A stretch of DNA of 64,000 nt, from assembly GCF_000761485.1 (NCBI RefSeq), contig NZ_JPMX01000044.1:1-64000 (forward strand), read 5' to 3'. The translations under genes and the position numbers were made by a program. Below are positions 1 through 64,000 of this stretch, in pieces (the stretch's first letter is position 1; each line of letters begins with the position of its first letter). The notes under the pieces are model-generated. The model was not told the origin of the DNA and ran no database searches. It saw only the letters and a list, made by a program, of their open reading frames with translations. This DNA is from Modestobacter caceresii (lineage in GTDB: Bacteria; Actinomycetota; Actinomycetes; Mycobacteriales; Geodermatophilaceae).

Positions 1-579
1 CTCGGCGGGACGGCGGGCCGCCGCCGCCTCGGCCGCCCGAGCGGCCTCCAGCCCACCGTGCCGGACCGGCTTCACCGTGGCGTCCGGTGCGGTGGCCAGC
101 AGCGGCGGCCGGTCGCTGCCCGAGCCGTAGTCGGCCTCGGGGAGCACCTGCGGCGCCGTGGCGCGGGCGGCTGCGGCCTCGACCGGCTGCCCCCGGCGGG
201 GACGGCGCTTGGCCTCGGTGCTGCGCGGGCCGTAGCCGACCAGCACCGCCGTCCGGCCGTTGGCGTTCGTCTCCCCGATCAACCCGGAGCCGGTGCCCTC
301 GGCCGCCGATGCGTCCGCGGCCGGGGCTGCGCCACCACCGACGTCGATGGTGATGATCGGTGCGCCGACGTCGACCGTCGTCCCGGCGTCGAACAGCAGC
401 TCGGTCACCGTGCCGGAGAACGGGCTGGGCAGCTCGACCGCGGCCTTCGCCGTCTCCACCTCGCACAGCGGCTGGTTGACGGTGACCGTGTCGCCCACGG
501 CGACCAGCCAGGACAGGATCTCGCCCTCGGTCAGCCCCTCCCCGACGTCGGGCAGCTTGAACTGGCGCAGCTCGGCCAT
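1..579 (-). CDS. bkdC: Branched-chain alpha-keto acid dehydrogenase E2 (lipoyl acyltransferase), partial
   Basis: N-terminal 193 codons of the dihydrolipoamide acyltransferase core of the branched-chain keto acid dehydrogenase complex; the C-terminal catalytic domain lies beyond the window edge. The lipoyl domain fills residues 1-80, with the lipoylated lysine at about K45 in EVETAKAAVELPS. A flexible Ala/Pro/Gly linker follows, then the beginning of a subunit-binding segment (TAVLVGYGPR). Its ATG shares one base with the TGA of the E1-beta gene, so the two are translationally coupled. The lipoyl sequence alone cannot exclude pyruvate specificity, but pairing with separate E1-alpha/E1-beta genes and an Lrp regulator favours branched-chain substrates. 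Confidence 0.9.
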   Translation of the reverse strand, partial: MAELRQFKLPDVGEGLTEGEILSWLVAVGDTVTVNQPLCEVETAKAAVELPSPFSGTVTELLFDAGTTVDVGAPIITIDVGGGAAPAADASAAEGTGSGLIGETNANGRTAVLVGYGPRSTEAKRRPRRGQPVEAAAARATAPQVLPEADYGSGSDRPPLLATAPDATVKPVRHGGLEAARAAEAAAARRPAE

Positions 580-1556
580 CAGAACCCCATCGCTCGGTCG
601 ACGGCGTCGAGCACGCGGTCGAGGTCGGGGAGGTAGTCCTCTTCCAGCTTCGACGGCGGGTAGGGGGTGTCGTACCCGCCCACCCGCAGCACCGGCGCCT
701 CCAGCGAGTGGAAGCAGTTCTCGGTGACCCTGGCGGCGATCTCAGCGCCCAGGCCGAGGGTCACCGGCGCCTCGTGCACGACCACGCAGCGACCGGTGCG
801 GCGCACCGACTCGTAGACCGGCCCGAGGTCCAGCGGGGAGAGGGTGCGCAGGTCGACGACCTCCAGCGAGCGGCCCTCCTCGGCGGCGGCGTCGGCGGCC
901 TGCAGCGCCGTCTTCACCATCGGCCCGTAGGCGAGCACCGTGACGTCGTCGCCGCCGCGGACCACCCGGGAGCCGAACAGCGGGTCAGGGGCGCCGTCCG
1001 GGTCGACCTCGCCCTTCTCCCAGTACCGGCGCTTGGGCTCGAAGAAGACGACCGGGTCGGGCGAGGCGATCGCCTGCTGGATGCCCCAGTAGGCGTCGGC
1101 CGGGCTGCTGACGGCGACCACCTTCAGGCCAGCGGTGTGCGCGAAGTAGGCCTCAGGGCTCTCGCTGTGGTGCTCGACCGCGCCGATGCCGCCCCCGAAG
1201 GGGATGCGGATGACGATCGGCATCGGCAGCTTGCCCCGGGAGCGGGCGTGGATCTTGGCGACCTGGGTGACGATCTGGTTGTAGGCGGGGTAGACGAAGC
1301 CGTCGAACTGGATCTCGCAGACCGGCCGGTAGCCGCGCATCGCCAGCCCGACCGCGGTGCCGAGGATCCCGGCCTCGGCCAGCGGGGTGTCGACGACGCG
1401 GGCCTCGCCGAAGTCCTTCTGCAGGCCGTCGGTGATCCGGAAGACCCCGCCCAGCTTGCCGATGTCCTCGCCCATGAGCACGACCTTGCCGTCGTCCTCC
1501 ATGGCCTTGCGCAGGCCGAGGTTGAGCGCCTTGCCGATGGTCAGCGTCTCGGTCAC
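579..1556 (-). CDS. bkdB: Branched-chain alpha-keto acid dehydrogenase E1 component, beta subunit
   Basis: 325-residue transketolase-type pyrimidine-binding subunit. With the alpha subunit it decarboxylates branched 2-oxo acids using thiamine diphosphate and passes the acyl group to E2. Seen: MGEDIGKLGGVFRITDGL near the N-terminus, the RIPFGGGIGAVEHHSES segment typical of E1-beta, and a C-terminal transketolase domain (VVDLRTLSPLD, VVVHEAP). Length is normal for the family (about 325-340). The GTG start overlaps the E1-alpha stop as GTGA, and the stop shares a base with the E2 start, so three subunits are made in order from one message. No oddities seen. Confidence 0.96.
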   Translation of the reverse strand: MTETLTIGKALNLGLRKAMEDDGKVVLMGEDIGKLGGVFRITDGLQKDFGEARVVDTPLAEAGILGTAVGLAMRGYRPVCEIQFDGFVYPAYNQIVTQVAKIHARSRGKLPMPIVIRIPFGGGIGAVEHHSESPEAYFAHTAGLKVVAVSSPADAYWGIQQAIASPDPVVFFEPKRRYWEKGEVDPDGAPDPLFGSRVVRGGDDVTVLAYGPMVKTALQAADAAAEEGRSLEVVDLRTLSPLDLGPVYESVRRTGRCVVVHEAPVTLGLGAEIAARVTENCFHSLEAPVLRVGGYDTPYPPSKLEEDYLPDLDRVLDAVDRAMGF

Positions 1557-2692
1557 TGCTCCCCCTCGAACGAGGCGTGGTACGCCACGAACTCCTCGCG
1601 CTGCTGCGCCAGCTCCGGGGTCTGCTCGGCGAAGACGTGGTCGAACATCTCCGTCCCGGCCGGGTCGGGCATCTCCAGCGTGCCCTTCCGGATCCGGGCG
1701 GCGAGCTCGTCGCCCTCGGCGTCGACCCCGGTGAAGAAGTCGGCGTCGGCGATGCCGGCGCGGGACAGGTGCGCCTTGAGCCGGGCGATCGGGTCGCGCA
1801 GCTTCCACGCCTCCAGCTCGCTGGCCAGCCGGTAGCGGGTCGGGTCGTCGGAGGTGGTGTGCGCGCCCATCCGGTAGGTGAACGCCTCGATGAAGGTGGG
1901 GCCGGAGCCCTCGCGGGCAGCGGCGAGGGCCGCCCGGGTCACGGCGAGGACGGCGAGGACGTCGTTGCCGTCGACCCGCACGCCGGGGAACCCGAACCCG
2001 GCGGCGCGCTGGTACAGCGGTACCCGGGACTGCCGCTCGATCGGCGCGCTGATCGCGTACTGGTTGTTCTGGCAGAAGAAGACGACGGGAGCGGCGAACG
2101 ACGACGCCCAGATCATCGCCTCGTTGACCTCGCCCTGGCTGGTCGCCCCGTCGCCGAGGAAGGCCAGCACCGCGCTCTCCGCGCCGTCGCGCTGCACGCC
2201 CATGGCGTAGCCGGTGGCGTGCAGGGTCTGCGCGCCGATGACGACGGTGTAGAGGTTGAAGCTGTGGGCGACCGGGTCCCAACCGCCCTGGTCGACGCCG
2301 CGGAACAAGCTCATCACGTGCAGCGGGTCGACGCCCCGGGTCCAGGCGACGCCGTGCTCCCGGTAGGTCGGGAAGGCCATGTCGCCCTCGGCGAGCGCCC
2401 GGCCGGCGCCCACCTGGGCCGCCTCCTGACCGAGCAGCGAGGCCCAGATGCCGAGCTCCCCCTGGCGCTGCAGGGCGGTCGCCTCGACGTCCCACCGGCG
2501 GACCAGAGCGAGGTCGCGGTAGAGGGCGCGCAGCTCCTCGTCCGAGATGTCCAGGCCGTAGTCGGGGTGCTCGACCCGCTCGCCCTCGGGGGTCAGCAGC
2601 TGGACCAGGTCCGGCTGGCCCGGCAGGTGTGGCGCTCCGGCGCCCGGTACGGGATCGACCACCTCGGTGGTCTTCTGCTGCAACGCAGTCAC
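1553..2692 (-). CDS. bkdA: Branched-chain alpha-keto acid dehydrogenase E1 component, alpha subunit
   Basis: First gene of the bkd operon. The thiamine-diphosphate motif GDGATSQGEVNEAMIWASSF, followed by the NNQYAIS segment, identifies E1-alpha. It catalyses oxidative decarboxylation of leucine-, isoleucine- and valine-derived keto acids, feeding branched fatty acid primers and catabolism. I place the start at the GTG (VTALQQKTTEV) because a GAGGAGAG ribosome site lies about 7 bases upstream; an in-frame ATG 51 bases further up lacks one. The product is then 379 residues, normal for the family. It ends in a 4-base GTGA overlap with the beta subunit. Transcription starts in the gap shared with the divergent Lrp-type regulator. 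Confidence 0.95.
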   Translation of the reverse strand: MTALQQKTTEVVDPVPGAGAPHLPGQPDLVQLLTPEGERVEHPDYGLDISDEELRALYRDLALVRRWDVEATALQRQGELGIWASLLGQEAAQVGAGRALAEGDMAFPTYREHGVAWTRGVDPLHVMSLFRGVDQGGWDPVAHSFNLYTVVIGAQTLHATGYAMGVQRDGAESAVLAFLGDGATSQGEVNEAMIWASSFAAPVVFFCQNNQYAISAPIERQSRVPLYQRAAGFGFPGVRVDGNDVLAVLAVTRAALAAAREGSGPTFIEAFTYRMGAHTTSDDPTRYRLASELEAWKLRDPIARLKAHLSRAGIADADFFTGVDAEGDELAARIRKGTLEMPDPAGTEMFDHVFAEQTPELAQQREEFVAYHASFEGEQ

Positions 2693-2845
2693 GCCACTCT
2701 CCTCGCCGTCTGGCCTTGCCGCCTCGACGGAGCCCGGGGTCACCGGAGCGCCCGTCGCTGGACGTCCATGCGGCGCCGGAGTGTGGCGCCACTCACATAT
2801 GGTGGCACGCCGGACCGCGTGTGCAGAAGATCACTCGCCCGCCGA

Positions 2846-2878
2846 TCTGCGCAACCACCTCTGCTGCCATTGCGCAGA
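2846..2878. promoter_or_regulatory. Inverted repeat, candidate Lrp operator between bkdA and its regulator
   Basis: Perfect 9-base inverted repeat TCTGCGCAA - 15 bases - TTGCGCAGA in the 228-base gap between the divergent bkd operon and the Lrp/AsnC gene. A related half-site, TGTGCAGAAG, lies about 25 bases to the left, near 2820. The spacing of partially conserved half-sites suits an oligomeric Lrp-family regulator wrapping DNA. Binding is inferred from position and symmetry only. Confidence 0.5.
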
Positions 2879-2920
2879 AAGGGCACTGCCGGACCGCCCT
2901 CCCATGTCAGACTGAGCAAC

Positions 2921-3412
2921 GTGCCCGCCCTGGACGCCACCGACGCGCGGCTGCTGCTCGCCCTGTCCGAGGACCCCCGGGCCACCGTCCTCGCGCTCTC
3001 CCAGCAGCTGGGCCTGGCCCGCAACACGGTGCAGGCGCGGCTGGTCCGGCTCGAGTCCAACGGCGTCCTGGACCCCTTCGAGCGCCGGGTGCGGCCCGAG
3101 GCGCTGGGCTACCGGCTGGGCGCCTACGTCACCGTGCAGGTCGTCCAGCGCAGCCTGGCCGACGTCGGGGAGGCGCTGGCCGCGATCCCCGAGGTGCTGG
3201 AGGTCATCGGGCTCTCCGGGGTCGCCGACCTGCTGGTCCAGGTGGTCGCGGTCGACGCCGACGACCTGTGGCGGATCACCGAGCAGGTGCTCGCGATCCC
3301 CGGCGTCCAGCGCACGGACACGAACCTGGCGCTGCGCCGGTTCGTCGACCACCGGATGACCCCGCTGCTGGAACGCGCCGCCGGGTCCCTCCCGGTCACG
3401 GACGCGGACTGA
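2921..3412 (+). CDS. Lrp/AsnC family transcriptional regulator (probable bkd regulator)
   Basis: 163 residues: an N-terminal AsnC-type winged HTH (LDATDARLLLALSEDPRATVLALSQQLGLARNTVQARLVRLE) and a C-terminal RAM/Lrp ligand-binding domain (VLEVIGLSGVADLLVQVVA, TDTNLALRRFV). Family members oligomerise and sense amino acids or keto acids. It is transcribed away from bkdABC, the usual arrangement for BkdR-type regulators, and an inverted repeat lies in the shared gap. The GTG start is chosen because the HTH begins within five residues of it. Role as bkd regulator is inferred from context. Confidence 0.88.
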   Translation: MPALDATDARLLLALSEDPRATVLALSQQLGLARNTVQARLVRLESNGVLDPFERRVRPEALGYRLGAYVTVQVVQRSLADVGEALAAIPEVLEVIGLSGVADLLVQVVAVDADDLWRITEQVLAIPGVQRTDTNLALRRFVDHRMTPLLERAAGSLPVTDAD

Positions 3413-3471
3413 CGTCCGGCCCGGCCGTCGGCGAGACCTGATCGAGACCCTGCCCGAGCAGGCTCTCGGCC

Positions 3472-4056
3472 ATGGCACGGACGACGACACCGATCGCGGT
3501 GCTCGTGGCCGCTCTGGCCATGGTGGCCACCGGCTGGGTCCTGGCGACCCCGGCCGCGGCGTGCAGCTGCGCCGGGCTGGCCACCACCGAGCAGTTCGCG
3601 CGAGCGGACTCCGTCTTCACTGGGCACCTGGTCTCCCGCGAGGTCCGCGGCGGCTCGCACAGCGACGACCCCGCTCTGCACGTGTTCGCCGTCGACGCGG
3701 TGTTCAAGGGCACGGCGCACGCCCGGCAGGGCGTCGTCTCGGCCGCCTCGGGCGCCAGTTGTGGCATCGAGCTGTCGGGTGACGGACCGTTCCTGGTCTT
3801 CGCCGGCGGGCAGGACGGCGGCCCCCAACGCGCCGACCTCTGTGGTGGCACCGCGCCGGCCGCACCGGAGCTGGTCGCCGAGGTCCGGGCGCTGAGCGCG
3901 GCGGAGGGCGCCGCCGTCGACCCGCTGCCCGGCGCCGCCGGCACAGAGCTGCGGTCCGCGCCGCAGCCCTGGGCCGGCGTGCTCGTCGCGGCGGGCGCAG
4001 GCCTCGTCCTCCTCACCGCCCTGCTGGTGCACCGGTCCCGGCGCCGCGGCGCCTGA
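3472..4056 (+). CDS. Secreted membrane-anchored protein with N-terminal CSC motif (TIMP/netrin-like)
   Basis: 194 residues. A signal peptide (hydrophobic residues 8-30, TPAAA cleavage region) exposes a mature N-terminus starting with Cys-Ser-Cys. That is characteristic of actinobacterial proteins distantly related to the tissue-inhibitor-of-metalloprotease (NTR) fold. Two further cysteines (ASCGIEL and DLCGGTAP) could form disulfides with the CSC pair. A C-terminal membrane helix (WAGVLVAAGAGLVLLTALLVH) and a basic tail RSRRRGA anchor it outside the cell. Function is unknown; protease inhibition is only a fold-level analogy. It sits alone between the Lrp gene and a convergent AAA ATPase. Confidence 0.75.
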   Translation: MARTTTPIAVLVAALAMVATGWVLATPAAACSCAGLATTEQFARADSVFTGHLVSREVRGGSHSDDPALHVFAVDAVFKGTAHARQGVVSAASGASCGIELSGDGPFLVFAGGQDGGPQRADLCGGTAPAAPELVAEVRALSAAEGAAVDPLPGAAGTELRSAPQPWAGVLVAAGAGLVLLTALLVHRSRRRGA

Positions 4057-4066
4057 TCGGCGCACC

Positions 4067-5536
4067 TCAGCCCGGGGCGCTGCCGAGGAGGGTGCGGGTC
4101 ATCGCGTTGCGGGTGTCGAGCAGCTCGTCCAGCGCGCCGGAGAGGTCGGCGGCGGACACGCTCAGCGGCCCGGTGCCGGTCCGCTGGGCCGCCAGCAACG
4201 CCGCCCGGCGCAGCAGCTCCTTGAGGAACGACGCGGTCACGCCCTCGGTCCGGGCCAGGACGTCGTCCAGCCCGCTGGTGTCCACCTCCAGCCCGCGCCG
4301 GTAGAGCTCGAACAGCGCCCGGCGGGCCTCGGCGTCGGGCAGCCGCAGCTCCACCGCCTGGTCCACCCGCCCCGGCCGCGCCGCCAGCGCCGGCTCGAGC
4401 AGGTCGGCCCGGTTGGTGGTCAGCACGAAGACGACGTCGGCGTCCTCGGCCAGCCCGTCCATCTCGTTGAGCAGCTGGAACAGCAGCGGGTGCTGACCGG
4501 GGTGCATGCCGCGGTCCTCGGCGATCAGGTCGACGTCCTCGATGACCAGCATCGCCGGCGCCAGCGCGCGGGCGACCGAGCAGGCCTCGGCGATCAGGTG
4601 CAGGGCGTTGCCGGTGAGCTGGAGGACCGTCGTCCCGGTCAGCCTGCTGGTCAGGTACCGCACGGTGTGCGTCTTGCCGACGCCGGGCGGCCCGTACAGC
4701 AGCACGCCGCGCTTGAGGTGCTGCCCGGCGGCGAGCAGCTGCTCCTTGTGCCGCGCCACCTCCACGACCTGGCGCTGCACCTCCGCGAGCGTGTCCGCGG
4801 CGAGCACCAGCTGGTCGGCGGCGAGGGTGGGCCGACGGTGGAACTGCAGCAGCGTCTGGCCGTGGCCGAACACCTCGGCGCCGAAGGACAGCACCTGCCC
4901 GCGGAACACGTTCTGCGCCATCGCCGCGGCGCGGATCTCCGTCGCGGCCCGCGCAGCCAGCTCCGGGTCGGTGCTGACCACCTGCACCGTGGTGTTCGGC
5001 AGCCCCGACTCCGGCTCCGGGCCGCGCACCAGCACCGCGGTCCGGGCCGGCCCCTCGGTCACCAGGTAGACGCCGCAGCGCACGCACGGCCGGGACTCCC
5101 CGTCCGGTCCGGCCGCCCGGTTGACCCGCGAGGCGTTCCCCGGCCGGGGCCCGTACGGGTCCTGCGCCTCCGGCCCCGCCGACAGCAGCTCCCCCAGCCC
5201 GAACGGCCGGTGCTGGAAGCCCACGACGCCGACCAGCTGCCAGGCGCGGTCCGCGCCGGCCAGCCAGGTGTCCAGCCCGGCCTGGACGTTCACGTGCTCG
5301 TAGCCCGGCCACGCCTCCTCGACGACGTCGAGCTCGGCACCCGCCGGACCGAGATGGGCCAGCAGCAGGCCGGACAGCGTCGTCCGGTCCTCGGCGCGGG
5401 CCGCCCCGACGACTGCCCGCACCCCGCGGCGCACCAGTTTGCCGACGTCGGCCAGCTCCGGCCGGGGTGCCGCGGTGGGCGGCGGGTCGAACTCGAGCCT
5501 CAGCTCGGACCGGTACGCCTGTCCGTCGACCGCCAC
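4067..5536 (-). CDS. AAA family ATPase (cytosolic, VCP/FtsH-like module)
   Basis: About 489 residues. The N-terminal half has no family I recognise. The C-terminal half is a classic AAA module: Walker A GPPGVGKTHT, Walker B MLVIEDVDLIAED, an FVLTTNRADLLEPALAARPGRVD stretch containing sensor 1 and the arginine-finger region, and a helical lid. Such proteins remodel or unfold partner proteins; no protease or membrane domain is attached and no partner is adjacent. I choose the GTG at VAVDGQAYRS because GGAAG lies 9 bases before it; a GTG 36 bases upstream has no ribosome site. The substrate cannot be told from sequence. Confidence 0.85.
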   Translation of the reverse strand: MAVDGQAYRSELRLEFDPPPTAAPRPELADVGKLVRRGVRAVVGAARAEDRTTLSGLLLAHLGPAGAELDVVEEAWPGYEHVNVQAGLDTWLAGADRAWQLVGVVGFQHRPFGLGELLSAGPEAQDPYGPRPGNASRVNRAAGPDGESRPCVRCGVYLVTEGPARTAVLVRGPEPESGLPNTTVQVVSTDPELAARAATEIRAAAMAQNVFRGQVLSFGAEVFGHGQTLLQFHRRPTLAADQLVLAADTLAEVQRQVVEVARHKEQLLAAGQHLKRGVLLYGPPGVGKTHTVRYLTSRLTGTTVLQLTGNALHLIAEACSVARALAPAMLVIEDVDLIAEDRGMHPGQHPLLFQLLNEMDGLAEDADVVFVLTTNRADLLEPALAARPGRVDQAVELRLPDAEARRALFELYRRGLEVDTSGLDDVLARTEGVTASFLKELLRRAALLAAQRTGTGPLSVSAADLSGALDELLDTRNAMTRTLLGSAPG

Positions 5537-5606
5537 GCTGCCCCGCTTCCCGTACGCCGGTGGAGATCGCACGGTAGCGACGCACCGGCCCGCGGGGACA
5601 GCCGTT

Positions 5607-5858
5607 TCAGCAGGGCCGGCGGACCCGCACCGGCCCGCGCGCGGTGGCGACGTCGACCACCGCGCCGGACTGGGTGACCTCGACCGTGCCCGCCGCGGCC
5701 AGCCGTCCGGCCGCCGAGCGGGCGGCGGGCATCAGGTCCCGCCAGCCGTCGGGGTCGACCGCCCGGGCCGCCTCCGACGGGCAGATGGACGCGCCGGGAC
5801 GACGCTGGTCCAGCAGGGCGTCGATGGTCTGCTCGAGCAGCCGGTCGGCGTCGTCCAC
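5607..5858 (-). CDS. DUF3253 small winged-helix-like protein
   Basis: 83-residue protein. The sequence (TIDALLDQRRPGASICPSEAARAV, then GWRDLMPAARSAAGRLAAAGTVEVTQSGAVVD) matches what I know of the DUF3253 family. These are small proteins with a predicted winged-helix shape often found alone or after a DUF2256 zinc ribbon. The GTG start precedes DDADRLLEQ. Function unknown. The next gene, an aldo/keto reductase, starts 46 bases away on the other strand, so the two share a short promoter region. Confidence 0.75.
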   Translation of the reverse strand: MDDADRLLEQTIDALLDQRRPGASICPSEAARAVDPDGWRDLMPAARSAAGRLAAAGTVEVTQSGAVVDVATARGPVRVRRPC

Positions 5859-5903
5859 CCGGTCAGGATGCCCCGGCCGCCGTCCGGGTGCTGGGATGGG
5901 CAC

Positions 5904-6857
5904 GTGCCCCACGACTCCGTTGCCCAGCTGGGTGTCGGCCTGGCCGCCGTCGGCCGGCCTGCCTACCTCACCCTCGGCCGGGACGCCGACCTGCCCGCCG
6001 ACCGCGCCCCCGCCGTCCTCCAGGCCCGCACCTCCGAGCTCCTCGACGCCGCGACCGCGCTGGGCATCCAGTACGTGGACACCGCGCGGTCCTACGGCCG
6101 CGCCGAGGAGTTCCTCGCCTCGTGGCTGCGCGCCACCGGCGCCGCCCCGTTCGTGGCCAGCAAGTGGGGCTACCGCTACACCGCCGACTGGCGCCCGGAC
6201 GCCACGGTCCACGAGGTCAAGGAGCACACGGAGCCCGCCTTCGAGCGGCAGCTGGCCGAGACGACGGCGCTGCTCGGCCCGTGGCTGAAGCTGTACCAGG
6301 TGCACTCGCTGACCGCCGACAGCCCGCTGTGGACCGACCGGCCGCTGCAGCACCGGCTGGCCCAGCTGCGCGCCGACGGCGTCGAGCTGGGCTTCTCCAC
6401 CTCGGGGCCGACCCAGGCCGATGCGGTGCGGCGCGGGCTGGAGCTGACCGTGGACGGCGCGCCGCTGTTCACCAGCGTGCAGTCGACCTGGAACCTGCTG
6501 GAGCCCTCGGCCGGGCCGGCGCTGGCCGAGGCGTCGGCCGCCGGCGCCCGGGTGGTCGTCAAGGAGGGTGTCGCCAACGGCCGGCTGACCGACCGGGGCA
6601 GCGCGGCGGACTCCCCGCTGGCCGCTGCTGCACGGGAGCGCGGCGTCGGGGTCGACGCCCTCGCCCTGGCCGCAGCCCTGGCCCAGCCGTGGTGCGACGT
6701 CGTGCTGTCCGGCGCGGTGACCGTGGCGCAGCTGGAGAGCAACGCCGCCGCCCGCACCCTGGACCTGACCGCCGCTGATCCGACGGCGGCGGGCTGGGTG
6801 CAGCCCGAGGAGCCGGCGGAGTACTGGTCCGCCCGCAGCCGGCTCAGCTGGCGCTGA
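5904..6857 (+). CDS. Aldo/keto reductase
   Basis: 317 residues with the (alpha/beta)8 aldo/keto reductase layout. The D-x-A-x-x-YG catalytic tract is VDTARSYGRAEEFL (Asp and Tyr), a lysine follows in FVASKWGYRY, and the histidine region is LKLYQVHSL. The C-terminal NADPH-binding area is recognisable (ALAQPWCDVVLSGAVTVAQLESN). It reduces carbonyl compounds with NADPH; the physiological substrate is not indicated. The GTG start is preceded by GGGATGGG. Monocistronic by context. Confidence 0.9.
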   Translation: MPHDSVAQLGVGLAAVGRPAYLTLGRDADLPADRAPAVLQARTSELLDAATALGIQYVDTARSYGRAEEFLASWLRATGAAPFVASKWGYRYTADWRPDATVHEVKEHTEPAFERQLAETTALLGPWLKLYQVHSLTADSPLWTDRPLQHRLAQLRADGVELGFSTSGPTQADAVRRGLELTVDGAPLFTSVQSTWNLLEPSAGPALAEASAAGARVVVKEGVANGRLTDRGSAADSPLAAAARERGVGVDALALAAALAQPWCDVVLSGAVTVAQLESNAAARTLDLTAADPTAAGWVQPEEPAEYWSARSRLSWR

Positions 6858-6899
6858 CGGTCGTTTCGCCCGCCCGGCGGTCCGGGTAGGGCCGCGACC

Positions 6900-7418
6900 A
6901 TGGCCAAGCACACTCCGTTCGGGACGATCGGCAAGGGCAAGCGCGGGATCAGCACGCTGGGCTGGGTGCTCCGCGGGGCCGCCGCCGGCGCAGCGGGGAC
7001 GACCGCGCTCAACGCCGTCACCTACCTGGACATGGTCGGCCGGGGCCGGGGCACCAGCTCCACCCCCGAGCAGACGGTCGAGGTGCTCGCGGAGAAGGCC
7101 CACGTGTCGATCCCGGGCGACGAGGAGACCCGGCAGAACCGGGTCCAGGGCCTCGGCCCGCTCACCGGGCTGGCGGCCGGGGTGGGGGTCGGGGTGCTCG
7201 CCGGGCTCGCCCGCGCGGCCGGCTTCCGCTCCCAGCCCCTCGTCGGGACGGCGCTGACCACGATCGGCGTGCTCATCGGCACCAACGGCCCGATGACCGC
7301 GCTCGGGATCACCGACCCGCGCACCTGGTCGGCCACCGACTGGGTCAGCGACGTCGTCCCACACCTGGCCTACGGCGTCGTCGTGAAGACGACGATGGAC
7401 GCGTTCGACCTCGCCTGA
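6900..7418 (+). CDS. Conserved hypothetical protein with glycine/alanine-rich hydrophobic stretches
   Basis: 172 residues, not assigned to a named family. The N-terminus is basic (MAKHTPFGTIGKGKRG). Hydrophobic stretches GWVLRGAAAGAAGTTALNAVTYLDM, GPLTGLAAGVGVGVLAGLARAAG and LVGTALTTIGVLIGTNGPM suggest membrane association. A soluble middle segment contains TPEQTVEVLAEKAHVSIPGDEETRQNR. The C-terminal DWVSDVVPHLAYGVVVKTTMD resembles segments of other actinobacterial membrane hypotheticals. It lies 43 bases after the aldo/keto reductase and may be co-transcribed with it and with the flavoprotein downstream. Confidence 0.72.
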   Translation: MAKHTPFGTIGKGKRGISTLGWVLRGAAAGAAGTTALNAVTYLDMVGRGRGTSSTPEQTVEVLAEKAHVSIPGDEETRQNRVQGLGPLTGLAAGVGVGVLAGLARAAGFRSQPLVGTALTTIGVLIGTNGPMTALGITDPRTWSATDWVSDVVPHLAYGVVVKTTMDAFDLA

Positions 7419-7475
7419 GGAGCCACCCCGGTCGCGGTGGGCCTCGGGACGGGGCCGTTGGGCCAGACTGGCCCC

Positions 7476-8111
7476 GTGGACGAGATCACCACCGAGGCGG
7501 AGCTGCGCGAGCTGCTGGGTGAACCGGCGCCCCGCGCCGCCACCAAGGACCGCCCCTGCCTGGACGCCATCGACCGGGACTGGCTGGCCGCCTCACCGTT
7601 CTGCCTGGTGGCGACCTCCGCGGCCGACGGCAGCTGCGACGTCTCCCCGAAGGGCGACCCGCCCGGGTTCACCGTCGTCCTGGACGACCGGACGATCGCG
7701 CTGCCCGAGCGCGCCGGCAACCGCCGTGCCGACGGGTTCCGCAACATCCTGACCAACCCGCACGTCGGGCTGATCTACCTGGTGCCCGGCCGCAGCGACA
7801 CCTTCCGGGTGCAGGGCCGGGCCCGCCTGGTGCGCGACGAGGACCTGCTGGACCGGATGCTCGTCCGCGGACACCGGCCGCTGCTGGCCATGGTCGTGGA
7901 GATCGAGTCGGTCTTCTACCACTGCGCCAAGGCGTTCCTGCGGTCGCAGCTGTGGGACCCGGCGACCTGGGATCCCGGGGCGTTGCCCTCCCGGGCCCGG
8001 ATCGCGCACGCCCAGGAGGCTGCCGCCACGCCACTGGCCGAGCTGGAGCAGTACTACGGCGAGCAGTACGCCGCCGGCCTGTACCCCAGCGCCCGACCGC
8101 CCGGCACCTGA
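7476..8111 (+). CDS. Pyridoxamine 5'-phosphate oxidase-like FMN-binding protein (MSMEG_1061 type)
   Basis: 211 residues. The split-barrel flavin fold is seen as FCLVATSAADGSCDVSPKGDPPGFTVVLDDRTIALPERAGNRRADGFRNILTNPHVGLIYLVPGR, the hallmark of the MSMEG_1061 subgroup. These bind FMN or F420 and probably carry out reductive chemistry; the substrate is unknown. The C-terminal tail (SQLWDPATWDP, LEQYYGEQYAAGLYP) is typical of the subgroup. The GTG start at VDEITTEAELR is chosen over a GTG 39 bases upstream because family members begin close to this point. Confidence 0.86.
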   Translation: MDEITTEAELRELLGEPAPRAATKDRPCLDAIDRDWLAASPFCLVATSAADGSCDVSPKGDPPGFTVVLDDRTIALPERAGNRRADGFRNILTNPHVGLIYLVPGRSDTFRVQGRARLVRDEDLLDRMLVRGHRPLLAMVVEIESVFYHCAKAFLRSQLWDPATWDPGALPSRARIAHAQEAAATPLAELEQYYGEQYAAGLYPSARPPGT

Positions 8112-8114
8112 CGC

Positions 8115-9443
8115 CTAGGGCGCCGTCCAGCCGCGTTCGTCGACCCCGCCGGGCACGGGTGCCTCGGGGTCGTAGGGCGTACGGGTGAGCACGAAGGTCG
8201 CCAGGTCCAGGTGGTCGGGGGCGATGCGCAGCGTCTCGCCGGCGTAGTAGCCGTCCAGCCCGACCCACGTGCCGTCCGCGCGGGGAGCGAACCGGCTCGC
8301 CCGGCCGGGCCGGCCGGGCAGCGGCCCCAGGTGCAGCAGGCCACCGGACTGGGCACGCAGCACCAGCGGGGCCGGCCCCCAGAACCAGACGCCGAGCAGG
8401 TCGAGCGGCAGCGGCGGCGGGGACGGCGCCCAGGCGTCGACGATCCGGGGCTCGGCGGCCCGCAGGTCGGCCAGCAGCCCGGGCACCAGCGGGTCGAGCC
8501 CACTGGTCGTGCTGGCCAGCATCACCGCTCCGGCCTGCTCGGACCGGTCGACGAAGACCCCCGCGAGGAAGCCCGGCATCGAGCCGCCGTGGCCGATGAG
8601 GGTGTGCCCGTCGACGCGCAGCACCTGCACCCCCAGCCCGTAGGCCGACCACCCGGGGGACGACGAGTCGATCCCGGCCGGCACGGTCATCTCCTCCAGC
8701 GTCGCCGGGGAGAGCACGTCGCCGGTGTCGCCGAGCAGGAAGGCGGCGAACCGGCCGAGGTCGGCCAGCGTCGCCCACAGCTGGCCGGCCGCGGCCATGA
8801 TGCCGGCGTCGTGCTCGGGCTCGGGCAGGACGACGTCCGCCCACGGGTGCACGGCCGCACCCTGTGCCGCCCGACCGGTCGGCCGCGGGGTGGTGCGCGC
8901 CATGCCCAGCGGCAGCAGCACCTCGTCCCGGACGACCTCGGCCCAGGAGCGCCCACGATGTCGGGCGACCAGCTCACCGAGCAGCCCGAACCCGAGGTTT
9001 GAGTAGTGGAAGCGGCGTGCGCTGCCCAGGACGACGTCGTCGTCGGTCAGCCGCAGCTCGGCCAGCGTCCCGCCGGGGACGCGCTCCCACCAGCCGCCGG
9101 GGCTCTCCGAGCTCGCGCCGGCGAGGTGGGCGAGCAGCTGGCCCACGGTGCGCTCCCCGAAGGGGGTGCCGGGGACGTGCTCCTCGAGCAGGTCGTCCAG
9201 CCCCAGGCGGCCCTCGTCGCGGAGCCGGAGCACGACCAGGGCCGTCACCGTCTTGCTGATCGAGCCCAGCCGGTACTGCACGTCGGTGTGCGGCTCGGCG
9301 ACGTCGCCGCGACCGGCCGACCAGGCCAGCCCGCCGTCCCGGACCACGCCCGCGACCAGGCTGGGTGCCCGGCCGTCGCGCTGGACCCGGGCGGTGCGGG
9401 CCAGCAGGGCGCGGGCGGTGGCGGGCAGGACGGGGGTGACCAT
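8115..9443 (-). CDS. Serine beta-lactamase-like hydrolase (class C / D-Ala-D-Ala carboxypeptidase family)
   Basis: 442 residues. The three active-site signatures of the family are present: S-x-x-K as SISK near residue 61, Y-x-N as YSN (RRFHYSNLGFGLLGE), and an H-G-G motif (LIGHGGSMPGF) replacing KTG. There is no signal peptide, which argues for a cytoplasmic esterase or peptidase rather than a secreted beta-lactamase. The C-terminal 110 residues form a beta-rich extension common in this family. It overlaps nothing and precedes a DUF3817 gene read in the same direction. Beta-lactam resistance should not be assumed. Confidence 0.88.
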   Translation of the reverse strand: MVTPVLPATARALLARTARVQRDGRAPSLVAGVVRDGGLAWSAGRGDVAEPHTDVQYRLGSISKTVTALVVLRLRDEGRLGLDDLLEEHVPGTPFGERTVGQLLAHLAGASSESPGGWWERVPGGTLAELRLTDDDVVLGSARRFHYSNLGFGLLGELVARHRGRSWAEVVRDEVLLPLGMARTTPRPTGRAAQGAAVHPWADVVLPEPEHDAGIMAAAGQLWATLADLGRFAAFLLGDTGDVLSPATLEEMTVPAGIDSSSPGWSAYGLGVQVLRVDGHTLIGHGGSMPGFLAGVFVDRSEQAGAVMLASTTSGLDPLVPGLLADLRAAEPRIVDAWAPSPPPLPLDLLGVWFWGPAPLVLRAQSGGLLHLGPLPGRPGRASRFAPRADGTWVGLDGYYAGETLRIAPDHLDLATFVLTRTPYDPEAPVPGGVDERGWTAP

Positions 9444-9450
9444 CGTGCGC

Positions 9451-9798
9451 TCAGCCGACCCGGACCGGCCTGGTGGCGTCGACCGGCAGCCGGCCGGTCC
9501 GCCGGGCCCAGCGCTCGAACCAGATGGTCACCAGCGGCGGGATGGAGGCGGCCAGCGCCAGCAGCCCGGTGGCCGGCGTCCAGCGGAGCACCCGCCACGC
9601 CAGCAGGGTGACGACGACGTAGACCACGAACACCGCACCGTGGACCGGGCCGAACACCTGCACGCCCAGCTCCGAGGCCTCCAGCACCCGCTTGACGAAC
9701 ATGCCGGCCAGCAGGAGCACCCAGGAGACGGCCTCGGCGATGGCGACGACGCGGAAGACGCGGGCGACCCTCGTGGGGTCGGTCAGTGCGGCGGGCAC
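9451..9798 (-). CDS. DUF3817 integral membrane protein
   Basis: 115 residues, almost entirely three membrane helices: VFRVVAIAEAVSWVLLLAGMFVKR, VFGPVHGAVFVVYVVVTLLAWR and TGLLALAASIPPLVTIWFERWA. The conserved GPVHG and FERW elements are those of DUF3817. Function unknown. The GTG start has a strong GAGGAG ribosome site 5 bases before it. It lies 7 bases upstream of the beta-lactamase-like gene and is probably co-transcribed with it. Confidence 0.86.
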   Translation of the reverse strand: MPAALTDPTRVARVFRVVAIAEAVSWVLLLAGMFVKRVLEASELGVQVFGPVHGAVFVVYVVVTLLAWRVLRWTPATGLLALAASIPPLVTIWFERWARRTGRLPVDATRPVRVG

Positions 9799-9997
9799 GG
9801 TGCTCCTCGGGGTGGGCGTGGGTGGACTGCTCCTCATCGTGCCCGGCGGGACGGGCCGCCGGTGCGCGGACCCGGGTGATCGTCGCCACCGGCGATCAGC
9901 CGCACCGGACCCCGACGCAGCGGGCCCGGACGCGCCGGTGCCCCGGCCGCCGTCAGGCGACCGGGGCACCGGCGGGTGTCGCGGGGTGGTGCAGCTG

Positions 9998-11182
9998 TCA
10001 GCCGGCGACCCGACGCATGGCGGTGATGGGGCCCATGGCGTCGATGCTGGCGACCTTGACCACGTCACCCGACGTCGGCGCGTGGACCATCTGGCCGTTG
10101 CCGATGTAGATGCCGATGTGGCTGACCGGGCTGTAGTAGGCGATCAGGTCGCCCGGCTGCAGCTCGCCGCGGGAGACCGCCCGGCCCGACGCCGCCTGCT
10201 GACTGCTGCTGCGGGGCAGGTTGACCCCGGCCGAGGCGTAGGAGTACTTCACCAGCCCGGAGCAGTCGTAGGAGTTCGGGCCGGTGGCGCCCCAGACGTA
10301 GGGCTTGCCGCGCTGGGCCATCGCGGTGTTCACCGCGGTGGCGGCAGCGCCGCTGCTGGCCACGACCGGCGCGGCCGGTGCCGGCGCCGGTGCGGCGACG
10401 GCGGCGGAGCGGGACACGGACGGAGCGGCGGCGGCGGGGGCCGTGCGCTCGTCTCGCGAGGCGGTCTGGGCGTTGTTGCGCTCGGCCGCCGCGGCAGCCT
10501 GGGCCTCGCGCTCGGCTGCGGCCTGAGCCGCTTCTGCGGCCGCGTGCTGCTCGGCCAGGATGCGGGCGCGCTCGCGCTCCTCGGCGGAGAGCCGGTCGTA
10601 CTCGGCCTGGTACTCGGCGATCTGCTCGTTCAGGTCGGCCTGCTGGGCAGCGACCTCAGCGACCTGGGCCTCCGCGTCGGCGGCGGCCTTCTCGGCAGCG
10701 GCCTTCGCCTCGTCGGCGCTGACGGTGGCCTCCTGCGCGACCCCGAGCACCTCGTTGTTGTGCCCGGCGATGCTGTCCAGCGTGCCCATCCGGTCGAGCA
10801 TCTCGTCGGCGGAGGAGCTGGTGAGCATGGCCTGCATCGAGGAGAGCTGCTCACCGGTGAAGGCGCTGCGGGCGACCTGGCGCACGTGGTCACGAGCCTC
10901 GACCACGGCCGCCTCGGCGGCGACGAGCTCGGCGGCGGCAACGTCCGAGGCGGCCTTCATGCTGGTCAGCACGTCGGTCGCCTCGTGCATCTTCTCGGTG
11001 ACGACCTCGAGGTCGTGACCGCGGGCGGCGATGAGCTCGGCCGCCTCCTGCGAGGTGGTGGGTGTTTCAGGAGCCGCCAGGGCGGGCACCGGAGCGAGGG
11101 CTACGCCACCCGCGACAAACAGAGTGAGCAGGGCCCGTCGGCCGTTGCGGCCACGACGGACAGAGGTGTGCGAACTCGCCAT
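9998..11182 (-). CDS. Secreted NlpC/P60 peptidoglycan endopeptidase with coiled-coil N-terminus (RipA-like)
   Basis: About 394 residues. A basic signal peptide (RRGRNGRRALLTLFVAGGVALAPVPALA) is followed by a long coiled coil (residues 40-225, rich in Glu/Ala/Gln), an Ala/Pro linker, and a C-terminal NlpC/P60 domain. The catalytic Cys is in NSYDCSGLVKYSY, the His in SHIGIYIGNGQMVHAP. Such enzymes cut D-iso-Glu/meso-DAP bonds in wall peptides during growth or division, and the coiled coil usually gates the active site. A ydaO/c-di-AMP riboswitch precedes the gene, linking wall turnover to c-di-AMP. I use ATG (MASSHTS); a GTG nine codons upstream is possible. Confidence 0.92.
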   Translation of the reverse strand: MASSHTSVRRGRNGRRALLTLFVAGGVALAPVPALAAPETPTTSQEAAELIAARGHDLEVVTEKMHEATDVLTSMKAASDVAAAELVAAEAAVVEARDHVRQVARSAFTGEQLSSMQAMLTSSSADEMLDRMGTLDSIAGHNNEVLGVAQEATVSADEAKAAAEKAAADAEAQVAEVAAQQADLNEQIAEYQAEYDRLSAEERERARILAEQHAAAEAAQAAAEREAQAAAAAERNNAQTASRDERTAPAAAAPSVSRSAAVAAPAPAPAAPVVASSGAAATAVNTAMAQRGKPYVWGATGPNSYDCSGLVKYSYASAGVNLPRSSSQQAASGRAVSRGELQPGDLIAYYSPVSHIGIYIGNGQMVHAPTSGDVVKVASIDAMGPITAMRRVAG

Positions 11183-11204
11183 GTTCGGCGGGTGTGTCCT
11201 TTCT

Positions 11205-11370
11205 TCCACCTGCCGCCTACCGAGTTAGCTGACGGGTTCGGGCGGGAAGTCGCCCGGCTCCGCGAGGCCCGCGAACGGGCCGTGCAGAGCTTCACCCCAG
11301 TGCTGCGGTGGGTCCCCGGTCCACGAGCCCGCGAGTGTTGCGGCGAGCCGTGTGGTTCGGCGGCGGTCCT
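11205..11370 (-). ncRNA. ydaO-type cyclic-di-AMP riboswitch
   Basis: The leader of the NlpC/P60 gene carries the conserved blocks of the actinobacterial ydaO motif in order: CCGCCGCCGAACC, GGACCGGGGACCCA, TGGGGTGAA, then CGACTTCCCGCCCGAACC and GTCAGCTAACTCGGTAGGCGG. The outer stem can form between ACCGCCGCC (11367-11359) and GGCGGCAGGT (11217-11208). The ribosome site GAAAGGA follows the 3' strand of that stem, so control could be transcriptional or at translation initiation. In actinobacteria this RNA class typically turns off resuscitation and NlpC/P60 genes when c-di-AMP is high. Motif order and gene context make this a firm call; exact ends are approximate. Confidence 0.9.
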
Positions 11371-11524
11371 GTCGGTGGTCACCCGGGTGGGCGACTGCGC
11401 TGCCCGTCAGGACCGCTGGTGACCGTACGTGCGTTATGTGCTCGTGACAAACGACTGGGGTGAATTTGTGGAAATCCCCGGGCGTGTGCTCCAACACGCT
11501 CACCGAGCGTGACAGGCTCGCCGG

Positions 11525-12070
11525 GTGGAGGGGCTGGCACGGCGGGAGTTCTGCCTCGTGCTGCTCCGTCGCATGGCCGACACGCGACCCGACCTGGTCG
11601 CCGAGGCCCTGCCGATCATCGGCGCCGACCGGGCCGAAGTGCATGCCGCGCACCGTCGTTGGCGCGCGCTCCATCACACAGAGCGAGCACCGCGCGGACT
11701 CGCGCTGCGCGCTGCCGTGCTGGGTCCACCCGCCGAGCAGGAGGACCGCAAGTTCGGTGACGTCGACCTCGTCGTCCGGCGGTGGCCGCTGCCGTTGTGG
11801 CCCCACCTGCGGTGGGAGGTGCTGGGCGGCCCGGACGGCGCGGTGCTCCACGAGCAGCTGGTCCGCGCGCCCGGTTCCGCGGTGCCGGCGGCCGCACCGG
11901 GAGCCCTGCGCGTCTGGGAGCACGTGGTGGACGACGTCGTGACCCTGCCCGGCGCGGCCGCGGTGGACCCCGGCGTCCCGAGTCGTCTCGAGGTGCACCT
12001 CCCCGGCCGGGTGCGGGCGAGGTTCGTCTGGGGGCTGCTGCAGCAGGTGGACGACGGCGCGCCAGGATGA
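11525..12070 (+). CDS. Hypothetical protein
   Basis: 181 residues from a GTG start. No family recognised. The N-terminal part looks helical (REFCLVLLRRMADTRPDLVAEALPII), and the middle has ordered segments such as FGDVDLVVRRWPLPLWPHLRWEVLGG and LRVWEHVVDDVVTLPG. Codon use is like its neighbours. The next gene begins 5 bases after the stop, so it probably heads a small operon with the GNAT acetyltransferase and the FAD oxidoreductase. The riboswitch-controlled gene lies divergently upstream. It could be an uncharacterised nucleotide-binding or nucleotidyltransferase-like protein, but I cannot show that. Confidence 0.6.
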   Translation: MEGLARREFCLVLLRRMADTRPDLVAEALPIIGADRAEVHAAHRRWRALHHTERAPRGLALRAAVLGPPAEQEDRKFGDVDLVVRRWPLPLWPHLRWEVLGGPDGAVLHEQLVRAPGSAVPAAAPGALRVWEHVVDDVVTLPGAAAVDPGVPSRLEVHLPGRVRARFVWGLLQQVDDGAPG

Positions 12071-12074
12071 CCTC

Positions 12075-12527
12075 GTGCCGAACCTCTCCGCCGCCTCGTG
12101 GGACGACCCGGACGTCGCCGCGCTGACCGCCGCCCAGCAGGTCGAGCTGCGGGCCCGCTACGGCGGTGCGAGCGAGCCGGGGGTGCCGCCGTCCGCCGCC
12201 GACGTCGCCGTCGTCCTCCTCGCCCGGGACGACGACGGCACGCCGATCGGCTGCGGCGCACTGCGGCCCCTCGGGGACGGCACCGCCGAGCTCAAGCGGA
12301 TGTACGTCGTCCCGGCGGCGCGTGGTCGCGGCGTCTCCCGGCTGCTGCTCACCGGGCTGGAGGCCGAGGCGGTGGGGCGGGGCTGGACCACCGTGCTGCT
12401 GGAGACCGGACCGCGCCAGCCCGAGGCGATCGGGCTGTACACCGCGGCCGGCTACCGGCCGGTCCCGGCGTTCGGGCACTACGTGGACGACCCGTTCTCG
12501 CTCTGCTTCGCCCGGGAGCTGGCGTGA
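12075..12527 (+). CDS. GNAT family N-acetyltransferase
   Basis: 150 residues from GTG. The acetyl-CoA-binding loop is AELKRMYVVPAARGRGVSRLLLTGLEAEA (motif A, R-G-R-G-V-S), followed by motif B GLYTAAGYRPVPAFGHYVDDPFSLCFARE. It transfers an acetyl group from acetyl-CoA to an amine of unknown identity. Five bases separate it from the hypothetical gene upstream, and its stop overlaps the next start as GTGA. Confidence 0.92.
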   Translation: MPNLSAASWDDPDVAALTAAQQVELRARYGGASEPGVPPSAADVAVVLLARDDDGTPIGCGALRPLGDGTAELKRMYVVPAARGRGVSRLLLTGLEAEAVGRGWTTVLLETGPRQPEAIGLYTAAGYRPVPAFGHYVDDPFSLCFARELA

Positions 12528-14077
12528 GCACCGCAGCCCGGTACGACGCCATCGTGGTGGGCGGCGGCCACAACGGGCTGGTCGCCGCCGCCTACCTGGC
12601 CCGCGCGGGCTGGTCGGTGCTCGTGCTGGAGCGGCGGCCCGTGCTCGGCGGCGCCGCGGTCAGCGAGCAGGTCTTCCCGGGCGTCGACGTCCGGCTGTCG
12701 GCGTACTCCTACCTGGTCAGCCTGCTGCCCGATCGGGTCGTCACCGACCTGGCGTTGCCGATCACCCTGCTGGACCGGACGGTCGCCTCCTACACCCCGC
12801 TGCGCCGCGGCGGTGCGGCCACCGGGCTGCTGGTCGAGCGGGACGAGGGGCCGGAGACGGCGGCCTCCTTCCGCGCCCTCACCGGCTCGGACGCGGAGTT
12901 CGCCGGCTGGCAGCGCTTCTACGGCCGGCTGACCACCCTCGCCGAGGACCTGGCCCCCACCCTGACCGGACCGCTGCCCAGCGAGGCGGCGCTCCTCGCG
13001 CGCCTGCGGGACCCGGACATCTGGCGCGACCTGCGGGAACGGCCGCTGGCCGACGTAGTCGCCGACCACCTGACCGACGACGAGGTCCGGGGCATCGCGC
13101 TCACCGACGGGCTGATCGGCACCTTCGCCGACGTGCACGCCGCGGACGGGCTGGCCGGCCGGTGCTTCCTGTACCACCTCGTCGGCAACGGCACCGGCCG
13201 CTGGCGGGTGCCGGTCGGTGGGATGGGCGCGGTCAGCGGCGCGCTCGCCGACGCAGCCCGGGCGCGCGGGGCCGCACTGCTCACCCGCGCCGAGGTCACC
13301 GCGGTCGAGACCCGGGCCGACGGCGTCACCGTGCACTGGACCGACGCCGACGGGACGGCGCACGCGGCCGACGCCGGACACCTGGTCTGCGGTGCGGCCC
13401 CGGCCGTGCTCGACGAGCTGCTGGGCACCGCCCCGGCGCCGCGGCCGTCGGGGTCGCAGCTGAAGGTGAACATGGTGCTGCGCCGGTTGCCCGGGCTGCG
13501 GTCGGGCGCCGACCCCCGCCGGGTGTTCAGCGGCACCGTGCACGTCGACGAGGCGGCCGGCCAGCTCGACGCCGCGTACGCGCAGGCTGCGGCCGGGCAG
13601 CTGCCCGAGGTGGTCCCCTTCGAGGTGTACTGCCACTCGCTCACCGACCCGTCGATCGTCGGCGACACCGGGCTGCACACCCTGACCCTGTTCGGGCTGC
13701 ACACGCCGGCCGAGCTCTACGCGGCCGACCCCGTCGGCACCCGGGCGGAGGCGGTGCAGCGGGTGCTGGCGCAGCTGGACGCCCACCTGACCGAGCCGCT
13801 GGCCGACTGCCTGGCCACCGACGGCGACGGGCGGCCGTGCCTGCAGGCGTCCTCGCCGCTGGACGTGGAGGCGTCGCTGGCGATGCCGGGCGGGCACATC
13901 TTCCACGGTGACCTGTCGTGGCCGGTCGCGCCCGACCCCGCCGCCGTCGGCACCTGGGGCGTGGCGACGGCACACCCGCGGGTGGTCGCCGCCTCCTCGG
14001 GCGGCACGGTGCGCGGCGGTGCGGTCAGCGGCCTCGGCGGATTCGCCGCTGCGCAGCACCTGCTCGGCGGCCACTGA
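12524..14077 (+). CDS. FAD-dependent oxidoreductase, phytoene desaturase / PYROXD2-like
   Basis: 517 residues. A dinucleotide-binding Rossmann fold at the N-terminus (AIVVGGGHNGLVAAAYLARAGWSVLVLERRPVLGG) and a C-terminal FAD-binding tail (GTVRGGAVSGLGGFAAAQHLLG) place it in the carotenoid-desaturase-like/PYROXD2 group of amine oxidoreductases. No carotenoid genes are nearby, so a desaturase role is not supported; these paralogues are widespread and mostly uncharacterised. Translation is coupled to the acetyltransferase through the GTGA overlap. Confidence 0.88.
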   Translation: MSTAARYDAIVVGGGHNGLVAAAYLARAGWSVLVLERRPVLGGAAVSEQVFPGVDVRLSAYSYLVSLLPDRVVTDLALPITLLDRTVASYTPLRRGGAATGLLVERDEGPETAASFRALTGSDAEFAGWQRFYGRLTTLAEDLAPTLTGPLPSEAALLARLRDPDIWRDLRERPLADVVADHLTDDEVRGIALTDGLIGTFADVHAADGLAGRCFLYHLVGNGTGRWRVPVGGMGAVSGALADAARARGAALLTRAEVTAVETRADGVTVHWTDADGTAHAADAGHLVCGAAPAVLDELLGTAPAPRPSGSQLKVNMVLRRLPGLRSGADPRRVFSGTVHVDEAAGQLDAAYAQAAAGQLPEVVPFEVYCHSLTDPSIVGDTGLHTLTLFGLHTPAELYAADPVGTRAEAVQRVLAQLDAHLTEPLADCLATDGDGRPCLQASSPLDVEASLAMPGGHIFHGDLSWPVAPDPAAVGTWGVATAHPRVVAASSGGTVRGGAVSGLGGFAAAQHLLGGH

Positions 14078-14217
14078 GCGGAGTGGGCCACGTCTCAGGC
14101 GTGAGGGTCCGCGGAAGTGGGCAGGCACCGGGCACCACCGCCTGCTCGACCGAGCAGGCGCCGCCCCGGGGGCACCACGGTGTCGGAGCGGGGCGCGTAC
14201 CGACTCCAGGAGGACCG

Positions 14218-14373
14218 ATGAGCGAGCGACCCGATGGCCGCCCGGACCGCACCGGGCAGGGCAAGATGCCGAAGAACCGGGCACGCCTGCTGATCGTCGG
14301 CACGTTCGTGCTGATCCTGGTGGTCATCTTCTCGTACATGCTGCTCGTGGGCTCGGGCGGCTCGACCGGCTGA
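14218..14373 (+). CDS. Small single-pass membrane protein
   Basis: 51 residues. The first 22 are charged (SERPDGRPDRTGQGKMPKNR), then one clear membrane helix (ARLLIVGTFVLILVVIFSYMLLVG) and a short GSGGSTG end. The ATG has AGGAGGACCG immediately upstream, an excellent ribosome site, which supports a real gene despite its size. The positive residues before the helix predict the N-terminus stays inside. Function unknown. Confidence 0.7.
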   Translation: MSERPDGRPDRTGQGKMPKNRARLLIVGTFVLILVVIFSYMLLVGSGGSTG

Positions 14374-14429
14374 CCGAGGTGCGGGCGCGCCGCCGAGCGG
14401 GACCGCGCCGGACCTGATCACATGGCCCG

Positions 14430-15263
14430 GTGCAGGTGGCGGAGGAGGCGCGCGGCCTGCTGAGGGCGATACGGGCCCGACTGCGCAACCGGGACACCGC
14501 ACTGATCGCCGCCGGGCTCACCTTCTACGCCGGGATCGCCGTCGTCCCGGCGCTGGTGCTCTCCCTGGGGCTGACCAGCTGGGTGGCCGGGGCCGACGAG
14601 GTGCGCGAGCTCGCCACCCGGCTGTCCGAGGTGTTGCCCGACGCGCTGGGCGCCCCGGCAGCGGTGCAGCGGCTGGCCGAGGCGGGCACGGGCCTCAGCG
14701 TCGTCGGCGCCCTGCTGACCCTGCTGCCGATCTCGCTGTACGGCGAGGGCCTGCGCCGGGCGCTGCTGCGGTTCAGTCCCGCGCACGACCGGTTCACCGC
14801 CTGGCGGGGCCGGGCGCTGGCCCTGCCCCTGCTGGTGCTGGCACCGCTGCTGCTGTACCCGTTGCTGCTGGTCGCCGAGGTGCTCGCGCACCTGGCCGAG
14901 ACGCCCGGCTTCGGCGCCGCGGTCGGTGGGTTCGCCACCGGCTACTACTCGGTGCTGTTCGCGCTCACCCTGCCGTTGGTGTGGATCTTCCGGGTCGTCG
15001 CGGCCAGTCGGCTGGGCTGGCGGGCCGTGGTGTCCGGGGCGCTGTTCACCGCCGCCTGCCTGTCCGGCTTCCTGCAGGGGTTCGTGCTGTTCCTGGCCCT
15101 GCCGCTGGACCTCGGCGCCCCGTTCGGCGGCCTCACCGTGGTCGGCGGCGTGATCGCCATCGGGTTCTGGCTGTTCCTGCTCCAGTTCGTGCTCATCGGC
15201 GGCTGGCTGTTCACCCAGGCCCTGGACGAGCGCCTCGACCGCGGGACCCCGGTTCAGAGCTGA
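14430..15263 (+). CDS. YihY/virulence factor BrkB family membrane protein
   Basis: 277 residues with six predicted membrane helices. Family features seen: the N-terminal amphipathic helix before TALIAAGLTFYAGIAVVPALVL, the SVVGALLTLLPISLYGEGLRRAL segment, and the C-terminal GGVIAIGFWLFLLQFVLIGGWLFTQALDE. Members are poorly characterised inner-membrane proteins, sometimes annotated as ribonuclease BN through a historical mix-up. The start lacks a strong ribosome site. Its 3' end overlaps the convergent glycolipid-binding gene by 10 bases. Confidence 0.86.
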   Translation: MQVAEEARGLLRAIRARLRNRDTALIAAGLTFYAGIAVVPALVLSLGLTSWVAGADEVRELATRLSEVLPDALGAPAAVQRLAEAGTGLSVVGALLTLLPISLYGEGLRRALLRFSPAHDRFTAWRGRALALPLLVLAPLLLYPLLLVAEVLAHLAETPGFGAAVGGFATGYYSVLFALTLPLVWIFRVVAASRLGWRAVVSGALFTAACLSGFLQGFVLFLALPLDLGAPFGGLTVVGGVIAIGFWLFLLQFVLIGGWLFTQALDERLDRGTPVQS

Positions 15264-15835
15264 CGGACGGCGATGCCCGGGTAGTCGAGCACCAGCCCGG
15301 ACGGGTCGAACACCAGCTGGCAGCTGAAGTCGAAGGCCGGGGACTTGTAGTGGAACTGCCGGTTGGGCCCGTCGTCGTGCAGCCGCGTGTAGGACTGCTC
15401 GAGCCGGTCGACGCCCAGGCCCACGGCCCGCACGTAGGCGGCCGGCGCGGACGCCCGCCGCCCCACCGCCAGGTCGAGCCGGTGCACGGGCAGTGCGTTG
15501 GTCATGGCCGAGGACTCCAGGTCGACGTCCTGGCAGCCGTCCAGGTCCGGCGCCCGGAGCCCGTCGACGTGCCAGCGGCCGTCGCCGATCGAGTCCAGCG
15601 TGGTCCTGCGGGCACCCATCGACGACCGTCCGGTGACCACCGCCCGGCGAGTGGCCCAGGCGGCGTCGAGATCAAGGGTGTAGTCGACGGTCCAGGCCAC
15701 GCCCGCCTCGACCGCCGTGGTGCAGCCGACCACCTGCCAGCCCCCGCCGGACCGCCGGAAGTGCACCACCTCGAAACCGGTGCGGACCTGCTGGTGGCGC
15801 CATGCGGCGACGGCCGGCGGGTCGACGAAGCTCAC
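15254..15835 (-). CDS. Putative glycolipid-binding domain protein (DUF1089 family)
   Basis: 193 residues from GTG. The arrangement FEVVHFRRSGGGWQVVGCTTAVEAGVAWTVDYTLDLDAAWATR, then DVDLESSAMTNALPVHRLDL and a final YKSPAFDFSCQLVFDPSGLVLDYPGIAVRQ matches the putative glycolipid-binding family, which has a beta-barrel fold related to lipoprotein-localisation proteins. No signal peptide, so cytoplasmic. It ends inside the 3' end of the convergent YihY gene. Confidence 0.82.
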   Translation of the reverse strand: MSFVDPPAVAAWRHQQVRTGFEVVHFRRSGGGWQVVGCTTAVEAGVAWTVDYTLDLDAAWATRRAVVTGRSSMGARRTTLDSIGDGRWHVDGLRAPDLDGCQDVDLESSAMTNALPVHRLDLAVGRRASAPAAYVRAVGLGVDRLEQSYTRLHDDGPNRQFHYKSPAFDFSCQLVFDPSGLVLDYPGIAVRQL

Positions 15836-15919
15836 GTCGGCATCCCGCTCCTCGGCCCGGCCGGCGCGCGCTCCACCGGGTCGCCCAAGCTACCCGGGCA
15901 CCCCGTGCTCCACCAGCAC

Positions 15920-16774
15920 TCAGCCGGCGATCGGGTGCTCCTCGATCAGCCGGTCGCGCTGCTCGTCGACGTCCCAGGCCGGCTCCGGCAGCCGGGGCTG
16001 CAGCTCGGTCAGCGTCTCCAGCAGCAGCCGGCCGACCGCCCAGTTGCGGTACCACTTCCGGTCGGCCGGGACGACGTACCACGGTGCGGTGTCGGTGTCG
16101 GTGCGCTCCAGGGCGGTGGCGTGGGCCTGCTGGTACTGCGGCCACAGGGCCCGCTCGTCGATGTCCGCGGGGTCGAACTTCCAGCGCTTGCTCGAGTCGT
16201 CGAGCCGGGCCAGCAGGCGCTGCTTCTGCTCCCACGGCGACAGGTGCAGCAGCACCTTGACCACGGTGACGTCGTCGGCGACGAGCTGGCGCTCGAACCG
16301 CACGATCTCCCGGTAGCGCCGCTCGATCACCTCCGGGGTCGCCAGCTCGCGCACCCGGCCGATCAGCACGTCCTCGTAGTGCGAACGGTCGAAGACACCG
16401 ACCTTGCCGGGGCCCGGCAGGGCGCGGCGCACCCGCCAGAGGAAGGAGTGCCGCAGCTCCTCCGGCGTCGGCTTCCCGAAGCTCGCCACCGCCACGCCGT
16501 GCGGCTCCATCGCGCCGACGACGTGCTCGACCACGCCGCCCTTGCCGCTGGTGTCCATGCCCTGCAGCACCAGCAGGACCCGCCGTCGGCTGCCGCCGGT
16601 GCCCTCTGCGTAGAGCCGCTGCTGCAGCTCGGCCAGGTGGGTGGCGTCCAGCCGCGTCGCCTCCCGGGTGCGCTCCTTGTCGCCGGGGGCCAGCGGCGTC
16701 GACCGCGGGTCGATCTCGCGCAGCTCGATCGGGGCGGCGGGGACGCGCAGCGCGCGGCGCAGGGAGTCGGGCAT
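15920..16774 (-). CDS. ppk2: Polyphosphate kinase 2 family protein
   Basis: 284 residues of the PPK2 nucleotide-phosphotransferase fold: Walker A GMDTSGKGG, Walker B/lid region VGVFDRSHYEDVLIGRVREL, and the conserved KVLLHLSPWEQKQRLLARLDDSSKRWKF and WYVVPADRKWYRNWAV segments. It moves phosphate between polyphosphate and nucleotides; the favoured direction cannot be read from sequence. I prefer the ATG at MPDSLRRALRVP because family members begin near there; a GTG 33 bases upstream is in frame. Confidence 0.93.
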   Translation of the reverse strand: MPDSLRRALRVPAAPIELREIDPRSTPLAPGDKERTREATRLDATHLAELQQRLYAEGTGGSRRRVLLVLQGMDTSGKGGVVEHVVGAMEPHGVAVASFGKPTPEELRHSFLWRVRRALPGPGKVGVFDRSHYEDVLIGRVRELATPEVIERRYREIVRFERQLVADDVTVVKVLLHLSPWEQKQRLLARLDDSSKRWKFDPADIDERALWPQYQQAHATALERTDTDTAPWYVVPADRKWYRNWAVGRLLLETLTELQPRLPEPAWDVDEQRDRLIEEHPIAG

Positions 16775-16820
16775 GCCCGGGAGCCTAGGGACGTCGGTCA
16801 GCAGCACCGGACCGCGGTGA

Positions 16821-18887
16821 TCAGTCGACCAGCAGGCCGGGCAGGTCGGCGTGGTGGAGCACGACCAGGCTGCTCACCGCCCGGGTGAGGACGACGTAGA
16901 GCCGGTGCAGCCCGCGCGGCTCCGCGGCGACGATCGCGGCCGGCTCCACCACCACGACGTGGTCGAACTCCAGCCCCTTCACCAGCCCGGCCGGGACGAC
17001 GGACACCCGGGCCGGCGCCGAACCGTCGTCGGTCAGCGGCGCCACGTCCAGCCCGGCCGCGGTGAGCACCCCGACGACCTCGGCGACCGACGCGTCGGCG
17101 CAGACCACCCCGGTCGACCCGGGTCGGGCCGCCAGCTCGCCGACCACCTCGGCCAGCGGCCCGGCCAGCGTGCCCACCGGCCGCAGCTGCAGCGCCCCCG
17201 GCTCCCGGCGGGCCGCGGTGGCCGCGGCCAGCCCGGGGGCGATCGCGGGCAGCAGCCGGTTGGCGAAGTCCAGCACCTCGCCCGGCACCCGGTAGCCCCG
17301 GGTGAGCGGCCGCACGGCCGTGGCCGGCCGGCCGAGCGCCGTCAGCGTCTGCGACCAGTCCGCCACCGACCAGGGGCTGGTGGCCTGGGCCAGGTCGCCG
17401 AGCACGGTCAGCGAACCCGCGCCCAGCCGGCGGGCGACGGCGCGGCACTCCATCGGGGAGAGGTCCTGCGCCTCGTCCACCACCACGTGCCCGTAGCCCG
17501 GCGTCCGCTCCAGCATCCCGGCCACCTCGTCGACCAGCACCGCGTCCGCGGCGGTCCACCGGGCGGCGCGCACCGACCGCGGCGGCTTCGGCCAGTGCAG
17601 CAGCGCCTGCTCCTCCTCGGTCAGCACGCCCCGGGCCGCCCGGGCCAGCCGCTCGGGGTCGGTGAACAGGTCGTGCACGAGCCCGCCGGCGTCCACCGCC
17701 GGCCAGACGGCGTCGCAGAACGCCCGCACCTCGGCGCTGCGGGCGGTCCGCCGGGTCTCCGCGTCGGTCGGGCTGCCCCCACCGGCCTCCTTGAGCCGCC
17801 GGGCGTACTCGGCCAGCCCCATGGCCAGCCGCTCCCGGCCGGCGGCGTAGTGGACCAGCTGCTGCTCGTCGACCCCGGAGGTCCCGGCCCGGCGCAGGTC
17901 GTCGACGAAGCGCTTGAGCCGGTCCTCACCGATCCGGTACTTCCGCCCGGACAGCGTCACCTGCACCGAGTCCGTCGGCTTGCGGATGCCGCCCCACAGC
18001 GCCCGGCGCAGCACCTCGGCCATCCGCGGGTCGCCCTTGAGGACGGCGACCGCCGGCTCGTCCTGGGCGCGCACGGTCACCCGGGCGGTGAGGCTCGCGA
18101 CCGTCGCCTGGTCGACCTCCACCTCGCCCAGCGCGGGCAGCACCTGCTCGATGTACCGCAGGAACGCCCGGTTCGGCCCGACCACCAGCACGCCGGTACG
18201 GGCCAGCTGGTCGCCGTGCGTGTAGAGCAGGTAGGCCGCCCGGTGCAGCCCGACCGCCGTCTTCCCGGTGCCCGGGGCGCCCTGCACGCAGATCGACTCC
18301 GCCAGCGGCGCCCGGACGATGTCGTCCTGGTCGGGCTGGATGGTGGCCACGATGTCGCGCATCGGGCCGCTGCGCGGGCGCTCGATCTCCTGGCGGAGCA
18401 GCTCACCGGTCCCGCCGTCGTCCTGGCCGTCGGCGAGCAGTTCGTCCTCGTAGCTGGTCAGCTCGCCGTCGGCGAAGCCGAAGCGGCGACGGCGCAGCAG
18501 GCCCTGCGGTTCGGTGGCGCTGGCCTGGTAGAACGGCCGGCTCATCGGTGCCCGCCAGTCGATGACGACCGGGTCGCCGGCCGCGTCGCGCACGTGGCGG
18601 CGGCCGATGTGGAAGGTCTCCGGGTCGGTGTCACCGGCAGCGTCGGTGCGGCCGAAGAAGGCCGGGACGCCCGGGTCGGCGGCCAGCGCGAGCAGTCGCT
18701 CGGAGCGGGCGGCGCCGAGTCGCTCGGAGGCCCAGGCGTCGACGCCGGCATCGGCGACCGCGACGGCGGCGGCACGCATGGAGGTCAGGCACTCGGCGGC
18801 CTGGGCCAGGTGGTCGCGTTCGGCGGCGAGGACGGGGTCGGTCGGGTCGGCGGCGGTGGGGTGGGCCGGGGCGGGCGGCACGGACAC
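16821..18887 (-). CDS. helR: HelR/HelD-type RNA polymerase recycling helicase (UvrD-like superfamily 1)
   Basis: 688 residues. An N-terminal helical arm (residues 20-70) is followed by an SF1 helicase core split by an insertion: Walker A GAPGTGKTAVGLHRAAYLL, Walker B VVVDEAQDLSPMECRAVARRLG, and a C-terminal motif region GLEFDHVVVVEPAAI and RLYVVLTRAVSSLVVLHH. Length and the IGRRHVRDAAGDPVVIDWRAPMSRPFYQAS block are those of HelD/HelR. Actinobacterial HelR displaces rifamycins from RNA polymerase and confers resistance; HelD relatives recycle stalled enzyme. A sequence like the rifamycin-associated element lies 39 bases upstream, which pushes the call towards HelR. Confidence 0.85.
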   Translation of the reverse strand: MSVPPAPAHPTAADPTDPVLAAERDHLAQAAECLTSMRAAAVAVADAGVDAWASERLGAARSERLLALAADPGVPAFFGRTDAAGDTDPETFHIGRRHVRDAAGDPVVIDWRAPMSRPFYQASATEPQGLLRRRRFGFADGELTSYEDELLADGQDDGGTGELLRQEIERPRSGPMRDIVATIQPDQDDIVRAPLAESICVQGAPGTGKTAVGLHRAAYLLYTHGDQLARTGVLVVGPNRAFLRYIEQVLPALGEVEVDQATVASLTARVTVRAQDEPAVAVLKGDPRMAEVLRRALWGGIRKPTDSVQVTLSGRKYRIGEDRLKRFVDDLRRAGTSGVDEQQLVHYAAGRERLAMGLAEYARRLKEAGGGSPTDAETRRTARSAEVRAFCDAVWPAVDAGGLVHDLFTDPERLARAARGVLTEEEQALLHWPKPPRSVRAARWTAADAVLVDEVAGMLERTPGYGHVVVDEAQDLSPMECRAVARRLGAGSLTVLGDLAQATSPWSVADWSQTLTALGRPATAVRPLTRGYRVPGEVLDFANRLLPAIAPGLAAATAARREPGALQLRPVGTLAGPLAEVVGELAARPGSTGVVCADASVAEVVGVLTAAGLDVAPLTDDGSAPARVSVVPAGLVKGLEFDHVVVVEPAAIVAAEPRGLHRLYVVLTRAVSSLVVLHHADLPGLLVD

Positions 18888-18925
18888 GATCGGAGGACGC
18901 TACGCGCGCACCGTGCTCGGCTCAA

Positions 18926-18944
18926 CCGACTTGCGGCACGACCC
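18926..18944. promoter_or_regulatory. Rifamycin-associated-element-like site upstream of helR
   Basis: The sequence ccgaCTTGCGGCAcGaCCC keeps the core CTTGCGGCA and the CCC end of the imperfect inverted repeat I recall as the actinobacterial rifamycin-associated element. By my alignment it matches 14 of 19 positions, the left arm being weak. It lies about 40 bases before the helR start, the promoter-proximal position expected. The consensus is from memory, so the match should be scored properly. Confidence 0.45.
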
Positions 18945-18989
18945 GCCGGGGGATGTGTAGACCACCGACGTCTGGATCACCCACCAGTC

Positions 18990-19739
18990 ATGGCCAGCGA
19001 CCCGATTCCCCCCTCTGTCATCGGTGCGATCGCCCACGACCGCGACGGGAAGCCACTGGGCACGGTCACCGCGGTCTACCTGGACGACGTGACCGAACAG
19101 CCCACCTGGGTGGGCCTCACCCCAGGGACGCACGCCGCCCCGGACGACGACGAGGTCCCGCTCATCGCCCCGGTCACCGGGTCCCAGCTCGCCGAGGACC
19201 GGATGCAGCTGGCGGTCGACTCCGCCGCCGTCCACTCCGCGCCCCGGGCGACCCGGCCGGACCACCTGAGCCCGGAGGAGGAGGCCGCGCTGCTCGAGCA
19301 CTACCGCCGGCCGATGGCCACCCCCGGCCGGGGTGGCGACGGCACGACGACCGGCGACGGCACGATGACCCTCGCCGAGGAGCAGCTGGACGTCACGACC
19401 GTGGTCGAGCCCTGGACCCGGGCCGTGCTGCGCATCGAGGAGGTCAGCGAGGAGGTGCTCGTGCCGGTGACGATCACCCGGCAGCGCGCCCGGATCGAGC
19501 ACCTGCCGCTGGCGCACGGCGACCGCGAGCCGGGCCAGGCGGCGACGGGCGAGCGGCAGCCCTCCCGGAGCACCGGCTGGGTCACCCTGTACGCCGAGGA
19601 GCCGCGGGTCTCCCTGGAGCGGGTGGCAGCCGAGCGGGTACGGCTGACCACGACGTGGGAGACCGAGCAGTCGTCGGTCACCGAGCAGCTGCGGCACGAA
19701 GAGGTCGATCTGACCACCGCCGACACGCCGCGCGACTGA
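18990..19739 (+). CDS. PRC-barrel and DUF2382 domain protein
   Basis: 249 residues. N-terminal PRC-barrel (residues 5-85: VIGAIAHDRDGKPLGTVTAVYLDDVTEQPTWVGL), a charged linker, then a DUF2382 domain (LAEEQLDVTTVVEPWTRAVLRIEEVSEEVLVPVTITRQRARIEH). In other bacteria such proteins belong to general-stress or YsnF-like groups, but no biochemical role is established. Divergent from helR, with a 102-base shared promoter region. It is read into a bidirectional hairpin shared with the alpha/beta hydrolase. Confidence 0.88.
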   Translation: MASDPIPPSVIGAIAHDRDGKPLGTVTAVYLDDVTEQPTWVGLTPGTHAAPDDDEVPLIAPVTGSQLAEDRMQLAVDSAAVHSAPRATRPDHLSPEEEAALLEHYRRPMATPGRGGDGTTTGDGTMTLAEEQLDVTTVVEPWTRAVLRIEEVSEEVLVPVTITRQRARIEHLPLAHGDREPGQAATGERQPSRSTGWVTLYAEEPRVSLERVAAERVRLTTTWETEQSSVTEQLRHEEVDLTTADTPRD

Positions 19740-19744
19740 GCCAC

Positions 19745-19772
19745 CGCCCCGGCCGGTCAGCCGGCCGGGGCG
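19745..19772. terminator. Bidirectional hairpin between convergent genes
   Basis: Perfect 12-base stem CGCCCCGGCCGG / CCGGCCGGGGCG with the 4-base loop TCAG. The loop contains part of the reverse-strand stop codon of the alpha/beta hydrolase, so the hairpin overlaps that gene's 3' end. It starts 6 bases after the DUF2382 stop. No U-run follows on either side, as is common in GC-rich actinobacteria. Confidence 0.7.
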
Positions 19773-20440
19773 CCGAGCCACCACTCCAGCCCGGCGGTCA
19801 CCAGCTCCGGGGTGAGCACGTGGCCACCGGCGAACTCCTCGTAGGTCACGTCGTAGCCGTCGGCGAGCAGCTCCGCCGACACCCGCCGTCCGCACCGGTC
19901 CACCGGCAGCACCGGGTCGTCGGTGCCGTGGCTCAGCCAGAACCTGGCCCGGCCGTACCGGCCGGGCGAGGAGACGAAGCCCGGGGAGAACGCCAGCACG
20001 GCGGCGGCCAGGTCGCCGTTGGCCACGCCCAGCGACAGCGCGTACGAACCACCGTCGGAGAAGCCCGACATCGCCACCTGGCTGACCGGGCAGCGTGCGA
20101 AGACCTGTGCGAGCGCCGCGTCCAGGACGGCGACGTCCCGGCCCAGGCCGCCGTCGATCAGGTCCCACGTGGTGCCGGTCGAGGTCGGGGCGAGCAGCAG
20201 CACGTCTCGGGCGGTGACCAGTTCGGCGACGGCGGCCAGCGACTGCTCCGCCGTCCCGCCGGCACCGTGGAAGAAGACCAGCAGGGGGCGCGGTCGCGGG
20301 TCGCCGGGCGGGACGGCGAGCAGCGCCTCGGCACCGGGCCCGAGGTCGAGCCGGGTGACCCCCGGACCGGGAGCGGCGCCGGTCGGCTGGTCGGGGCGGC
20401 TGTCGAGGCGGCCGTCCGCCGCGCGTGAGGAAGGAGACAC
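19757..20440 (-). CDS. Alpha/beta hydrolase, carboxylesterase/PHB-depolymerase-like
   Basis: 227 residues. Oxyanion-hole strand LLVFFHGAGGTAEQ, nucleophile elbow MSGFSDGGSYALSLG (Ser in G-x-S-x-G), acid in HGTDDPVLPVDRC and His in FAGGHVLTPEL form a complete triad. No signal peptide, so cytoplasmic. It resembles phospholipase/carboxylesterase and dienelactone-hydrolase families; the substrate is unknown. The 281-base gap upstream, shared with the monooxygenase, contains one copy of a dispersed palindrome. Confidence 0.85.
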   Translation of the reverse strand: MSPSSRAADGRLDSRPDQPTGAAPGPGVTRLDLGPGAEALLAVPPGDPRPRPLLVFFHGAGGTAEQSLAAVAELVTARDVLLLAPTSTGTTWDLIDGGLGRDVAVLDAALAQVFARCPVSQVAMSGFSDGGSYALSLGVANGDLAAAVLAFSPGFVSSPGRYGRARFWLSHGTDDPVLPVDRCGRRVSAELLADGYDVTYEEFAGGHVLTPELVTAGLEWWLGAPAG

Positions 20441-20530
20441 CGCGCTCCCCTACCCCCGGACGGCGCACCTGCACGGCCGAGGGCAAGGGGGCGACCCGAT
20501 CCGACGGGTCCTGCAGCCCTCCACCGCCCC

Positions 20531-20558
20531 AGGGGCCGAGATCGCGAATTCGGCCCCT
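20531..20558. repeat. 28-base palindrome, copy 1 of a repeat pair
   Basis: Arms AGGGGCCGA and TCGGCCCCT around GATCGCGAAT. It matches the copy at 22551-22578 at 26 of 28 positions. It sits inside the promoter region between the divergent hydrolase and monooxygenase genes, where a simple terminator would make little sense. The rest of the 281-base gap shows a GTGATCAC palindrome at 20561-20568 and little else recognisable. Confidence 0.75.
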
Positions 20559-20721
20559 CTGTGATCACTGGTCGTGATGTGAGTCATACGCCGGGTGGCG
20601 GCGCTCGACGGCTGCCGGGCCGAGTCCGGCGCCGCTCTCTCGTCGGGCGTCGCGGGGGTGGTCAGCTGCACCCGGACGCCGGTCGCGGCGGCCACTCCTC
20701 CGACGACGCAGGAGCCGCACG

Positions 20722-22551
20722 GTGGCCCAGACCCTGGACCCGACCGACACCACGACCCCCGACGCCGACGACCCGGGCAGCCGGGTCGGGGCCTGGCTGG
20801 AGGAGTTCCAGTCGGCCCTGACCGCCCGGGACGTCGACCGGGTGGCCGAGCTGTTCGCCCCCACCTGCTTCTGGCGCGACCTGGTCGCCTTCAGCTGGAA
20901 CATCACCACGGTCGAGGGGCACGACGGCGTCCGGGACCTGCTCCAGGCGACGCTCGACCACACCGACCCGCAGGACTTCCGGGCCACCGGACCGGCCACC
21001 GGCGCCGACGGCGTCGACGAGGCGTGGATCGCCTTCGAGACGGCGGTCGGCCGCGGCCGCGGGCACCTGCGGCTGCAGGACGGCAGGGCCTGGACCCTGC
21101 TGACCACGCTGTACGAGCTGACCGGGCACGAGGAGCCGGTCCGGGACCGGCGACCGATGGGCGCCGAGCACGGCGTGCACCGGGACCGGGAGACCTGGCG
21201 GGACCGCCGCGAGCGGGAGGCCCGTGAGCTCGGGTACGAGACCCAGCCCGTCGTGCTGGTCGTGGGCGGCGGGCAGGGCGGCATCGCCCTCGGGGCCCGG
21301 CTCCGCCAGCTCGACGTCCCGACGATCGTGATCGACAAGCACCCGCGCCCGGGTGACCAGTGGCGCAGCCGCTACAAGTCGCTGTGCCTGCACGACCCGG
21401 TCTGGTACGACCACCTGCCCTACATCCCGTTCCCGGACAACTGGCCGGTCTTCGCCCCCAAGGACAAGATCGCCGACTGGCTGGAGTCCTACGCCCGGGT
21501 GATGGAGCTGGACTACTGGGCGAACACCCGGGCGATCAGCGCCGCCTACGACGAGAAGACCGCCGAGTGGACGGTCACCGTCGAGCGGGACGGCGTGCCG
21601 GTGGTGCTGCGCCCGGAGCAGTTGGTGCTGGCCACCGGGATGTCGGGGAAGCCCAACGTCCCGGTGCTGCCCGGACAGGACGTCTTCCGCGGCGACCAGC
21701 ACCACTCCTCGGCCCACCCCGGGCCGGACGCCTACCGGGGCAAGCGCTGCGTCGTCATCGGCTCGAACAACTCGGCGTTCGACATCTGCGGCGCGCTCTG
21801 GGAGAACGGCGCCGACGTCACGATGGTCCAGCGCTCCTCGACCCACATCGTCCGGTCTGACTCGCTGATGGAGATCGGGCTGGGCGCGCTGTACTCCGAG
21901 GAGGCGGTGGCCGGCGGCATGACGACGGAGAAGGCGGACCTGACCTTCGCCTCGCTGCCCTACCGGATCATGCACGAGTTCCAGATCCCGCTGTACGACC
22001 AGATGCGGGAGCGGGACGCCGACTTCTACCAGCGGCTCGAGGCCGCCGGGTTCGACCACGACTGGGGCGAGGACGGCTCGGGCCTGTTCATGAAGTACCT
22101 GCGCCGCGGCTCGGGCTACTACATCGACGTGGGCGCGGCCGACCTGGTGGCGAACGGCGACGTCCGGCTGGTCAACGGGCAGGTCGACCACCTGACCGAG
22201 GACTCGGTCGTGCTGGCCGACGGCACCGAGCTCCCGGCCGACCTGGTCGTCTACGCCACCGGGTACGGGTCGATGAACGGCTGGGCCGCCGACCTGATCA
22301 GCCAGGAGGTCGCCGACCGGGTGGGCAAGGTGTGGGGGCTGGGCTCGGACACCGCCAAGGACCCCGGGCCGTGGGAGGGCGAGCAGCGCAACATGTGGAA
22401 GCCCACCCAGCAGGAGGCACTGTGGTTCCACGGCGGCAACCTGCACCAGTCCCGGCACTACTCGCTCTACTTGGCGCTGCAGCTCAAGGCCCGGCAGGTG
22501 GGCATCCCGACCCCCGTGTACCGCCTCCAGGAGACCCACCACACCAGCTGA
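20722..22551 (+). CDS. Flavin-containing monooxygenase with N-terminal SnoaL-like domain
   Basis: 609 residues. Residues 1-140 look like an NTF2/SnoaL fold (WLEEFQSALTARDVDRVAELFAPTCFWRDLVAFSWNITTVEGHDGVRDLL). Then a class B flavoprotein monooxygenase: FAD Rossmann motif VLVVGGGQGGIALGARL, NADPH Rossmann motif CVVIGSNNSAFDICGALWENG, and the LVVYATGYGSMNGW signature. It probably oxygenates a ketone, amine or sulfur compound. This fusion order is recurrent among actinobacterial and fungal FMO-like proteins. The GTG start follows a GC-rich leader; the stop lies inside a perfect hairpin. Confidence 0.9.
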   Translation: MAQTLDPTDTTTPDADDPGSRVGAWLEEFQSALTARDVDRVAELFAPTCFWRDLVAFSWNITTVEGHDGVRDLLQATLDHTDPQDFRATGPATGADGVDEAWIAFETAVGRGRGHLRLQDGRAWTLLTTLYELTGHEEPVRDRRPMGAEHGVHRDRETWRDRREREARELGYETQPVVLVVGGGQGGIALGARLRQLDVPTIVIDKHPRPGDQWRSRYKSLCLHDPVWYDHLPYIPFPDNWPVFAPKDKIADWLESYARVMELDYWANTRAISAAYDEKTAEWTVTVERDGVPVVLRPEQLVLATGMSGKPNVPVLPGQDVFRGDQHHSSAHPGPDAYRGKRCVVIGSNNSAFDICGALWENGADVTMVQRSSTHIVRSDSLMEIGLGALYSEEAVAGGMTTEKADLTFASLPYRIMHEFQIPLYDQMRERDADFYQRLEAAGFDHDWGEDGSGLFMKYLRRGSGYYIDVGAADLVANGDVRLVNGQVDHLTEDSVVLADGTELPADLVVYATGYGSMNGWAADLISQEVADRVGKVWGLGSDTAKDPGPWEGEQRNMWKPTQQEALWFHGGNLHQSRHYSLYLALQLKARQVGIPTPVYRLQETHHTS

Positions 22552-22580
22552 GGGGCCGAAATCGCGACTTCGGCCCCTCA
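22549..22580. terminator. Palindrome copy 2, bidirectional terminator covering both stop codons
   Basis: Perfect 12-base stem TGAGGGGCCGAA / TTCGGCCCCTCA with loop ATCGCGAC. The stem's first three bases are the stop codon of the monooxygenase, and its last three are the reverse-strand stop of the acVLRF1 gene. So one palindrome supplies both stops and both terminators. The inner 28 bases match copy 1 at 20531-20558. Confidence 0.8.
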
Positions 22581-23246
22581 GGCGCGGTCGGTGGGCTCCA
22601 CGATGTGCACCCGGACGGCCCGGAACTGGGCCGGGGTCTCCAGCAGCACGGCCTTGGTCGGCTCGCCGACCTCCAGGGCGGGCAGGCGCGGGAGGTCGGC
22701 GAGGGGCCGGAGCCGCGGGTCGGTGAGCACCTCCGCGGCCAGGCCCTTGTCCCCGCCCGGGGCCAGGCCGGCGAGCGTGCCGACGTGCGGCAGCAGCACC
22801 CGGGCGGCGGTGTCCGCGGCATGGCTGACGACGGCGTCGGTCTGGTGCCCGCGCCGCCGGGCGAACCGCTGCTGCGACCACCCGCCGGCGGCGGTGCGGC
22901 CCTGCACCTGGCGGGCGTCGACCTTGGAGACGACGAGTTCCGCGCCGTCGAACACCCCGACCGCCCAGCGGCCGCGCCGGACCAGCAGGACGGCGGTGCG
23001 CCGCGGCACCTTGGCCGCGGCGCTGAAGGCGGTCAGCGGCGCGGGGCCCGGCGTCCAGCCGTAGGGGGCGGTCAGCCGCACCGTGGTGGTGTCCTGGCAG
23101 GTCACCGTGAGCGCGCCTGCCTCGTCGGACCGGACGTCGGTGAACGCGCCGTGCCGCTGGGCGACGCCGTCCAGCCAGCGGTCCAGCCGCTCCGGGGCGA
23201 CCCCGAGCAGTCGTCCGCCACCGGCGGCGGGGCGGGGGGAGGTCAT
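22578..23246 (-). CDS. acVLRF1 family peptidyl-tRNA hydrolase / release-factor relative
   Basis: 222 residues of the actinobacterial VLRF1 group. The RNase H-like core is seen as RRTAVLLVRRGRWAVGVFDGAELVVSKVDARQVQGRTAAGGWSQQRFARRRGHQ, where the glutamine-rich loop GGWSQQRFARRR replaces the GGQ of class I release factors. Relatives are proposed to hydrolyse peptidyl-tRNA on obstructed ribosomes. ATG start. It lies 49 bases downstream of the MFS gene and may be co-transcribed. Confidence 0.87.
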   Translation of the reverse strand: MTSPRPAAGGGRLLGVAPERLDRWLDGVAQRHGAFTDVRSDEAGALTVTCQDTTTVRLTAPYGWTPGPAPLTAFSAAAKVPRRTAVLLVRRGRWAVGVFDGAELVVSKVDARQVQGRTAAGGWSQQRFARRRGHQTDAVVSHAADTAARVLLPHVGTLAGLAPGGDKGLAAEVLTDPRLRPLADLPRLPALEVGEPTKAVLLETPAQFRAVRVHIVEPTDRA

Positions 23247-23295
23247 CCGCGGAGCATCCCAGCCCGCCGCCCCGCCCCGGCCGGGCGTGCCGGCG

Positions 23296-24543
23296 TCAGT
23301 GGGCCAACGCCGGGGAGGCGGCATGCTCGGCCGGTACGTGCAGGGTCCGCTGCCACAGGCCGACCACCACCGCCGCCAGCCCCGCGGCCACCGTGGCGAC
23401 CAGGAAGCTGGCGTTGGCACCGACCGTGTCCACGATCTTCCCGGCGACCGACGCCCCGATCGCCACCCCGAGGGCGAGGGCGGTGCCGATCCAGGTGAAC
23501 GCCTCGGTGACCGCGGAGCGGGGCACCAGCACCTCGGCGAGGGTGAAGGCGCTGATCAACGACGGCGAGACGGCGACGCCGGCGACCACCACGAGCGGCA
23601 GCATCAGCCAGTAGCTGGTGACCAGCACCAGCGGCACGGTCAGCACGGTGAGGACGACGAGGGCGGCGACCAGCCGGTGCCGCAGCCGCACCTTCCAGTG
23701 CACGACGCCCCAGCCGATGCCGGCGAACATCGAGCCGGCGGCCAGGCCGGCGATGAGCAGACCCGACAGCGAGCGTTGACCGACCTCGTCGGCGAAGGCG
23801 ACCAGGCCGATCTCCAGGGCACCGAGGATGGCGCCGACCGCGGCCCCCACCACGAACAGCACCCGCAGCCCCCGGACCCGGATCGCCGACGCCCCGCGCC
23901 GGTGCCCGTGCACGGCCGGGGGCGGCTCGGTGTGCCCCTGCGCGGCGAACAGCAGGCTGCCGACCGTGGCCAGCGTGAACGCGGTGACGACGCCGGAGGT
24001 GGTGTGCCCGGTGGTGGACAGGAAGGTGACCAGCACCGGCCCGACGATGAACACGAACTCGTCGACCACCGACTCCATCGCCAGGGCGGTGGGCAGCCGC
24101 GGGGTGCCGCGGAGCAGGTGGGTCCAGCGCACCCGGATCATCGAGGAGACCGGCGGGATGCTCGCCCCGGCGGCGGCGGCGGAGAGGAAGACCGTCCACA
24201 GCGGCCAGCCGCCGCGCACCGACCAGAGGAAGGCCACCCCCGAGACGATGAAGATCGCCAGCACACCCAACAGCACCCGCCGCTGGGCGTGGGTGTCGGC
24301 CAGCCGGCCGATCACCGGCCCGGCGATCGCGGTGGCGATCGCGCCGACGGCGGCCACCGCACCGCCCAGGCCGTAGGAGCCCGTCTCGGACTGGACGAGC
24401 AGCACGCTGCCCAGGCCGATCATCGACAGCGGCAGCCGGCCGATGAACGCGGCCAGCACCATCGGCAGGGCGTGCGGGGTCCGCAGCACGTGCAGGTAGG
24501 GGTTGGGCACGAGCGGACTGGCCTCCGTCACGGGGATGGGCAC
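23296..24543 (-). CDS. Major facilitator superfamily transporter
   Basis: 415 residues with about 12 hydrophobic helices and the MFS loop motif IGRLADTHAQRRVLLG between helices 2 and 3 (G-R-x-A-D-x-x-x-x-R-R). The first helices (PMVLAAFIGRLPLSMIGLGSVLLVQ) resemble drug-efflux-type actinobacterial carriers. The substrate cannot be predicted. No regulator is adjacent; the nearest upstream gene is PEPCK, separated by two hairpins. Confidence 0.88.
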   Translation of the reverse strand: MPIPVTEASPLVPNPYLHVLRTPHALPMVLAAFIGRLPLSMIGLGSVLLVQSETGSYGLGGAVAAVGAIATAIAGPVIGRLADTHAQRRVLLGVLAIFIVSGVAFLWSVRGGWPLWTVFLSAAAAGASIPPVSSMIRVRWTHLLRGTPRLPTALAMESVVDEFVFIVGPVLVTFLSTTGHTTSGVVTAFTLATVGSLLFAAQGHTEPPPAVHGHRRGASAIRVRGLRVLFVVGAAVGAILGALEIGLVAFADEVGQRSLSGLLIAGLAAGSMFAGIGWGVVHWKVRLRHRLVAALVVLTVLTVPLVLVTSYWLMLPLVVVAGVAVSPSLISAFTLAEVLVPRSAVTEAFTWIGTALALGVAIGASVAGKIVDTVGANASFLVATVAAGLAAVVVGLWQRTLHVPAEHAASPALAH

Positions 24544-24559
24544 GCCGCAGCCACGCTAA

Positions 24560-27965
<3,406 letters not shown>

Positions 27966-27970
<5 letters not shown>

Positions 27971-28469
27971 TCTGGGAGGAACGCCCGTAGGCGGGCCCGG
28001 TGGCGGCGAGGAAGCCGTCCCAGTCCCCGGGCGCCGGGCGGTCGCCCACCTCGGCGTCGAACTTGTCCAGGTACCAGTGCCAGCCCAGCACGTAGTCGGT
28101 GATCTCGGTGCCCGGGGCGAAGAGCTGGGTGAAGAGCAGCACCGTCTCGCCGTCCTGGGCGGTCAGGTCCAGTTCGACCCGCCACCCCTCCTCGGTCTCC
28201 CAGTCGACCACCAGCCGACGCGGCGCCTCGCACTCCACGATCCGCATCGGCTCACCGACCGGCGCCTCCTCGTGCGTCATGGTGAAGGTGCCCGAGCCGC
28301 CGACCCGGCGCTCGCCCTCGTACGTGCCGATCCAGCGGACCATCCGGTCGGGCTCGGTGAGCGCCGCCCAGACGTCGTCGATCGGGTCCGGCCAGCTGCG
28401 GCGGAACTGCAGCCGCACCCCCTCCGGCAGTTCGGTGACCTGCCCCAGCCGCTCGTCCGGTGTCGTCAT
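27966..28469 (-). CDS. SRPBCC family protein (AHSA1-like)
   Basis: 167 residues of the START/AHSA1 hydrophobic-ligand fold: RLQFRRSWPDPIDDVWAALTEPDRMVRWIGTYEG at the N-terminus and a long C-terminal helix YVLGWHWYLDKFDAEVG. It is second in a two-gene unit with an ArsR regulator, overlapping it by ATGA. This ArsR/SRPBCC pairing is very common, and the ligand or enzymatic role is usually unknown. Confidence 0.88.
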
Positions 28470-28795
28470 CGACCGTCCTCCTGCGTTCGGGCCCGCCGTC
28501 CGCGGGCGATCTCGGTGTCCAGCGCGTCCAGCCGCTGCGCCCACAGCCGCCGGTAGGGGGCCAGCCAGGCGTCGAGCTCCGACAGCGGCCGCGGGTCCAG
28601 CGCGTACACCCGGCGCTGCCCCTCGGCCCGGACCTGCACCAGCCCGGCCTCGCGGAGGACCCGCAGGTGCCGGCTGATCGCCGGGCGGCTGACCGGGAAC
28701 TGCCCGGCCAGCTCACCTGCGCCCTGCTCACCGGCGGCCAGCAGGGCGACGATCTGCCGCCGGGTCGGATCGGCCAGGGCCGCGAGTGCCTCCAC
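28466..28795 (-). CDS. ArsR family transcriptional regulator (leaderless candidate)
   Basis: 109 residues with a winged HTH (ALADPTRRQIVALLAAGEQGAGELAGQFPVSRPAISRHLRVLREAGLVQVR). No metal-binding cysteines are seen, which is usual for the SRPBCC-linked subgroup. I choose the GTG at VEALAALADP because a promoter with its -10 hexamer ends nine bases before it, so the message would be leaderless. A GTG 72 bases upstream is in frame but would put the apparent operator and promoter inside the gene. Coupled to the SRPBCC gene by an ATGA overlap. Confidence 0.85.
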   Translation of the reverse strand: MEALAALADPTRRQIVALLAAGEQGAGELAGQFPVSRPAISRHLRVLREAGLVQVRAEGQRRVYALDPRPLSELDAWLAPYRRLWAQRLDALDTEIARGRRARTQEDGR

Positions 28796-28836
28796 GGGCA
28801 GATGTGTAACAGGTGGCTTACTTAACTGTCCAGTTA
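28796..28836 (-). promoter_or_regulatory. ArsR/SRPBCC promoter with operator palindrome
   Basis: Reverse strand: -35-like TGGACA (28832-28827), 17-base spacer, -10-like TTACAC (28809-28804), then eight bases to the GTG start. A palindrome TAACTG-TC-CAGTTA (28823-28836) covers the -35 box. That is the expected place for an autorepressing ArsR dimer. The next 40 bases on the other side lead to a small divergent gene that may share this control. Confidence 0.55.
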
Positions 28837-28876
28837 CGCACGTTCGGACGGCACGCGACCGGGGCACGGTCGGGCC

Positions 28877-29113
28877 ATGACCGTCACCGATCCCGACGTC
28901 CCCGACCCCCTGAACGACCCGCGCACGCTGCAGGCCGACCCCGGTGCCCTCGGCGAGGGCGAGGACCTCGCCTCCACCGAGGACGACCAGGTCTCGAGCG
29001 GCGAGGACGAGCTCGCCTCGTCACGTACCGAGGCCGACGAGGCCGGCGGCGGTGACGTCACCGGCGGTTTCGCCGGCGCGGTGGGCGAGGCGCCGACCAA
29101 CGACCAGACCTGA
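28877..29113 (+). CDS. Small acidic hypothetical protein
   Basis: 78 residues, strongly acidic and probably disordered (GEGEDLASTEDDQVSSGEDELASSRTEADEAGGGD). No family recognised. Start ATG; the ribosome site is weak (GGGGCACGGTCGGGCC). Low-complexity proteins of this kind are frequent in actinobacteria. It lies beside the ArsR promoter and could be a spurious frame, though composition is biased in a protein-like way. Confidence 0.45.
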   Translation: MTVTDPDVPDPLNDPRTLQADPGALGEGEDLASTEDDQVSSGEDELASSRTEADEAGGGDVTGGFAGAVGEAPTNDQT

Positions 29114-29220
29114 GACGGAACGGTCCGACCGGTGTGTCACCCGCCCGTGGGCGGGGTAGCGCGACGACGTCAGATCCTGAGGCCCAGCAACGGCCCCATG
29201 CGCACTCCTGAGGAGGACCC

Positions 29221-29463
29221 ATGGCCACCGGTGAGACCGGCTTCGCCGACGTCACGTTCGACCTGATCTCCGTCCAGTACCACTCCTTGAAGGCCGGGCA
29301 CGACTACGGCCAGTACGTCCGGGATGCCGAGAACGCCGACCTGGACGACGTCGCCTCGTTCTTCCGCGAGGTGATGGAGCAGGACTCGCAGCGCGCCGAG
29401 CGCGCCCACGAACTGCTCCGCAAGCTGGCCGGCACCGAGCACGGCGGCCCAGCCACCACCTGA
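29221..29463 (+). CDS. Small helical protein, possibly ferritin-like
   Basis: 80 residues: FADVTFDLISVQYHSLKAGHDYGQYVRDAENADLDDVASFFREVMEQDSQRAERAHELLRKLAG. Two amphipathic helices with conserved-looking Tyr/His/Asp/Glu suggest a half ferritin-like or helical-hairpin protein of the kind seen beside stress genes. A GAGGAGGACCC ribosome site precedes the ATG. Family name not known to me; metal binding is speculative. Confidence 0.72.
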   Translation: MATGETGFADVTFDLISVQYHSLKAGHDYGQYVRDAENADLDDVASFFREVMEQDSQRAERAHELLRKLAGTEHGGPATT

Positions 29464-29589
29464 CACACCCCGCCACCACCGAGATGGCCATCTCGGTGGT
29501 GGCGGGAGCCGGGAAATCCGGGTGCGACGGGACGGGCGCGGTACGTAACCTCTGCGGCCGTCCCGTCCCGACGCCCCTGGAGGTCTCCC

Positions 29590-30090
29590 GTGCACGCCCT
29601 GACCGAGGCGGCCATCCGCCGCTCGATGGTCAACTGCTCCCGGAGCGAGGCCGCCGCCCTCACGCCACCCCGCGACCTCGCCGAGCTGGACTGGGCGTCG
29701 CTGGACGTCCTCGGCTGGCGGGACGCGAAGGCCGAGCTGCGCGGCTACCTGGTCCACGAACGGGACGGCGACCCGATCGGCATCGCCCTGCGCGCCGCGG
29801 ACACGAAGATGTCCAGCCGCCGCTCGGCGATGTGCCTGCTGTGCCACTCGGTGCAGTCGGCCGCCGACGTCTCCCTGTTCACCGCCCGGCGGGTCGGCGC
29901 GGCCGGGCGCAACGGCAACACCGTGGGCACCTACATCTGCGCCGACCTGGACTGTGCGAGCCGGGTGACCGCCGTCCCGCCGTCGGCGCTGCACCTGGAC
30001 GAGGAGCTGCAGGCCCTCGCGGTCGAGGAGCAGGTCGTGGGGCTGCACAAGCGGCTGCAGGCCTTCACCGCCGACGTCACCCGCCGCTGA
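29590..30090 (+). CDS. FBP domain protein (FusB/EF-G-binding type zinc finger)
   Basis: 166 residues. A helical N-terminal part (LTEAAIRRSMVNCSRSEAAALTPPRDL) is followed by a treble-clef zinc-binding domain with C-x2-C (MCLLCHSVQ) and C-x4-C (YICADLDCASRV). This is the FBP domain of elongation-factor-G-binding proteins related to FusB. FusB-type proteins free EF-G from fusidic-acid-stalled ribosomes; whether this one gives resistance is unknown. GTG start with GGAGG seven bases upstream. Confidence 0.85.
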   Translation: MHALTEAAIRRSMVNCSRSEAAALTPPRDLAELDWASLDVLGWRDAKAELRGYLVHERDGDPIGIALRAADTKMSSRRSAMCLLCHSVQSAADVSLFTARRVGAAGRNGNTVGTYICADLDCASRVTAVPPSALHLDEELQALAVEEQVVGLHKRLQAFTADVTRR

Positions 30091-30131
30091 CCGCCGCTGC
30101 ACTCCCCGAGCCGAGGGACGACGATGGGCCG

Positions 30132-31094
30132 GTGATCAAGACCCCGCTGACCCGCTGGTTCGACCTCGACGTGCCGGTCTTCGGTGCCCCGATGGCCGGG
30201 GTGGCCGGCGGTGAGCTGGCCCGCGCCGTGTCCCTCGGCGGCGGGCTGGGCATGATCGGCGTCGGGTCCGACACCCCGGTGGAGTGGCTGGCCGAGCAGG
30301 CCCGACTGCCCACGGAGGCCGACGTCTCCTTCGGCGTCGGCCTGATGGCCTGGGCCCTGGAGCGACGCCCGGAGCTGCTGGCCGCGGCGATCGCCACCGA
30401 GCCGGCACTGGTCTCGGTCTCCTTCGGCGACCCGGCGCCCTTCGTCGGGCCGCTGCACGACGCCGGGATCGCGGTGGCCACCGCGGTGAACTCACTCGCC
30501 GACCTGGACCGCGCCCTGGAGGCCGGGGCCGACGTGATCGTGGCGCAGGGCACCGAGGCCGGCGGGCACACCGGGCAGCGGGCCACCCTGCCGCTGCTGC
30601 AGGAGGTGCTGGCCGCGACCGACCGGCCGGTGCTCGCCGCGGGCGGGGTGGCGACCGGCGCCGGTCTGGCCGCCGTCCTCGTCGCCGGTGCGGCCGGGGC
30701 CTGGATCGGCACCCCGTTCCTGTCCTGCACGGAGGCGGCCAACACCCCGGCCGCCCGGGCGCGCGTCCGGGCCGCCGGGGGCGACGCCACCGTGCTGACG
30801 AGCGCCTTCGACATCGCCCAGGGTCTGCCCTGGCCGGCGCGCTGGCCCGGGCGGGCACTGGCCAACGAGTTCACCCAGCTCTGGCACGGCCGGGAGGCCG
30901 AGCTGCGTGGCGACACCGCGGCGGCCGACCTGGTCCGGCGGGCCCGGGACGAGGGCGACCTGGACCACGCCCCGGTCTACGCCGGGGAGTCGGTCGGGCT
31001 GGTGACCACCGAGGAGTCGGCGATCGACGTCGTCCACCGACTGGCGGCCGGTGCCCGCAAGGCGCTGGAGCGCGTCCCCCGCCTGCTCGGCTGA
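30132..31094 (+). CDS. Nitronate monooxygenase (NPD family)
   Basis: 320 residues of an FMN-binding TIM barrel. N-terminal LDVPVFGAPMAGVAGGELARAVSLGGGLGMIGVGSDTP, the FMN/catalytic VIVAQGTEAGGHTGQRATLPLLQEV (His in GGHTG), and LAAGGVATGAGLAAVLVAGAAGAWIGTPFL are diagnostic. It oxidises alkyl nitronates such as propionate-3-nitronate. Follows the FBP gene by 42 bases. GTG start. Confidence 0.93.
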   Translation: MIKTPLTRWFDLDVPVFGAPMAGVAGGELARAVSLGGGLGMIGVGSDTPVEWLAEQARLPTEADVSFGVGLMAWALERRPELLAAAIATEPALVSVSFGDPAPFVGPLHDAGIAVATAVNSLADLDRALEAGADVIVAQGTEAGGHTGQRATLPLLQEVLAATDRPVLAAGGVATGAGLAAVLVAGAAGAWIGTPFLSCTEAANTPAARARVRAAGGDATVLTSAFDIAQGLPWPARWPGRALANEFTQLWHGREAELRGDTAAADLVRRARDEGDLDHAPVYAGESVGLVTTEESAIDVVHRLAAGARKALERVPRLLG

Positions 31095-31104
31095 GCGACG
31101 CGAC

Positions 31105-31797
31105 CTAGACGGCGCAGCTGCCGTCCGCGCAGCCCTCGGCGGCGGGGACGGTGGTGAGCGGGTGGGTGTCGGCCCAGGCCCGCTCGAGCAACTGCAGGAG
31201 CGTCTCGGCCGGCTGCGCCCCGGAGGCGCCGTAGGTCCGGTCGACGACGAAGAAGGGGACGCCGGTCGCGCCGAGCGCCCGGGCGGTCTCGATGTCCTGC
31301 TGGACGGCGGGCAGGTACCGGCGGTCGGCCAGCGCGGCGCGCACCTCGGCCTCGTCCAGCCCCACCTCGACGGCGAGGGGCACCAGCGCGTCCACGTCGA
31401 ACACCGAGCGGCGCTCGGTGAAGTGGGCGTGCAGCAGCCGCTCCTTCATCGCCCCGCCCAGGCCCCGCTCGGCGGCGAGGTGGAGGAGCTGGTGGGCGAG
31501 GAGCGTGTTGCCGCTGACCCCCTGGAGGAGGTCGTAGTCCAACCCCTCGGCGGCGGCGACCTCCTCTACCCGGCGCATCTGGCCGGCCATCTCCTCGACG
31601 CTGCGGCCGTACTTGGCCGCCAGCGCCGGCAGGGTCGGCTCGGTGTGCCCCTCGGGCACGCTCGGGTCGAGCTGGAAGGAACGCCAGACCACCTCGACCT
31701 GGTCGGCGTGCGGGAAGCGGGAGAGCGCCGTCTCCAGCTTGCGCTTGCCGATGTAGCACCACGGGCACACGACGTCGGACCACACCTCGACCTGCAT
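31105..31797 (-). CDS. DsbA family oxidoreductase (FrnE-like)
   Basis: 230 residues starting with the thioredoxin-like active site VEVWSDVVCPWCYIGKRKLE (CPWC at residues 10-13). The helical insertion and the cis-Pro segment GATGVPFFVVDRTYGASGAQPAETLLQLLE mark the FrnE subgroup. A C-terminal CADGSC pair could serve as a second redox couple. No signal peptide, so it works in the cytoplasm, probably as a disulfide isomerase or reductase under oxidative stress. Downstream of MerR in the same direction but separated by 57 bases. Confidence 0.92.
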   Translation of the reverse strand: MQVEVWSDVVCPWCYIGKRKLETALSRFPHADQVEVVWRSFQLDPSVPEGHTEPTLPALAAKYGRSVEEMAGQMRRVEEVAAAEGLDYDLLQGVSGNTLLAHQLLHLAAERGLGGAMKERLLHAHFTERRSVFDVDALVPLAVEVGLDEAEVRAALADRRYLPAVQQDIETARALGATGVPFFVVDRTYGASGAQPAETLLQLLERAWADTHPLTTVPAAEGCADGSCAV

Positions 31798-31854
31798 GCC
31801 TCCCGCAACCCGCGGCCGGCCGGGGACATTCCGGCTGGTCAACGAGCAGCAGTG

Positions 31855-32220
31855 TCAGGAGGCGGCCCCGACCGCCGGCACGTGCTCGTGGCCGATGCGG
31901 ATGATCTCGGCCAGCCGCGCACGGGCCCGGGTGAGCTCGGCGATCTGCCGGTCGATGCCGTCCCGCTGCTCGACCAGCCGGGCCATCATCGCCGGCGTGG
32001 CGCGGCCGGTGTGCACGCACGGCAGCAACTCGAGGACGTCCTTGCTGGTCAGCCCGGCGGCGTAGAGCTGCTGGATGAAGTGCACGCGGTCCACGGCGCT
32101 CGCCGGGTACCGGCGCTGACCACTGGGGCTGCGCTCGGCCTCCAGCAGCCCCTGCTCCTCGTAGTAGCGCAGCGCCCGCACGCTCACACCGGCCGCGGCA
32201 GCGACCTCACCGATCCGCAC
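31855..32220 (-). CDS. MerR family transcriptional regulator
   Basis: 121 residues. N-terminal MerR HTH (MRIGEVAAAAGVSVRALRYYEEQGLLEAERSPSGQRRY), dimerisation helix (QRDGIDRQIAELTRARARLAEIIRIGH) and a single cysteine (LLPCVHTGR), so metal sensing is unlikely. It faces away from an SDR gene whose promoter has the elongated spacer and dyad typical of MerR targets, so it probably activates that gene and itself. Confidence 0.93.
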   Translation of the reverse strand: MRIGEVAAAAGVSVRALRYYEEQGLLEAERSPSGQRRYPASAVDRVHFIQQLYAAGLTSKDVLELLPCVHTGRATPAMMARLVEQRDGIDRQIAELTRARARLAEIIRIGHEHVPAVGAAS

Positions 32221-32247
32221 AGGTCCTCCCGGTGGCCCAGATCACCC

Positions 32248-32279
32248 TTGCCTCTGACGTCAACGTCAGGTCCTAGCGT
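32248..32279 (+). promoter_or_regulatory. MerR-type promoter of the SDR gene
   Basis: TTGCCT (32248-32253) and TAGCGT (32274-32279) are separated by 20 bases (19 if CTAGCG is taken). A perfect dyad CTGACGT-CA-ACGTCAG sits in the spacer at 32254-32269. This over-long spacer with central dyad is the classic architecture that MerR proteins twist into an active promoter. Confidence 0.75.
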
Positions 32280-32313
32280 CCTCGGCGACCCACCCGAACG
32301 CAAGGAGACCCAC

Positions 32314-33018
32314 ATGGACGTCACCGGATCCGTCGCCCTCGTCACCGGCGCCAACCGCGGCCTCGGCCGCCACTTCGCCCAGCAGTTGCTCGAGCGCGGC
32401 GCCGCGAAGGTCTACGCCACCTCCCGCCGCCCCGAGCTCGTCGACGTCCCGGGCGTGGAGGTGCTGCGGCTGGACGTCACCGACCCGGAGTCGATCGCCG
32501 CTGCGGCAGCAGCCGCCGGCGACGTCACGCTACTGGTCAACAACGCCGGCCTCACGACCCGGGCCGACCTCGTCACCGGTGACCTGGCCGACGTCCGGCT
32601 GGAGATGGAGACGCACTTCTTCGGCACGCTGGGCGTCATCCGGGCGTTCGCGCCGGTGCTCGCCCGCAACGGCGGGGGCGCGATCGCCAACGTGCTCTCG
32701 GCACTCTCCTGGTTCTCCACCGCCGGCGCCAACGCCTACAGCGCCGCCAAGGCCGCGGAGTGGAGCCTGACCAACGGCGTCCGGATCGAGCTCACCGAGC
32801 AGGGCACGTCGGTCACCGGCGTCGTGCTGGGAGCCGCCGACACCGACATGATGGCCGGCTACACCGGCCCGATGAGCGACCCGGCCGACGTCGTCCGCGC
32901 CGCCCTCGACGGCGTCCAGGCCGGCGCGTGGGAGGTGCTGGTCGACGACTGGAGCCGAGGCGTCAAGGCCTCCCTGGCCGCCGACCCGCGCGACTTCTAC
33001 AGCCAGCTCACGATCTGA
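32314..33018 (+). CDS. Short-chain dehydrogenase/reductase (MerR target)
   Basis: 234 residues. Cofactor motif VALVTGANRGLGRHFAQQLL, NNAG at 76-79 region (LLVNNAGL), catalytic Ser in LSALSWFSTAGANAYSAAKAA with Y-x-x-x-K (YSAAK). It reduces or oxidises an alcohol/carbonyl of unknown identity. AAGGAG ribosome site 7 bases before the ATG. Divergent from MerR with a MerR-like promoter. Confidence 0.92.
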   Translation: MDVTGSVALVTGANRGLGRHFAQQLLERGAAKVYATSRRPELVDVPGVEVLRLDVTDPESIAAAAAAAGDVTLLVNNAGLTTRADLVTGDLADVRLEMETHFFGTLGVIRAFAPVLARNGGGAIANVLSALSWFSTAGANAYSAAKAAEWSLTNGVRIELTEQGTSVTGVVLGAADTDMMAGYTGPMSDPADVVRAALDGVQAGAWEVLVDDWSRGVKASLAADPRDFYSQLTI

Positions 33019-33054
33019 GGCAGGGCCCCCGCTGCCCCACCGCCGAACCCGGGC

Positions 33055-33106
33055 GACCCCGTTGCCCCCCGCCGCGAGCCTGCGAGCGGTGGGGGGCAAC
33101 GGGGTC
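33055..33106. terminator. Bidirectional terminator with 21-base stem
   Basis: Arms 33055-33075 and 33086-33106 (start GACCCCGTTGCCCCCC) pair with a single G-T mismatch around a 10-base loop GAGCCTGCGA. It lies between the convergent SDR and FKBP genes. The stem is long enough to look like a dispersed palindromic element reused as a terminator. Confidence 0.8.
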
Positions 33107-33111
33107 CTTCC

Positions 33112-33489
33112 TCAGCGGACGCCGACCAGGTCGACGACGAAGACCAGGGTGGCGCCGGGCTTGATGACGCCGCCGGCGCCACGCTCGCCGTAGGCCTTGT
33201 GCGGCGGGATGGTCAGCCGGCGGCGGCCGCCGACCTTCATGCCGACGATGCCCTCGTCCCAGCCCTGGATGACCATGCCGACGCCGATCCGGAACTCCAG
33301 CGGGTCCCCGCGGTCCCAGGAGGCGTCGAACTGCTCGCCACCGTCGTGGGTGACGCCCACGTAGTGCGCACTCACCAGGCTGCCGGCGGTGGCCTCGAGG
33401 CCGTCACCGACCACCAGGTCCTCGATCACCAGGTCGGACGGGACGGGCCCGGTGGGGGGCTCGACGTCGGGGCGGGTCAGCTCTGCCAC
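33112..33489 (-). CDS. FKBP-type peptidyl-prolyl cis-trans isomerase
   Basis: 125 residues: a single FKBP domain with LVSAHYVGVTHDGGEQFDASWDRGDPLEFRIGVGMVIQGWDEGIVGMKVGGRRRLTIPP and the closing strand LVFVVDLVGV. The FK506-pocket aromatic and acidic residues (Y, FD, W) are kept. Catalyses proline isomerisation in the cytoplasm; no signal peptide. GTG start preceded by GAGGAGAC. Confidence 0.95.
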   Translation of the reverse strand: MAELTRPDVEPPTGPVPSDLVIEDLVVGDGLEATAGSLVSAHYVGVTHDGGEQFDASWDRGDPLEFRIGVGMVIQGWDEGIVGMKVGGRRRLTIPPHKAYGERGAGGVIKPGATLVFVVDLVGVR

Positions 33490-33708
33490 GGGGGTCTCCT
33501 CGGGGTCGGCGCCAGGGCTCTCCCGGCGGTTCTGCCCCCATCCAACCCGCCCGGCGGCCTGGGGGCACAGCTGGCCTCCGGGGCGGGGCAGACCTCTCGG
33601 AGGTAGGTTGCACGTCGCGGGTGGGTCGCTGGTGACCGCCTCCGAGTACAGCCCTGCCCGGGTTGTCCGGGCTCGCAGGCGTGCTGGTGTCCTGGCTTGG
33701 AGGTGTGC

Positions 33709-36411
33709 GTGGCCCCCGATGCGACCTCGCCTGCGTCGGGTGCTCCCGGTGCCGCCGACCTCTTCGCCGGTGGCGGCGAGACCGGCCGGCTGATGGCCGG
33801 GCTCGACTGGTCCGCCACGCCGCTGGGTCCGGTCGAGGGGTGGCCGGCGAGCCTCCGGTACGCCGTCCGCACCATCCTGGCCTCGCGCTTCCCCATGATC
33901 CTCACCTGGGGCCCGCAGTACACCCAGCTGTACAACGACGGCTACGCGACCCTGATCGGCGCCAAGCACCCCGGGGCCCTCGGCGGCGACCTGCGGGTCA
34001 CCCAGGCCGAGGGGTGGGACGTCCTCCGGGGCCCGGTCGAGCATGCGATGACCACCCGGGAGGCCACCTGGCTGCCCCGGCTGCCACTGCTGCTCGAGCG
34101 CGCCGGCTACCGCGAGGAGACCTACTTCACCGTCTCCCACGCCCCGGCGTTCGGGGACGACGGGCTGGTCGCCGGGATGCACGCCGTCTGCACCGAGGTG
34201 ACCAACGAGGTGCTCGGCGAACGGCGTCAGCAGCTGCTGCACCAGCTCTCCTGCACCGAGGCCGAACGGGGCGACGAGCAGGCCGTGCTCGCCGGCCTGT
34301 GCCGCACCCTGGGCAGCGATCCGCTCGACGTGCCGTTCGCGGCGGTCTACCTCGACGAGGGCGACGGCCTCCGGCGGGCCGGGACGGTCGGCTGCCCGGC
34401 CGAGCTGCTGCCCGCCTCCGTCGCCGACGCCGACGAGCTGCCCGGGCCCGTCGCCGGGCTGGGGCTGGTCGGCGGGTTCTGGGAGGACCCGGTCCGCGAG
34501 GCCGTCGTGCTGCCACTGGGCGCCGTCGCGGACGAGGAGCGGATCGGCGTCCTGGTCGCCGGGGTCAGCCCCAACCGCGCCCTGGACGCCGAGTACCGCA
34601 CCTTCCTGGAGCTGGTGGCCGGGCAGTTCACCAGCGCGCTGGGCAACGCCCGGGCGTTCGAGGACGAGCGGCGGCGAGCCGAGTCGCTGGCCGAGCTCGA
34701 CCGGGCGAAGACTGCGTTCTTCTCCGACGTGAGCCACGAGCTGCGCACCCCGCTCACCCTGCTGCTCGGGCCGATCAGCGACGTGCTGGCCGACACCACC
34801 AGCCCGCTGCCCCGCGCCGCGCGCGACCAGCTGGGCCTGGCCCTGCGCAACGGGCAGCGGCTGCAGCGCCTGGTCAACGACCTGATGGACTTCGCCAGCA
34901 TCGAGGCCGGCCGGGCCGGCGCGGTGCGCGTGCCGACCGACGTCGCCGCCTTCACCGCCGAGCTGGCCGGGGTGCTGCGGGCCGCCGCCGAACGGGCCGG
35001 GCTGCGCCTGACCGTCGACTGCCCCCCGCTGGACCGCCGGGTGCACGTCGACCCGCGGATGTGGGAGAAGGTGGTGCTCAACCTGCTCTCCAACGCGGTC
35101 AAGTACACCTTCGTCGGCGGGATCGAGCTGACGATGCGGGGCGGGGCCGATGCGGTGGTGCTCACCGTCGCCGACACCGGGATCGGCATCCCCGCCGCCG
35201 AGCTGCCGCTGGTGTTCGACCGTTTCCACCGGGTGCAGGGGTCCCTGGCGCGCAACCGGGAGGGGACCGGCATCGGCTTGGCCCTGGTCCGTGAGCTGGT
35301 CGGCCTGCACGGCGGCACCGTGACGGTGGACAGCGAGCCCGGCGCCGGGAGCACCTTCACGGTCACGATCCCCTACGGCAGCCCCGACGCCCCCGCCGAC
35401 CCGGCGTCCTCGGTCGCCCCCTCGGCCGCCGCGCACGGCACCGCTGCCTCCTGGATCGCCGACGTGACCCCCGACGAGCTGCCCGCCGCCCCTGTGGGCG
35501 TCACCGCCACGGTTCTGGTCGTCGACGACAACGCGGACATGCGCACCTACCTGACCCGGCTGCTGGCGCCGATCTGGCGGGTCCGCACCTGCACCAACGG
35601 CGAGGAGGCGCTGGCCGCAGTCGCCGAGCAGCAGCCCGACGTCGTCCTCACCGACGTGATGATGCCGCGCGTCGACGGCTTCGAGCTGCTCCGCCGGCTG
35701 CGCGCCGACCCCGCCACCTCCGCCATCCCGGTGATCATGCTGACCGCCCGGGCCGGGCAGGAGGCCGCGGTCGAGGGCTTCACGGCCGGGGTCGACGACT
35801 ACCTGGCCAAGCCGTTCCAGGCTGCTGAGCTGATCGCCCGGGTGCGCGTCGCGGTCGAGCGCCGTGCAGGCGCACGCGCCCGCACCGACGCCGGCCCCGT
35901 CCCCGCCCGCCCGCTCCCCCCGACGCCGGCCGTGCCGGCCGGGCCGGCCGAGGTCCGCGCCCTGGTGCCGGCCTGCCGGCAGCCGGCCACGACCCCGGAA
36001 CCGACGGCCGCACCGGTGCTCCGCGAACACTGGCGGTTCCCCGCCACCCCCCGGGCGGTCCCCGGGCTCCGGCGGGCCCTGCGCCGGGTGCTGATCGACG
36101 CCGGGCTGGACGAGGACCAGGTCTACGACCTGTTGCTGGCCGCCTGCGAGGCGGCCACCAACGCGGTCGAACACGCCCAGGACCCCACCGAGCCCGTCGT
36201 CGACGTGACCGTCGAGGCGTCCGTGGACGGCGTGGAGATCACCGTGCGCGACCACGGGCAGTGGCGGGAACGGGTGCCGAGCATGGACCGCGGGCGCGGC
36301 TCGACGCTGATGAGCGCGTTCGCCGACATCACCGTCGTCCCCAGCCCGGAGGGCACCACCGTGACCATCAGGAGTCGCCCGGCGCCTCCGCCGCCTCACC
36401 CCGGCGGCTAG
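33709..36411 (+). CDS. Hybrid sensor histidine kinase with receiver and C-terminal anti-sigma-type ATPase
   Basis: 900 residues in one chain: a PAS-like N-terminal sensor (LDWSATPLGPVEGWPASLRYAVRTILASRFPMILTWG), a GAF-like region (about 170-330), HisKA with the phospho-acceptor in SDVSHELRTPLTLLLGP (about H343), HATPase_c (NLLSNAVKYTF, ADTGIGIP), a receiver domain from about 604 (VLVVDDNADMRTYL; Asp in VVLTDVMMPRVDG), and a C-terminal HATPase of the RsbW/anti-sigma type (ACEAATNAVEHA, VRDHGQWRERV). It probably links a phosphorelay to partner switching of a stress sigma factor. I choose GTG because GGAGG lies five bases before it. Its 3' end overlaps the convergent transporter gene by 44 bases. 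Confidence 0.9.
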   Translation: MAPDATSPASGAPGAADLFAGGGETGRLMAGLDWSATPLGPVEGWPASLRYAVRTILASRFPMILTWGPQYTQLYNDGYATLIGAKHPGALGGDLRVTQAEGWDVLRGPVEHAMTTREATWLPRLPLLLERAGYREETYFTVSHAPAFGDDGLVAGMHAVCTEVTNEVLGERRQQLLHQLSCTEAERGDEQAVLAGLCRTLGSDPLDVPFAAVYLDEGDGLRRAGTVGCPAELLPASVADADELPGPVAGLGLVGGFWEDPVREAVVLPLGAVADEERIGVLVAGVSPNRALDAEYRTFLELVAGQFTSALGNARAFEDERRRAESLAELDRAKTAFFSDVSHELRTPLTLLLGPISDVLADTTSPLPRAARDQLGLALRNGQRLQRLVNDLMDFASIEAGRAGAVRVPTDVAAFTAELAGVLRAAAERAGLRLTVDCPPLDRRVHVDPRMWEKVVLNLLSNAVKYTFVGGIELTMRGGADAVVLTVADTGIGIPAAELPLVFDRFHRVQGSLARNREGTGIGLALVRELVGLHGGTVTVDSEPGAGSTFTVTIPYGSPDAPADPASSVAPSAAAHGTAASWIADVTPDELPAAPVGVTATVLVVDDNADMRTYLTRLLAPIWRVRTCTNGEEALAAVAEQQPDVVLTDVMMPRVDGFELLRRLRADPATSAIPVIMLTARAGQEAAVEGFTAGVDDYLAKPFQAAELIARVRVAVERRAGARARTDAGPVPARPLPPTPAVPAGPAEVRALVPACRQPATTPEPTAAPVLREHWRFPATPRAVPGLRRALRRVLIDAGLDEDQVYDLLLAACEAATNAVEHAQDPTEPVVDVTVEASVDGVEITVRDHGQWRERVPSMDRGRGSTLMSAFADITVVPSPEGTTVTIRSRPAPPPPHPGG

Positions 36412-37660
36412 CTCCTCCGCCGCCCGCGCCGTCCCCCACCGGCCGGCCCTCGGCAGACGACACCTCGGACCGGGACGCGCCGCCGGGCCGGAGCCGGAGC
36501 CGGAGCCCGCGGGGCCGCGGGTCCTCCTCCTCACCGTGCCGACCAGCCAGGGCCACGGCAACGGCGTAGAGGACGGCGGTCAGCGGGACGGCGACGATCG
36601 CCCCGGCGATCCCCCACAGCAGGCCGCCGACCGTGAGCGCGTAGACGATGCCCAGCGGGTGGAGGAACACCGTCCGCCGCATGATCAGCGGCTGCAGGAG
36701 GTTGCCCTCGACCTGCTGCACCACCACCACCGCGGCGAGCACCCACAGCGCCTCGGTCAGCCCACCCGAGGCGAAGGCCACCACGACCGCGGCCAGCCCG
36801 GCCACGAAGGCACCGACGACCGGGATGTAGGCGCCGAGGAAGGTGAGCAGCGCCAGGGCGAAGGGCAGCGGCACGCCGATGAGCACCAGCGCCAGGCCGA
36901 TCCCGGCGGCGTCCATGAGCGCCACGATCGTGGTGCCCCGCAGGTAGCCGCCCAGGGTCCGCCAGGCGCCGTTCCCGGCGTCGGCGGCGGCCGCCCGGCG
37001 GTCGGCCGGCACGATCCGGAGGCACGACCGCCAGAGCCGCGCACCGTCGTAGGACAGCCAGAAGGCGGTGAACAGGGCCAGGACGAGGGCCGCCAGGACC
37101 GAGACCGCGGTCGTGGCTCCGGTCACCACCATCCCCGGCCCGGCGGCGTCACCCCCGGGCCCACCGGAGGCAAGCTGGTTGATCAGCCCGTCGATGACCG
37201 CGTTGACCCGCTCCGGGGACAGGCCCACCGTCTCGACCAGGCTGCTGCGCAGCCGGTCCAGCCCACTGGCCAGGGTGGGACGCAGGCTGGCCCACTCCCC
37301 GGCGACCTGCTGCTGCAGGAAGTAGACGACCCCGCCCACCAGGGCGAGGAAGACCACCATCACCAGCCAGGTGGCCGCCAGCCGGGGCAGCCCGCTCCGG
37401 TCCAGCCAGGAGACGACCGGCCGCATGAGCGCGGTCAGCAGCAGACCGGCCAGGAAGGTGAGCACCACGGTGCCGAGCAGGACGGCCAGCTGCACCGCGA
37501 AGTAGACGACGGCGCCGATCGCGAGCGTCCAGACGCACCACATCCCGGCGGTCCGGACCCCGGCGGGCACACCTGCGTCCGTCGCCGTCCCTGCCTGCCC
37601 ACCGGTGGGCGGGTCGGTCGGCGAGCCTGCCGATGTGCGCTGGTCGGGGTCCGCTGACAC
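36368..37660 (-). CDS. AI-2E family transporter
   Basis: About 430 residues. Eight hydrophobic segments, with the family's C-terminal block FLGAYIPVVGAFVAGLAAVVVAFASGGLTEALWVLAAVVVVQQVEGNLLQPLIMRRTVFLHPLGI intact. Family members export autoinducer-2 or exchange Na+/H+ (TqsA/PerM type); no quorum genes are adjacent. The GTG at VSADPDQ is favoured because GGAGG lies eight bases before it; an ATG two codons upstream is too close to that site. A disordered C-terminal tail of about 45 residues overlaps the kinase gene on the opposite strand. Confidence 0.9.
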   Translation of the reverse strand: MSADPDQRTSAGSPTDPPTGGQAGTATDAGVPAGVRTAGMWCVWTLAIGAVVYFAVQLAVLLGTVVLTFLAGLLLTALMRPVVSWLDRSGLPRLAATWLVMVVFLALVGGVVYFLQQQVAGEWASLRPTLASGLDRLRSSLVETVGLSPERVNAVIDGLINQLASGGPGGDAAGPGMVVTGATTAVSVLAALVLALFTAFWLSYDGARLWRSCLRIVPADRRAAAADAGNGAWRTLGGYLRGTTIVALMDAAGIGLALVLIGVPLPFALALLTFLGAYIPVVGAFVAGLAAVVVAFASGGLTEALWVLAAVVVVQQVEGNLLQPLIMRRTVFLHPLGIVYALTVGGLLWGIAGAIVAVPLTAVLYAVAVALAGRHGEEEDPRPRGLRLRLRPGGASRSEVSSAEGRPVGDGAGGGGASRRGEAAEAPGDS

Positions 37661-37819
37661 GTGCATCTCCTCCACCGGGGCGACTCTGGTCGGTGCGCGG
37701 CCTCCCGTGGCTGAGGAGGTGGCGGGTCGGGACACCGGACGGACACATCTGCGACGTCGCCGGTGCCGGCACCCTTCCTGCCCGACCGCGCCGCCGCCGA
37801 CACCCGCGGCCGCAGCCGG

Positions 37820-39088
37820 TCAGCCCAGCGGGCTGCGCGGCAGCATGGTGTTGCTGATGATCCGCTTCTGGATTTCGCTGGTGCCCTCGAAGATCGTGGT
37901 CAGCCGCGCGTCCCGCCAGTGCCGTTCGACCTGCCGCTCGGTGGTGTAGCCGTTGCCGCCGTGCAGCTGCATGGCCTGGTTGGTGACGCGCACCGCCATC
38001 TCGGTGGCCTGCAGCTTCACCATCGCCGCCGCCCGCTCGCACGGCACGCCCTCGTCGAGCAGGTGCGCCACCTGGCGGTAGAACGCCCGCGCCTGCTCCA
38101 CCTGGGCGGCCATGTCGGCCAGCGTGAAGCGCAGTGCCTGGAAGTCGCCGATCGGGTGGCCGAACTGGGCGCGCTCCTGCAGGTAGAGCACGCAGTCCTC
38201 GACCGCTGCCCGGGCCAGGCCGACGGCGCGGGCGGCGGTGTGCACCCGGGCGGTGTTCAGGAAGGCCTGCGCCTCGCGGAAGCCGGCGCCGGAGTCGCCG
38301 CTGCTGTCGGAGCCGCCGCCCTCGCCCGGGCCGACGATCAGGTCCGCGGCCGGGATGCGGACCCCGTCGAAGGTGAGGTCCCAGGTCAGGAAGCCGTGGT
38401 AACCGACCTTGTCGATGGCGTAGCCGGACAGCCCCGGCGGGAACGAGCCGCGTTCCTTGACCAGCAGCAGGTTCCGCAGGCCGCGGGAGCGGGACTCCCC
38501 GGGCTGCGGGTCGGCCACCCGGACCAGCACCTGGATGAAGTCGGCGGCCTTCGCGTTGCCGCACCAGCGCTTGTGCCCGGTGACCACCCACTCGTCGCCG
38601 TCGCGCACCGCGCGGGTCTGCACGTTGGCCAGGTCCGACCCGGCCTCGGGCTCCGACAGCGCCACCGCGCCGATCCAGGACCCCCCGGCGCTGCGCCGCA
38701 GCAGCTCACGGCGCCGGTCGGGGTCGGCGACCGCCGTCCCCATGCCCTGGGACCGGGCCAGGATGCTGGCCACGCTCATCCACGCCCGGGCCAGCTCCTC
38801 GCTGACCATGCAGTACTCGAAGACGCCGAGGCCCAGCCCGCCGTCGGCCGCGGGGACCGTGACGCCGAACCACCCCAGCTCACCGAGCCGCTCGAGGAGG
38901 TGCTGCGGGATCTCGCCCTTCTGCGGGTCGAGCTCGTTCGCGACCGGCAGCACCTCGTCCATGGCGAACCGGCGGGCCTGCTCCATCAGCGCGGCCCGCC
39001 GGGGCGTGTGCCACGGGGAGTGCAGGACGGGTGGCTCGGGCAGCCAGGTGTCGTCGGTCTCGGCGGGGCGGCTGGCGGTCGACGTCAT
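37820..39088 (-). CDS. Acyl-CoA dehydrogenase
   Basis: 422 residues. FAD enzyme of fatty acid or amino acid catabolism. N-terminal helical domain, middle beta domain with GAVALSEPEAGSDLANVQTRAVRDGDEWVVTGHKRWCGNAKAADF, C-terminal helical domain with HGGNGYTTERQVERHWRDARLTTIFEGTSEIQKRIISN. The region where the catalytic base sits is conserved (FEGTSEIQ). It precedes nothing but is 116 bases downstream of acetoacetyl-CoA synthetase, suggesting a joint role in ketone or branched-chain acyl metabolism. ATG with GGAGGCACC. Confidence 0.94.
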   Translation of the reverse strand: MTSTASRPAETDDTWLPEPPVLHSPWHTPRRAALMEQARRFAMDEVLPVANELDPQKGEIPQHLLERLGELGWFGVTVPAADGGLGLGVFEYCMVSEELARAWMSVASILARSQGMGTAVADPDRRRELLRRSAGGSWIGAVALSEPEAGSDLANVQTRAVRDGDEWVVTGHKRWCGNAKAADFIQVLVRVADPQPGESRSRGLRNLLLVKERGSFPPGLSGYAIDKVGYHGFLTWDLTFDGVRIPAADLIVGPGEGGGSDSSGDSGAGFREAQAFLNTARVHTAARAVGLARAAVEDCVLYLQERAQFGHPIGDFQALRFTLADMAAQVEQARAFYRQVAHLLDEGVPCERAAAMVKLQATEMAVRVTNQAMQLHGGNGYTTERQVERHWRDARLTTIFEGTSEIQKRIISNTMLPRSPLG

Positions 39089-39204
39089 CGTCGGTGCCTC
39101 CTGGGTCGGGGGGTCCGGTCCGACCTACTGTCGGGTGACGAGCTCGCCGACGCACCCCTACGTGACCGAGGCAACACCCCGCGGGCCGGGACGGACCGGT
39201 CCGC

Positions 39205-41190
39205 TCAGTCCGCCGACCGCCGCCTGCGGGCCAGCTCCACGAAGTGCTCGACCAGCCCGGCGTCGTCGACCGCACCGACGTTCAGCGCCTTCTCCGGCGC
39301 GACCCCCTGGAACAGCCGCTTGAGCGGCACCTCCAGCCGCTTGCCGGTGCGGGTGTGCGGCACGCCGGGGACGACGAGCACCTCGTCGGGCACGTGCCGC
39401 GGGCTGGCCTCCGCCCGGATCGCGGCCCGGATCTCGGCGACCAGCTCGTCGGTCAGCTCGGCCCCGGGCACCAGCTGCACGAACAGCGGCATCCAGTAGC
39501 CGCCGTCGGGCTGCTCAACGCCCAGCACCACGCAGTCGACGACGGCGGGGATCGCCTCGACGGCGGCGTAGATGTCCGCGGTGCCCATCCGCACACCACC
39601 CCGGTTCAGGGTGGAGTCCGAGCGGCCGGTGATGACGCAGGTGCCGCGCTCGGTGACCTCCAGCCAGTCGCCGTGCCGCCACACCCCCGGCCACGGCTCG
39701 AAGTAGGCCTCCCGATAGCGGGTGCCGTCGGGGTCGTTCCAGAAGTACAGCGGCATGGAGGGCATCGGCTCGGTGACCACCAGCTCGCCCAGCTCACCCA
39801 CCACCGGCCGGCCGTCCTCGTCCCAGGACGCCGCCGCGACGCCGAGCATCGGCCGCGGCAGCTCGCCCGTCGTCACCGGCAGCAACGGCGAGCTGCCGAT
39901 GAACCCGGTCGCGACGTCGGTGCCCCCCGACAGCGAGCCCAGCAGGACGTCCGACGCCACCGCCTCGTACACCCAGGAGAAGGTGCTGGCCGGGAGCGGC
40001 GAGCCGGTGACGCCGATCGACCGCAGCGCGGAGAGGTCGTGTTCGTCCCCCGGTCGGAGCCCGGCCTTCTCGCAGGCGCCCAGATATCCGGGGCTGGTGC
40101 CCAGGTAGGTCATCCGGGTGCGGGCGGCGAGCGCGAACTGGGCGTCCACCGTCGGGTACGTCGGGGCGCCGTCGTAGACGACCACCGTGGCACCGGACAG
40201 CAACGCCGAGGTGGCGATGTTCCACATGATCCAGGCGGTGGAGGCGTACCAGAACAGCCGGTCCCCCGGCCCGACGTCGATGTGCAGACCGATCTGCTTG
40301 CGCTGTTCCAGCACCAGTCCGCCGTGGCCGTGGACGATGCCCTTGGGCAGGCCGGTCGTACCCGAGGAGAAGACGATCCACAGGGGGGCGGCGAAGGGGA
40401 GCGGCTCGAACACCGGCTCCTCGGGGACGGCCACCGCCTCGGCCCAGGACAGCTCCCCGTCGGGCAGCTCGTCGGGGTGCAGCCGGGGGACGGCGATCGT
40501 CGTCCGGACACTGGGGAGAGCGGCCCGCAGCTCGGCGACGACGTCCCGCCGGTCGTAGGGCTTCCCGTTGAACCGGTAGCCGTCGACCGCGACCAGCACG
40601 ACCGGTTCGATCTGGGCGAACCGGTCGAGCACGCTGCGGGTGCCGAAGTCCGGCGCGCACGACGCCCAGACCGCGCCGATGGACGCGGCGCCCAGGAAGG
40701 CGACGACCGCCTCTGGCACGTTGGGCAGGTAGCCCGCCACCCGGTCACCGCGCTGGACGCCGAGCCGGCGCAGGGTCGCGGCGAAGGCGCCCACCTGACC
40801 GCGCAGCGTCGCCCAGGTGATCTCGACCGGCTCCGTGTCCTCGGCGACCACGATCAGCGCGGGGTGGTCCTCGGTCGCGTACCGCAGTGCCTGCTCGGCG
40901 TAGTTGATCGTGACGTCGGGGAACCACTCGGCACCGGGCATCTCCCGGCGGGTGAGCACCCGGTCCTCGGGGACGCCGGGCAGCACGTCGGTCCAGGTGG
41001 CGACGTCGGCCCAGAACTGGTCGAGGTGCTCCACCGACCAGCGCCACAGCGCGTCGTAGTCGGGCGGGCTGCCGAGGTCGAGCCCGCGGCGCCCGGCGAC
41101 CCAGGCGGCGAACCGCCCGGCCTGGCTGGCCGCCATCGACTCCGGTGTGGGGGACCAGAGGACCTCCGGCCCTGCTGTGTCGGCGATCAC
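39205..41190 (-). CDS. Acetoacetate--CoA ligase
   Basis: 661 residues, the length of acetoacetyl-CoA synthetase. ANL-superfamily motifs: the N-terminal ACAS leader (PESMAASQAGRFAAWVA, DYDALWRWSVEHLDQFWADVATWTDV), P-loop IVFSSGTTGLPKGIVHGHGG, GSLSGGTDVATGF, HGDWLEVTERGTCVITGRSDSTLNRGGVRMGTADIY and the C-terminal acylation lysine region TRTGKRLEVPLKRL. Activates acetoacetate with ATP and CoA. GTG start at VIADTAGPEVLW. The divergent gene is the first FmdB-like ORF. Confidence 0.95.
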   Translation of the reverse strand: MIADTAGPEVLWSPTPESMAASQAGRFAAWVAGRRGLDLGSPPDYDALWRWSVEHLDQFWADVATWTDVLPGVPEDRVLTRREMPGAEWFPDVTINYAEQALRYATEDHPALIVVAEDTEPVEITWATLRGQVGAFAATLRRLGVQRGDRVAGYLPNVPEAVVAFLGAASIGAVWASCAPDFGTRSVLDRFAQIEPVVLVAVDGYRFNGKPYDRRDVVAELRAALPSVRTTIAVPRLHPDELPDGELSWAEAVAVPEEPVFEPLPFAAPLWIVFSSGTTGLPKGIVHGHGGLVLEQRKQIGLHIDVGPGDRLFWYASTAWIMWNIATSALLSGATVVVYDGAPTYPTVDAQFALAARTRMTYLGTSPGYLGACEKAGLRPGDEHDLSALRSIGVTGSPLPASTFSWVYEAVASDVLLGSLSGGTDVATGFIGSSPLLPVTTGELPRPMLGVAAASWDEDGRPVVGELGELVVTEPMPSMPLYFWNDPDGTRYREAYFEPWPGVWRHGDWLEVTERGTCVITGRSDSTLNRGGVRMGTADIYAAVEAIPAVVDCVVLGVEQPDGGYWMPLFVQLVPGAELTDELVAEIRAAIRAEASPRHVPDEVLVVPGVPHTRTGKRLEVPLKRLFQGVAPEKALNVGAVDDAGLVEHFVELARRRRSAD

Positions 41191-41438
41191 GTGCCGAGCG
41201 TGCCACCCACCGCCGCAGCCGTCAGCTCGGCGGCTCACCACCCGCCCAGCGAGCTCGAGAACGGTCTTCCGCGAAACACGCAGGACACACGACCGTCATC
41301 CTGCTGACACGCCCGACGGTTCACAGCCCGTGCGTCACGGCGCGCCGTCCGGCCTCCGGACGCAGACCGACGGCGCACCTGCAGCGCCTTGTCCCCTCCG
41401 CCGGGCGGGACGAGGGTGCGCCTGGTCCGGAGGGCCGA

Positions 41439-41762
41439 GTGCCCCTCCGCCGGTGCACCCGGAGGTCCGACATCGCCGTCTACCTGTACCGCTGCCCCGC
41501 CCACGGCACGACCGAGACCCGGTGCGCGATGGGCGCCGCTCCTCCTGCGGTCGAGTGCCCGGCCTGCGGCTCGACCTCCGCGCGGGTGTTCACCGCGCCC
41601 CGCCTCTCGCTCGGCTCCCCGGTGCGCCGTGCGCTGATCGAACGCGCGGAGCGCACCGGCGACCGACCCGACGTCGTCTCCGCCCCGCCTCCCGGTAGGC
41701 GGGCCGGCCGGCGGGCCGACGTGCTGCGCAACCCGGCGCTGAGCCGACTGCCCCGCCCCTGA
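41439..41762 (+). CDS. FmdB-like zinc ribbon protein (start uncertain)
   Basis: The zinc ribbon YLYRCPAHG...ECPACGS (Cys and C-x2-C) is typical of FmdB regulators of amidase operons. As given from GTG it has 107 residues; family members usually start directly before the ribbon (M-P-x-Y-x-Y-x-C). The equivalent position here is ATC at 41472 with GGAGG six bases before it, a non-standard start codon. GTG at 41439 also has GGAGGG upstream, four bases away. It opens the amide-utilisation cluster and a second FmdB follows at 45176. The 248 bases upstream contain a dyad CGTCCGG-CCT-CCGGACG (41346-41362), possibly an operator. Confidence 0.65.
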   Translation: MPLRRCTRRSDIAVYLYRCPAHGTTETRCAMGAAPPAVECPACGSTSARVFTAPRLSLGSPVRRALIERAERTGDRPDVVSAPPPGRRAGRRADVLRNPALSRLPRP

Positions 41763-41842
41763 GCGGGCTGTCACGCCCGGCAGGGGCCCTCCGCAGGACC
41801 CGACGGGGAACCCGATCGACTGCACAGAGGGGAGGGACCGAG

Positions 41843-42502
41843 ATGGCCAGCGTCGGTCTGCTGTACGTCGGAGCGGTCCTGATCGTGAACGGTCTGATGC
41901 TGCTGGGCCGGGTGGACGCCCGGGCCGCGGCGCCGCTGAACTTCTTCGTCGGCGGGCTCCAGGTGTTCACGCCGACCTACCTGATCGTCACCTCCGGGGG
42001 CGACCCGGACGTGGTCCTCGGCGCCTCCGGCCTCTACCTGTTCGGCTTCACGTACCTCTACGTCGGCCTCAACCTGACCCGCGGCCTGGACGGCACCGGG
42101 CTCGGCTGGTTCTCCGCCTTCGTGGCCGGCTGCGCCGTGGTCTACGCGGGGCTGAACTTCGGCCGGCTCGACGACCCGGCCTTCGGGGTGATCTGGCTGT
42201 ACTGGGCGGTGCTCTGGGCGCTGTTCTTCCTGGTGCTCGGGTTGAAGCGGGAGGAGCTCACCCGGTTCACCGGGCTGGTCGCCGTCGTCGCCGGGGTGGT
42301 CACCTGCGCCGTCCCCGCGTTCCTGCTGATGACCGGCGTGTGGGCGGAGAACGTGACGACGGCGGCGATCGTGCTCGCCGTCGTCCTGCTGCTGTCCCTG
42401 GCCCTGTTCCCCGCCTTCCGCGACCGGCGCACCACCCAGCTGCACGACAACGTCGCGGAGGAGCAGCCCGCGCCGTCCGTGCCGGCCCACCGGCGGAGGT
42501 GA
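41843..42502 (+). CDS. AmiS/UreI family amide or urea channel
   Basis: 219 residues, seven hydrophobic helices. The family pattern is clear: GLLYVGAVLIVNGLMLLGRVDARAAAPLNFFVGGLQVFTPTYLI, LYLFGFTYLYVGLNLTRGLDGTGLGWFSAFVA and VIWLYWAVLWALFFLVLGLKRE. It conducts short amides or urea into the cell, supplying the two amidases that follow. ATG with GGAGGGACCGAG. The C-terminal tail is charged and disordered. Confidence 0.94.
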   Translation: MASVGLLYVGAVLIVNGLMLLGRVDARAAAPLNFFVGGLQVFTPTYLIVTSGGDPDVVLGASGLYLFGFTYLYVGLNLTRGLDGTGLGWFSAFVAGCAVVYAGLNFGRLDDPAFGVIWLYWAVLWALFFLVLGLKREELTRFTGLVAVVAGVVTCAVPAFLLMTGVWAENVTTAAIVLAVVLLLSLALFPAFRDRRTTQLHDNVAEEQPAPSVPAHRRR

Positions 42503-42564
42503 GGCCCGCCCCCACGCCACCGGCCGACCGCCCCGCAGCCAGACCCGAGCCCAGGAGCCACTCC

Positions 42565-43818
42565 ATGCCCGAGCGCCTGTTCCCTCTCGACTCCAGCAAG
42601 CCGTTCACCGAGCAGCAGCACCTCGGCCACAACCGGTGGCACCCCGACATCCCGGCCCAGGTGACCGTCCGCCCCGGGGACACCTTCCGGGTCGACTGCC
42701 GCGAGTGGTTCGACGGGGCCATCCACAACGACGACTCCGCCGACGACATCCGGGACGCGCCGCTGTCCACGGTGCACGTGCTCAGCGGGCCCTTCGCCGT
42801 GGAGGGCGCCGAGCCCGGTGACCTGCTGATCGTCGACATCCTCGACGTGGGGCCCATCCCCCAGGAGGACTCCGGCCCGCTGGCCGGGCAGGGCTGGGGG
42901 TACACCGGGATCTTCGCCAGGCAGAACGGCGGCGGCTTCCTCACCGACCAGTTCCCGGACGCGTACAAGGTGATCTGGGACTTCTCCGGGCAGACGGCGA
43001 CCTCGCGGCACGTCCCGCACGTCTCGTTCACCGGCATCGTGCACCCGGGCCTGATGGGCACCGCGCCGTCGGCGGAACTGCTGGCCCGCTGGAACCGCCG
43101 CGAGGGCGCCCTGATCGCCACCGACCCCGACCGGGTGCCGCCGCTGGCCCTGCCTCCCCTGCCACAGGACGCCATCCTCTCCGGCCTGACGGGCGCGGAG
43201 TACGACCGCGTCGCCGGCGAGGCCGCCCGCACCGCGCCGCCCCGGGAGAACGGCGGCAACCAGGACATCAAGAACCTGACCAAGGGCAGCCGGGTCTTCT
43301 ACCCGGTGTTCGTGCCCGGGGCGAAGCTGTCGCTCGGTGACCTGCACTTCTCCCAGGGCGACGGTGAGATCACCTTCTGCGGCGCCATCGAGATGGGCGG
43401 CTTCATCGACCTGCACGTCGACCTGATCAAGGGCGGCATGGAGACCTACGGGGTCAGCGAGAACGCCATCTTCATGCCGGGCAACGTCGACCCCCGGTAC
43501 GAGCGGTGGCTGGCCTTCTCCGGGACGTCGGTGACGCTGGACGACGAGCAGCGCTACCTGGACTCGCACCTGTCCTACCAGCGGGCCTGCCTGCACGCGA
43601 TCGACTACCTGACGACGTTCGGCTGGTCGCCCGAGCAGGCCTACATGATCCTCGGCGCCGCGCCGATCGAGGGCCGACTGTCCGGGGTCGTCGACATCCC
43701 CAACTCCTGCTCCACCGTCTACCTCCCCACCGGCATCTTCGACATCGACGTCACCCCCTCGGCGTCCGGACCGACGCGGATCGACCCCGGCATGGGCGTC
43801 CCCCGGTCGAGCTTCTGA
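42565..43818 (+). CDS. fmdA: Acetamidase/formamidase family protein, first copy
   Basis: 417 residues. FmdA/AmdA family: GHNRWHPDIPAQVTVRPGDTFRVDCREWFDGAIHNDDSADDI, SGPFAVEGAEPGDLLIVDI, QNGGGFLTD, and the highly conserved GDLHFSQGDGEITFCGAIEMGGFIDLHVDLIKGGM. Hydrolyses a small amide to acid and ammonia. AGGAG ribosome site before the ATG. Tandem with a second, clearly related copy 38 bases downstream; the C-terminal regions differ most, so substrates may differ. Confidence 0.94.
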   Translation: MPERLFPLDSSKPFTEQQHLGHNRWHPDIPAQVTVRPGDTFRVDCREWFDGAIHNDDSADDIRDAPLSTVHVLSGPFAVEGAEPGDLLIVDILDVGPIPQEDSGPLAGQGWGYTGIFARQNGGGFLTDQFPDAYKVIWDFSGQTATSRHVPHVSFTGIVHPGLMGTAPSAELLARWNRREGALIATDPDRVPPLALPPLPQDAILSGLTGAEYDRVAGEAARTAPPRENGGNQDIKNLTKGSRVFYPVFVPGAKLSLGDLHFSQGDGEITFCGAIEMGGFIDLHVDLIKGGMETYGVSENAIFMPGNVDPRYERWLAFSGTSVTLDDEQRYLDSHLSYQRACLHAIDYLTTFGWSPEQAYMILGAAPIEGRLSGVVDIPNSCSTVYLPTGIFDIDVTPSASGPTRIDPGMGVPRSSF

Positions 43819-43855
43819 CCGCACCCACAGCCCACCCCGACCCGAGGAGCCCCCC

Positions 43856-45115
43856 GTGCCCGAAGTGATCTTCGAGATCAACCGCGACCTGAGCGTGTCG
43901 ATGCGCGACCAGACGGTGCCCGGCCACAACCGGTGGCACCCCGACATCCCGCCCGCCAACACCGTGGCCCCCGGCGGGACCTACCGGATCGAGTGCAAGG
44001 ACTGGACCGACGACCAGGTCCGCAACACCGACGACGCCGACGACATCCGCGACATGAACATCGACCCGTGCCACATGCTCAGCGGGCCGTTCGCCATCGA
44101 GGGCGCCGAACCCGGTGACCTGCTCGTCGTCGACATCGTGGACATCGGCCCCTTCCAGGAGCAGGAGTGGGGCTACACCGGGATCTTCGCCAAGGAGAAC
44201 GGCGGGGGCTTCCTCACCGACTACTCACCCCAGGCGTCCAAGGCGATCTGGGACCTGGACGGCATCTGGACCAGCAGCCGGCACGTGCCCGGCGTCCGGT
44301 TCATCGGCAACTCCCACCCCGGCCTCTTCGGCTGCGCCCCCTCGCCCGACCTGCTGGCGGAGTGGAACCGGCGGGAGCAGGCGCTGATCGACCAGAACCC
44401 GGACCGGGTCACCGGTGACGTCCCGGCACACGACGGCGACGTCCCCGGCGCGCCGCAGGTGCCGGCGCTGGCCCTGCCCCCACTGGCCAAGGACGCGCTG
44501 CTGGGGACGCTCAGCGGGGCGGACCTGGACCGGGCGGCCGCCGAGGCCTGCCGGACCATCCCGCCGCGCGAGCACGGCGGCAACGTCGACATCAAGGACC
44601 TCGGCGTCGGCACCCGGGTCTACATGCCGGTGTACGTGCCCGGGGGGAAGTTCTCCATCGGTGACCTGCACTTCGCCCAGGGGGACGGCGAGATCACCTT
44701 CTGCGGGGCGATCGAGATGCCCGGCTTCATCGACCTGCACTTCGACCTGATCAAGGGCGGGATGGACCGCCACAAGCAGTCCATGCCGTTCTTCAAGCCG
44801 GGCCGGGTGGGCCCGAACTACTCGGAGTTCCTCACCTTCGAGGGGATCAGCGTCGAGGACGGCCGCAACTACTACATGAACGCGACGGTCGCCTACCGCC
44901 AGGCCTGCCTCAATGCCATCAACTACCTGATGCCGGCCATGGGCTGGACCTTCGAGCAGGCGTACCTGTTCCTCGGGGCGGCACCGATCGACGGCCGGAT
45001 CGGCGGGGTGGTCGACATCCCGAACAGCGCGGTCTCGATCAGCATCCCGCTGTCGATCTTCGACCGGAACATCCTGCCCGACGGTGGCGGCGGCCGGGAC
45101 CTGACGGCCGACTGA
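43856..45115 (+). CDS. fmdA: Acetamidase/formamidase family protein, second copy
   Basis: 419 residues from GTG with GAGGAGCC upstream. Same family blocks as the first copy (GHNRWHPDIPPANTVAPGGTYRIECKDWTDDQVRNTDDADDI, GDLHFAQGDGEITFCGAIEMPGF). It carries an extra insert (VTGDVPAHDGDVPGAPQVPA) before the ALALPPL segment. Product is probably the true formamidase, judged only by closer overall resemblance to FmdA proteins I remember. A strong hairpin follows its stop and may attenuate the genes downstream. Confidence 0.94.
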   Translation: MPEVIFEINRDLSVSMRDQTVPGHNRWHPDIPPANTVAPGGTYRIECKDWTDDQVRNTDDADDIRDMNIDPCHMLSGPFAIEGAEPGDLLVVDIVDIGPFQEQEWGYTGIFAKENGGGFLTDYSPQASKAIWDLDGIWTSSRHVPGVRFIGNSHPGLFGCAPSPDLLAEWNRREQALIDQNPDRVTGDVPAHDGDVPGAPQVPALALPPLAKDALLGTLSGADLDRAAAEACRTIPPREHGGNVDIKDLGVGTRVYMPVYVPGGKFSIGDLHFAQGDGEITFCGAIEMPGFIDLHFDLIKGGMDRHKQSMPFFKPGRVGPNYSEFLTFEGISVEDGRNYYMNATVAYRQACLNAINYLMPAMGWTFEQAYLFLGAAPIDGRIGGVVDIPNSAVSISIPLSIFDRNILPDGGGGRDLTAD

Positions 45116-45119
45116 CGCT

Positions 45120-45150
45120 GGTGCGGGGCGGGCTCGCCCCGCCCCGCACC
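45120..45150. terminator. Intra-operon hairpin (attenuator or terminator)
   Basis: 13-base stem GGTGCGGGGCGGG / CCCGCCCCGCACC closing a 5-base loop, five bases after the second amidase stop and 25 bases before the FmdB start. As the next gene has its own strong ribosome site and reads in the same direction, it may reduce rather than end transcription. Confidence 0.65.
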
Positions 45151-45175
45151 ACCTTCCCCCGAGAGGAGCACCGCG

Positions 45176-45448
45176 TTGCCGCTTTACGAGTTCCGCTGCC
45201 CCGAGTGCGGCCCGTTCGACCTGCACCGCGACATGCGGGACGCCGCCGCCACGGCGCCCTGCCCGGCCTGCGACCGGACGGCGCAGCGCCACTACCGCGT
45301 GGGGGTCGGGCGTCCTCCCGCCGGCGCACTGCGCGACGCCGGCCGCGCCGACCGCGCCCGCGTCGACCGGGCCCGCAGTGGCGAGCCGGTGGTCACCGGC
45401 CCACCCACGGGACGCCGCCTGCCCGGCGGTGCGGCCCACCGGCACTGA
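45176..45448 (+). CDS. fmdB: FmdB family zinc ribbon protein
   Basis: 90 residues. Canonical FmdB ribbon: MPLYEFRCPECGPFDLHRDMRDAAATAPCPACDRTAQRHYR, with two C-x2-C knuckles, then a basic Arg/Ala tail. Proposed regulator of amidase expression. TTG start with GAGAGGAGC ribosome site. Second FmdB of the cluster. Confidence 0.88.
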   Translation: MPLYEFRCPECGPFDLHRDMRDAAATAPCPACDRTAQRHYRVGVGRPPAGALRDAGRADRARVDRARSGEPVVTGPPTGRRLPGGAAHRH

Positions 45449-45521
45449 CCCGGCAGCGGGACCGCCCGACCCCGGCTACGGTCCACAGCACCGGCACCAG
45501 CACCGCTCCGGACGGAGGGCC

Positions 45522-46349
45522 ATGCCGCTCGTCTCCCGACTCTCGACCACCCCGGTCAAGGGCACCGCCCTGCACGGACCGCGGACCGTCACGGTCACCC
45601 CTGACGGGGTGCCGGAGAACCGGCGCTTCCACCTGGTCGACGCGCGAGGGCGGCTGTTCAACGGCAAGCAGCACGGCCCGCTCGTGCAGCTCACCGCCGA
45701 GTTCGACCCCGGCGACGACCAGCTCCGGCTGCTCTTCCCCGACCGCCCGCCCGTGGCGGGCCGGACCACCGAGCTCGGCGAGGCGGTCCGCACGGACTTC
45801 TACGGGCGCCCCGTCGACGGACACCTCGTCGAGGGACCGTGGTCGGCCGCGCTCAGCGACTTCGTCGGGCAGGAGGTGCACCTGGTCGCGGTCGACCGGC
45901 CCGGTGACGCGGTCGACGTCCACCCGGTCACGCTCATCTCCACCGCGACGCTGGAGCACCTGCGCCGGGTCACCTCCGACGGGGAGCGGCTGGACCACCG
46001 CCGCTTCCGGATGCTCGTGGAGGTGGACGGCTGCGACGTCCACGAGGAGGACACCTGGGCCGGCCGGCGCGTGCGGATCGGCGGCGCCACCGTCCAGGTG
46101 GTCGGGCCCGTGCCGCGCTGCGTCGTGACCAACGAGAACCCCGACAGCGGGGTGGTCGACTTCGGCACCCTCAAGGCGATCGTGCGCTACCGCGGCGAGC
46201 TCGCGACCGACCTCAGCACGCCGGTGGCGCACCTGCCGGACAACGGCGCGGTGATCCTCGGCATGTACGCCACGGTCGACCAGCCCGGCGAGATCGCCCT
46301 CGGCGACCCGGTCGAGCTCCTCGACGAGACCGCCGTCCAGCCCGCCTGA
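45522..46349 (+). CDS. MOSC domain protein
   Basis: 275 residues. N-terminal MOSC beta-barrel domain (LSTTPVKGTALHGPRTVTVTPDGVPENRRFHLVDARGRLFNGKQHGPLVQL) and the MOSC core with DHRRFRMLVEVDGCDVHEEDTWAGRRVRIGGATVQVVGPVPRCVVTNENPDSG, including the conserved cysteine in PRCVVTN. MOSC proteins bind or transfer molybdenum-cofactor sulfur or reduce N-hydroxylated compounds. In an amide cluster, reduction of N-hydroxy amides or amidoximes is an attractive guess. GGAGGG before the ATG. Confidence 0.9.
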   Translation: MPLVSRLSTTPVKGTALHGPRTVTVTPDGVPENRRFHLVDARGRLFNGKQHGPLVQLTAEFDPGDDQLRLLFPDRPPVAGRTTELGEAVRTDFYGRPVDGHLVEGPWSAALSDFVGQEVHLVAVDRPGDAVDVHPVTLISTATLEHLRRVTSDGERLDHRRFRMLVEVDGCDVHEEDTWAGRRVRIGGATVQVVGPVPRCVVTNENPDSGVVDFGTLKAIVRYRGELATDLSTPVAHLPDNGAVILGMYATVDQPGEIALGDPVELLDETAVQPA

Positions 46350-46380
46350 CCCGCCCGTCCCGCAGACCCGAGGAGCACCG

Positions 46381-47415
46381 ATGCCACGGCCCACCGACCA
46401 CGAGCTCTTCGACCTGGGGGACGTCGTCCTGCAGGGCGGCGCGACCCTGCGCGGAGCCCAGCTCGCCTACAAGACGTACGGCACGCTGAACGCGGACAGG
46501 TCCAACGTCATCGTGCACCCCACCTGGTACAGCGCCTGGCACGACGCCAACGAGTGGTCGGTCGGGCCGGGGAAGGCCTGCGACCCCGAGAAGTACTTCA
46601 TCGTGATGCCCAACCAGCTCAACAACGGCCTGTCGAGTTCGCCGAGCAACACCCCACCGCCCTACGACGGGCCGAGCTTCCCGCACGTGACCTTCCACGA
46701 CCAGGTCGAGGTGCAGCACCGGCTGCTCACGCAGCAGTGGGGCATCGAGTCGGTGGAGCTGGTGGTCGGGTCCTCCATGGGCGCCGGCCAGACCTACCAG
46801 TGGGCGGTCAGCCACCCCGAGATGGTCAAGCGGGCCGCGCCCATCGTCGGGTCGTCGATCACCAGCGAGCACAACCAGGTCTTCCTGAAGAGCCTGCGGG
46901 CCGCACTCACCCTCGACCCGGCGTTCGCCGGCGGGCGCTACCGGCCCGACGCGCTGCCCACCGCCGGCCTGCGGGCCTTCGCCCGGATCTACGCCGGCTG
47001 GGGCCTCTCCCAGGCCTTCTACTGGCAGCGGGAGTACCGCAACCTGGGCTTCTCCTCCCTCGAGGACTTCCTCGTCGGCTTCTGGGAGGGCTACTGGCTC
47101 GACGAGCGCGACCCCAACGACCTGCTGGGGATGCTGTGGACCTGGGAGCACGGTGACGTCGGGGGGACCCCGGGCTTCGACGGCGACACCGAGGCGGCGC
47201 TGCGCTCGATCCGCTGCCCACTGGTGGCCATGCCGGCGAGGACCGACCTGTACTTCCCGCCGGAGGACGAGGAGTGGGCGTCGCAGTTCATCGAGCACGG
47301 TGAGGTCCGGGTCATCCCGACCGTCTACGGGCACTTCGCCGGGCTGGGGCAGAACCCGGCGGACAACGAGTTCATCGACCGGGAGCTGGAGGAGCTGCTG
47401 GCCCGCCCGGCCTGA
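46381..47415 (+). CDS. MetX-like alpha/beta hydrolase
   Basis: 344 residues of the homoserine O-acetyltransferase-like fold: GTLNADRSNVIVHPTWYSAWHDANEW, nucleophile elbow VVGSSMGAGQTYQWAVSHPEMVKRAAPIVGSS, acid in MPARTDLYFPPEDE and His in VYGHFAGLGQNP. The NPPHGV-type substrate loop of true MetX enzymes is not seen. In this cluster it may deacylate or transfer acyl groups released by the amidases. ATG with GAGGAGC. End of the cluster. Confidence 0.9.
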   Translation: MPRPTDHELFDLGDVVLQGGATLRGAQLAYKTYGTLNADRSNVIVHPTWYSAWHDANEWSVGPGKACDPEKYFIVMPNQLNNGLSSSPSNTPPPYDGPSFPHVTFHDQVEVQHRLLTQQWGIESVELVVGSSMGAGQTYQWAVSHPEMVKRAAPIVGSSITSEHNQVFLKSLRAALTLDPAFAGGRYRPDALPTAGLRAFARIYAGWGLSQAFYWQREYRNLGFSSLEDFLVGFWEGYWLDERDPNDLLGMLWTWEHGDVGGTPGFDGDTEAALRSIRCPLVAMPARTDLYFPPEDEEWASQFIEHGEVRVIPTVYGHFAGLGQNPADNEFIDRELEELLARPA

Positions 47416-47421
47416 CCGGGC

Positions 47422-48216
47422 TCAGAGCTCCTCGGCCGGGTGCGGGTCGTCGATCGAGGGCTCGTCGGCGAACAGCGGCGGCAGGTACCGCAGCATCAGC
47501 ACCGACCAGGTGGCGTGGGTGAGCATCGGCGCCTGGATGCCGCCGGTGACCCGCCGCTGCAGCGCGAACAGCAGGCCCATCGGCACCGAGGCCAGCACCA
47601 GCGCCGGGTTGCGGGTCGCGACGGTGGCCAGCGTGTAGACGGCGGAGGACTTGAGCACCGGGTGGTGGACGCCGGCCGCCGCGTACAGCGCCCCGCGGAA
47701 GAAGACCTCCTCGGCGAGGCCGTTGGCCAGCGTGGTGGTGAGCACCAGCGGCGGCGAGCCCTGCTGGGCGTACCGCAGCACCCGGGACACCGCGGCGTCC
47801 AGCGGCGGGATGCGCTTGGCCACGAGCGCGGCGCCGTAGAACCCCGCGAAGGCCGCCGCCCCGGCCACGACCGGCGTGAGCAGCGGGCGTCGCAACGTGG
47901 CCTTCGGGGTCTGCACCCAGCCCAGGTGCAGCGGCCCGGAGGCCAGGCCCCCGGCCACCCAGGTACCGGCCACGCCCATGGTCAGCCCGTAGAACGACGT
48001 CGAGTTGGGCTTCTGCGACAGCGACACCCCGAGCAGCCCGGCGCCGGCCAGCGAGACCCCGGCGGTCACCCGGCGGCGGCGGCGGAAGGCCTCGTCGGAC
48101 TCGCGGTGGTCGCGCGGCACCTTGTCCACCAGCCAGGACGGCGCCCGGCGCGGCAGCCGGGCCAGCCGGGCGTCGGACAGCAGCGCCTGGCCCGGCCGCC
48201 GCGTGGTGCGGGTCAT
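47422..48216 (-). CDS. CPBP family intramembrane glutamic endopeptidase
   Basis: 264 residues, about seven membrane helices. The catalytic motif is NGLAEEVFFRGALY (E-E-x-x-x-R), with a second conserved histidine in APMLTHATWSVLML. Members cleave membrane peptides or CAAX-like substrates. It overlaps the upstream NAD-binding gene by 4 bases (ATGA) and is read from the same message. Cytosolic N-terminal extension rich in Arg. Confidence 0.92.
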   Translation of the reverse strand: MTRTTRRPGQALLSDARLARLPRRAPSWLVDKVPRDHRESDEAFRRRRRVTAGVSLAGAGLLGVSLSQKPNSTSFYGLTMGVAGTWVAGGLASGPLHLGWVQTPKATLRRPLLTPVVAGAAAFAGFYGAALVAKRIPPLDAAVSRVLRYAQQGSPPLVLTTTLANGLAEEVFFRGALYAAAGVHHPVLKSSAVYTLATVATRNPALVLASVPMGLLFALQRRVTGGIQAPMLTHATWSVLMLRYLPPLFADEPSIDDPHPAEEL

Positions 48217-49136
48217 CCCACCAGTCCCGTGGTCGCCGCCCGGGCTTCCCGGCGATCGCGGGCCCGTTCACCCAGCGCGGTGAGCACCGCCTCGTCGTAG
48301 GTCATCGGCTCGAACGGGACCACCCGGCGGATCGAGTCGTCCTTCACCACCACCTCGTTGGTCATCGAGTCGATCAGCGACCGGCCGGTCTGCACGTCGA
48401 CGTCGGTGACCAGCGACAGCCAGTAGGAGGAGAGCTTCGGGCTCAGCAGCGGCACCGGGACGATCAGCAGCCGGCGGCCCTGGATCTCCGCCACCCGGGT
48501 GAGCATCTCCAGGTACTCGAGCACCTCGGGGCCGCCGACGTCGAACGCCCGCCCCTCGGCCTCCGGTGCTCCGAGCACCCCGACCAGGTACCGGACGACG
48601 TCGGCGACCGCGATCGGCTGGGTGCGGGTGTGCACCCAGCGCGGGGTGACCATCGCCGGCAGGTGGGCGACCAGCTGGCGGGTCATCTCCCAGGAGACCC
48701 CGCCGTGCCCGACCACGATCCCGGCCCGCAGGGCGGTGACCGGCACGCCCGTCTCGCCCAGCAACCGCTCGACCTGGCGGCGGCTGCGCAGGTGGGCGGA
48801 GAGGTCGTCGGAGTCGTTGCCGAGCCCGCCGAGGTAGATGATCCGGCGGACCCCGGCGTCGGCCGCGGCCCGGGCGAAGGAGCGCGCGGCTGCGGCGTCC
48901 TTCTCCTGGAAGTCCGCGGAGTCCAGCGAGTGCACCAGGTAGTAGGCGGCCTCGCAGTCGGCCAGCGCGGTGCGCAGCGACGCCTCGTCGCCGACGTCCC
49001 CCGGCACCGGCGTGCCGGCGCCGGAGTAGGTGTCCGGGTGCCGGGTCATCGCCCGGACCTCGTGCCCGGCCTCCTCCAGGGCAGGCGCCAGCCTGCTGCC
49101 GACGAACCCCGACGCCCCGGTGACCAGTACTCGCAC
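48213..49136 (-). CDS. NAD(P)H-binding atypical short-chain dehydrogenase
   Basis: 307 residues. Extended SDR: VLVTGASGFVGSRLAPALEEAGHEVRAMTRHP at the N-terminus and FARAAADAGVRRIIYLGGLGND. Length and the DVGGPEVLEYLEMLTRVAEIQGRR segment resemble NmrA/complex I intermediate-associated proteins. The canonical Y-x-x-x-K pair is not evident, so it may be a redox sensor rather than an enzyme. Upstream member of a coupled pair with the CPBP protease. Confidence 0.88.
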   Translation of the reverse strand: MRVLVTGASGFVGSRLAPALEEAGHEVRAMTRHPDTYSGAGTPVPGDVGDEASLRTALADCEAAYYLVHSLDSADFQEKDAAAARSFARAAADAGVRRIIYLGGLGNDSDDLSAHLRSRRQVERLLGETGVPVTALRAGIVVGHGGVSWEMTRQLVAHLPAMVTPRWVHTRTQPIAVADVVRYLVGVLGAPEAEGRAFDVGGPEVLEYLEMLTRVAEIQGRRLLIVPVPLLSPKLSSYWLSLVTDVDVQTGRSLIDSMTNEVVVKDDSIRRVVPFEPMTYDEAVLTALGERARDRREARAATTGLVG

Positions 49137-49227
49137 GCCCCCACCCTCCCCGTGCGGCCGGTCGGGCGCGACTCAAAAGCGCACGGCCCACTCGGCGCGT
49201 GGGCTCCGGCGGCGCGATGATCGGCCC

Positions 49228-49626
49228 ATGAGCGCCCCCGGTCAGGACCGCAACGTGCTGGGCGGTCCGCTGGAGCCCTGCAGCACCGACCCGATGACCG
49301 GCTTCACGCGGGACGGGTCCTGCCGCACCGGGCCGGCCGACCTGGGCAGCCACACCGTCTGCGCCGTGGTCTCCGCCGAGTTCCTGGAGATGCAGCGCGA
49401 GCTGGGCAACGACCTGGTCACACCACGCCCGGAGTACAACTTCCCCGGGCTGCGCCCCGGCGACCGCTGGTGCATGGTCGCCGTCCGCTGGCTCCAGGCG
49501 CTCGAGGCGGGCACACCGGCCGGGGTGGTGCTGGCCGCGACCAACGCCCGCGCCCTGGAGGTGGTGCCGCTGGAGGCACTGCGGTCCCACGCCGTCGACG
49601 TCCCGGACGACCTCTCCTCGCTCTGA
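49228..49626 (+). CDS. DUF2237 family protein
   Basis: 132 residues. The family pattern is seen: [56 protein letters not shown] and [22 protein letters not shown]. Five cysteines or so in short motifs. Function unknown; the family is widespread in bacteria. ATG start. Followed by DUF1348 in the same direction, 26 bases away. Confidence 0.9.
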
Positions 49627-49652
49627 GCTGCCGACCGGACCAGGATGGGCGG

Positions 49653-50105
49653 GTGACCGACCGCCCGCCGCTGCCCCCGTTCACCGTCGAGACCGCCGCC
49701 GCGAAGGTGCAGGCGGCCGAGGACGCCTGGAACAGCCGGGACCCCGAGCGGGTGTCGCTGGCCTACACCGAGGACTCGGTGTGGCGGAACCGGGACACCT
49801 TCGTCACCGGCCGGGCCGAGATCGTCGCCTTCCTCACCGCCAAGTGGGCCCGCGAGCTGGACTACGTGCTGCGCAAGTCGCTGTGGGCGTTCACCGACGA
49901 CCGGATCGCCGTCCGGTTCCAGTACGAGTGGCACGACGCCGACGGGCAGTGGTGGCGCAGCTACGGCAACGAGAACTGGGAGTTCGACGCGCACGGGCTG
50001 ATGCGGCGGCGGGAGGCCAGCATCAACGACGTCCCGATCACCGAGGCCGAGCGGCGGCTGACCCGCGCCCGTACGCCGGACGAGCCGGAGATCCCGCTGC
50101 ACTGA
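49653..50105 (+). CDS. DUF1348 (SnoaL-like) family protein
   Basis: 150 residues of the NTF2/SnoaL fold: [63 protein letters not shown] and the aromatic pocket [42 protein letters not shown]. The end of the DUF1348 family is recognisable. GTG start. Function unknown. A hairpin with two mismatches lies in the gap to the convergent VOC gene. Confidence 0.9.
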
Positions 50106-50114
50106 GCCACCGAC

Positions 50115-50165
50115 TGGCGACCTGTGCACGCCTCGCCCGCGGGGGGACGCGTGGACAGCTCGCCA
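50115..50165. terminator. Imperfect bidirectional hairpin
   Basis: Arms TGGCGACCTGTGCACGC and GCGTGGACAGCTCGCCA pair at 15 of 17 positions with a 17-base loop. Lies between the convergent DUF1348 and VOC genes. Confidence 0.55.
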
Positions 50166-50179
50166 CTCGACGGGGCGGG

Positions 50180-50575
50180 TCAGCCCCCGAGAGCAGCGGG
50201 GTCCATCCACACCGCCTCCCAGACGTTGCCGTCCGGGTCGGTGAAGCTGGTGCCGTACATGAAGCCGTGGTCCTGGGCCGGCTGCCAGGGCTTGCCGCCC
50301 GCGGCCAGCGCCCGGGAGAGCAGGTCGTCGCACTCCGCCCGGTCGGCCGCGGAGACCGCGTGCAGCACCGAGGTGGCCTGCGCCGGGTCACCGATCTGGC
50401 CGGCCAGGAAGCCGGCGAACTTCTCCCGGGTCAGCAGCATCACCACGATGTTCTCCTCGACCTCCATGGACGCCGTGCTCGCGTCGCTGAACTCGGCGTT
50501 CCGGGTCCAGCCGAGCGCGGTGTAGAAGGCCGTCGCCCGGTCCAGGTCGGTGACCGGCAGGTTCACGAAGATCAT
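50180..50575 (-). CDS. VOC family protein (glyoxalase/bleomycin-resistance fold)
   Basis: 131 residues. Two beta-alpha-beta-beta-beta units: MIFVNLPVTDLDRATAFYTALGWTRN and FMYGTSFTDPDGNVWEAVWMDPAAL. The DPDGNVWE motif and a C-terminal Trp are typical of the lactoylglutathione-lyase-related VOC proteins. Metal-binding residues are only partly evident, so function is open. GAGGGAG lies before the start. Confidence 0.9.
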   Translation of the reverse strand: MIFVNLPVTDLDRATAFYTALGWTRNAEFSDASTASMEVEENIVVMLLTREKFAGFLAGQIGDPAQATSVLHAVSAADRAECDDLLSRALAAGGKPWQPAQDHGFMYGTSFTDPDGNVWEAVWMDPAALGG

Positions 50576-50651
50576 GCGCACGGGGAGCTCCCTCGGTGGG
50601 GGGACCACCGTCGGGTCCCGTCACGGCTCAGACCGGCCGCCCCCGGAGAAC

Positions 50652-51440
50652 TCATCGGCGGGCGGTCGCGGCGAGCACCAGGGCGACGGTCTCCGCGGGC
50701 ACGTCCCACATCGGGAAGTGGCCGGACCCGCCGAACCAGTGCAGCTCGGCGTCGGGGAACGCCTCCAGCGCCCGCGCCGCCTGGCGGGCCAGGGTCACCC
50801 GGTCCCGCCGTCCCCAGCCGATGGTCAGCCGGCCGGGCAGCGACCCGGCCGGGGCGCCCTGCTGGCGGGGCCCGCGGGCGAGCTCGGTGAGGACGGCGTC
50901 GAAGGACGGCGAGTCCACGTACCCGGTGAGCTCACGGGTGACCACCTCGCCGTCCAGGGCCCACGGGCGGGCCGAGAACTGGGCCAGCAGTGCCGTCCGC
51001 CCGGCCGGGTTGCCCAGCAGGGTGGGGAGCGCCGGGCGGATCCGACGGACCAGCGCGATCGAGGCGCGCAGGGTGGCGAGGAAGACCGCGGCCTCCCGGT
51101 CGGTCCAGAACCCACCCGGATCGAGGGCCACGGCGTCCCGGCCCACCCCCCGCCGGGCCAGCTCCAGCACCATCCGGGCGCCCAGCGAGCTGCCGACCAG
51201 CGGGGCGTCGGCCAGCCCCTCGGCGCGCAGCCAGCCCTCCAGCGCGTCGGTGAGCGAGCCGAAGCCGGGGTCGGCCAGCGGTGGGGTGTCGCCGGCGAAG
51301 CCGGGCAGGTCCACGGCCACCACCTCGCGCGCCGCGGCCAGGCCGGGGAGCACCGGGTCCCAGGAGCGCCACGAGCCGCCCAGTCCGTGCACGAGGACGA
51401 GGGGGTCGCCGGAGCCGGTCCGGTGCGCTGCGAGGTCCAT
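50652..51440 (-). CDS. Alpha/beta fold hydrolase
   Basis: 262 residues. Oxyanion strand PLVLVHGLGGSWRSWDPVLPGL, nucleophile elbow LVGSSLGARMVLELA, acid in GWGRRDRVTL and His in GGSGHFPMWD. Substrate unknown. ATG with GGGGTCGGGG. It ends 77 bases before the VOC gene, which is read in the same direction. Confidence 0.9.
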   Translation of the reverse strand: MDLAAHRTGSGDPLVLVHGLGGSWRSWDPVLPGLAAAREVVAVDLPGFAGDTPPLADPGFGSLTDALEGWLRAEGLADAPLVGSSLGARMVLELARRGVGRDAVALDPGGFWTDREAAVFLATLRASIALVRRIRPALPTLLGNPAGRTALLAQFSARPWALDGEVVTRELTGYVDSPSFDAVLTELARGPRQQGAPAGSLPGRLTIGWGRRDRVTLARQAARALEAFPDAELHWFGGSGHFPMWDVPAETVALVLAATARR

Positions 51441-51604
51441 CCCCGACCCCTACCCCAGCCGCGGTCCGGCACCCGCGTGCGGTGGACGCCGCCTGAGCTG
51501 CGGATCCGGGGATGATGCGAGGGGGCGGGTGCACGGCAGGACGCCGGGTCCGACAGCATGTGCGGTCCGGGGACAGGGTGACGCCCAGGTGAGGAGCGCG
51601 GACG

Positions 51605-52033
51605 GTGAGCACGTCGAGGAGCAACCGGGTGCGGGCGGCGATCGGCACGGTCAGCCTGACCGGGGCGGCGATGGGCTTCCTGTCCGCCTGTGGCGTCGCA
51701 GGTGAGGACGAGCAGGAGGCCGAGCGGGTCTACTGCGTCGACGAGCAGGACCAGGTCGTCGACGAGGAGCAGTGCGAGGAGGCCGAGCGCAACGGCGGCT
51801 TCATCGGCGGCGTGCCCTACTTCTTCCTGCTGGGTGGCTTCGGCGGCAACCGGTACGCGGTCGGCCAGACCATCCCGCAGCAGTACACCGGCGCGGCGAC
51901 CCGGGTGAACCCCGCCGACACCACGGCGCGGTCCCGGGCCGGGCTGCCCGGCAGCGGCCGGGTCACCTCCGGCACCCGGATCTCCGGCGGCATCGGCTCG
52001 GGCCGGGTCGGGAGCGGGAGCGTCGGCTCGTGA
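51605..52033 (+). CDS. Lipoprotein coupled to the ATP-grasp enzyme (YgiB-like arrangement)
   Basis: 142 residues. Signal peptide with lipobox L-S-A-C at residues 26-29, so the mature Cys29 would be lipidated. Then an acidic segment with two cysteines (RVYCVDEQDQVVDEEQCEEAE) and a glycine-rich tail (GGVPYFFLLGGFGGNRYAVGQ). The organisation recalls E. coli YgiB (DUF1190) upstream of the YgiC ATP-grasp enzyme, though the sequence is only loosely similar. GTG start; stop overlaps the next gene as GTGA. Confidence 0.8.
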   Translation: MSTSRSNRVRAAIGTVSLTGAAMGFLSACGVAGEDEQEAERVYCVDEQDQVVDEEQCEEAERNGGFIGGVPYFFLLGGFGGNRYAVGQTIPQQYTGAATRVNPADTTARSRAGLPGSGRVTSGTRISGGIGSGRVGSGSVGS

Positions 52034-53292
52034 GACGGCTCTACGGCACGGCCCGGCTCGGCTGGGAGGCCGAGATCGAGAGCCAGGGGCTGGTCTACAA
52101 CAAGACGACGGTCCCCGGCGGTGAGACCCGCTCGTACTGGCGCGAGGACGTCTTCTACGACTTCACCTCCGCCGAGATCGACCACCTCGCCAACGTCACC
52201 GACCAGCTCTTCGCCGCCTGCGTGGAGGCCGGCGACGTGGCACTGGCCGACGAGCGGCTGCTGGACCGGATGCGGATCCCGCACGACGCCCGGGAGGTCG
52301 TCAAGGCCACCTGGGACTCCGAGCCGCCCAGCGTCTACGGCCGCTTCGACCTGTGGTGGGACGGCGAGGGCGCACCGAAGCTGCTGGAGTTCAACGCCGA
52401 CACCCCGACCTCGCTGGTCGAGGCCGCGGTCGTGCAGTGGGCCTGGCACTTGGAGACCGGCCAGGGCCGCGACCAGTGGAACCAGCTCGACGACCGGCTG
52501 GTGGACGCCTGGCGGCGCAACCTGTCCCGCTGGGAGGCCGAGCACGGCCGCCGTCCCCGGGTGCACCTGGCCTGGACCGAGGGCGACCGCAGCGGTGAGG
52601 ACTGGATGACGGTGGCCTACCTGGCCGACACCGTCCAGCGGGCCGGCTTCGAGACGGTGGTGCTGACCACCGAGGAGCTGGCCCTGGACACCGGCGACGC
52701 CCGGTTCTACGACGGCAAGGGCAACCGGATCGACGTCGTCTTCAAGCTCTACCCCTGGGAGTGGCTGCTCGACGACGCCTACGGCCCCTCGGTGATCGCC
52801 GACCTGTGGACCCCCGACGGCACCACCTGGATCGAGCCGATCTGGAAGATGCTGTGGTCGAACAAGGGGCTGCTGCCGGTGCTCTGGCAGCGCTACGCCG
52901 ACGACCCGGTGATCGCCAAGCACCTGCTCCCCGCCTACTTCGCCAACGACCCGCGCGCGGCCGAGCTGGAGCGGACCGGGTACGCCCGGAAGCCGCTGTT
53001 CGGCCGGGAGGGCAACAACGTCGAGCTGTTCGCCCCCGGCGGCGCCCCACTGGCCTCGCTCGGCGGGAAGTACGGCGCGGAGGGCTGGGTCGTGCAGCAG
53101 CTGTGCGCGCTCCCGGACTTCGCTGGCCCCGACGGCCCGCACCACCCGGTGCTCGGCGCGTGGGTGGTCGACGGTGAGGCGGCGGGCCTAGGGATCCGGG
53201 AGTCCGACGGGCTGATCACCGACGACCTGTCCTACTTCGTGCCGCACACCATCGACTTCCGCCGCCCGCCGGACACCGCCTGGTCGGCCTGA
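52030..53292 (+). CDS. Glutathionylspermidine synthase family ATP-grasp protein (YgiC/YjfC-like)
   Basis: 420 residues. The synthetase domain of GSP synthase is recognised: VYGRFDLWWDGEGAPKLLEFNADTPTSLVEAAVVQWAW (E-F-N-A-D-T-P), WIEPIWKMLWSNKGLLPVLWQ, and the ATP-grasp end YFVPHTIDF. It joins an amine to a peptide or glutathione-like thiol, but actinobacteria make mycothiol, not glutathione, so the natural substrate may be a peptidoglycan or other peptide. GTG start inside the lipoprotein stop (GTGA). Last core gene before the accessory island. Confidence 0.93.
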   Translation: MRRLYGTARLGWEAEIESQGLVYNKTTVPGGETRSYWREDVFYDFTSAEIDHLANVTDQLFAACVEAGDVALADERLLDRMRIPHDAREVVKATWDSEPPSVYGRFDLWWDGEGAPKLLEFNADTPTSLVEAAVVQWAWHLETGQGRDQWNQLDDRLVDAWRRNLSRWEAEHGRRPRVHLAWTEGDRSGEDWMTVAYLADTVQRAGFETVVLTTEELALDTGDARFYDGKGNRIDVVFKLYPWEWLLDDAYGPSVIADLWTPDGTTWIEPIWKMLWSNKGLLPVLWQRYADDPVIAKHLLPAYFANDPRAAELERTGYARKPLFGREGNNVELFAPGGAPLASLGGKYGAEGWVVQQLCALPDFAGPDGPHHPVLGAWVVDGEAAGLGIRESDGLITDDLSYFVPHTIDFRRPPDTAWSA

Positions 53293-53377
53293 CGCCAGCG
53301 ACCACCGTCGGGGGTCGCACAGGTCGACGTACCGGTCGCAGACGTCGGGCAACGACACCTGCAGCAAGTAGGCGGAG

Positions 53378-53959
53378 TTAACGCACACGTCCTCGCACAC
53401 CGAGGTCTCGACGCATGGCTCGACGCATCGCGTACCAAGCGTCGGAGGGGAACTCGGGCTCGGGGAGCGACTCCGGCACCTGACCCAGATGGTCGAGGAA
53501 GTTGTCGTTGGCCCGGTAGATTCGGTGGAAATTACTGTCCAGCACCTCGGAGACGTCCAGCACCTTCTTCGCCACCCGGCGCGGCGCGAACAGGTACACG
53601 ATCTGCTCTGCTCGGCGAGCGACGGCGTAGGCCTTGTGCGCCGCCTCGCCAGCGTCACCGACCGCATCGCGCTGCGCCTGCTCCTCCTCCGACCATTCGC
53701 CCAGGGGCTTACTCGGCTGCACATTCCACAGTCCGCACAGATTCACCACCGCCTGCTGCAGATCGTCGTAGGCGGTGAACAGCGCGACGTAGTGCTCCCG
53801 ACGGGTCTCATCGTGCCGATGTCGCAGGTCGACCAGCTTCGTCCCGAGGGTGATGAGGCCAGTGAGGGCGGCACCCCCGAACGCGCTTGCGGTCAGCAAC
53901 AGCCACAGCGGCGTGTCGACGTTCACCCTGACGATTTTGCCTGACCATGTGAACGACAT
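53378..53959 (-). CDS. Hypothetical membrane-anchored protein at the edge of the accessory island
   Basis: 193 residues. One N-terminal membrane helix (PLWLLLTASAFGGAALTGLITLG), then a largely helical soluble part (HRHDETRREHYVALFTAYDDLQQAVVNLCGLW, YAVARRAEQIVYLFAPRRVAKKVLDVSEVLDSNFHRIYR). No family recognised. Codon use and base composition are visibly less GC-rich than in the core genes to its left, marking entry to the island. Start at MSFTWS; a GTG at VNVDTP is possible. Confidence 0.65.
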   Translation of the reverse strand: MSFTWSGKIVRVNVDTPLWLLLTASAFGGAALTGLITLGTKLVDLRHRHDETRREHYVALFTAYDDLQQAVVNLCGLWNVQPSKPLGEWSEEEQAQRDAVGDAGEAAHKAYAVARRAEQIVYLFAPRRVAKKVLDVSEVLDSNFHRIYRANDNFLDHLGQVPESLPEPEFPSDAWYAMRRAMRRDLGVRGRVR

Positions 53960-54064
53960 ACACGCACCCGCAGGTCAGCCGCTTACACGCTTGCTCGGAG
54001 CTAGCTAAGTTGGGCGGCAGACGAGCTGGTCCACGGGCACCGGACGCGCAGCGGGCGCCGCGCC

Positions 54065-54631
54065 GTGGCCGAGATGGTCACCACCGGGAACGGCGGTCCG
54101 AGGATGGTCGCGACCCTGGCCGACCGGCCGTCCCTGCCCGGCACGCTATGCGTCGGCCAGGCACCCCGCTTCGACCGGGACCAACTCGGCGGCGAGGCGA
54201 CTGTCGACCACGCCGAGCGGCTGCGGCAGGCGCGGGGGGTGTGCGGTCGCTGCCCCGTGGCGGACCAGTGCCCGCAGCGCGTGTGGCGGGCGCCTCGGCA
54301 GGTGACCGTCACGGCCCGGCGCTCCCTCCCCAGCGAGGGAGCGCCCGGGTCGCCGTGGCGACCGCCGTCACGGCCAACACCCCCTCCTGCACCGAGCCGG
54401 TGCGCAAGGTCAGGACGACCACCACGGCCGCCGCGACGACGAACTCGCACACCTCTACCCACCCCGGCCGGCGATCCCCACCGCTGGCGTCCTTGCCCGT
54501 GCCTGCGAGCCGGTGTTTCATCGGCTGCGTCTCCGTTCTCCTATGCCTGGCGTTCGAGGGACAAGGGCGGACCTCCTGTTCCAGCAGGGGGTCCGTCCGT
54601 CGTTCTGCGTCATGTCGCCTGCTTCCGATGA
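54065..54631 (+). CDS. WhiB-like protein, probably truncated or frameshifted
   Basis: The N-terminal 90 residues look like a WhiB iron-sulfur regulator: LCVGQAPRFDRDQLGGEATVDHAERLRQARGVCGRCPVADQCPQRVW has the first Cys and the C-x2-C-x5-C cluster. The usual tryptophan/glycine G-[VI]-W-G-G turn and AT-hook basic tail are missing; after QRVWRAPRQ the frame turns into a low-complexity Arg/Pro/Ser stretch that runs antisense to a better small gene. I read this as a WhiB-type gene whose 3' end has decayed. Confidence 0.45.
   Translation: MAEMVTTGNGGPRMVATLADRPSLPGTLCVGQAPRFDRDQLGGEATVDHAERLRQARGVCGRCPVADQCPQRVWRAPRQVTVTARRSLPSEGAPGSPWRPPSRPTPPPAPSRCARSGRPPRPPRRRTRTPLPTPAGDPHRWRPCPCLRAGVSSAASPFSYAWRSRDKGGPPVPAGGPSVVLRHVACFR
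54309..54521 (-). CDS. Small membrane protein
   Basis: 70 residues. Charged start (MKHRLAGTGKDASGGDRRPGWVE), then a membrane helix (VCEFVVAAAVVVVLTLRTG) and a C-terminal amphipathic segment (VQEGVLAVTAVATATRALPRW). GGAG lies nine bases before the ATG. Antisense to the doubtful 3' half of the WhiB-like gene. Size and shape recall phage holins or toxin-like peptides, but nothing confirms that. Confidence 0.5.
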   Translation of the reverse strand: MKHRLAGTGKDASGGDRRPGWVEVCEFVVAAAVVVVLTLRTGSVQEGVLAVTAVATATRALPRWGGSAGP

Positions 54632-55173
54632 CCTGCACCGATGTGCGAGCGGTGTGACACCCCAAACGCTAGGCACGGCCACCCACGCACGTCCAACACC
54701 GCTGTGCAGGTCGATCTGCACAACTTGTGGATAACTCGGTGTGGAAGGCGGTGAAGGCTTGTGAACATGGCGGTGTGTAGAACTATCAAGGCATCGCCGA
54801 ACAGGTGCGCTGATCTGCTCTTTCACCCGTACGCGGTCTGTGGATAGAAGAAAGTTGCAACGGGCCTGACATCGTCACTTCCTGGCGTGTCGCTGCCTTG
54901 TAGAGCGCGTAGACCTTTGCCACGGCGGCCCGGCCAAGATGACCTCGACATGTCCTCGGGCTCCCGCATGCGGCCCGCGTCCGAGTGCATCCCTCGCGCC
55001 CGCCCGCGCGTGGGGGGCGAACGTCCGCCCACCGGCCCCGGCGAACGCCCAGCACAGAGCGTCACCTGCCCCGGCCTGTGGTCTGTCCGCCTACTGGTCC
55101 CCGTAGGCGAACCGACCCACGTCCCCCCGCTATCGACCCACCCACAGGCCACCCCGGGGCGGTATAGTTATCC
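54632..55173. other. 540-base non-coding stretch with DnaA-box-like sites
   Basis: No convincing gene. AT content is higher than elsewhere. Seen: an inverted repeat TGTGCAG-GTCGAT-CTGCACA (54703-54722), a perfect reverse-strand DnaA box TTATCCACA (54726-54734), and a one-mismatch box in the same orientation (CTATCCACA, 54839-54847). A third partial match TTATCCATG spans the start of the next gene. This could be a replication origin of an integrated plasmid-like element, but the spacing is loose. Confidence 0.45.
55163..55173 (+). promoter_or_regulatory. Leaderless promoter -10 of the small HTH gene
   Basis: TATAGT (55163-55168) is a near-consensus -10 hexamer, followed by five bases and then the ATG at 55174. 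Transcription would start at or next to the A of the ATG, giving a leaderless message. No ribosome site precedes the gene, consistent with this. Confidence 0.65.
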
Positions 55174-55521
55174 ATGCCCGCCGGAGCCCGCGCCGCCCAC
55201 CGCGAGCGGATGGCCGCTGCTCTCAACCTGCACGCCCGGGGTCGGTCGATCCCCGACGTGGCCGCCGATCTGGGCACCACGCCCGACCGGGCGGTGAAGC
55301 TGCTCGGCGAGGGCATCGCGGGGATGCCTGCCCAGCAGCTCGACGAGCGGCGCGCGACGTCCGAACTGCGGCTCAATCAGGTCGCCCGGCTGTATGGCGA
55401 CCTGCTCGACGACGCCGACCCGAGGGTGACCGCGCAGGCAGCGAACGGGCTACTAACCGTCGAGCGCGACCGGGCGCGGCTGCTCGGCACCTGGCAGAAG
55501 CCACCACGAGAGGACGACTGA
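55174..55521 (+). CDS. Small HTH-containing protein of the island
   Basis: 115 residues. N-terminal helix-turn-helix-like segment (RERMAAALNLHARGRSIPDVAADLGTTPDRAVKLLGEG) and a C-terminal helical part (DERRATSELRLNQVARLYGDLLDDADPRVTAQAANGLLTVERDRARLLGTWQKPPREDD). The layout resembles small phage or mobile-element proteins with a terminase-small-subunit-like HTH. No firm family. Leaderless start. Confidence 0.65.
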   Translation: MPAGARAAHRERMAAALNLHARGRSIPDVAADLGTTPDRAVKLLGEGIAGMPAQQLDERRATSELRLNQVARLYGDLLDDADPRVTAQAANGLLTVERDRARLLGTWQKPPREDD

Positions 55522-55523
55522 CC

Positions 55524-55787
55524 ATGCGCACTGCGCTCGCCGACCACATCGCCGCCGCGACCGCCGAGCACGCCCGACGCGCGATCTCCCGTCAGCGGAA
55601 CGCCAGGGTTGCGACCCGGACCACGCTCGCCGACGCAATCACCCGGGCCACCCGCGAGGACGCTGACGAGGCGTACCGCGAGGCGCGCACCGAGCGTCGT
55701 CGGCTGCGCCGCGAGGGTGCGTCCGCCGACCAGCTCGCCGCCGCGTCGCAGGAGGTCGAGGACGCCCGCGCCCGGCTCGGTCGCTAA
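55524..55787 (+). CDS. Small coiled-coil protein of the island
   Basis: 87 residues, almost entirely helical and highly charged (ADEAYREARTERRRLRREGASADQLAAASQEVEDARARLG). Begins two bases after the HTH gene's stop with GAGAGG nine bases before its ATG, so the two form an operon. No family recognised. Confidence 0.6.
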   Translation: MRTALADHIAAATAEHARRAISRQRNARVATRTTLADAITRATREDADEAYREARTERRRLRREGASADQLAAASQEVEDARARLGR

Positions 55788-55797
55788 CGCGCCCCGG

Positions 55798-56157
55798 GCG
55801 AAGGCCAGCGCCGCACGGTGCGTCAAGCACGGCACCCACTGCGCGATCGGTGGCGGGTCGGCCTACCGGTCGGCGTTCTGCGTCCGCGCTCCCCGGCCGA
55901 CGGAGTGAGACACGCCCACGGTCGGCTCCGACCAGCCCGACCCCGAGTTGGTCGAACTGCTGACCGAGTGCCGGGCAGCGGCGACCGGCGCCCCGCTCAC
56001 CGAGGCTGCCGACGCGCTCGCGGTCGAGCTGGCCGCCGGGGCGAAGACGTGGGCGAAGCTCACCCCGGGGTAGCGGTATCAGCCGCAGGACGGCGAGGAC
56101 GATGAGTTGGCTGAGCTGGTCGCACGTGCGCGAACCGAAGCGCAGCTCACCGTCTGA
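55798..56157 (+). pseudogene. Stop-interrupted small coding segments
   Basis: One reading frame gives three protein-like segments broken by stops: a Cys/His-rich piece RCVKHGTHCAIGGGSAYRSAF ending at TGA 55906-55908; SDQPDPELVELLTECRAAATGAPLTEAADALAVELAAGAKTWAKLTPG ending at TAG 56071-56073; and RYQPQDGEDDELAELVARARTEAQLTV ending at TGA 56155-56157. None has a good start codon or ribosome site. Composition on both sides of the TAG is alike, so the second and third pieces were probably one gene. Best read as decayed element genes. Confidence 0.5.
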
Positions 56158-56186
56158 CCTGGCGTTCCACACCACCACTCCTGCCG

Positions 56187-57044
56187 GTGATCGCCGCATA
56201 CCTGTGCGTACTCTTGCGGCCGGTCGCGGGCCGGAAGACGGGAAGTGCTGTGGGCTGGGTCTCAACAGTGGTGCGCGCGCTGGGCTACATGGCTGGCGCG
56301 TTCGCCGCCGTTGCCGCAGGGCTTCAGGCGGGGAAGGTCTGGGACCTGAAGGGCGCCCTGCTGGTCACCATCGTCATCGTGGCCGCGGCGATCACGCTCA
56401 TGGGTCAGCTGTTCGGCCTGTGGAACAACCTCCGCCGCCGGACGCGTGCAACGCTGGAACAGGACGTTCGCACCTACCTCTTCGCCATGTACATCAAGGT
56501 GCTGGAGGACGCCAAGGTAGCGCCGTCATCCCTCGGCTTTGCGGCTTACGAGCTGCGGCGGCGGTGGGTCTGGCAGCTTCCACACAAGGGCGCGAACGGC
56601 AAGATCACGTGGCCGTGGCGCCGGGTGCTCTCTCGTCTCGACCGGCACCGGGCGACCGAGCGGATCGACACGTCTCGGACGGTGTGGACCCCAGGGAAGG
56701 GGATCATCGGACTATGCGTCCGCGACGGCCGGATGATCTACGCCGACGTCAAGGACCTTTGGGCGCCCTTGGTCGGCTGTACGCCTGAGCAGTGGGCCGC
56801 CGCTGACGAGGGAACGCGCATGGGCTTCACTCACACCGAGTTCAAGCGTCGAGCCGCAAAGGCGGCGGTCGTGTGGGCCATGCCGATCATCCGCGACCGG
56901 AGCAACGGTCAGCCCGAGGTGATCGGCTGCGTTGCACTCGATGGGCCACCGGGAGCGCTGGCGAAGTTGGAGCCGCCCCGAGCGAAGACGCAGCGACACC
57001 TCGGAGACGCCAGCTCGGCGATCGCGAACCGGCTGCGTCGGTAG
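56187..57044 (+). CDS. Two-TM protein with C-terminal GAF-like domain
   Basis: 285 residues from GTG. Two membrane helices (about 24-47 and 55-76: WVSTVVRALGYMAGAFAAVAAGLQAG, ALLVTIVIVAAAITLMGQLFGLW), a basic helical linker, then a GAF-like fold (about 130-265) with TVWTPGKGIIGLCVRDGR and AVVWAMPIIRDRSNGQPEVIGCVALDGP. Arrangement suggests a membrane effector or sensor driven by a small ligand; two-TM plus sensor-domain proteins occur in several phage-defence islands, but I cannot match this one to a named system. Less GC-rich than the core genes. An imperfect hairpin follows. Confidence 0.7.
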   Translation: MIAAYLCVLLRPVAGRKTGSAVGWVSTVVRALGYMAGAFAAVAAGLQAGKVWDLKGALLVTIVIVAAAITLMGQLFGLWNNLRRRTRATLEQDVRTYLFAMYIKVLEDAKVAPSSLGFAAYELRRRWVWQLPHKGANGKITWPWRRVLSRLDRHRATERIDTSRTVWTPGKGIIGLCVRDGRMIYADVKDLWAPLVGCTPEQWAAADEGTRMGFTHTEFKRRAAKAAVVWAMPIIRDRSNGQPEVIGCVALDGPPGALAKLEPPRAKTQRHLGDASSAIANRLRR

Positions 57045-57058
57045 CGGTACAACTTCAT

Positions 57059-57082
57059 CACCGGTGGGTAAGTCCACTGGTG
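57059..57082 (+). terminator. Imperfect hairpin after the GAF-like gene
   Basis: Arms CACCGGTGG and CCACTGGTG pair at 8 of 9 positions plus one G-T pair, loop GTAAGT. It starts 14 bases after the stop of the two-TM/GAF protein. Confidence 0.45.
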
Positions 57083-57133
57083 AGCGACAGCCCCGACGGC
57101 TACTTTGGTAGCAGCCAGGACAGGGAGCCCACG

Positions 57134-57301
57134 ATGGCCAATATTCGTTCCACCGGCAACAAGTCAGCCACCGCCAAGACCGGACGCATCGTCTCAACGC
57201 ACGTCACGATCCCGAAGACGCCCTCGCCGTCCTTCGTCAAGACGCTCCGTGCAGTCGGGGCAGGCGAAGGCGCGATCCGCCGGGCGACGCGCAGCAAGTA
57301 G
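57134..57301 (+). CDS. Small basic protein of the island
   Basis: 55 residues, net positive (STGNKSATAKTGRIVSTHVTIPKTPSPSFVKTLRAVGAGEGAIRRATRSK). GGGAG lies six bases before the ATG. A perfect terminator follows 10 bases after its stop, which supports a real expressed gene. No family recognised; DNA or RNA binding is possible from charge alone. Confidence 0.55.
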   Translation: MANIRSTGNKSATAKTGRIVSTHVTIPKTPSPSFVKTLRAVGAGEGAIRRATRSK

Positions 57302-57311
57302 AGCCGCTTCC

Positions 57312-57346
57312 CAGAGGCCTTCACCCCGACCGGGTGAAGGCCTCTG
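57312..57346 (+). terminator. Strong rho-independent-like terminator
   Basis: Perfect 15-base stem CAGAGGCCTTCACCC / GGGTGAAGGCCTCTG with a 5-base loop CGACC, followed by TCGTTC. One of the best hairpins in the window and placed right after the small basic gene. Confidence 0.8.
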
Positions 57347-57394
57347 TCGTTCAGCGCGGTGTGACTGGTGCGCCGGCCGCGTCCGGGCGAGTGC

Positions 57395-57940
57395 AGCGAG
57401 GCGTCAGCCACGAGCGGCCCTTTGTCCGGGTGCGGCGGGACCCCGTCGGCCAGCCACCCGAGCGCCCGGGGACCGGTGGGCGGTCGCCCCTGCGCAGCCC
57501 GCTGCGCGTTCGCGAGGCGCTGTCGCTCGATGCGGCGCTCGATCTCGGCGGGCGAAGGCGACGGTGGCCAGGATGCGGCCGACGAGCCGACCAGCGTCGG
57601 TCGAGAGGTCAATCTCCCCCCGACGCGGTCGCACACCGAACGCCGGTCCGCTCCCCCACGTCGACGAGCCGTTCGACTTCGCGCGTCGAGCGCGTCAGCC
57701 GGTCGAGCGCCCCGCGAGGATGACGTCGAACTGCCCGGCTTCAGCGTCGGCGAGCATCCGCGTCTGCTGCGGACGAACGCCCGTGCTCGCGCTCACCGAG
57801 TTGTCGACGTACTCGCCGACCACGGTCCACCCGCGCGCCTCTGCGAGCTTCTTGCACGCTCAACGCTGCCGCTCGACGGCTGCCCCGCTGCCGTCCCGGC
57901 CGAGCAACTCGCGCACGTAGATCACGGCTCGTGTGGTCAC
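57395..57940 (-). pseudogene. Decayed serine recombinase (resolvase/integrase N-terminal region)
   Basis: Read on the reverse strand from GTG at 57940, the start VTTRAVIYVRELLGRDGSGAAVERQR is the serine-recombinase N-terminus. It hits an in-frame TGA at 57862-57860 (codon 27), then continues ACKKLAEARGWTVVGEYVDNSVSAS...VILAG. A frameshift near 57715 leads to ALDRLTRSTREVERLVDVGERTGV, another at the C-run near 57616-57621 to GEIDLSTDAGRLVGRILATVA, another near 57550 to AEIERRIERQRLANAQRAAQGRPPTG. The C-terminal DNA-binding half is absent. The catalytic-serine position (Y-V-R-E) has Glu where S-x-D is expected, so it is dead as well as broken. Confidence 0.85.
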
Positions 57941-57993
57941 GCACCTATCGTGGTTTCACGCCGTCTGCCGCAGCTCGCGGACCTCTTCGCAAG

Positions 57994-58998
57994 TCACCTG
58001 ACTCCGGCGAGCCCGGCGGCGGCGGGGAGCCAGTCGATGCGGCCGCCGTGGGCGGCGGTGTACGCCAGGGGCTCGCCGTCCAGCGCCAGCAGGAACCGGG
58101 CCTCCTCCGGGGCCGGCGGCTCGGGCAACCGCTCCCGGACGGCGGGCAGCACCCCCACCCCCTCCTGGGAGACCCAGCGCACCGGCAGCCCGGCGACCAG
58201 CTCGGCGAACGCCTGCTTCGCCGCCGCCGGCAGGTAGGCCAGCACCGCGGTGTGGAAGACGACGACGGTGGCCTCCGCCGGCATCGCGGCGACCAGCCCG
58301 GGCAGCTGCTCGACCAGGTCGCCCCGCCGGATCTCGGCCGGTTCCCGGGCGGCGATCGCGGCCGCGGCGGTGAGCCGGTCGCGTCGCTCGTCCATGCCCG
58401 GCCAGATCAGCGCCTGCAGCCAGGCGACGTCGTCGGGGTCCGCGGGGTCGAGCGGGTTCAGGTCGATGCCGGCTCGGCGGACCACCCGCGGCACCTCCGT
58501 CGGCACCGGCCCGCGCCCGGTCACCGTGCACCGCAGCTGCACGGTGCTGGGAGGGCCGACCCGGGCGCCGGAGTGGTCGTAGCCGTAGCGGTCCGGGTAC
58601 AGGCACAGCCCGGCCGACGCGCCCACCTCGATCAGCGCCAGCGGCCCCGGCAGGCCGGCCAGCACCGGCAGCAGGGCCGCGCAGCGGGCGGCCTCGTTGG
58701 TCTGGGTGGCCCGGGCCAGCATCGTCGCCCGCAGCCGGTCGGCGTCGCCGGTGACCCGCTCGCGCAACTGCGCGCCGTCGGCCGGCGGGCCGCCGTGCAG
58801 GTACTGCAGCGCGCCGAGCAGCAGGTTGGCCTGCCGCTTGGGCCGCGGCAGGGTGCCCAGGAAGGCCAGCACCTCGGCGTCCTCGGCGACCGCGGCCGCG
58901 AGCTCGGCGTACCGCGGCGAGACCGGCGCAGCCTCCACCTGGGCGAACCACCGGTAGTGGTCGGCCAGGTCGGTCAGCTCCTCGTCCAGCGACCTCAT
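57994..58998 (-). CDS. DUF2332 family protein
   Basis: 334 residues. DUF2332 pattern: LADHYRWFAQVEAAPVSPRYAELAAAVAEDAEVLAFLGTLPRPKRQANLLLGALQYLHGG, IEVGASAGLCLYPDRYGYDH and a C-terminal EEARFLLALDGEPLAYTAAHGGRIDWLP. The glycine-rich VGASAGL loop looks like a SAM-binding methyltransferase motif, but no activity is known to me. ATG overlaps the upstream fusion gene as ATGA. Its 3' end lies 54 bases from the start of the broken recombinase, so it marks the core side of the island boundary. Confidence 0.9.
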   Translation of the reverse strand: MRSLDEELTDLADHYRWFAQVEAAPVSPRYAELAAAVAEDAEVLAFLGTLPRPKRQANLLLGALQYLHGGPPADGAQLRERVTGDADRLRATMLARATQTNEAARCAALLPVLAGLPGPLALIEVGASAGLCLYPDRYGYDHSGARVGPPSTVQLRCTVTGRGPVPTEVPRVVRRAGIDLNPLDPADPDDVAWLQALIWPGMDERRDRLTAAAAIAAREPAEIRRGDLVEQLPGLVAAMPAEATVVVFHTAVLAYLPAAAKQAFAELVAGLPVRWVSQEGVGVLPAVRERLPEPPAPEEARFLLALDGEPLAYTAAHGGRIDWLPAAAGLAGVR

Positions 58999-61652
58999 GT
59001 GGTGGTCAGGTCGCGCGGGGCGGTGGCGAAACGGGCCAGGTCGTCGCGGGTCGGCTCCACCAGCACCCGGCCGTCGGGGGTGAGCACCACCGGCGCATCC
59101 GTCTCCTCGACCCCGAGCTCGGCGAGCAGCCGGGCGGCGGCGTCGTCCTCGGCCGGGTCCAGCCAGGTGTGCGGGACCCCGTCCTCGGCCAGCTGGGCTC
59201 GCAGCTCCGTGCTGGCCGGCCAGCGCCGGTCGCCGACCACCCGCAGCCCGCTCGCCTGCCCGATGAGCATCGCCCGGCGCAGCAGGAACGACCGGGTGAT
59301 GACGTCGGCCAGTCCCCGGTCGCGGGTGAAGACGGCGCGCAGCTGCTCCAGGCTGAGCACCAGCACCTCGCCGTCCTCGGCGGCCACCAGCGAGCGCACC
59401 GGCCGCTGCCCGGCCAGCATGTTCAGCCCACCCAGGAACCGCCCCGGGCCGTGGACCGCCACGACCCGCTTGCCGCCGTCCGGGCCGCCGTCCAGCAGCC
59501 CCTCGACCACCGCGACGGTGCCGGCGAGGACGACGAAGAAGTCGAACTCCGCCTGCCCCGAGCGCAGCAGCACCTGCCCGCGGGTGGTGCTCAGCCGGCG
59601 CCCCACCCGCCGCAGCACGGCGGTGTGCACGTCGGACAGCCGTGGCGAGGCGCCGTCCTCCGGTGTCTCGGCGAGACGTTCGCCCGGCAGCACGTCGATC
59701 GCGGGCAGCTGGGCGGCCGGGGAGAGGGTGACCGACGACCGTGCCGGGGTGACCAGCTCGGCCGCCGGCAGCAGGCTGCCGTGGCCGGGCCCGCGCGGGT
59801 CGGAGGTGACCAGTGCGGCGGCGAGCGCCTCGGTGGTGGTCCGGCCGTCGTGCCCGACGCCGTTGACGAAGAACGTCGGGGTGCCCTGCACCCCGCTGGC
59901 CTCCGCACCGGCGACGTCGGCGCGGACCCGGGGCGCGTGCGTGCCGCTGCCCAGCTCCTCGGCGAAGCGGCCGAGGTCCAGCCCGAGCGCGGCGGCGTGG
60001 TCGAGCAGCTGGTCGGCCTCGAGCTGGTCCTGGTGGGCGAAGAGCCGGTCGTGCATCGCCCAGAAGGCGCCCTGGGCACCGGCGGCCTCGGTGGCCTCGG
60101 CGGCGAGCTCTGCGTGCGGGTGGACGTCGGGCAGCGGCAGGTGCCGGAAGACGTAGCGCAGGTCGTCGCCGAACCGGCGGCGCAGCTCCTCGACCACCCC
60201 GGTCGCCCGGCCGCAGAACGGGCACTCGACGTCGCCGTACTCGACCAGGGTCAGCGGCGCGTCGACCGGGCCGCGGAGGTGGTCGACCTCCGGGTCGACC
60301 GGCGGGTCCAGCTGCCGGGGCCCGGCGCTGGCCACCTGGGGCTGACGTCGTCCCAGCGCCCAGAACCAGACCGCGCCCAGCGCTGCCGCCACCACGCCCG
60401 CGGCCAGGACGCCGACCATCGCCTCCTCGCGCAGCACCGCGTCGTCGAAGGCCAGGTCGGCGACGAACAGCGACACGGTGAAGCCCAGGCCGGACAACGC
60501 CGCCCCGCCCCACACGCTGGCCAGCGACACCCCGGGCGGCAGCGAGCCCATCCCGAACCGGACGGCGAGCGTGGACGCCAGCCCGATGCCGACGAACTTG
60601 CCGACGACCAGGCCCACGAAGACGCCGATCGTGACCGGGGAGGTGAGCGCACGGTCCAGCAGCTCGGTGTTGAACTGCACCCCCGCGTTGGCCAGGGCGA
60701 ACACCGGGACGACGACGTACCCGCTCCACGGCACCAGCAGCGCGCCGATCCGCTCGTTGGGCGAGATCGCCCGCTCGACCGAGAGCTTCGCCCGTCGGGC
60801 GAGAGCGACGTCGGGGGCCTGCCGGAAGGCGCGGGCGAGCGTGCCGGCGGACTCCACCTCGTCCCGGCGCGGCCGGTAGGCGCTGACCAGCAGGCCCAGC
60901 ACGACGCCGCCGATGGTGGCGTGCACCCCCGAGGCATGCATCGCCAGCCACATCACCACGCCGACGGCGAAGTAGGCCGGCCCGCGCCACACCTTCAGCC
61001 GGGTGAGCAGCCCGAAGGCGACCACGCACAGCGCAGCGACGCCGAGGGCGACGAGGTCGATGTCGTCGGAGTAGAAGACCGCGATCACGGTGAGCGCCCC
61101 GATGTCGTCGACCACGGACAGCGAGAGCAGGAAGACCCGCAGCTGGGTGGGGCAGCGGGAGCCGACCAGCGCCAGGGCGCCGAGGACGAAGGCCGTGTCG
61201 GTGGCCATCGGGATGCCCCAGCCCTGCGCGCCGGGGCCACCGGCGTTGATCGCGAGGTAGAGCCCCGCGGGCACCACCAGCCCGGCGACCGCGCCGAGCG
61301 CCGGCACCGAGAGCCGGCTGCGCTGGGTCAGCTCCCCCATCGACAGCTCGCGGCGCACCTCCATGCCGATGAGGAAGAAGAAGAACACCATCAGGCCGTC
61401 GTTGACCCAGTGCCGCAGGTCCATGGCGACGGCCATGGAGCCCAGTTCCAGGCTGAGCTCGGTGTGCCACACCCGCTCGTAGGAGTCGCCCCACGGGGAG
61501 TTGGCCCACAGCAGCGCGAGCAGGGTGCCGACGACGAGCAGCGCCGCGCTGGACGCCTCGGTCTGCAGGAACCGGCGGGCCGGGGTGGACAGCTGGGCGA
61601 GCAGGTGACCGGTTCGGGAGGCTCGGCTCGAGGTGCGGGACGGGGACGTCAC
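58995..61652 (-). CDS. NhaA Na+/H+ antiporter fused to DsbA-like, cyclic-nucleotide-binding and glutaredoxin-like domains
   Basis: 885 residues. (1) NhaA-type antiporter, residues about 20-440, with the ion-binding aspartate pair in SVVDDIGAL (D182/D183) and NhaA loops such as VRRELSMGELTQRSRLSVPALGA. (2) DsbA/thioredoxin domain about 460-640 with CPFC at 477-480 and cis-Pro TPTFFVN. (3) CNB domain about 680-790 (QAEFDFFVVLAGTVAVVEG, FLGGLNMLAGQRPVRSLVA). (4) C-terminal 85 residues like the glutaredoxin-type linker of CNB-thioredoxin reductases (ELRAQLAEDGVPHTWLD, DAPVVLTPDG). NhaA-DsbA fusions are known in actinobacteria; the extra two domains are the surprise. The frame is uninterrupted, so it is not an assembly join of separate genes. 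Confidence 0.9.
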   Translation of the reverse strand: MTSPSRTSSRASRTGHLLAQLSTPARRFLQTEASSAALLVVGTLLALLWANSPWGDSYERVWHTELSLELGSMAVAMDLRHWVNDGLMVFFFFLIGMEVRRELSMGELTQRSRLSVPALGAVAGLVVPAGLYLAINAGGPGAQGWGIPMATDTAFVLGALALVGSRCPTQLRVFLLSLSVVDDIGALTVIAVFYSDDIDLVALGVAALCVVAFGLLTRLKVWRGPAYFAVGVVMWLAMHASGVHATIGGVVLGLLVSAYRPRRDEVESAGTLARAFRQAPDVALARRAKLSVERAISPNERIGALLVPWSGYVVVPVFALANAGVQFNTELLDRALTSPVTIGVFVGLVVGKFVGIGLASTLAVRFGMGSLPPGVSLASVWGGAALSGLGFTVSLFVADLAFDDAVLREEAMVGVLAAGVVAAALGAVWFWALGRRQPQVASAGPRQLDPPVDPEVDHLRGPVDAPLTLVEYGDVECPFCGRATGVVEELRRRFGDDLRYVFRHLPLPDVHPHAELAAEATEAAGAQGAFWAMHDRLFAHQDQLEADQLLDHAAALGLDLGRFAEELGSGTHAPRVRADVAGAEASGVQGTPTFFVNGVGHDGRTTTEALAAALVTSDPRGPGHGSLLPAAELVTPARSSVTLSPAAQLPAIDVLPGERLAETPEDGASPRLSDVHTAVLRRVGRRLSTTRGQVLLRSGQAEFDFFVVLAGTVAVVEGLLDGGPDGGKRVVAVHGPGRFLGGLNMLAGQRPVRSLVAAEDGEVLVLSLEQLRAVFTRDRGLADVITRSFLLRRAMLIGQASGLRVVGDRRWPASTELRAQLAEDGVPHTWLDPAEDDAAARLLAELGVEETDAPVVLTPDGRVLVEPTRDDLARFATAPRDLTTT

Positions 61653-61804
61653 GCGCTGTTCCTACCCTGCCGATGTGACGGCGCGGAATCCGCCGGACGA
61701 CCCGTCCGGCGGAACCGGCCTGCCCGCCGGACGACCGTGCGGCGGCACGGACCACCAGGAGGACCGAAATTGGCGGACCCCGGAGCTCTCGAGGCAAGGT
61801 CGCG

Positions 61805-62533
61805 GTGGTCACCGGGGCAGCGCGGGGCATCGGCCGGGCGATCGCCCTGGAGCTCGCGTCGGCCGGCGCCGACGTCGGTCTGGGGCTCCGGGACGTCGCG
61901 TCCGACGGCGGGCTCACCGGGGAGATCGCCGCGCTCGGACGCCGGGTGGTCGCCGTCCCGATGGACGTCACCGACCTGGACCAGAGCCGGGCGGCGATCG
62001 ACCGGGTGGTCGACGAGCTCGGGTCGGTCGACGTGCTGGTCAACAACGCCGGCGGCGGGGTGATGGCCTCGGCGCTGGAGCTGACCGAGGCGGACTTCGA
62101 CGCCGTCTGGTCCCGCAACACCCGCTCGACGTTCTTCCTCGCCCAGCACGCCGCCCGGCACATGGCCCGGGCCGGCGGCGGGGCCATCGTCAACGTCGCC
62201 TCGCAGGCCGGGTTGGTCGCGCTGCCCGGCGAGTCCGCCTACTGCACCGCCAAGGCCGCCGTCATCCACCTGACCCGGTGCCTGTCCGTCGAGTGGGGCG
62301 AGCTGGGCATCCGGGTCAACGCGGTGGCGCCGACCTTCATCGAGACGCCGGGCACCGAGCCGGCACTGTCCGACCCGGCGTTCCGGGCCGACGTCGTCGA
62401 CCGGATCGCCGCGCTGCACCGGATCGGCCGGCCGGAGGAGGTCGCCACCGCGGTGGCCTTCCTCGCCTCCCCCGCCGCCTCGCTGGTCACCGGCCACACC
62501 CTGACCGCGGACGGCGGCTGGACCGCCCGCTGA
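61805..62533 (+). CDS. Short-chain dehydrogenase/reductase, 5' end apparently frameshifted
   Basis: 242 residues from GTG. Rossmann motif VTGAARGIGRAIALELASAG, NNAGGG, Ser in NVASQAGLVALPGESAYCTAKAA with Y-x-x-x-K (YCTAK), and a C-terminal DGGWTAR end. Family members usually begin 10-15 residues earlier. A TTG at 61770 with AGGAGG seven bases upstream would give MADPGALE-, but it is out of frame by one base; adding one G in the GAGG tract (61791-61794) would restore GALEGKVAVVTG. In the sequence as given, GTG at 61805 or an ATT at 61769 are the only in-frame choices. Confidence 0.88.
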   Translation: MVTGAARGIGRAIALELASAGADVGLGLRDVASDGGLTGEIAALGRRVVAVPMDVTDLDQSRAAIDRVVDELGSVDVLVNNAGGGVMASALELTEADFDAVWSRNTRSTFFLAQHAARHMARAGGGAIVNVASQAGLVALPGESAYCTAKAAVIHLTRCLSVEWGELGIRVNAVAPTFIETPGTEPALSDPAFRADVVDRIAALHRIGRPEEVATAVAFLASPAASLVTGHTLTADGGWTAR

Positions 62534-62540
62534 AGAAGGA

Positions 62541-62589
62541 CCCCGTCCTCCTCACCCCTCGCGAGCTCGGGGCGAGCCTCTGGACGGGG
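62541..62589. terminator. Bidirectional hairpin between SDR and pyruvate carboxylase
   Basis: CCCCGTCC (62541-62548) and GGACGGGG (62582-62589) form an outer stem; CCCC/GGGG around CTCGCGAGCT forms an inner one. It ends two bases before the reverse-strand stop of pyc. Confidence 0.6.
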
Positions 62590-62590
62590 C

Positions 62591-64000
62591 CTAACCCAGG
62601 ACGACGAGCAGGTCGCCGCCCTCCACCTGCTGGACGGCGCTGATCGCCACCCGGGAGACCGTGTCGGCCCGCGGCGCGGTGATCGCGGCCTCCATCTTCA
62701 TCGCCTCGATGGTGGCCAGCTGCGCGCCCGCCTCCACCGTGTCGCCCTCGGCGACGGACAGGCTGACCACCCCGGCGAACGGTGCGGCCACCTGGCCCGG
62801 GTCGCTGCGGTCGGCCTTCTCGGTGGGCTGGACGTCGGACATGACGGACCGGTCCCGCACCGACACCGGCCGGAGCTGGCCGTTGAGCGTGCACATCACC
62901 GTGCGCATCCCCCGCTCGTCGGCGTCGGAGATCGCCTCGATCGCGATGAGCAGCCGGACGCCGGGCTCCAGGTCGACCGAGTGCTCGACCCCCTGACGCA
63001 GGCCGTAGAGGAACTCCTTGCTGGGCAGCACCGAGGTGTCCCCGTAGGCGTCCCGGTGCTCGGTGAACTCCTTGGTCGGGCCGGGGAACAGCAGCCGGTT
63101 CAGCGTCGGCCGCGGTTCCTTCGCCAGGCCGTCGAGGTCGTCGTCCGAGAGCTCCGCCGGCGGCTCGGCCGGGCGCCGTCCCTCCAGGGCGCGTGAGCGG
63201 AACGGCTCCGGCCAGCCACCGGGCGGGTCGCCCAGCTCGCCGCGCAGGAACCCGACCACCGAGTCGGGCAGGTCGAAGCGCCCCGGGTCGGTCGCGAACT
63301 CCTCGACGTCCACCCCCGCACCGACCAGCTGCAGCGCCAGGTCGCCGACCACCTTCGACGACGGCGTGACCTTCACCAGCCGGCCGAGCAGCCGGTCGGC
63401 CGCGGCGTACATCGCCTCGACCTCCTCGAACCGCTGCCCCAGCCCGAGGGCGATCGCCTGCTGGCGCAGGTTGGACAGCTGCCCGCCGGGGATCTCGTGG
63501 GTGTAGACCCGCCCGGTCGGGGCCGGCAGCCCGGACTCGAACGGCGCGTAGACCCGGCGCACCGACTCCCAGTACGGCTCCAGGTCGTTGACCGCGGTCA
63601 GGTCCAGGCCGGTGGCCCGCTCGGTGTGGTCGGTGGCGGCGACGATGCTGCTCAGCGCCGGCTGCGACGTCGTCCCGGCCAGCGCCGCGCTGGCGCCGTC
63701 CACCGCGTCCACCCCGGCCTGCCAGGCCGCCATCAGCGTGGCCAGCTGCCCGCCGGGGGTGTCGTGGGTGTGCAGGTGCACCGGCAGGTCGAACCGCTCG
63801 CGCAGCGCGGTGACGAGGGTGGCCGCCGCCGGCGGGCGGAGCAGCCCGGCCATGTCCTTGATCGCCAGCACGTGCGCCCCGGCCTCGACGATCTGCTCGG
63901 CGAGGCGCAGGTAGTAGTCGAGGTCGTACAGCCGCTCAGCAGGGTCCGACAGGTCGGCGGTGTAGCAGAGCGCGACCTCGGCGATCGCCGTCCCGGTCTC
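62591..64000 (-). CDS. pyc: Pyruvate carboxylase, C-terminal part
   Basis: The window edge cuts off the biotin carboxylase half. Present: the carboxyltransferase TIM barrel (IKDMAGLLRPPAAATLVTALRERFDLPVHLHTHDTPGGQLAT), the PYC/OadA conserved domain (HEIPGGQLSNLRQQAIALGLG, LVGAGVDVEEFA) and a C-terminal biotinyl domain with the carboxylated lysine in EAMKMEAAI. Catalyses ATP-dependent carboxylation of pyruvate to oxaloacetate, which feeds the PEPCK encoded at 24.7 kb in gluconeogenesis. Confidence 0.95.
   Translation of the reverse strand, partial: ETGTAIAEVALCYTADLSDPAERLYDLDYYLRLAEQIVEAGAHVLAIKDMAGLLRPPAAATLVTALRERFDLPVHLHTHDTPGGQLATLMAAWQAGVDAVDGASAALAGTTSQPALSSIVAATDHTERATGLDLTAVNDLEPYWESVRRVYAPFESGLPAPTGRVYTHEIPGGQLSNLRQQAIALGLGQRFEEVEAMYAAADRLLGRLVKVTPSSKVVGDLALQLVGAGVDVEEFATDPGRFDLPDSVVGFLRGELGDPPGGWPEPFRSRALEGRRPAEPPAELSDDDLDGLAKEPRPTLNRLLFPGPTKEFTEHRDAYGDTSVLPSKEFLYGLRQGVEHSVDLEPGVRLLIAIEAISDADERGMRTVMCTLNGQLRPVSVRDRSVMSDVQPTEKADRSDPGQVAAPFAGVVSLSVAEGDTVEAGAQLATIEAMKMEAAITAPRADTVSRVAISAVQQVEGGDLLVVLG

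What the first reader, a model, noticed from the sequence alone, without database searches (positions are those of the whole stretch)
58995..61652. Four-domain NhaA antiporter with redox, cyclic-nucleotide and glutaredoxin-like modules in one protein
Seen directly: one uninterrupted 885-codon frame encodes an NhaA antiporter (DD pair at 182/183), a DsbA-like domain with CPFC, a CNB-like domain and a glutaredoxin-like tail. Known: NhaA-DsbA fusions exist in actinobacteria, and CNB-glutaredoxin-like modules precede thioredoxin reductases. Inference: here the front module of a CNB-thioredoxin reductase has been transferred to an antiporter, giving a sodium/proton exchanger that could be set by redox state and a cyclic nucleotide.
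Basis: partly seen in the sequence, partly recalled or inferred. Interest (0 to 1): 0.72.

Follow-up and report, generated by a model that had tools for sequence, protein, structure and literature searches.

The report
Sodium–proton antiporter with redox-sensor tail
A soil- or stone-type bacterium makes a salt/acid exchanger whose tail carries a thiol-redox domain and two sensor-like domains otherwise found on redox enzymes, which suggests that its salt and pH balance may be tied to the cell's redox state.

Summary
In detail: one 885-codon gene (58995-61652, minus) encodes NhaA, a DsbA-like domain with CPFC, a CNB-type domain and a glutaredoxin-like tail. It is no one-off: a match spanning all four parts, without internal stop, occurs in 53 of 112 genomes of the host family (counted; Geodermatophilaceae, host Modestobacter), and the host has a second, 52%-identical copy. 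Outside the family it is rare. On the tree of NhaA-DsbA parts, one clade of CNB-bearing forms is rejected, so the module was probably added more than once. Its closest relatives outside NhaA are front ends of TrxR-like flavoproteins; such a gene directly follows the antiporter in 8 of the 22 Geodermatophilus-group genomes that have the four-domain gene. Most likely: a thiol-redox-regulated Na+/H+ antiporter with a CNB-glutaredoxin docking or sensing module. Every functional step is inferred. No description was found in the papers searched. New variant of a known kind.

The parts
58995..61652 (-). whole four-domain NhaA gene, 885 codons, GTG start
   Evidence: orthologues with stop-to-stop frames of 882-967 codons in 18 further genomes of the genus group
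60366..61574 (-). NhaA Na+/H+ antiporter domain, residues 27-429
   Evidence: PF06965 E 2.1e-136; TIGR00773 over cut-off
61104..61109 (-). Asp182-Asp183, the NhaA ion-site aspartate pair
   Evidence: invariant in 50 of 50 rows of alignment A1, as are Asp152 and Lys352
59811..60284 (-). DsbA/Thioredoxin_4-like domain, residues 457-614
   Evidence: Pfam; solved DsbA chains
60213..60224 (-). CPFC, Cys477-Cys480
   Evidence: CxxC in 107 of 111 NhaA-DsbA rows
59253..59633 (-). CNB (CRP-type) domain with its long C-terminal helix, residues 674-800
   Evidence: Pfam match 690-777; models; fold matches
59394..59447 (-). altered phosphate-binding cassette, residues 736-753 (Gly742 in place of Glu)
59022..59252 (-). 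cysteine-free glutaredoxin-like tail, residues 801-877
   Evidence: profile match to 2lqo E 1.2e-6; model; no Cys
57994..58998 (-). downstream DUF2332 gene; its ATG overlaps the antiporter's TGA by 4 bases, so the two are probably translated together (inference)
   Evidence: Pfam; junction; found just downstream of the antiporter in 4 of the 5 named Modestobacter loci

Best explanation
This is an NhaA-type Na+/H+ antiporter with a regulatory tail in the cytoplasm. Step 1 (shown by sequence): the antiporter core keeps its ion-site residues. Step 2 (inferred from topology): the CPFC domain sits at the cytoplasmic face. Step 3 (inferred): its dithiol/disulfide state, set by the cytoplasmic thiol system and perhaps by TrxR-like flavoproteins, changes the exchange rate. 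Step 4 (inferred): the CNB and cysteine-free glutaredoxin-like domains are a non-catalytic dimerisation, docking or ligand-sensing unit of the kind carried by those flavoproteins. The result would be sodium and pH homeostasis tied to redox state.
For: Asp152, Asp182, Asp183 and Lys352 are invariant in 50 of 50 aligned proteins. Reading the model's helices as twelve membrane spans ending near residue 436 leaves no further span in 437-885; residues 1-31 have 5 K/R and no D/E, and acidic loops fall on the other side. CxxC is kept in 107 of 111 NhaA-DsbA proteins and in 45 of 46 that also bear CNB. The module's relatives outside NhaA are flavoprotein front ends. A REC-glutaredoxin-TrxR-like gene directly follows the four-domain gene in 8 of the 22 Geodermatophilus-group genomes that have it (positions). 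In a Nocardioidaceae MAG (L101) a CNB-glutaredoxin-TrxR-like gene is the next gene after a two-domain NhaA-DsbA gene. A CNB-bearing TrxR from a brine-pool metagenome was reported to reduce its thioredoxin with NADPH (PMC6544261, passages). CNB-bearing forms probably arose more than once (AU p 5e-15), which suggests a recurring functional fit.
Against: No transport, redox or binding data were found for any of these proteins. The host has no hit to the REC-glutaredoxin-TrxR-like query on the window's contig (its one hit is on C75), and none was seen next door in the other 14 Geodermatophilus-group genomes among the listed matches. The flavoproteins have no CxxC in their reductase part (0 of 31 rows), so how they would reduce the DsbA domain is open; the authors of PMC6544261 name other cysteine pairs as redox centres. 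Four of 111 NhaA-DsbA proteins have lost both cysteines, so a redox role is not universal. Relative domain placement is poorly determined (pTM 0.59). CNB and tail evolve faster than the antiporter.
Confidence: 0.5

Rival explanations
1. The antiporter is only an anchor or partner; the DsbA-like domain is an enzyme on cytoplasmic client proteins, steered by the CNB-glutaredoxin part. Exchange itself is not regulated.
For: CPFC and the segment G590-T591-P592 are nearly invariant, as in active DsbA-like enzymes; match to solved DsbA chains.
Against: The antiporter's ion-site residues are invariant, so the core is not a mere anchor; 4 of 111 proteins keep the domain without its cysteines.
Confidence: 0.2
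2. A cyclic nucleotide binds the CNB domain and gates exchange.
For: The CNB fold is certain; the host has one class III cyclase candidate (PF00211 E 5.4e-9); the host's second copy (L002) has a G-E-L and an R-T-A segment.
Against: Gly742 replaces the glutamate, as in 33 of 33 sequences of the clade; the ungapped alignment to 4ev0 puts Pro751 on the arginine (residue roles recalled). Arg753 is invariant in 33 of 33, so another placement or another ligand is possible.
Confidence: 0.12
3. The DsbA-like domain lies outside the membrane and helps oxidative folding there, as many actinobacterial DsbA-like proteins do (recalled).
For: Sequence kinship with solved DsbA-like proteins.
Against: Twelve spans by my reading of the model, positive N-terminus, and CNB and glutaredoxin-like domains (cytoplasmic types, recalled) following without a further span.
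Confidence: 0.05
4. The CNB and tail are baggage of gene fusion with little function.
For: dN/dS 0.17-0.82 for CNB and tail against 0.09-0.38 for NhaA (rough NG86, four pairs); Solirubrobacter L092 lacks the tail; three Blastococcus-group copies are split or interrupted (G164, G177, G183).
Against: The full span is kept in 19 of 23 genomes of the Modestobacter group and 22 of 26 of the Geodermatophilus group; dN/dS stays under 1 in the four pairs; Gly742 and Arg753 are invariant in 33 of 33; probably gained more than once.
Confidence: 0.13

Closest known systems
NhaA Na+/H+ antiporter family (PF06965, TIGR00773)
   Same: Core domain and ion-site residues
   Different: About 450 extra residues with three further domains
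NhaA-DsbA two-domain fusions
   Same: First two domains and CPFC; 56 of the 80 named loci kept and many hits in the class sample
   Different: No CNB or glutaredoxin-like part
CNB-glutaredoxin-TrxR-like flavoproteins (the CNB-bearing ATII-TrxR of PMC6544261 is the studied example found)
   Same: CNB-glutaredoxin-like module in the same order
   Different: Here an antiporter-DsbA precedes the module and no flavoprotein follows; pocket and tail diverged
REC-glutaredoxin-TrxR-like flavoproteins
   Same: Glutaredoxin-like domain; gene next door in some Geodermatophilus
   Different: Response-regulator domain in place of CNB; flavoprotein, no antiporter

Membership tests
NhaA antiporter | over the curated score of the family models | tested here: met
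   PF06965 455.1 vs 23.5 bits; TIGR00773 342.8 vs 254
NhaA antiporter | ion-site Asp pair and membrane lysine (roles recalled from E. coli NhaA) | tested here: met
   D182, D183, K352 invariant in 50 of 50
NhaA antiporter | Na+/H+ exchange | not testable with these tools
   needs a vesicle assay
DsbA-like thioredoxin fold | CxxC and cis-Pro segment | tested here: met
   C477-P-F-C480; G590-T591-P592 nearly invariant; that this Pro is cis is recalled for the family
cyclic-nucleotide-binding domain | fold and family score | tested here: met
   PF00027 42.8 vs 27.5 bits; Foldseek hits to CRP-type proteins, best E 4.6e-9
cyclic-nucleotide-binding domain | pocket glutamate of the phosphate-binding cassette (role recalled) | tested here: not met
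   Gly742; Gly in 33 of 33 of its clade
cyclic-nucleotide-binding domain | pocket arginine (role recalled) | tested here: inconclusive
   ungapped alignment to 4ev0 places Pro751 there; Arg753 is invariant in 33 of 33
glutaredoxin | fold | tested here: met
   family profile finds 2lqo at E 1.2e-6; element order in the model; no fold search of the tail alone
glutaredoxin | active-site cysteine | tested here: not met
   no Cys after 480
CNB-glutaredoxin-TrxR-like flavoprotein | FAD/NAD(P)-binding reductase part | tested here: not met
   no Pyr_redox match in the window protein

The most novel reading that the evidence does not exclude
Antiporter and flavoprotein form one redox circuit: a TrxR-like flavoprotein without a CxxC of its own docks through the shared CNB/glutaredoxin-like module and passes NAD(P)H electrons to the CPFC domain of NhaA, so that the reduced-cofactor level gates sodium/proton exchange, with the remodelled CNB pocket reading a ligand other than cAMP.
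Probability: 0.15. Interest if true: 0.8.

Novelty: new variant of a known kind. Interest (0 to 1): 0.5.

Why it matters
NhaA is a textbook antiporter set by pH (recalled); control by thiol redox state or a reductase partner would be a new kind of input. The probable repeated addition of the same type of module to NhaA-DsbA, with flavoprotein genes next door in some relatives, names a concrete partner to test. The family includes a Geodermatophilus strain described as tolerant of desiccation, radiation and hydrogen peroxide (start of abstract of PMC4119925 in the listing), conditions that stress ion and redox balance together.

Tried and rejected
Chance or frameshift artefact: rejected (53 of 112 family genomes). 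'Unique to this genome': rejected. One origin of CNB-bearing forms: on the NhaA-DsbA tree one clade of the 15 CNB-bearing rows against 41 others is rejected (AU p 5.0e-15); with L066 moved to the others (14 against 42, a set chosen after one search was seen) p is 0.0018. On the CNB-glutaredoxin tree one clade of NhaA-borne modules is not rejected (p 0.232), with long branches meeting (L066 with L092, L035 with L101), so reuse of one NhaA-borne module between lineages, or one gain with several losses, is not excluded. Similar rows were dropped before the trees: 111 to 84, 111 to 56, 71 to 64. L092, which lacks the glutaredoxin-like part, was counted as CNB-bearing. In the domain scripts the tail of the host's second copy (L002/L155) fell under the threshold; it is called four-domain because its match runs over residues 9-875 of the window protein and its tail aligns (31% identity).

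Papers: searches are listings with starts of abstracts (20 of 23, 20 of 56 and 12 of 188 papers shown) and showed no description of this architecture; one passage of PMC3924187 names NhaA without such a fusion; matching passages of PMC6544261 were seen. Only open-licence PMC papers were searched. Foldseek with the CNB-tail model showed CNB-type proteins in the 50 rows shown, so the glutaredoxin kinship rests. Genes around the second host copy were located but not identified. The flavoprotein beside L117 is of another type (Pyr_redox_dim) and is not counted as support.
Full report
What is there. The frame 58995-61652 on the minus strand is open for 885 codons. Pfam places NhaA at 27-429, a DsbA/Thioredoxin_4 domain at 457-614 and a CNB domain at 690-777, each over its cut-off. 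The last 80 residues alone match mycoredoxin weakly (E 0.0059), but a profile of 22 such tails finds the solved glutaredoxin Rv3198.1 at E 1.2e-6, and the model shows the thioredoxin-fold order of elements. Cysteines are at 167, 209, 477 and 480 only. The gene's TGA overlaps the ATG of a DUF2332 gene by 4 bases; that gene lies just downstream in 4 of the 5 named Modestobacter loci.

How widespread. The named relatives make the host a Modestobacter (98% identity to a protein of Modestobacter sp. VKM Ac-2977). Of the 112 family genomes searched, I count a match spanning all four parts without internal stop in 53: 19 of 23 in the host's genus group, 6 of 16 (g6) and 5 of 23 (g2) in two Blastococcus groups, 22 of 26 in the Geodermatophilus group (g4), and one further genome (G243). 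Three more (G164, G177, G183) have split or interrupted copies. The host has a second copy (C40, 52% identity) and a plain NhaA (C67). Outside the family: G395 alone besides the host among 394 genomes sampled from the class at E 1e-110, and none besides the host among 396 sampled from the phylum at E 1e-170. The named scan kept the 80 best of 571 relatives: 23 carry all four domains (L085 split; the tail of L090 was found and missed at the threshold), one has NhaA-DsbA-CNB without the tail (L092, Solirubrobacter) and 56 are two-domain. The one four-domain case there outside Actinomycetota is a Promineifilum MAG (L144; Chloroflexota by recall), whose DsbA-like domain lacks both cysteines.

Origin of the tail. 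The closest relatives of the CNB-glutaredoxin part outside NhaA are front ends of TrxR-like flavoproteins. Identity to the window's module is 31-44% in 19 of 20 such rows and 27% in the other; the modules of the second host copy and of the Geodermatophilus proteins are no closer, at 35-40%. On the tree of NhaA-DsbA parts the CNB-bearing forms need three changes and one clade is rejected (p 5.0e-15; p 0.0018 with L066 moved out). On the tree of the CNB-glutaredoxin part one clade of NhaA-borne modules is not rejected (p 0.232). Repeated addition is the simplest reading; spread of an NhaA-borne module between NhaA lineages, or early gain with losses, stays possible.

Neighbours. In 8 of the 22 Geodermatophilus-group genomes with the gene (G057, G140, G186, G187, G189, G194, G205, G206) a REC-glutaredoxin-TrxR-like gene follows directly on the same strand (positions; domains); none was seen next door in the other 14 among the listed matches. 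In a Nocardioidaceae MAG (L101) a CNB-glutaredoxin-TrxR-like gene is the next gene after a two-domain NhaA-DsbA gene, so the parts of the fusion lie side by side. In Actinotalea (L109) a REC-glutaredoxin-TrxR-like gene lies beside NhaA-DsbA on the other strand. Of the 80 named loci, 9 had a TrxR-type hit in the flanks fetched (up to 8 kb a side), 8 of them next to the antiporter; one of the 8 (L117) is another flavoprotein type. The window's contig has no hit to the REC-type query; the host's one hit is on C75.

Pocket and cysteines. At the CNB glutamate position the window clade has Gly in 33 of 33 sequences; other NhaA-borne modules have Glu in 15 of 17 and flavoprotein-borne ones in 15 of 21. 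Arg753 is invariant in the window clade (33 of 33), against 2 of 17 and 0 of 21. The ungapped alignment to 4ev0 puts Pro751, not Arg753, on the residue I recall as the pocket arginine, so the arginine is unsettled. The host's other copy has G-E-L and R-T-A. The genome holds one cyclase candidate, but nothing shows that this protein binds a cyclic nucleotide. The module is free of cysteine in 32 of 33 sequences of the window clade. The reductase part of the flavoproteins has no CxxC in 31 of 31 rows (29 distinct, some incomplete); a canonical TrxR has one (recalled).

Mechanism. Reading the model's helices as twelve membrane spans leaves none after residue 436; with the charge pattern and E. 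coli NhaA as recalled precedent, the three extra domains are cytoplasmic. Ion-site residues are invariant in 50 of 50 proteins, and CxxC is kept in 107 of 111 NhaA-DsbA proteins, 45 of 46 of those with CNB. The likeliest reading is a redox-regulated antiporter with a docking or sensing module of the flavoprotein type. A CNB-bearing TrxR was reported to reduce its thioredoxin with NADPH, its authors naming other cysteine pairs as redox centres (PMC6544261, passages); reduction of a thioredoxin-fold partner is thus plausible. Every step from redox state to transport is inference.

Selection. Rough NG86 estimates against four Modestobacter-group orthologues give dN/dS 0.09-0.38 for NhaA, 0.16-0.36 for DsbA, 0.38-0.63 for the linker, 0.19-0.60 for CNB and 0.17-0.82 for the tail: the tail is constrained, but less than the core.

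Verdict. Observation confirmed, interpretation partly supported. A new variant of a known kind: known domains on a known NhaA-DsbA base, in a four-domain form that is widespread in one bacterial family and that I did not find described in the searches made.

Noticed in passing
L166:6006-7928, L167:6253-8190, L168:6482-8422: A further Geodermatophilus NhaA-DsbA type whose DsbA-like domain has lost both CxxC cysteines and which ends soon after that domain.
   Followed up: partly
L144:5946-8516: Promineifilum MAG with a four-domain protein whose DsbA-like domain lacks both cysteines and the G-T-P segment.
   Followed up: no
L101:8043-11867: Two-domain NhaA-DsbA gene followed by a CNB-glutaredoxin-TrxR-like gene in a Nocardioidaceae MAG: the pieces of the fusion lie side by side.
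   Followed up: partly
L012-L035, L086-L088, L091, L095, L101, L109: CNB- and REC-fronted TrxR-like flavoproteins have no CxxC in the reductase part (0 of 31 rows) but often one Cys in an EAxxC segment.
   Followed up: partly
G164:C3:88328-90917, G177:C1:3187741-3190339, G183:C8:15693-18293: Four-domain genes split into two or three frames or interrupted by one stop; sequencing error and decay not told apart.
   Followed up: no
window 57994-58998: DUF2332 gene overlapping the antiporter's stop by 4 bases; also next door in 4 of 5 named Modestobacter loci.
   Followed up: partly
L117:9876-11246: A flavoprotein with a Pyr_redox_dim domain directly follows NhaA-DsbA in Ornithinicoccus halotolerans.
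   Followed up: no
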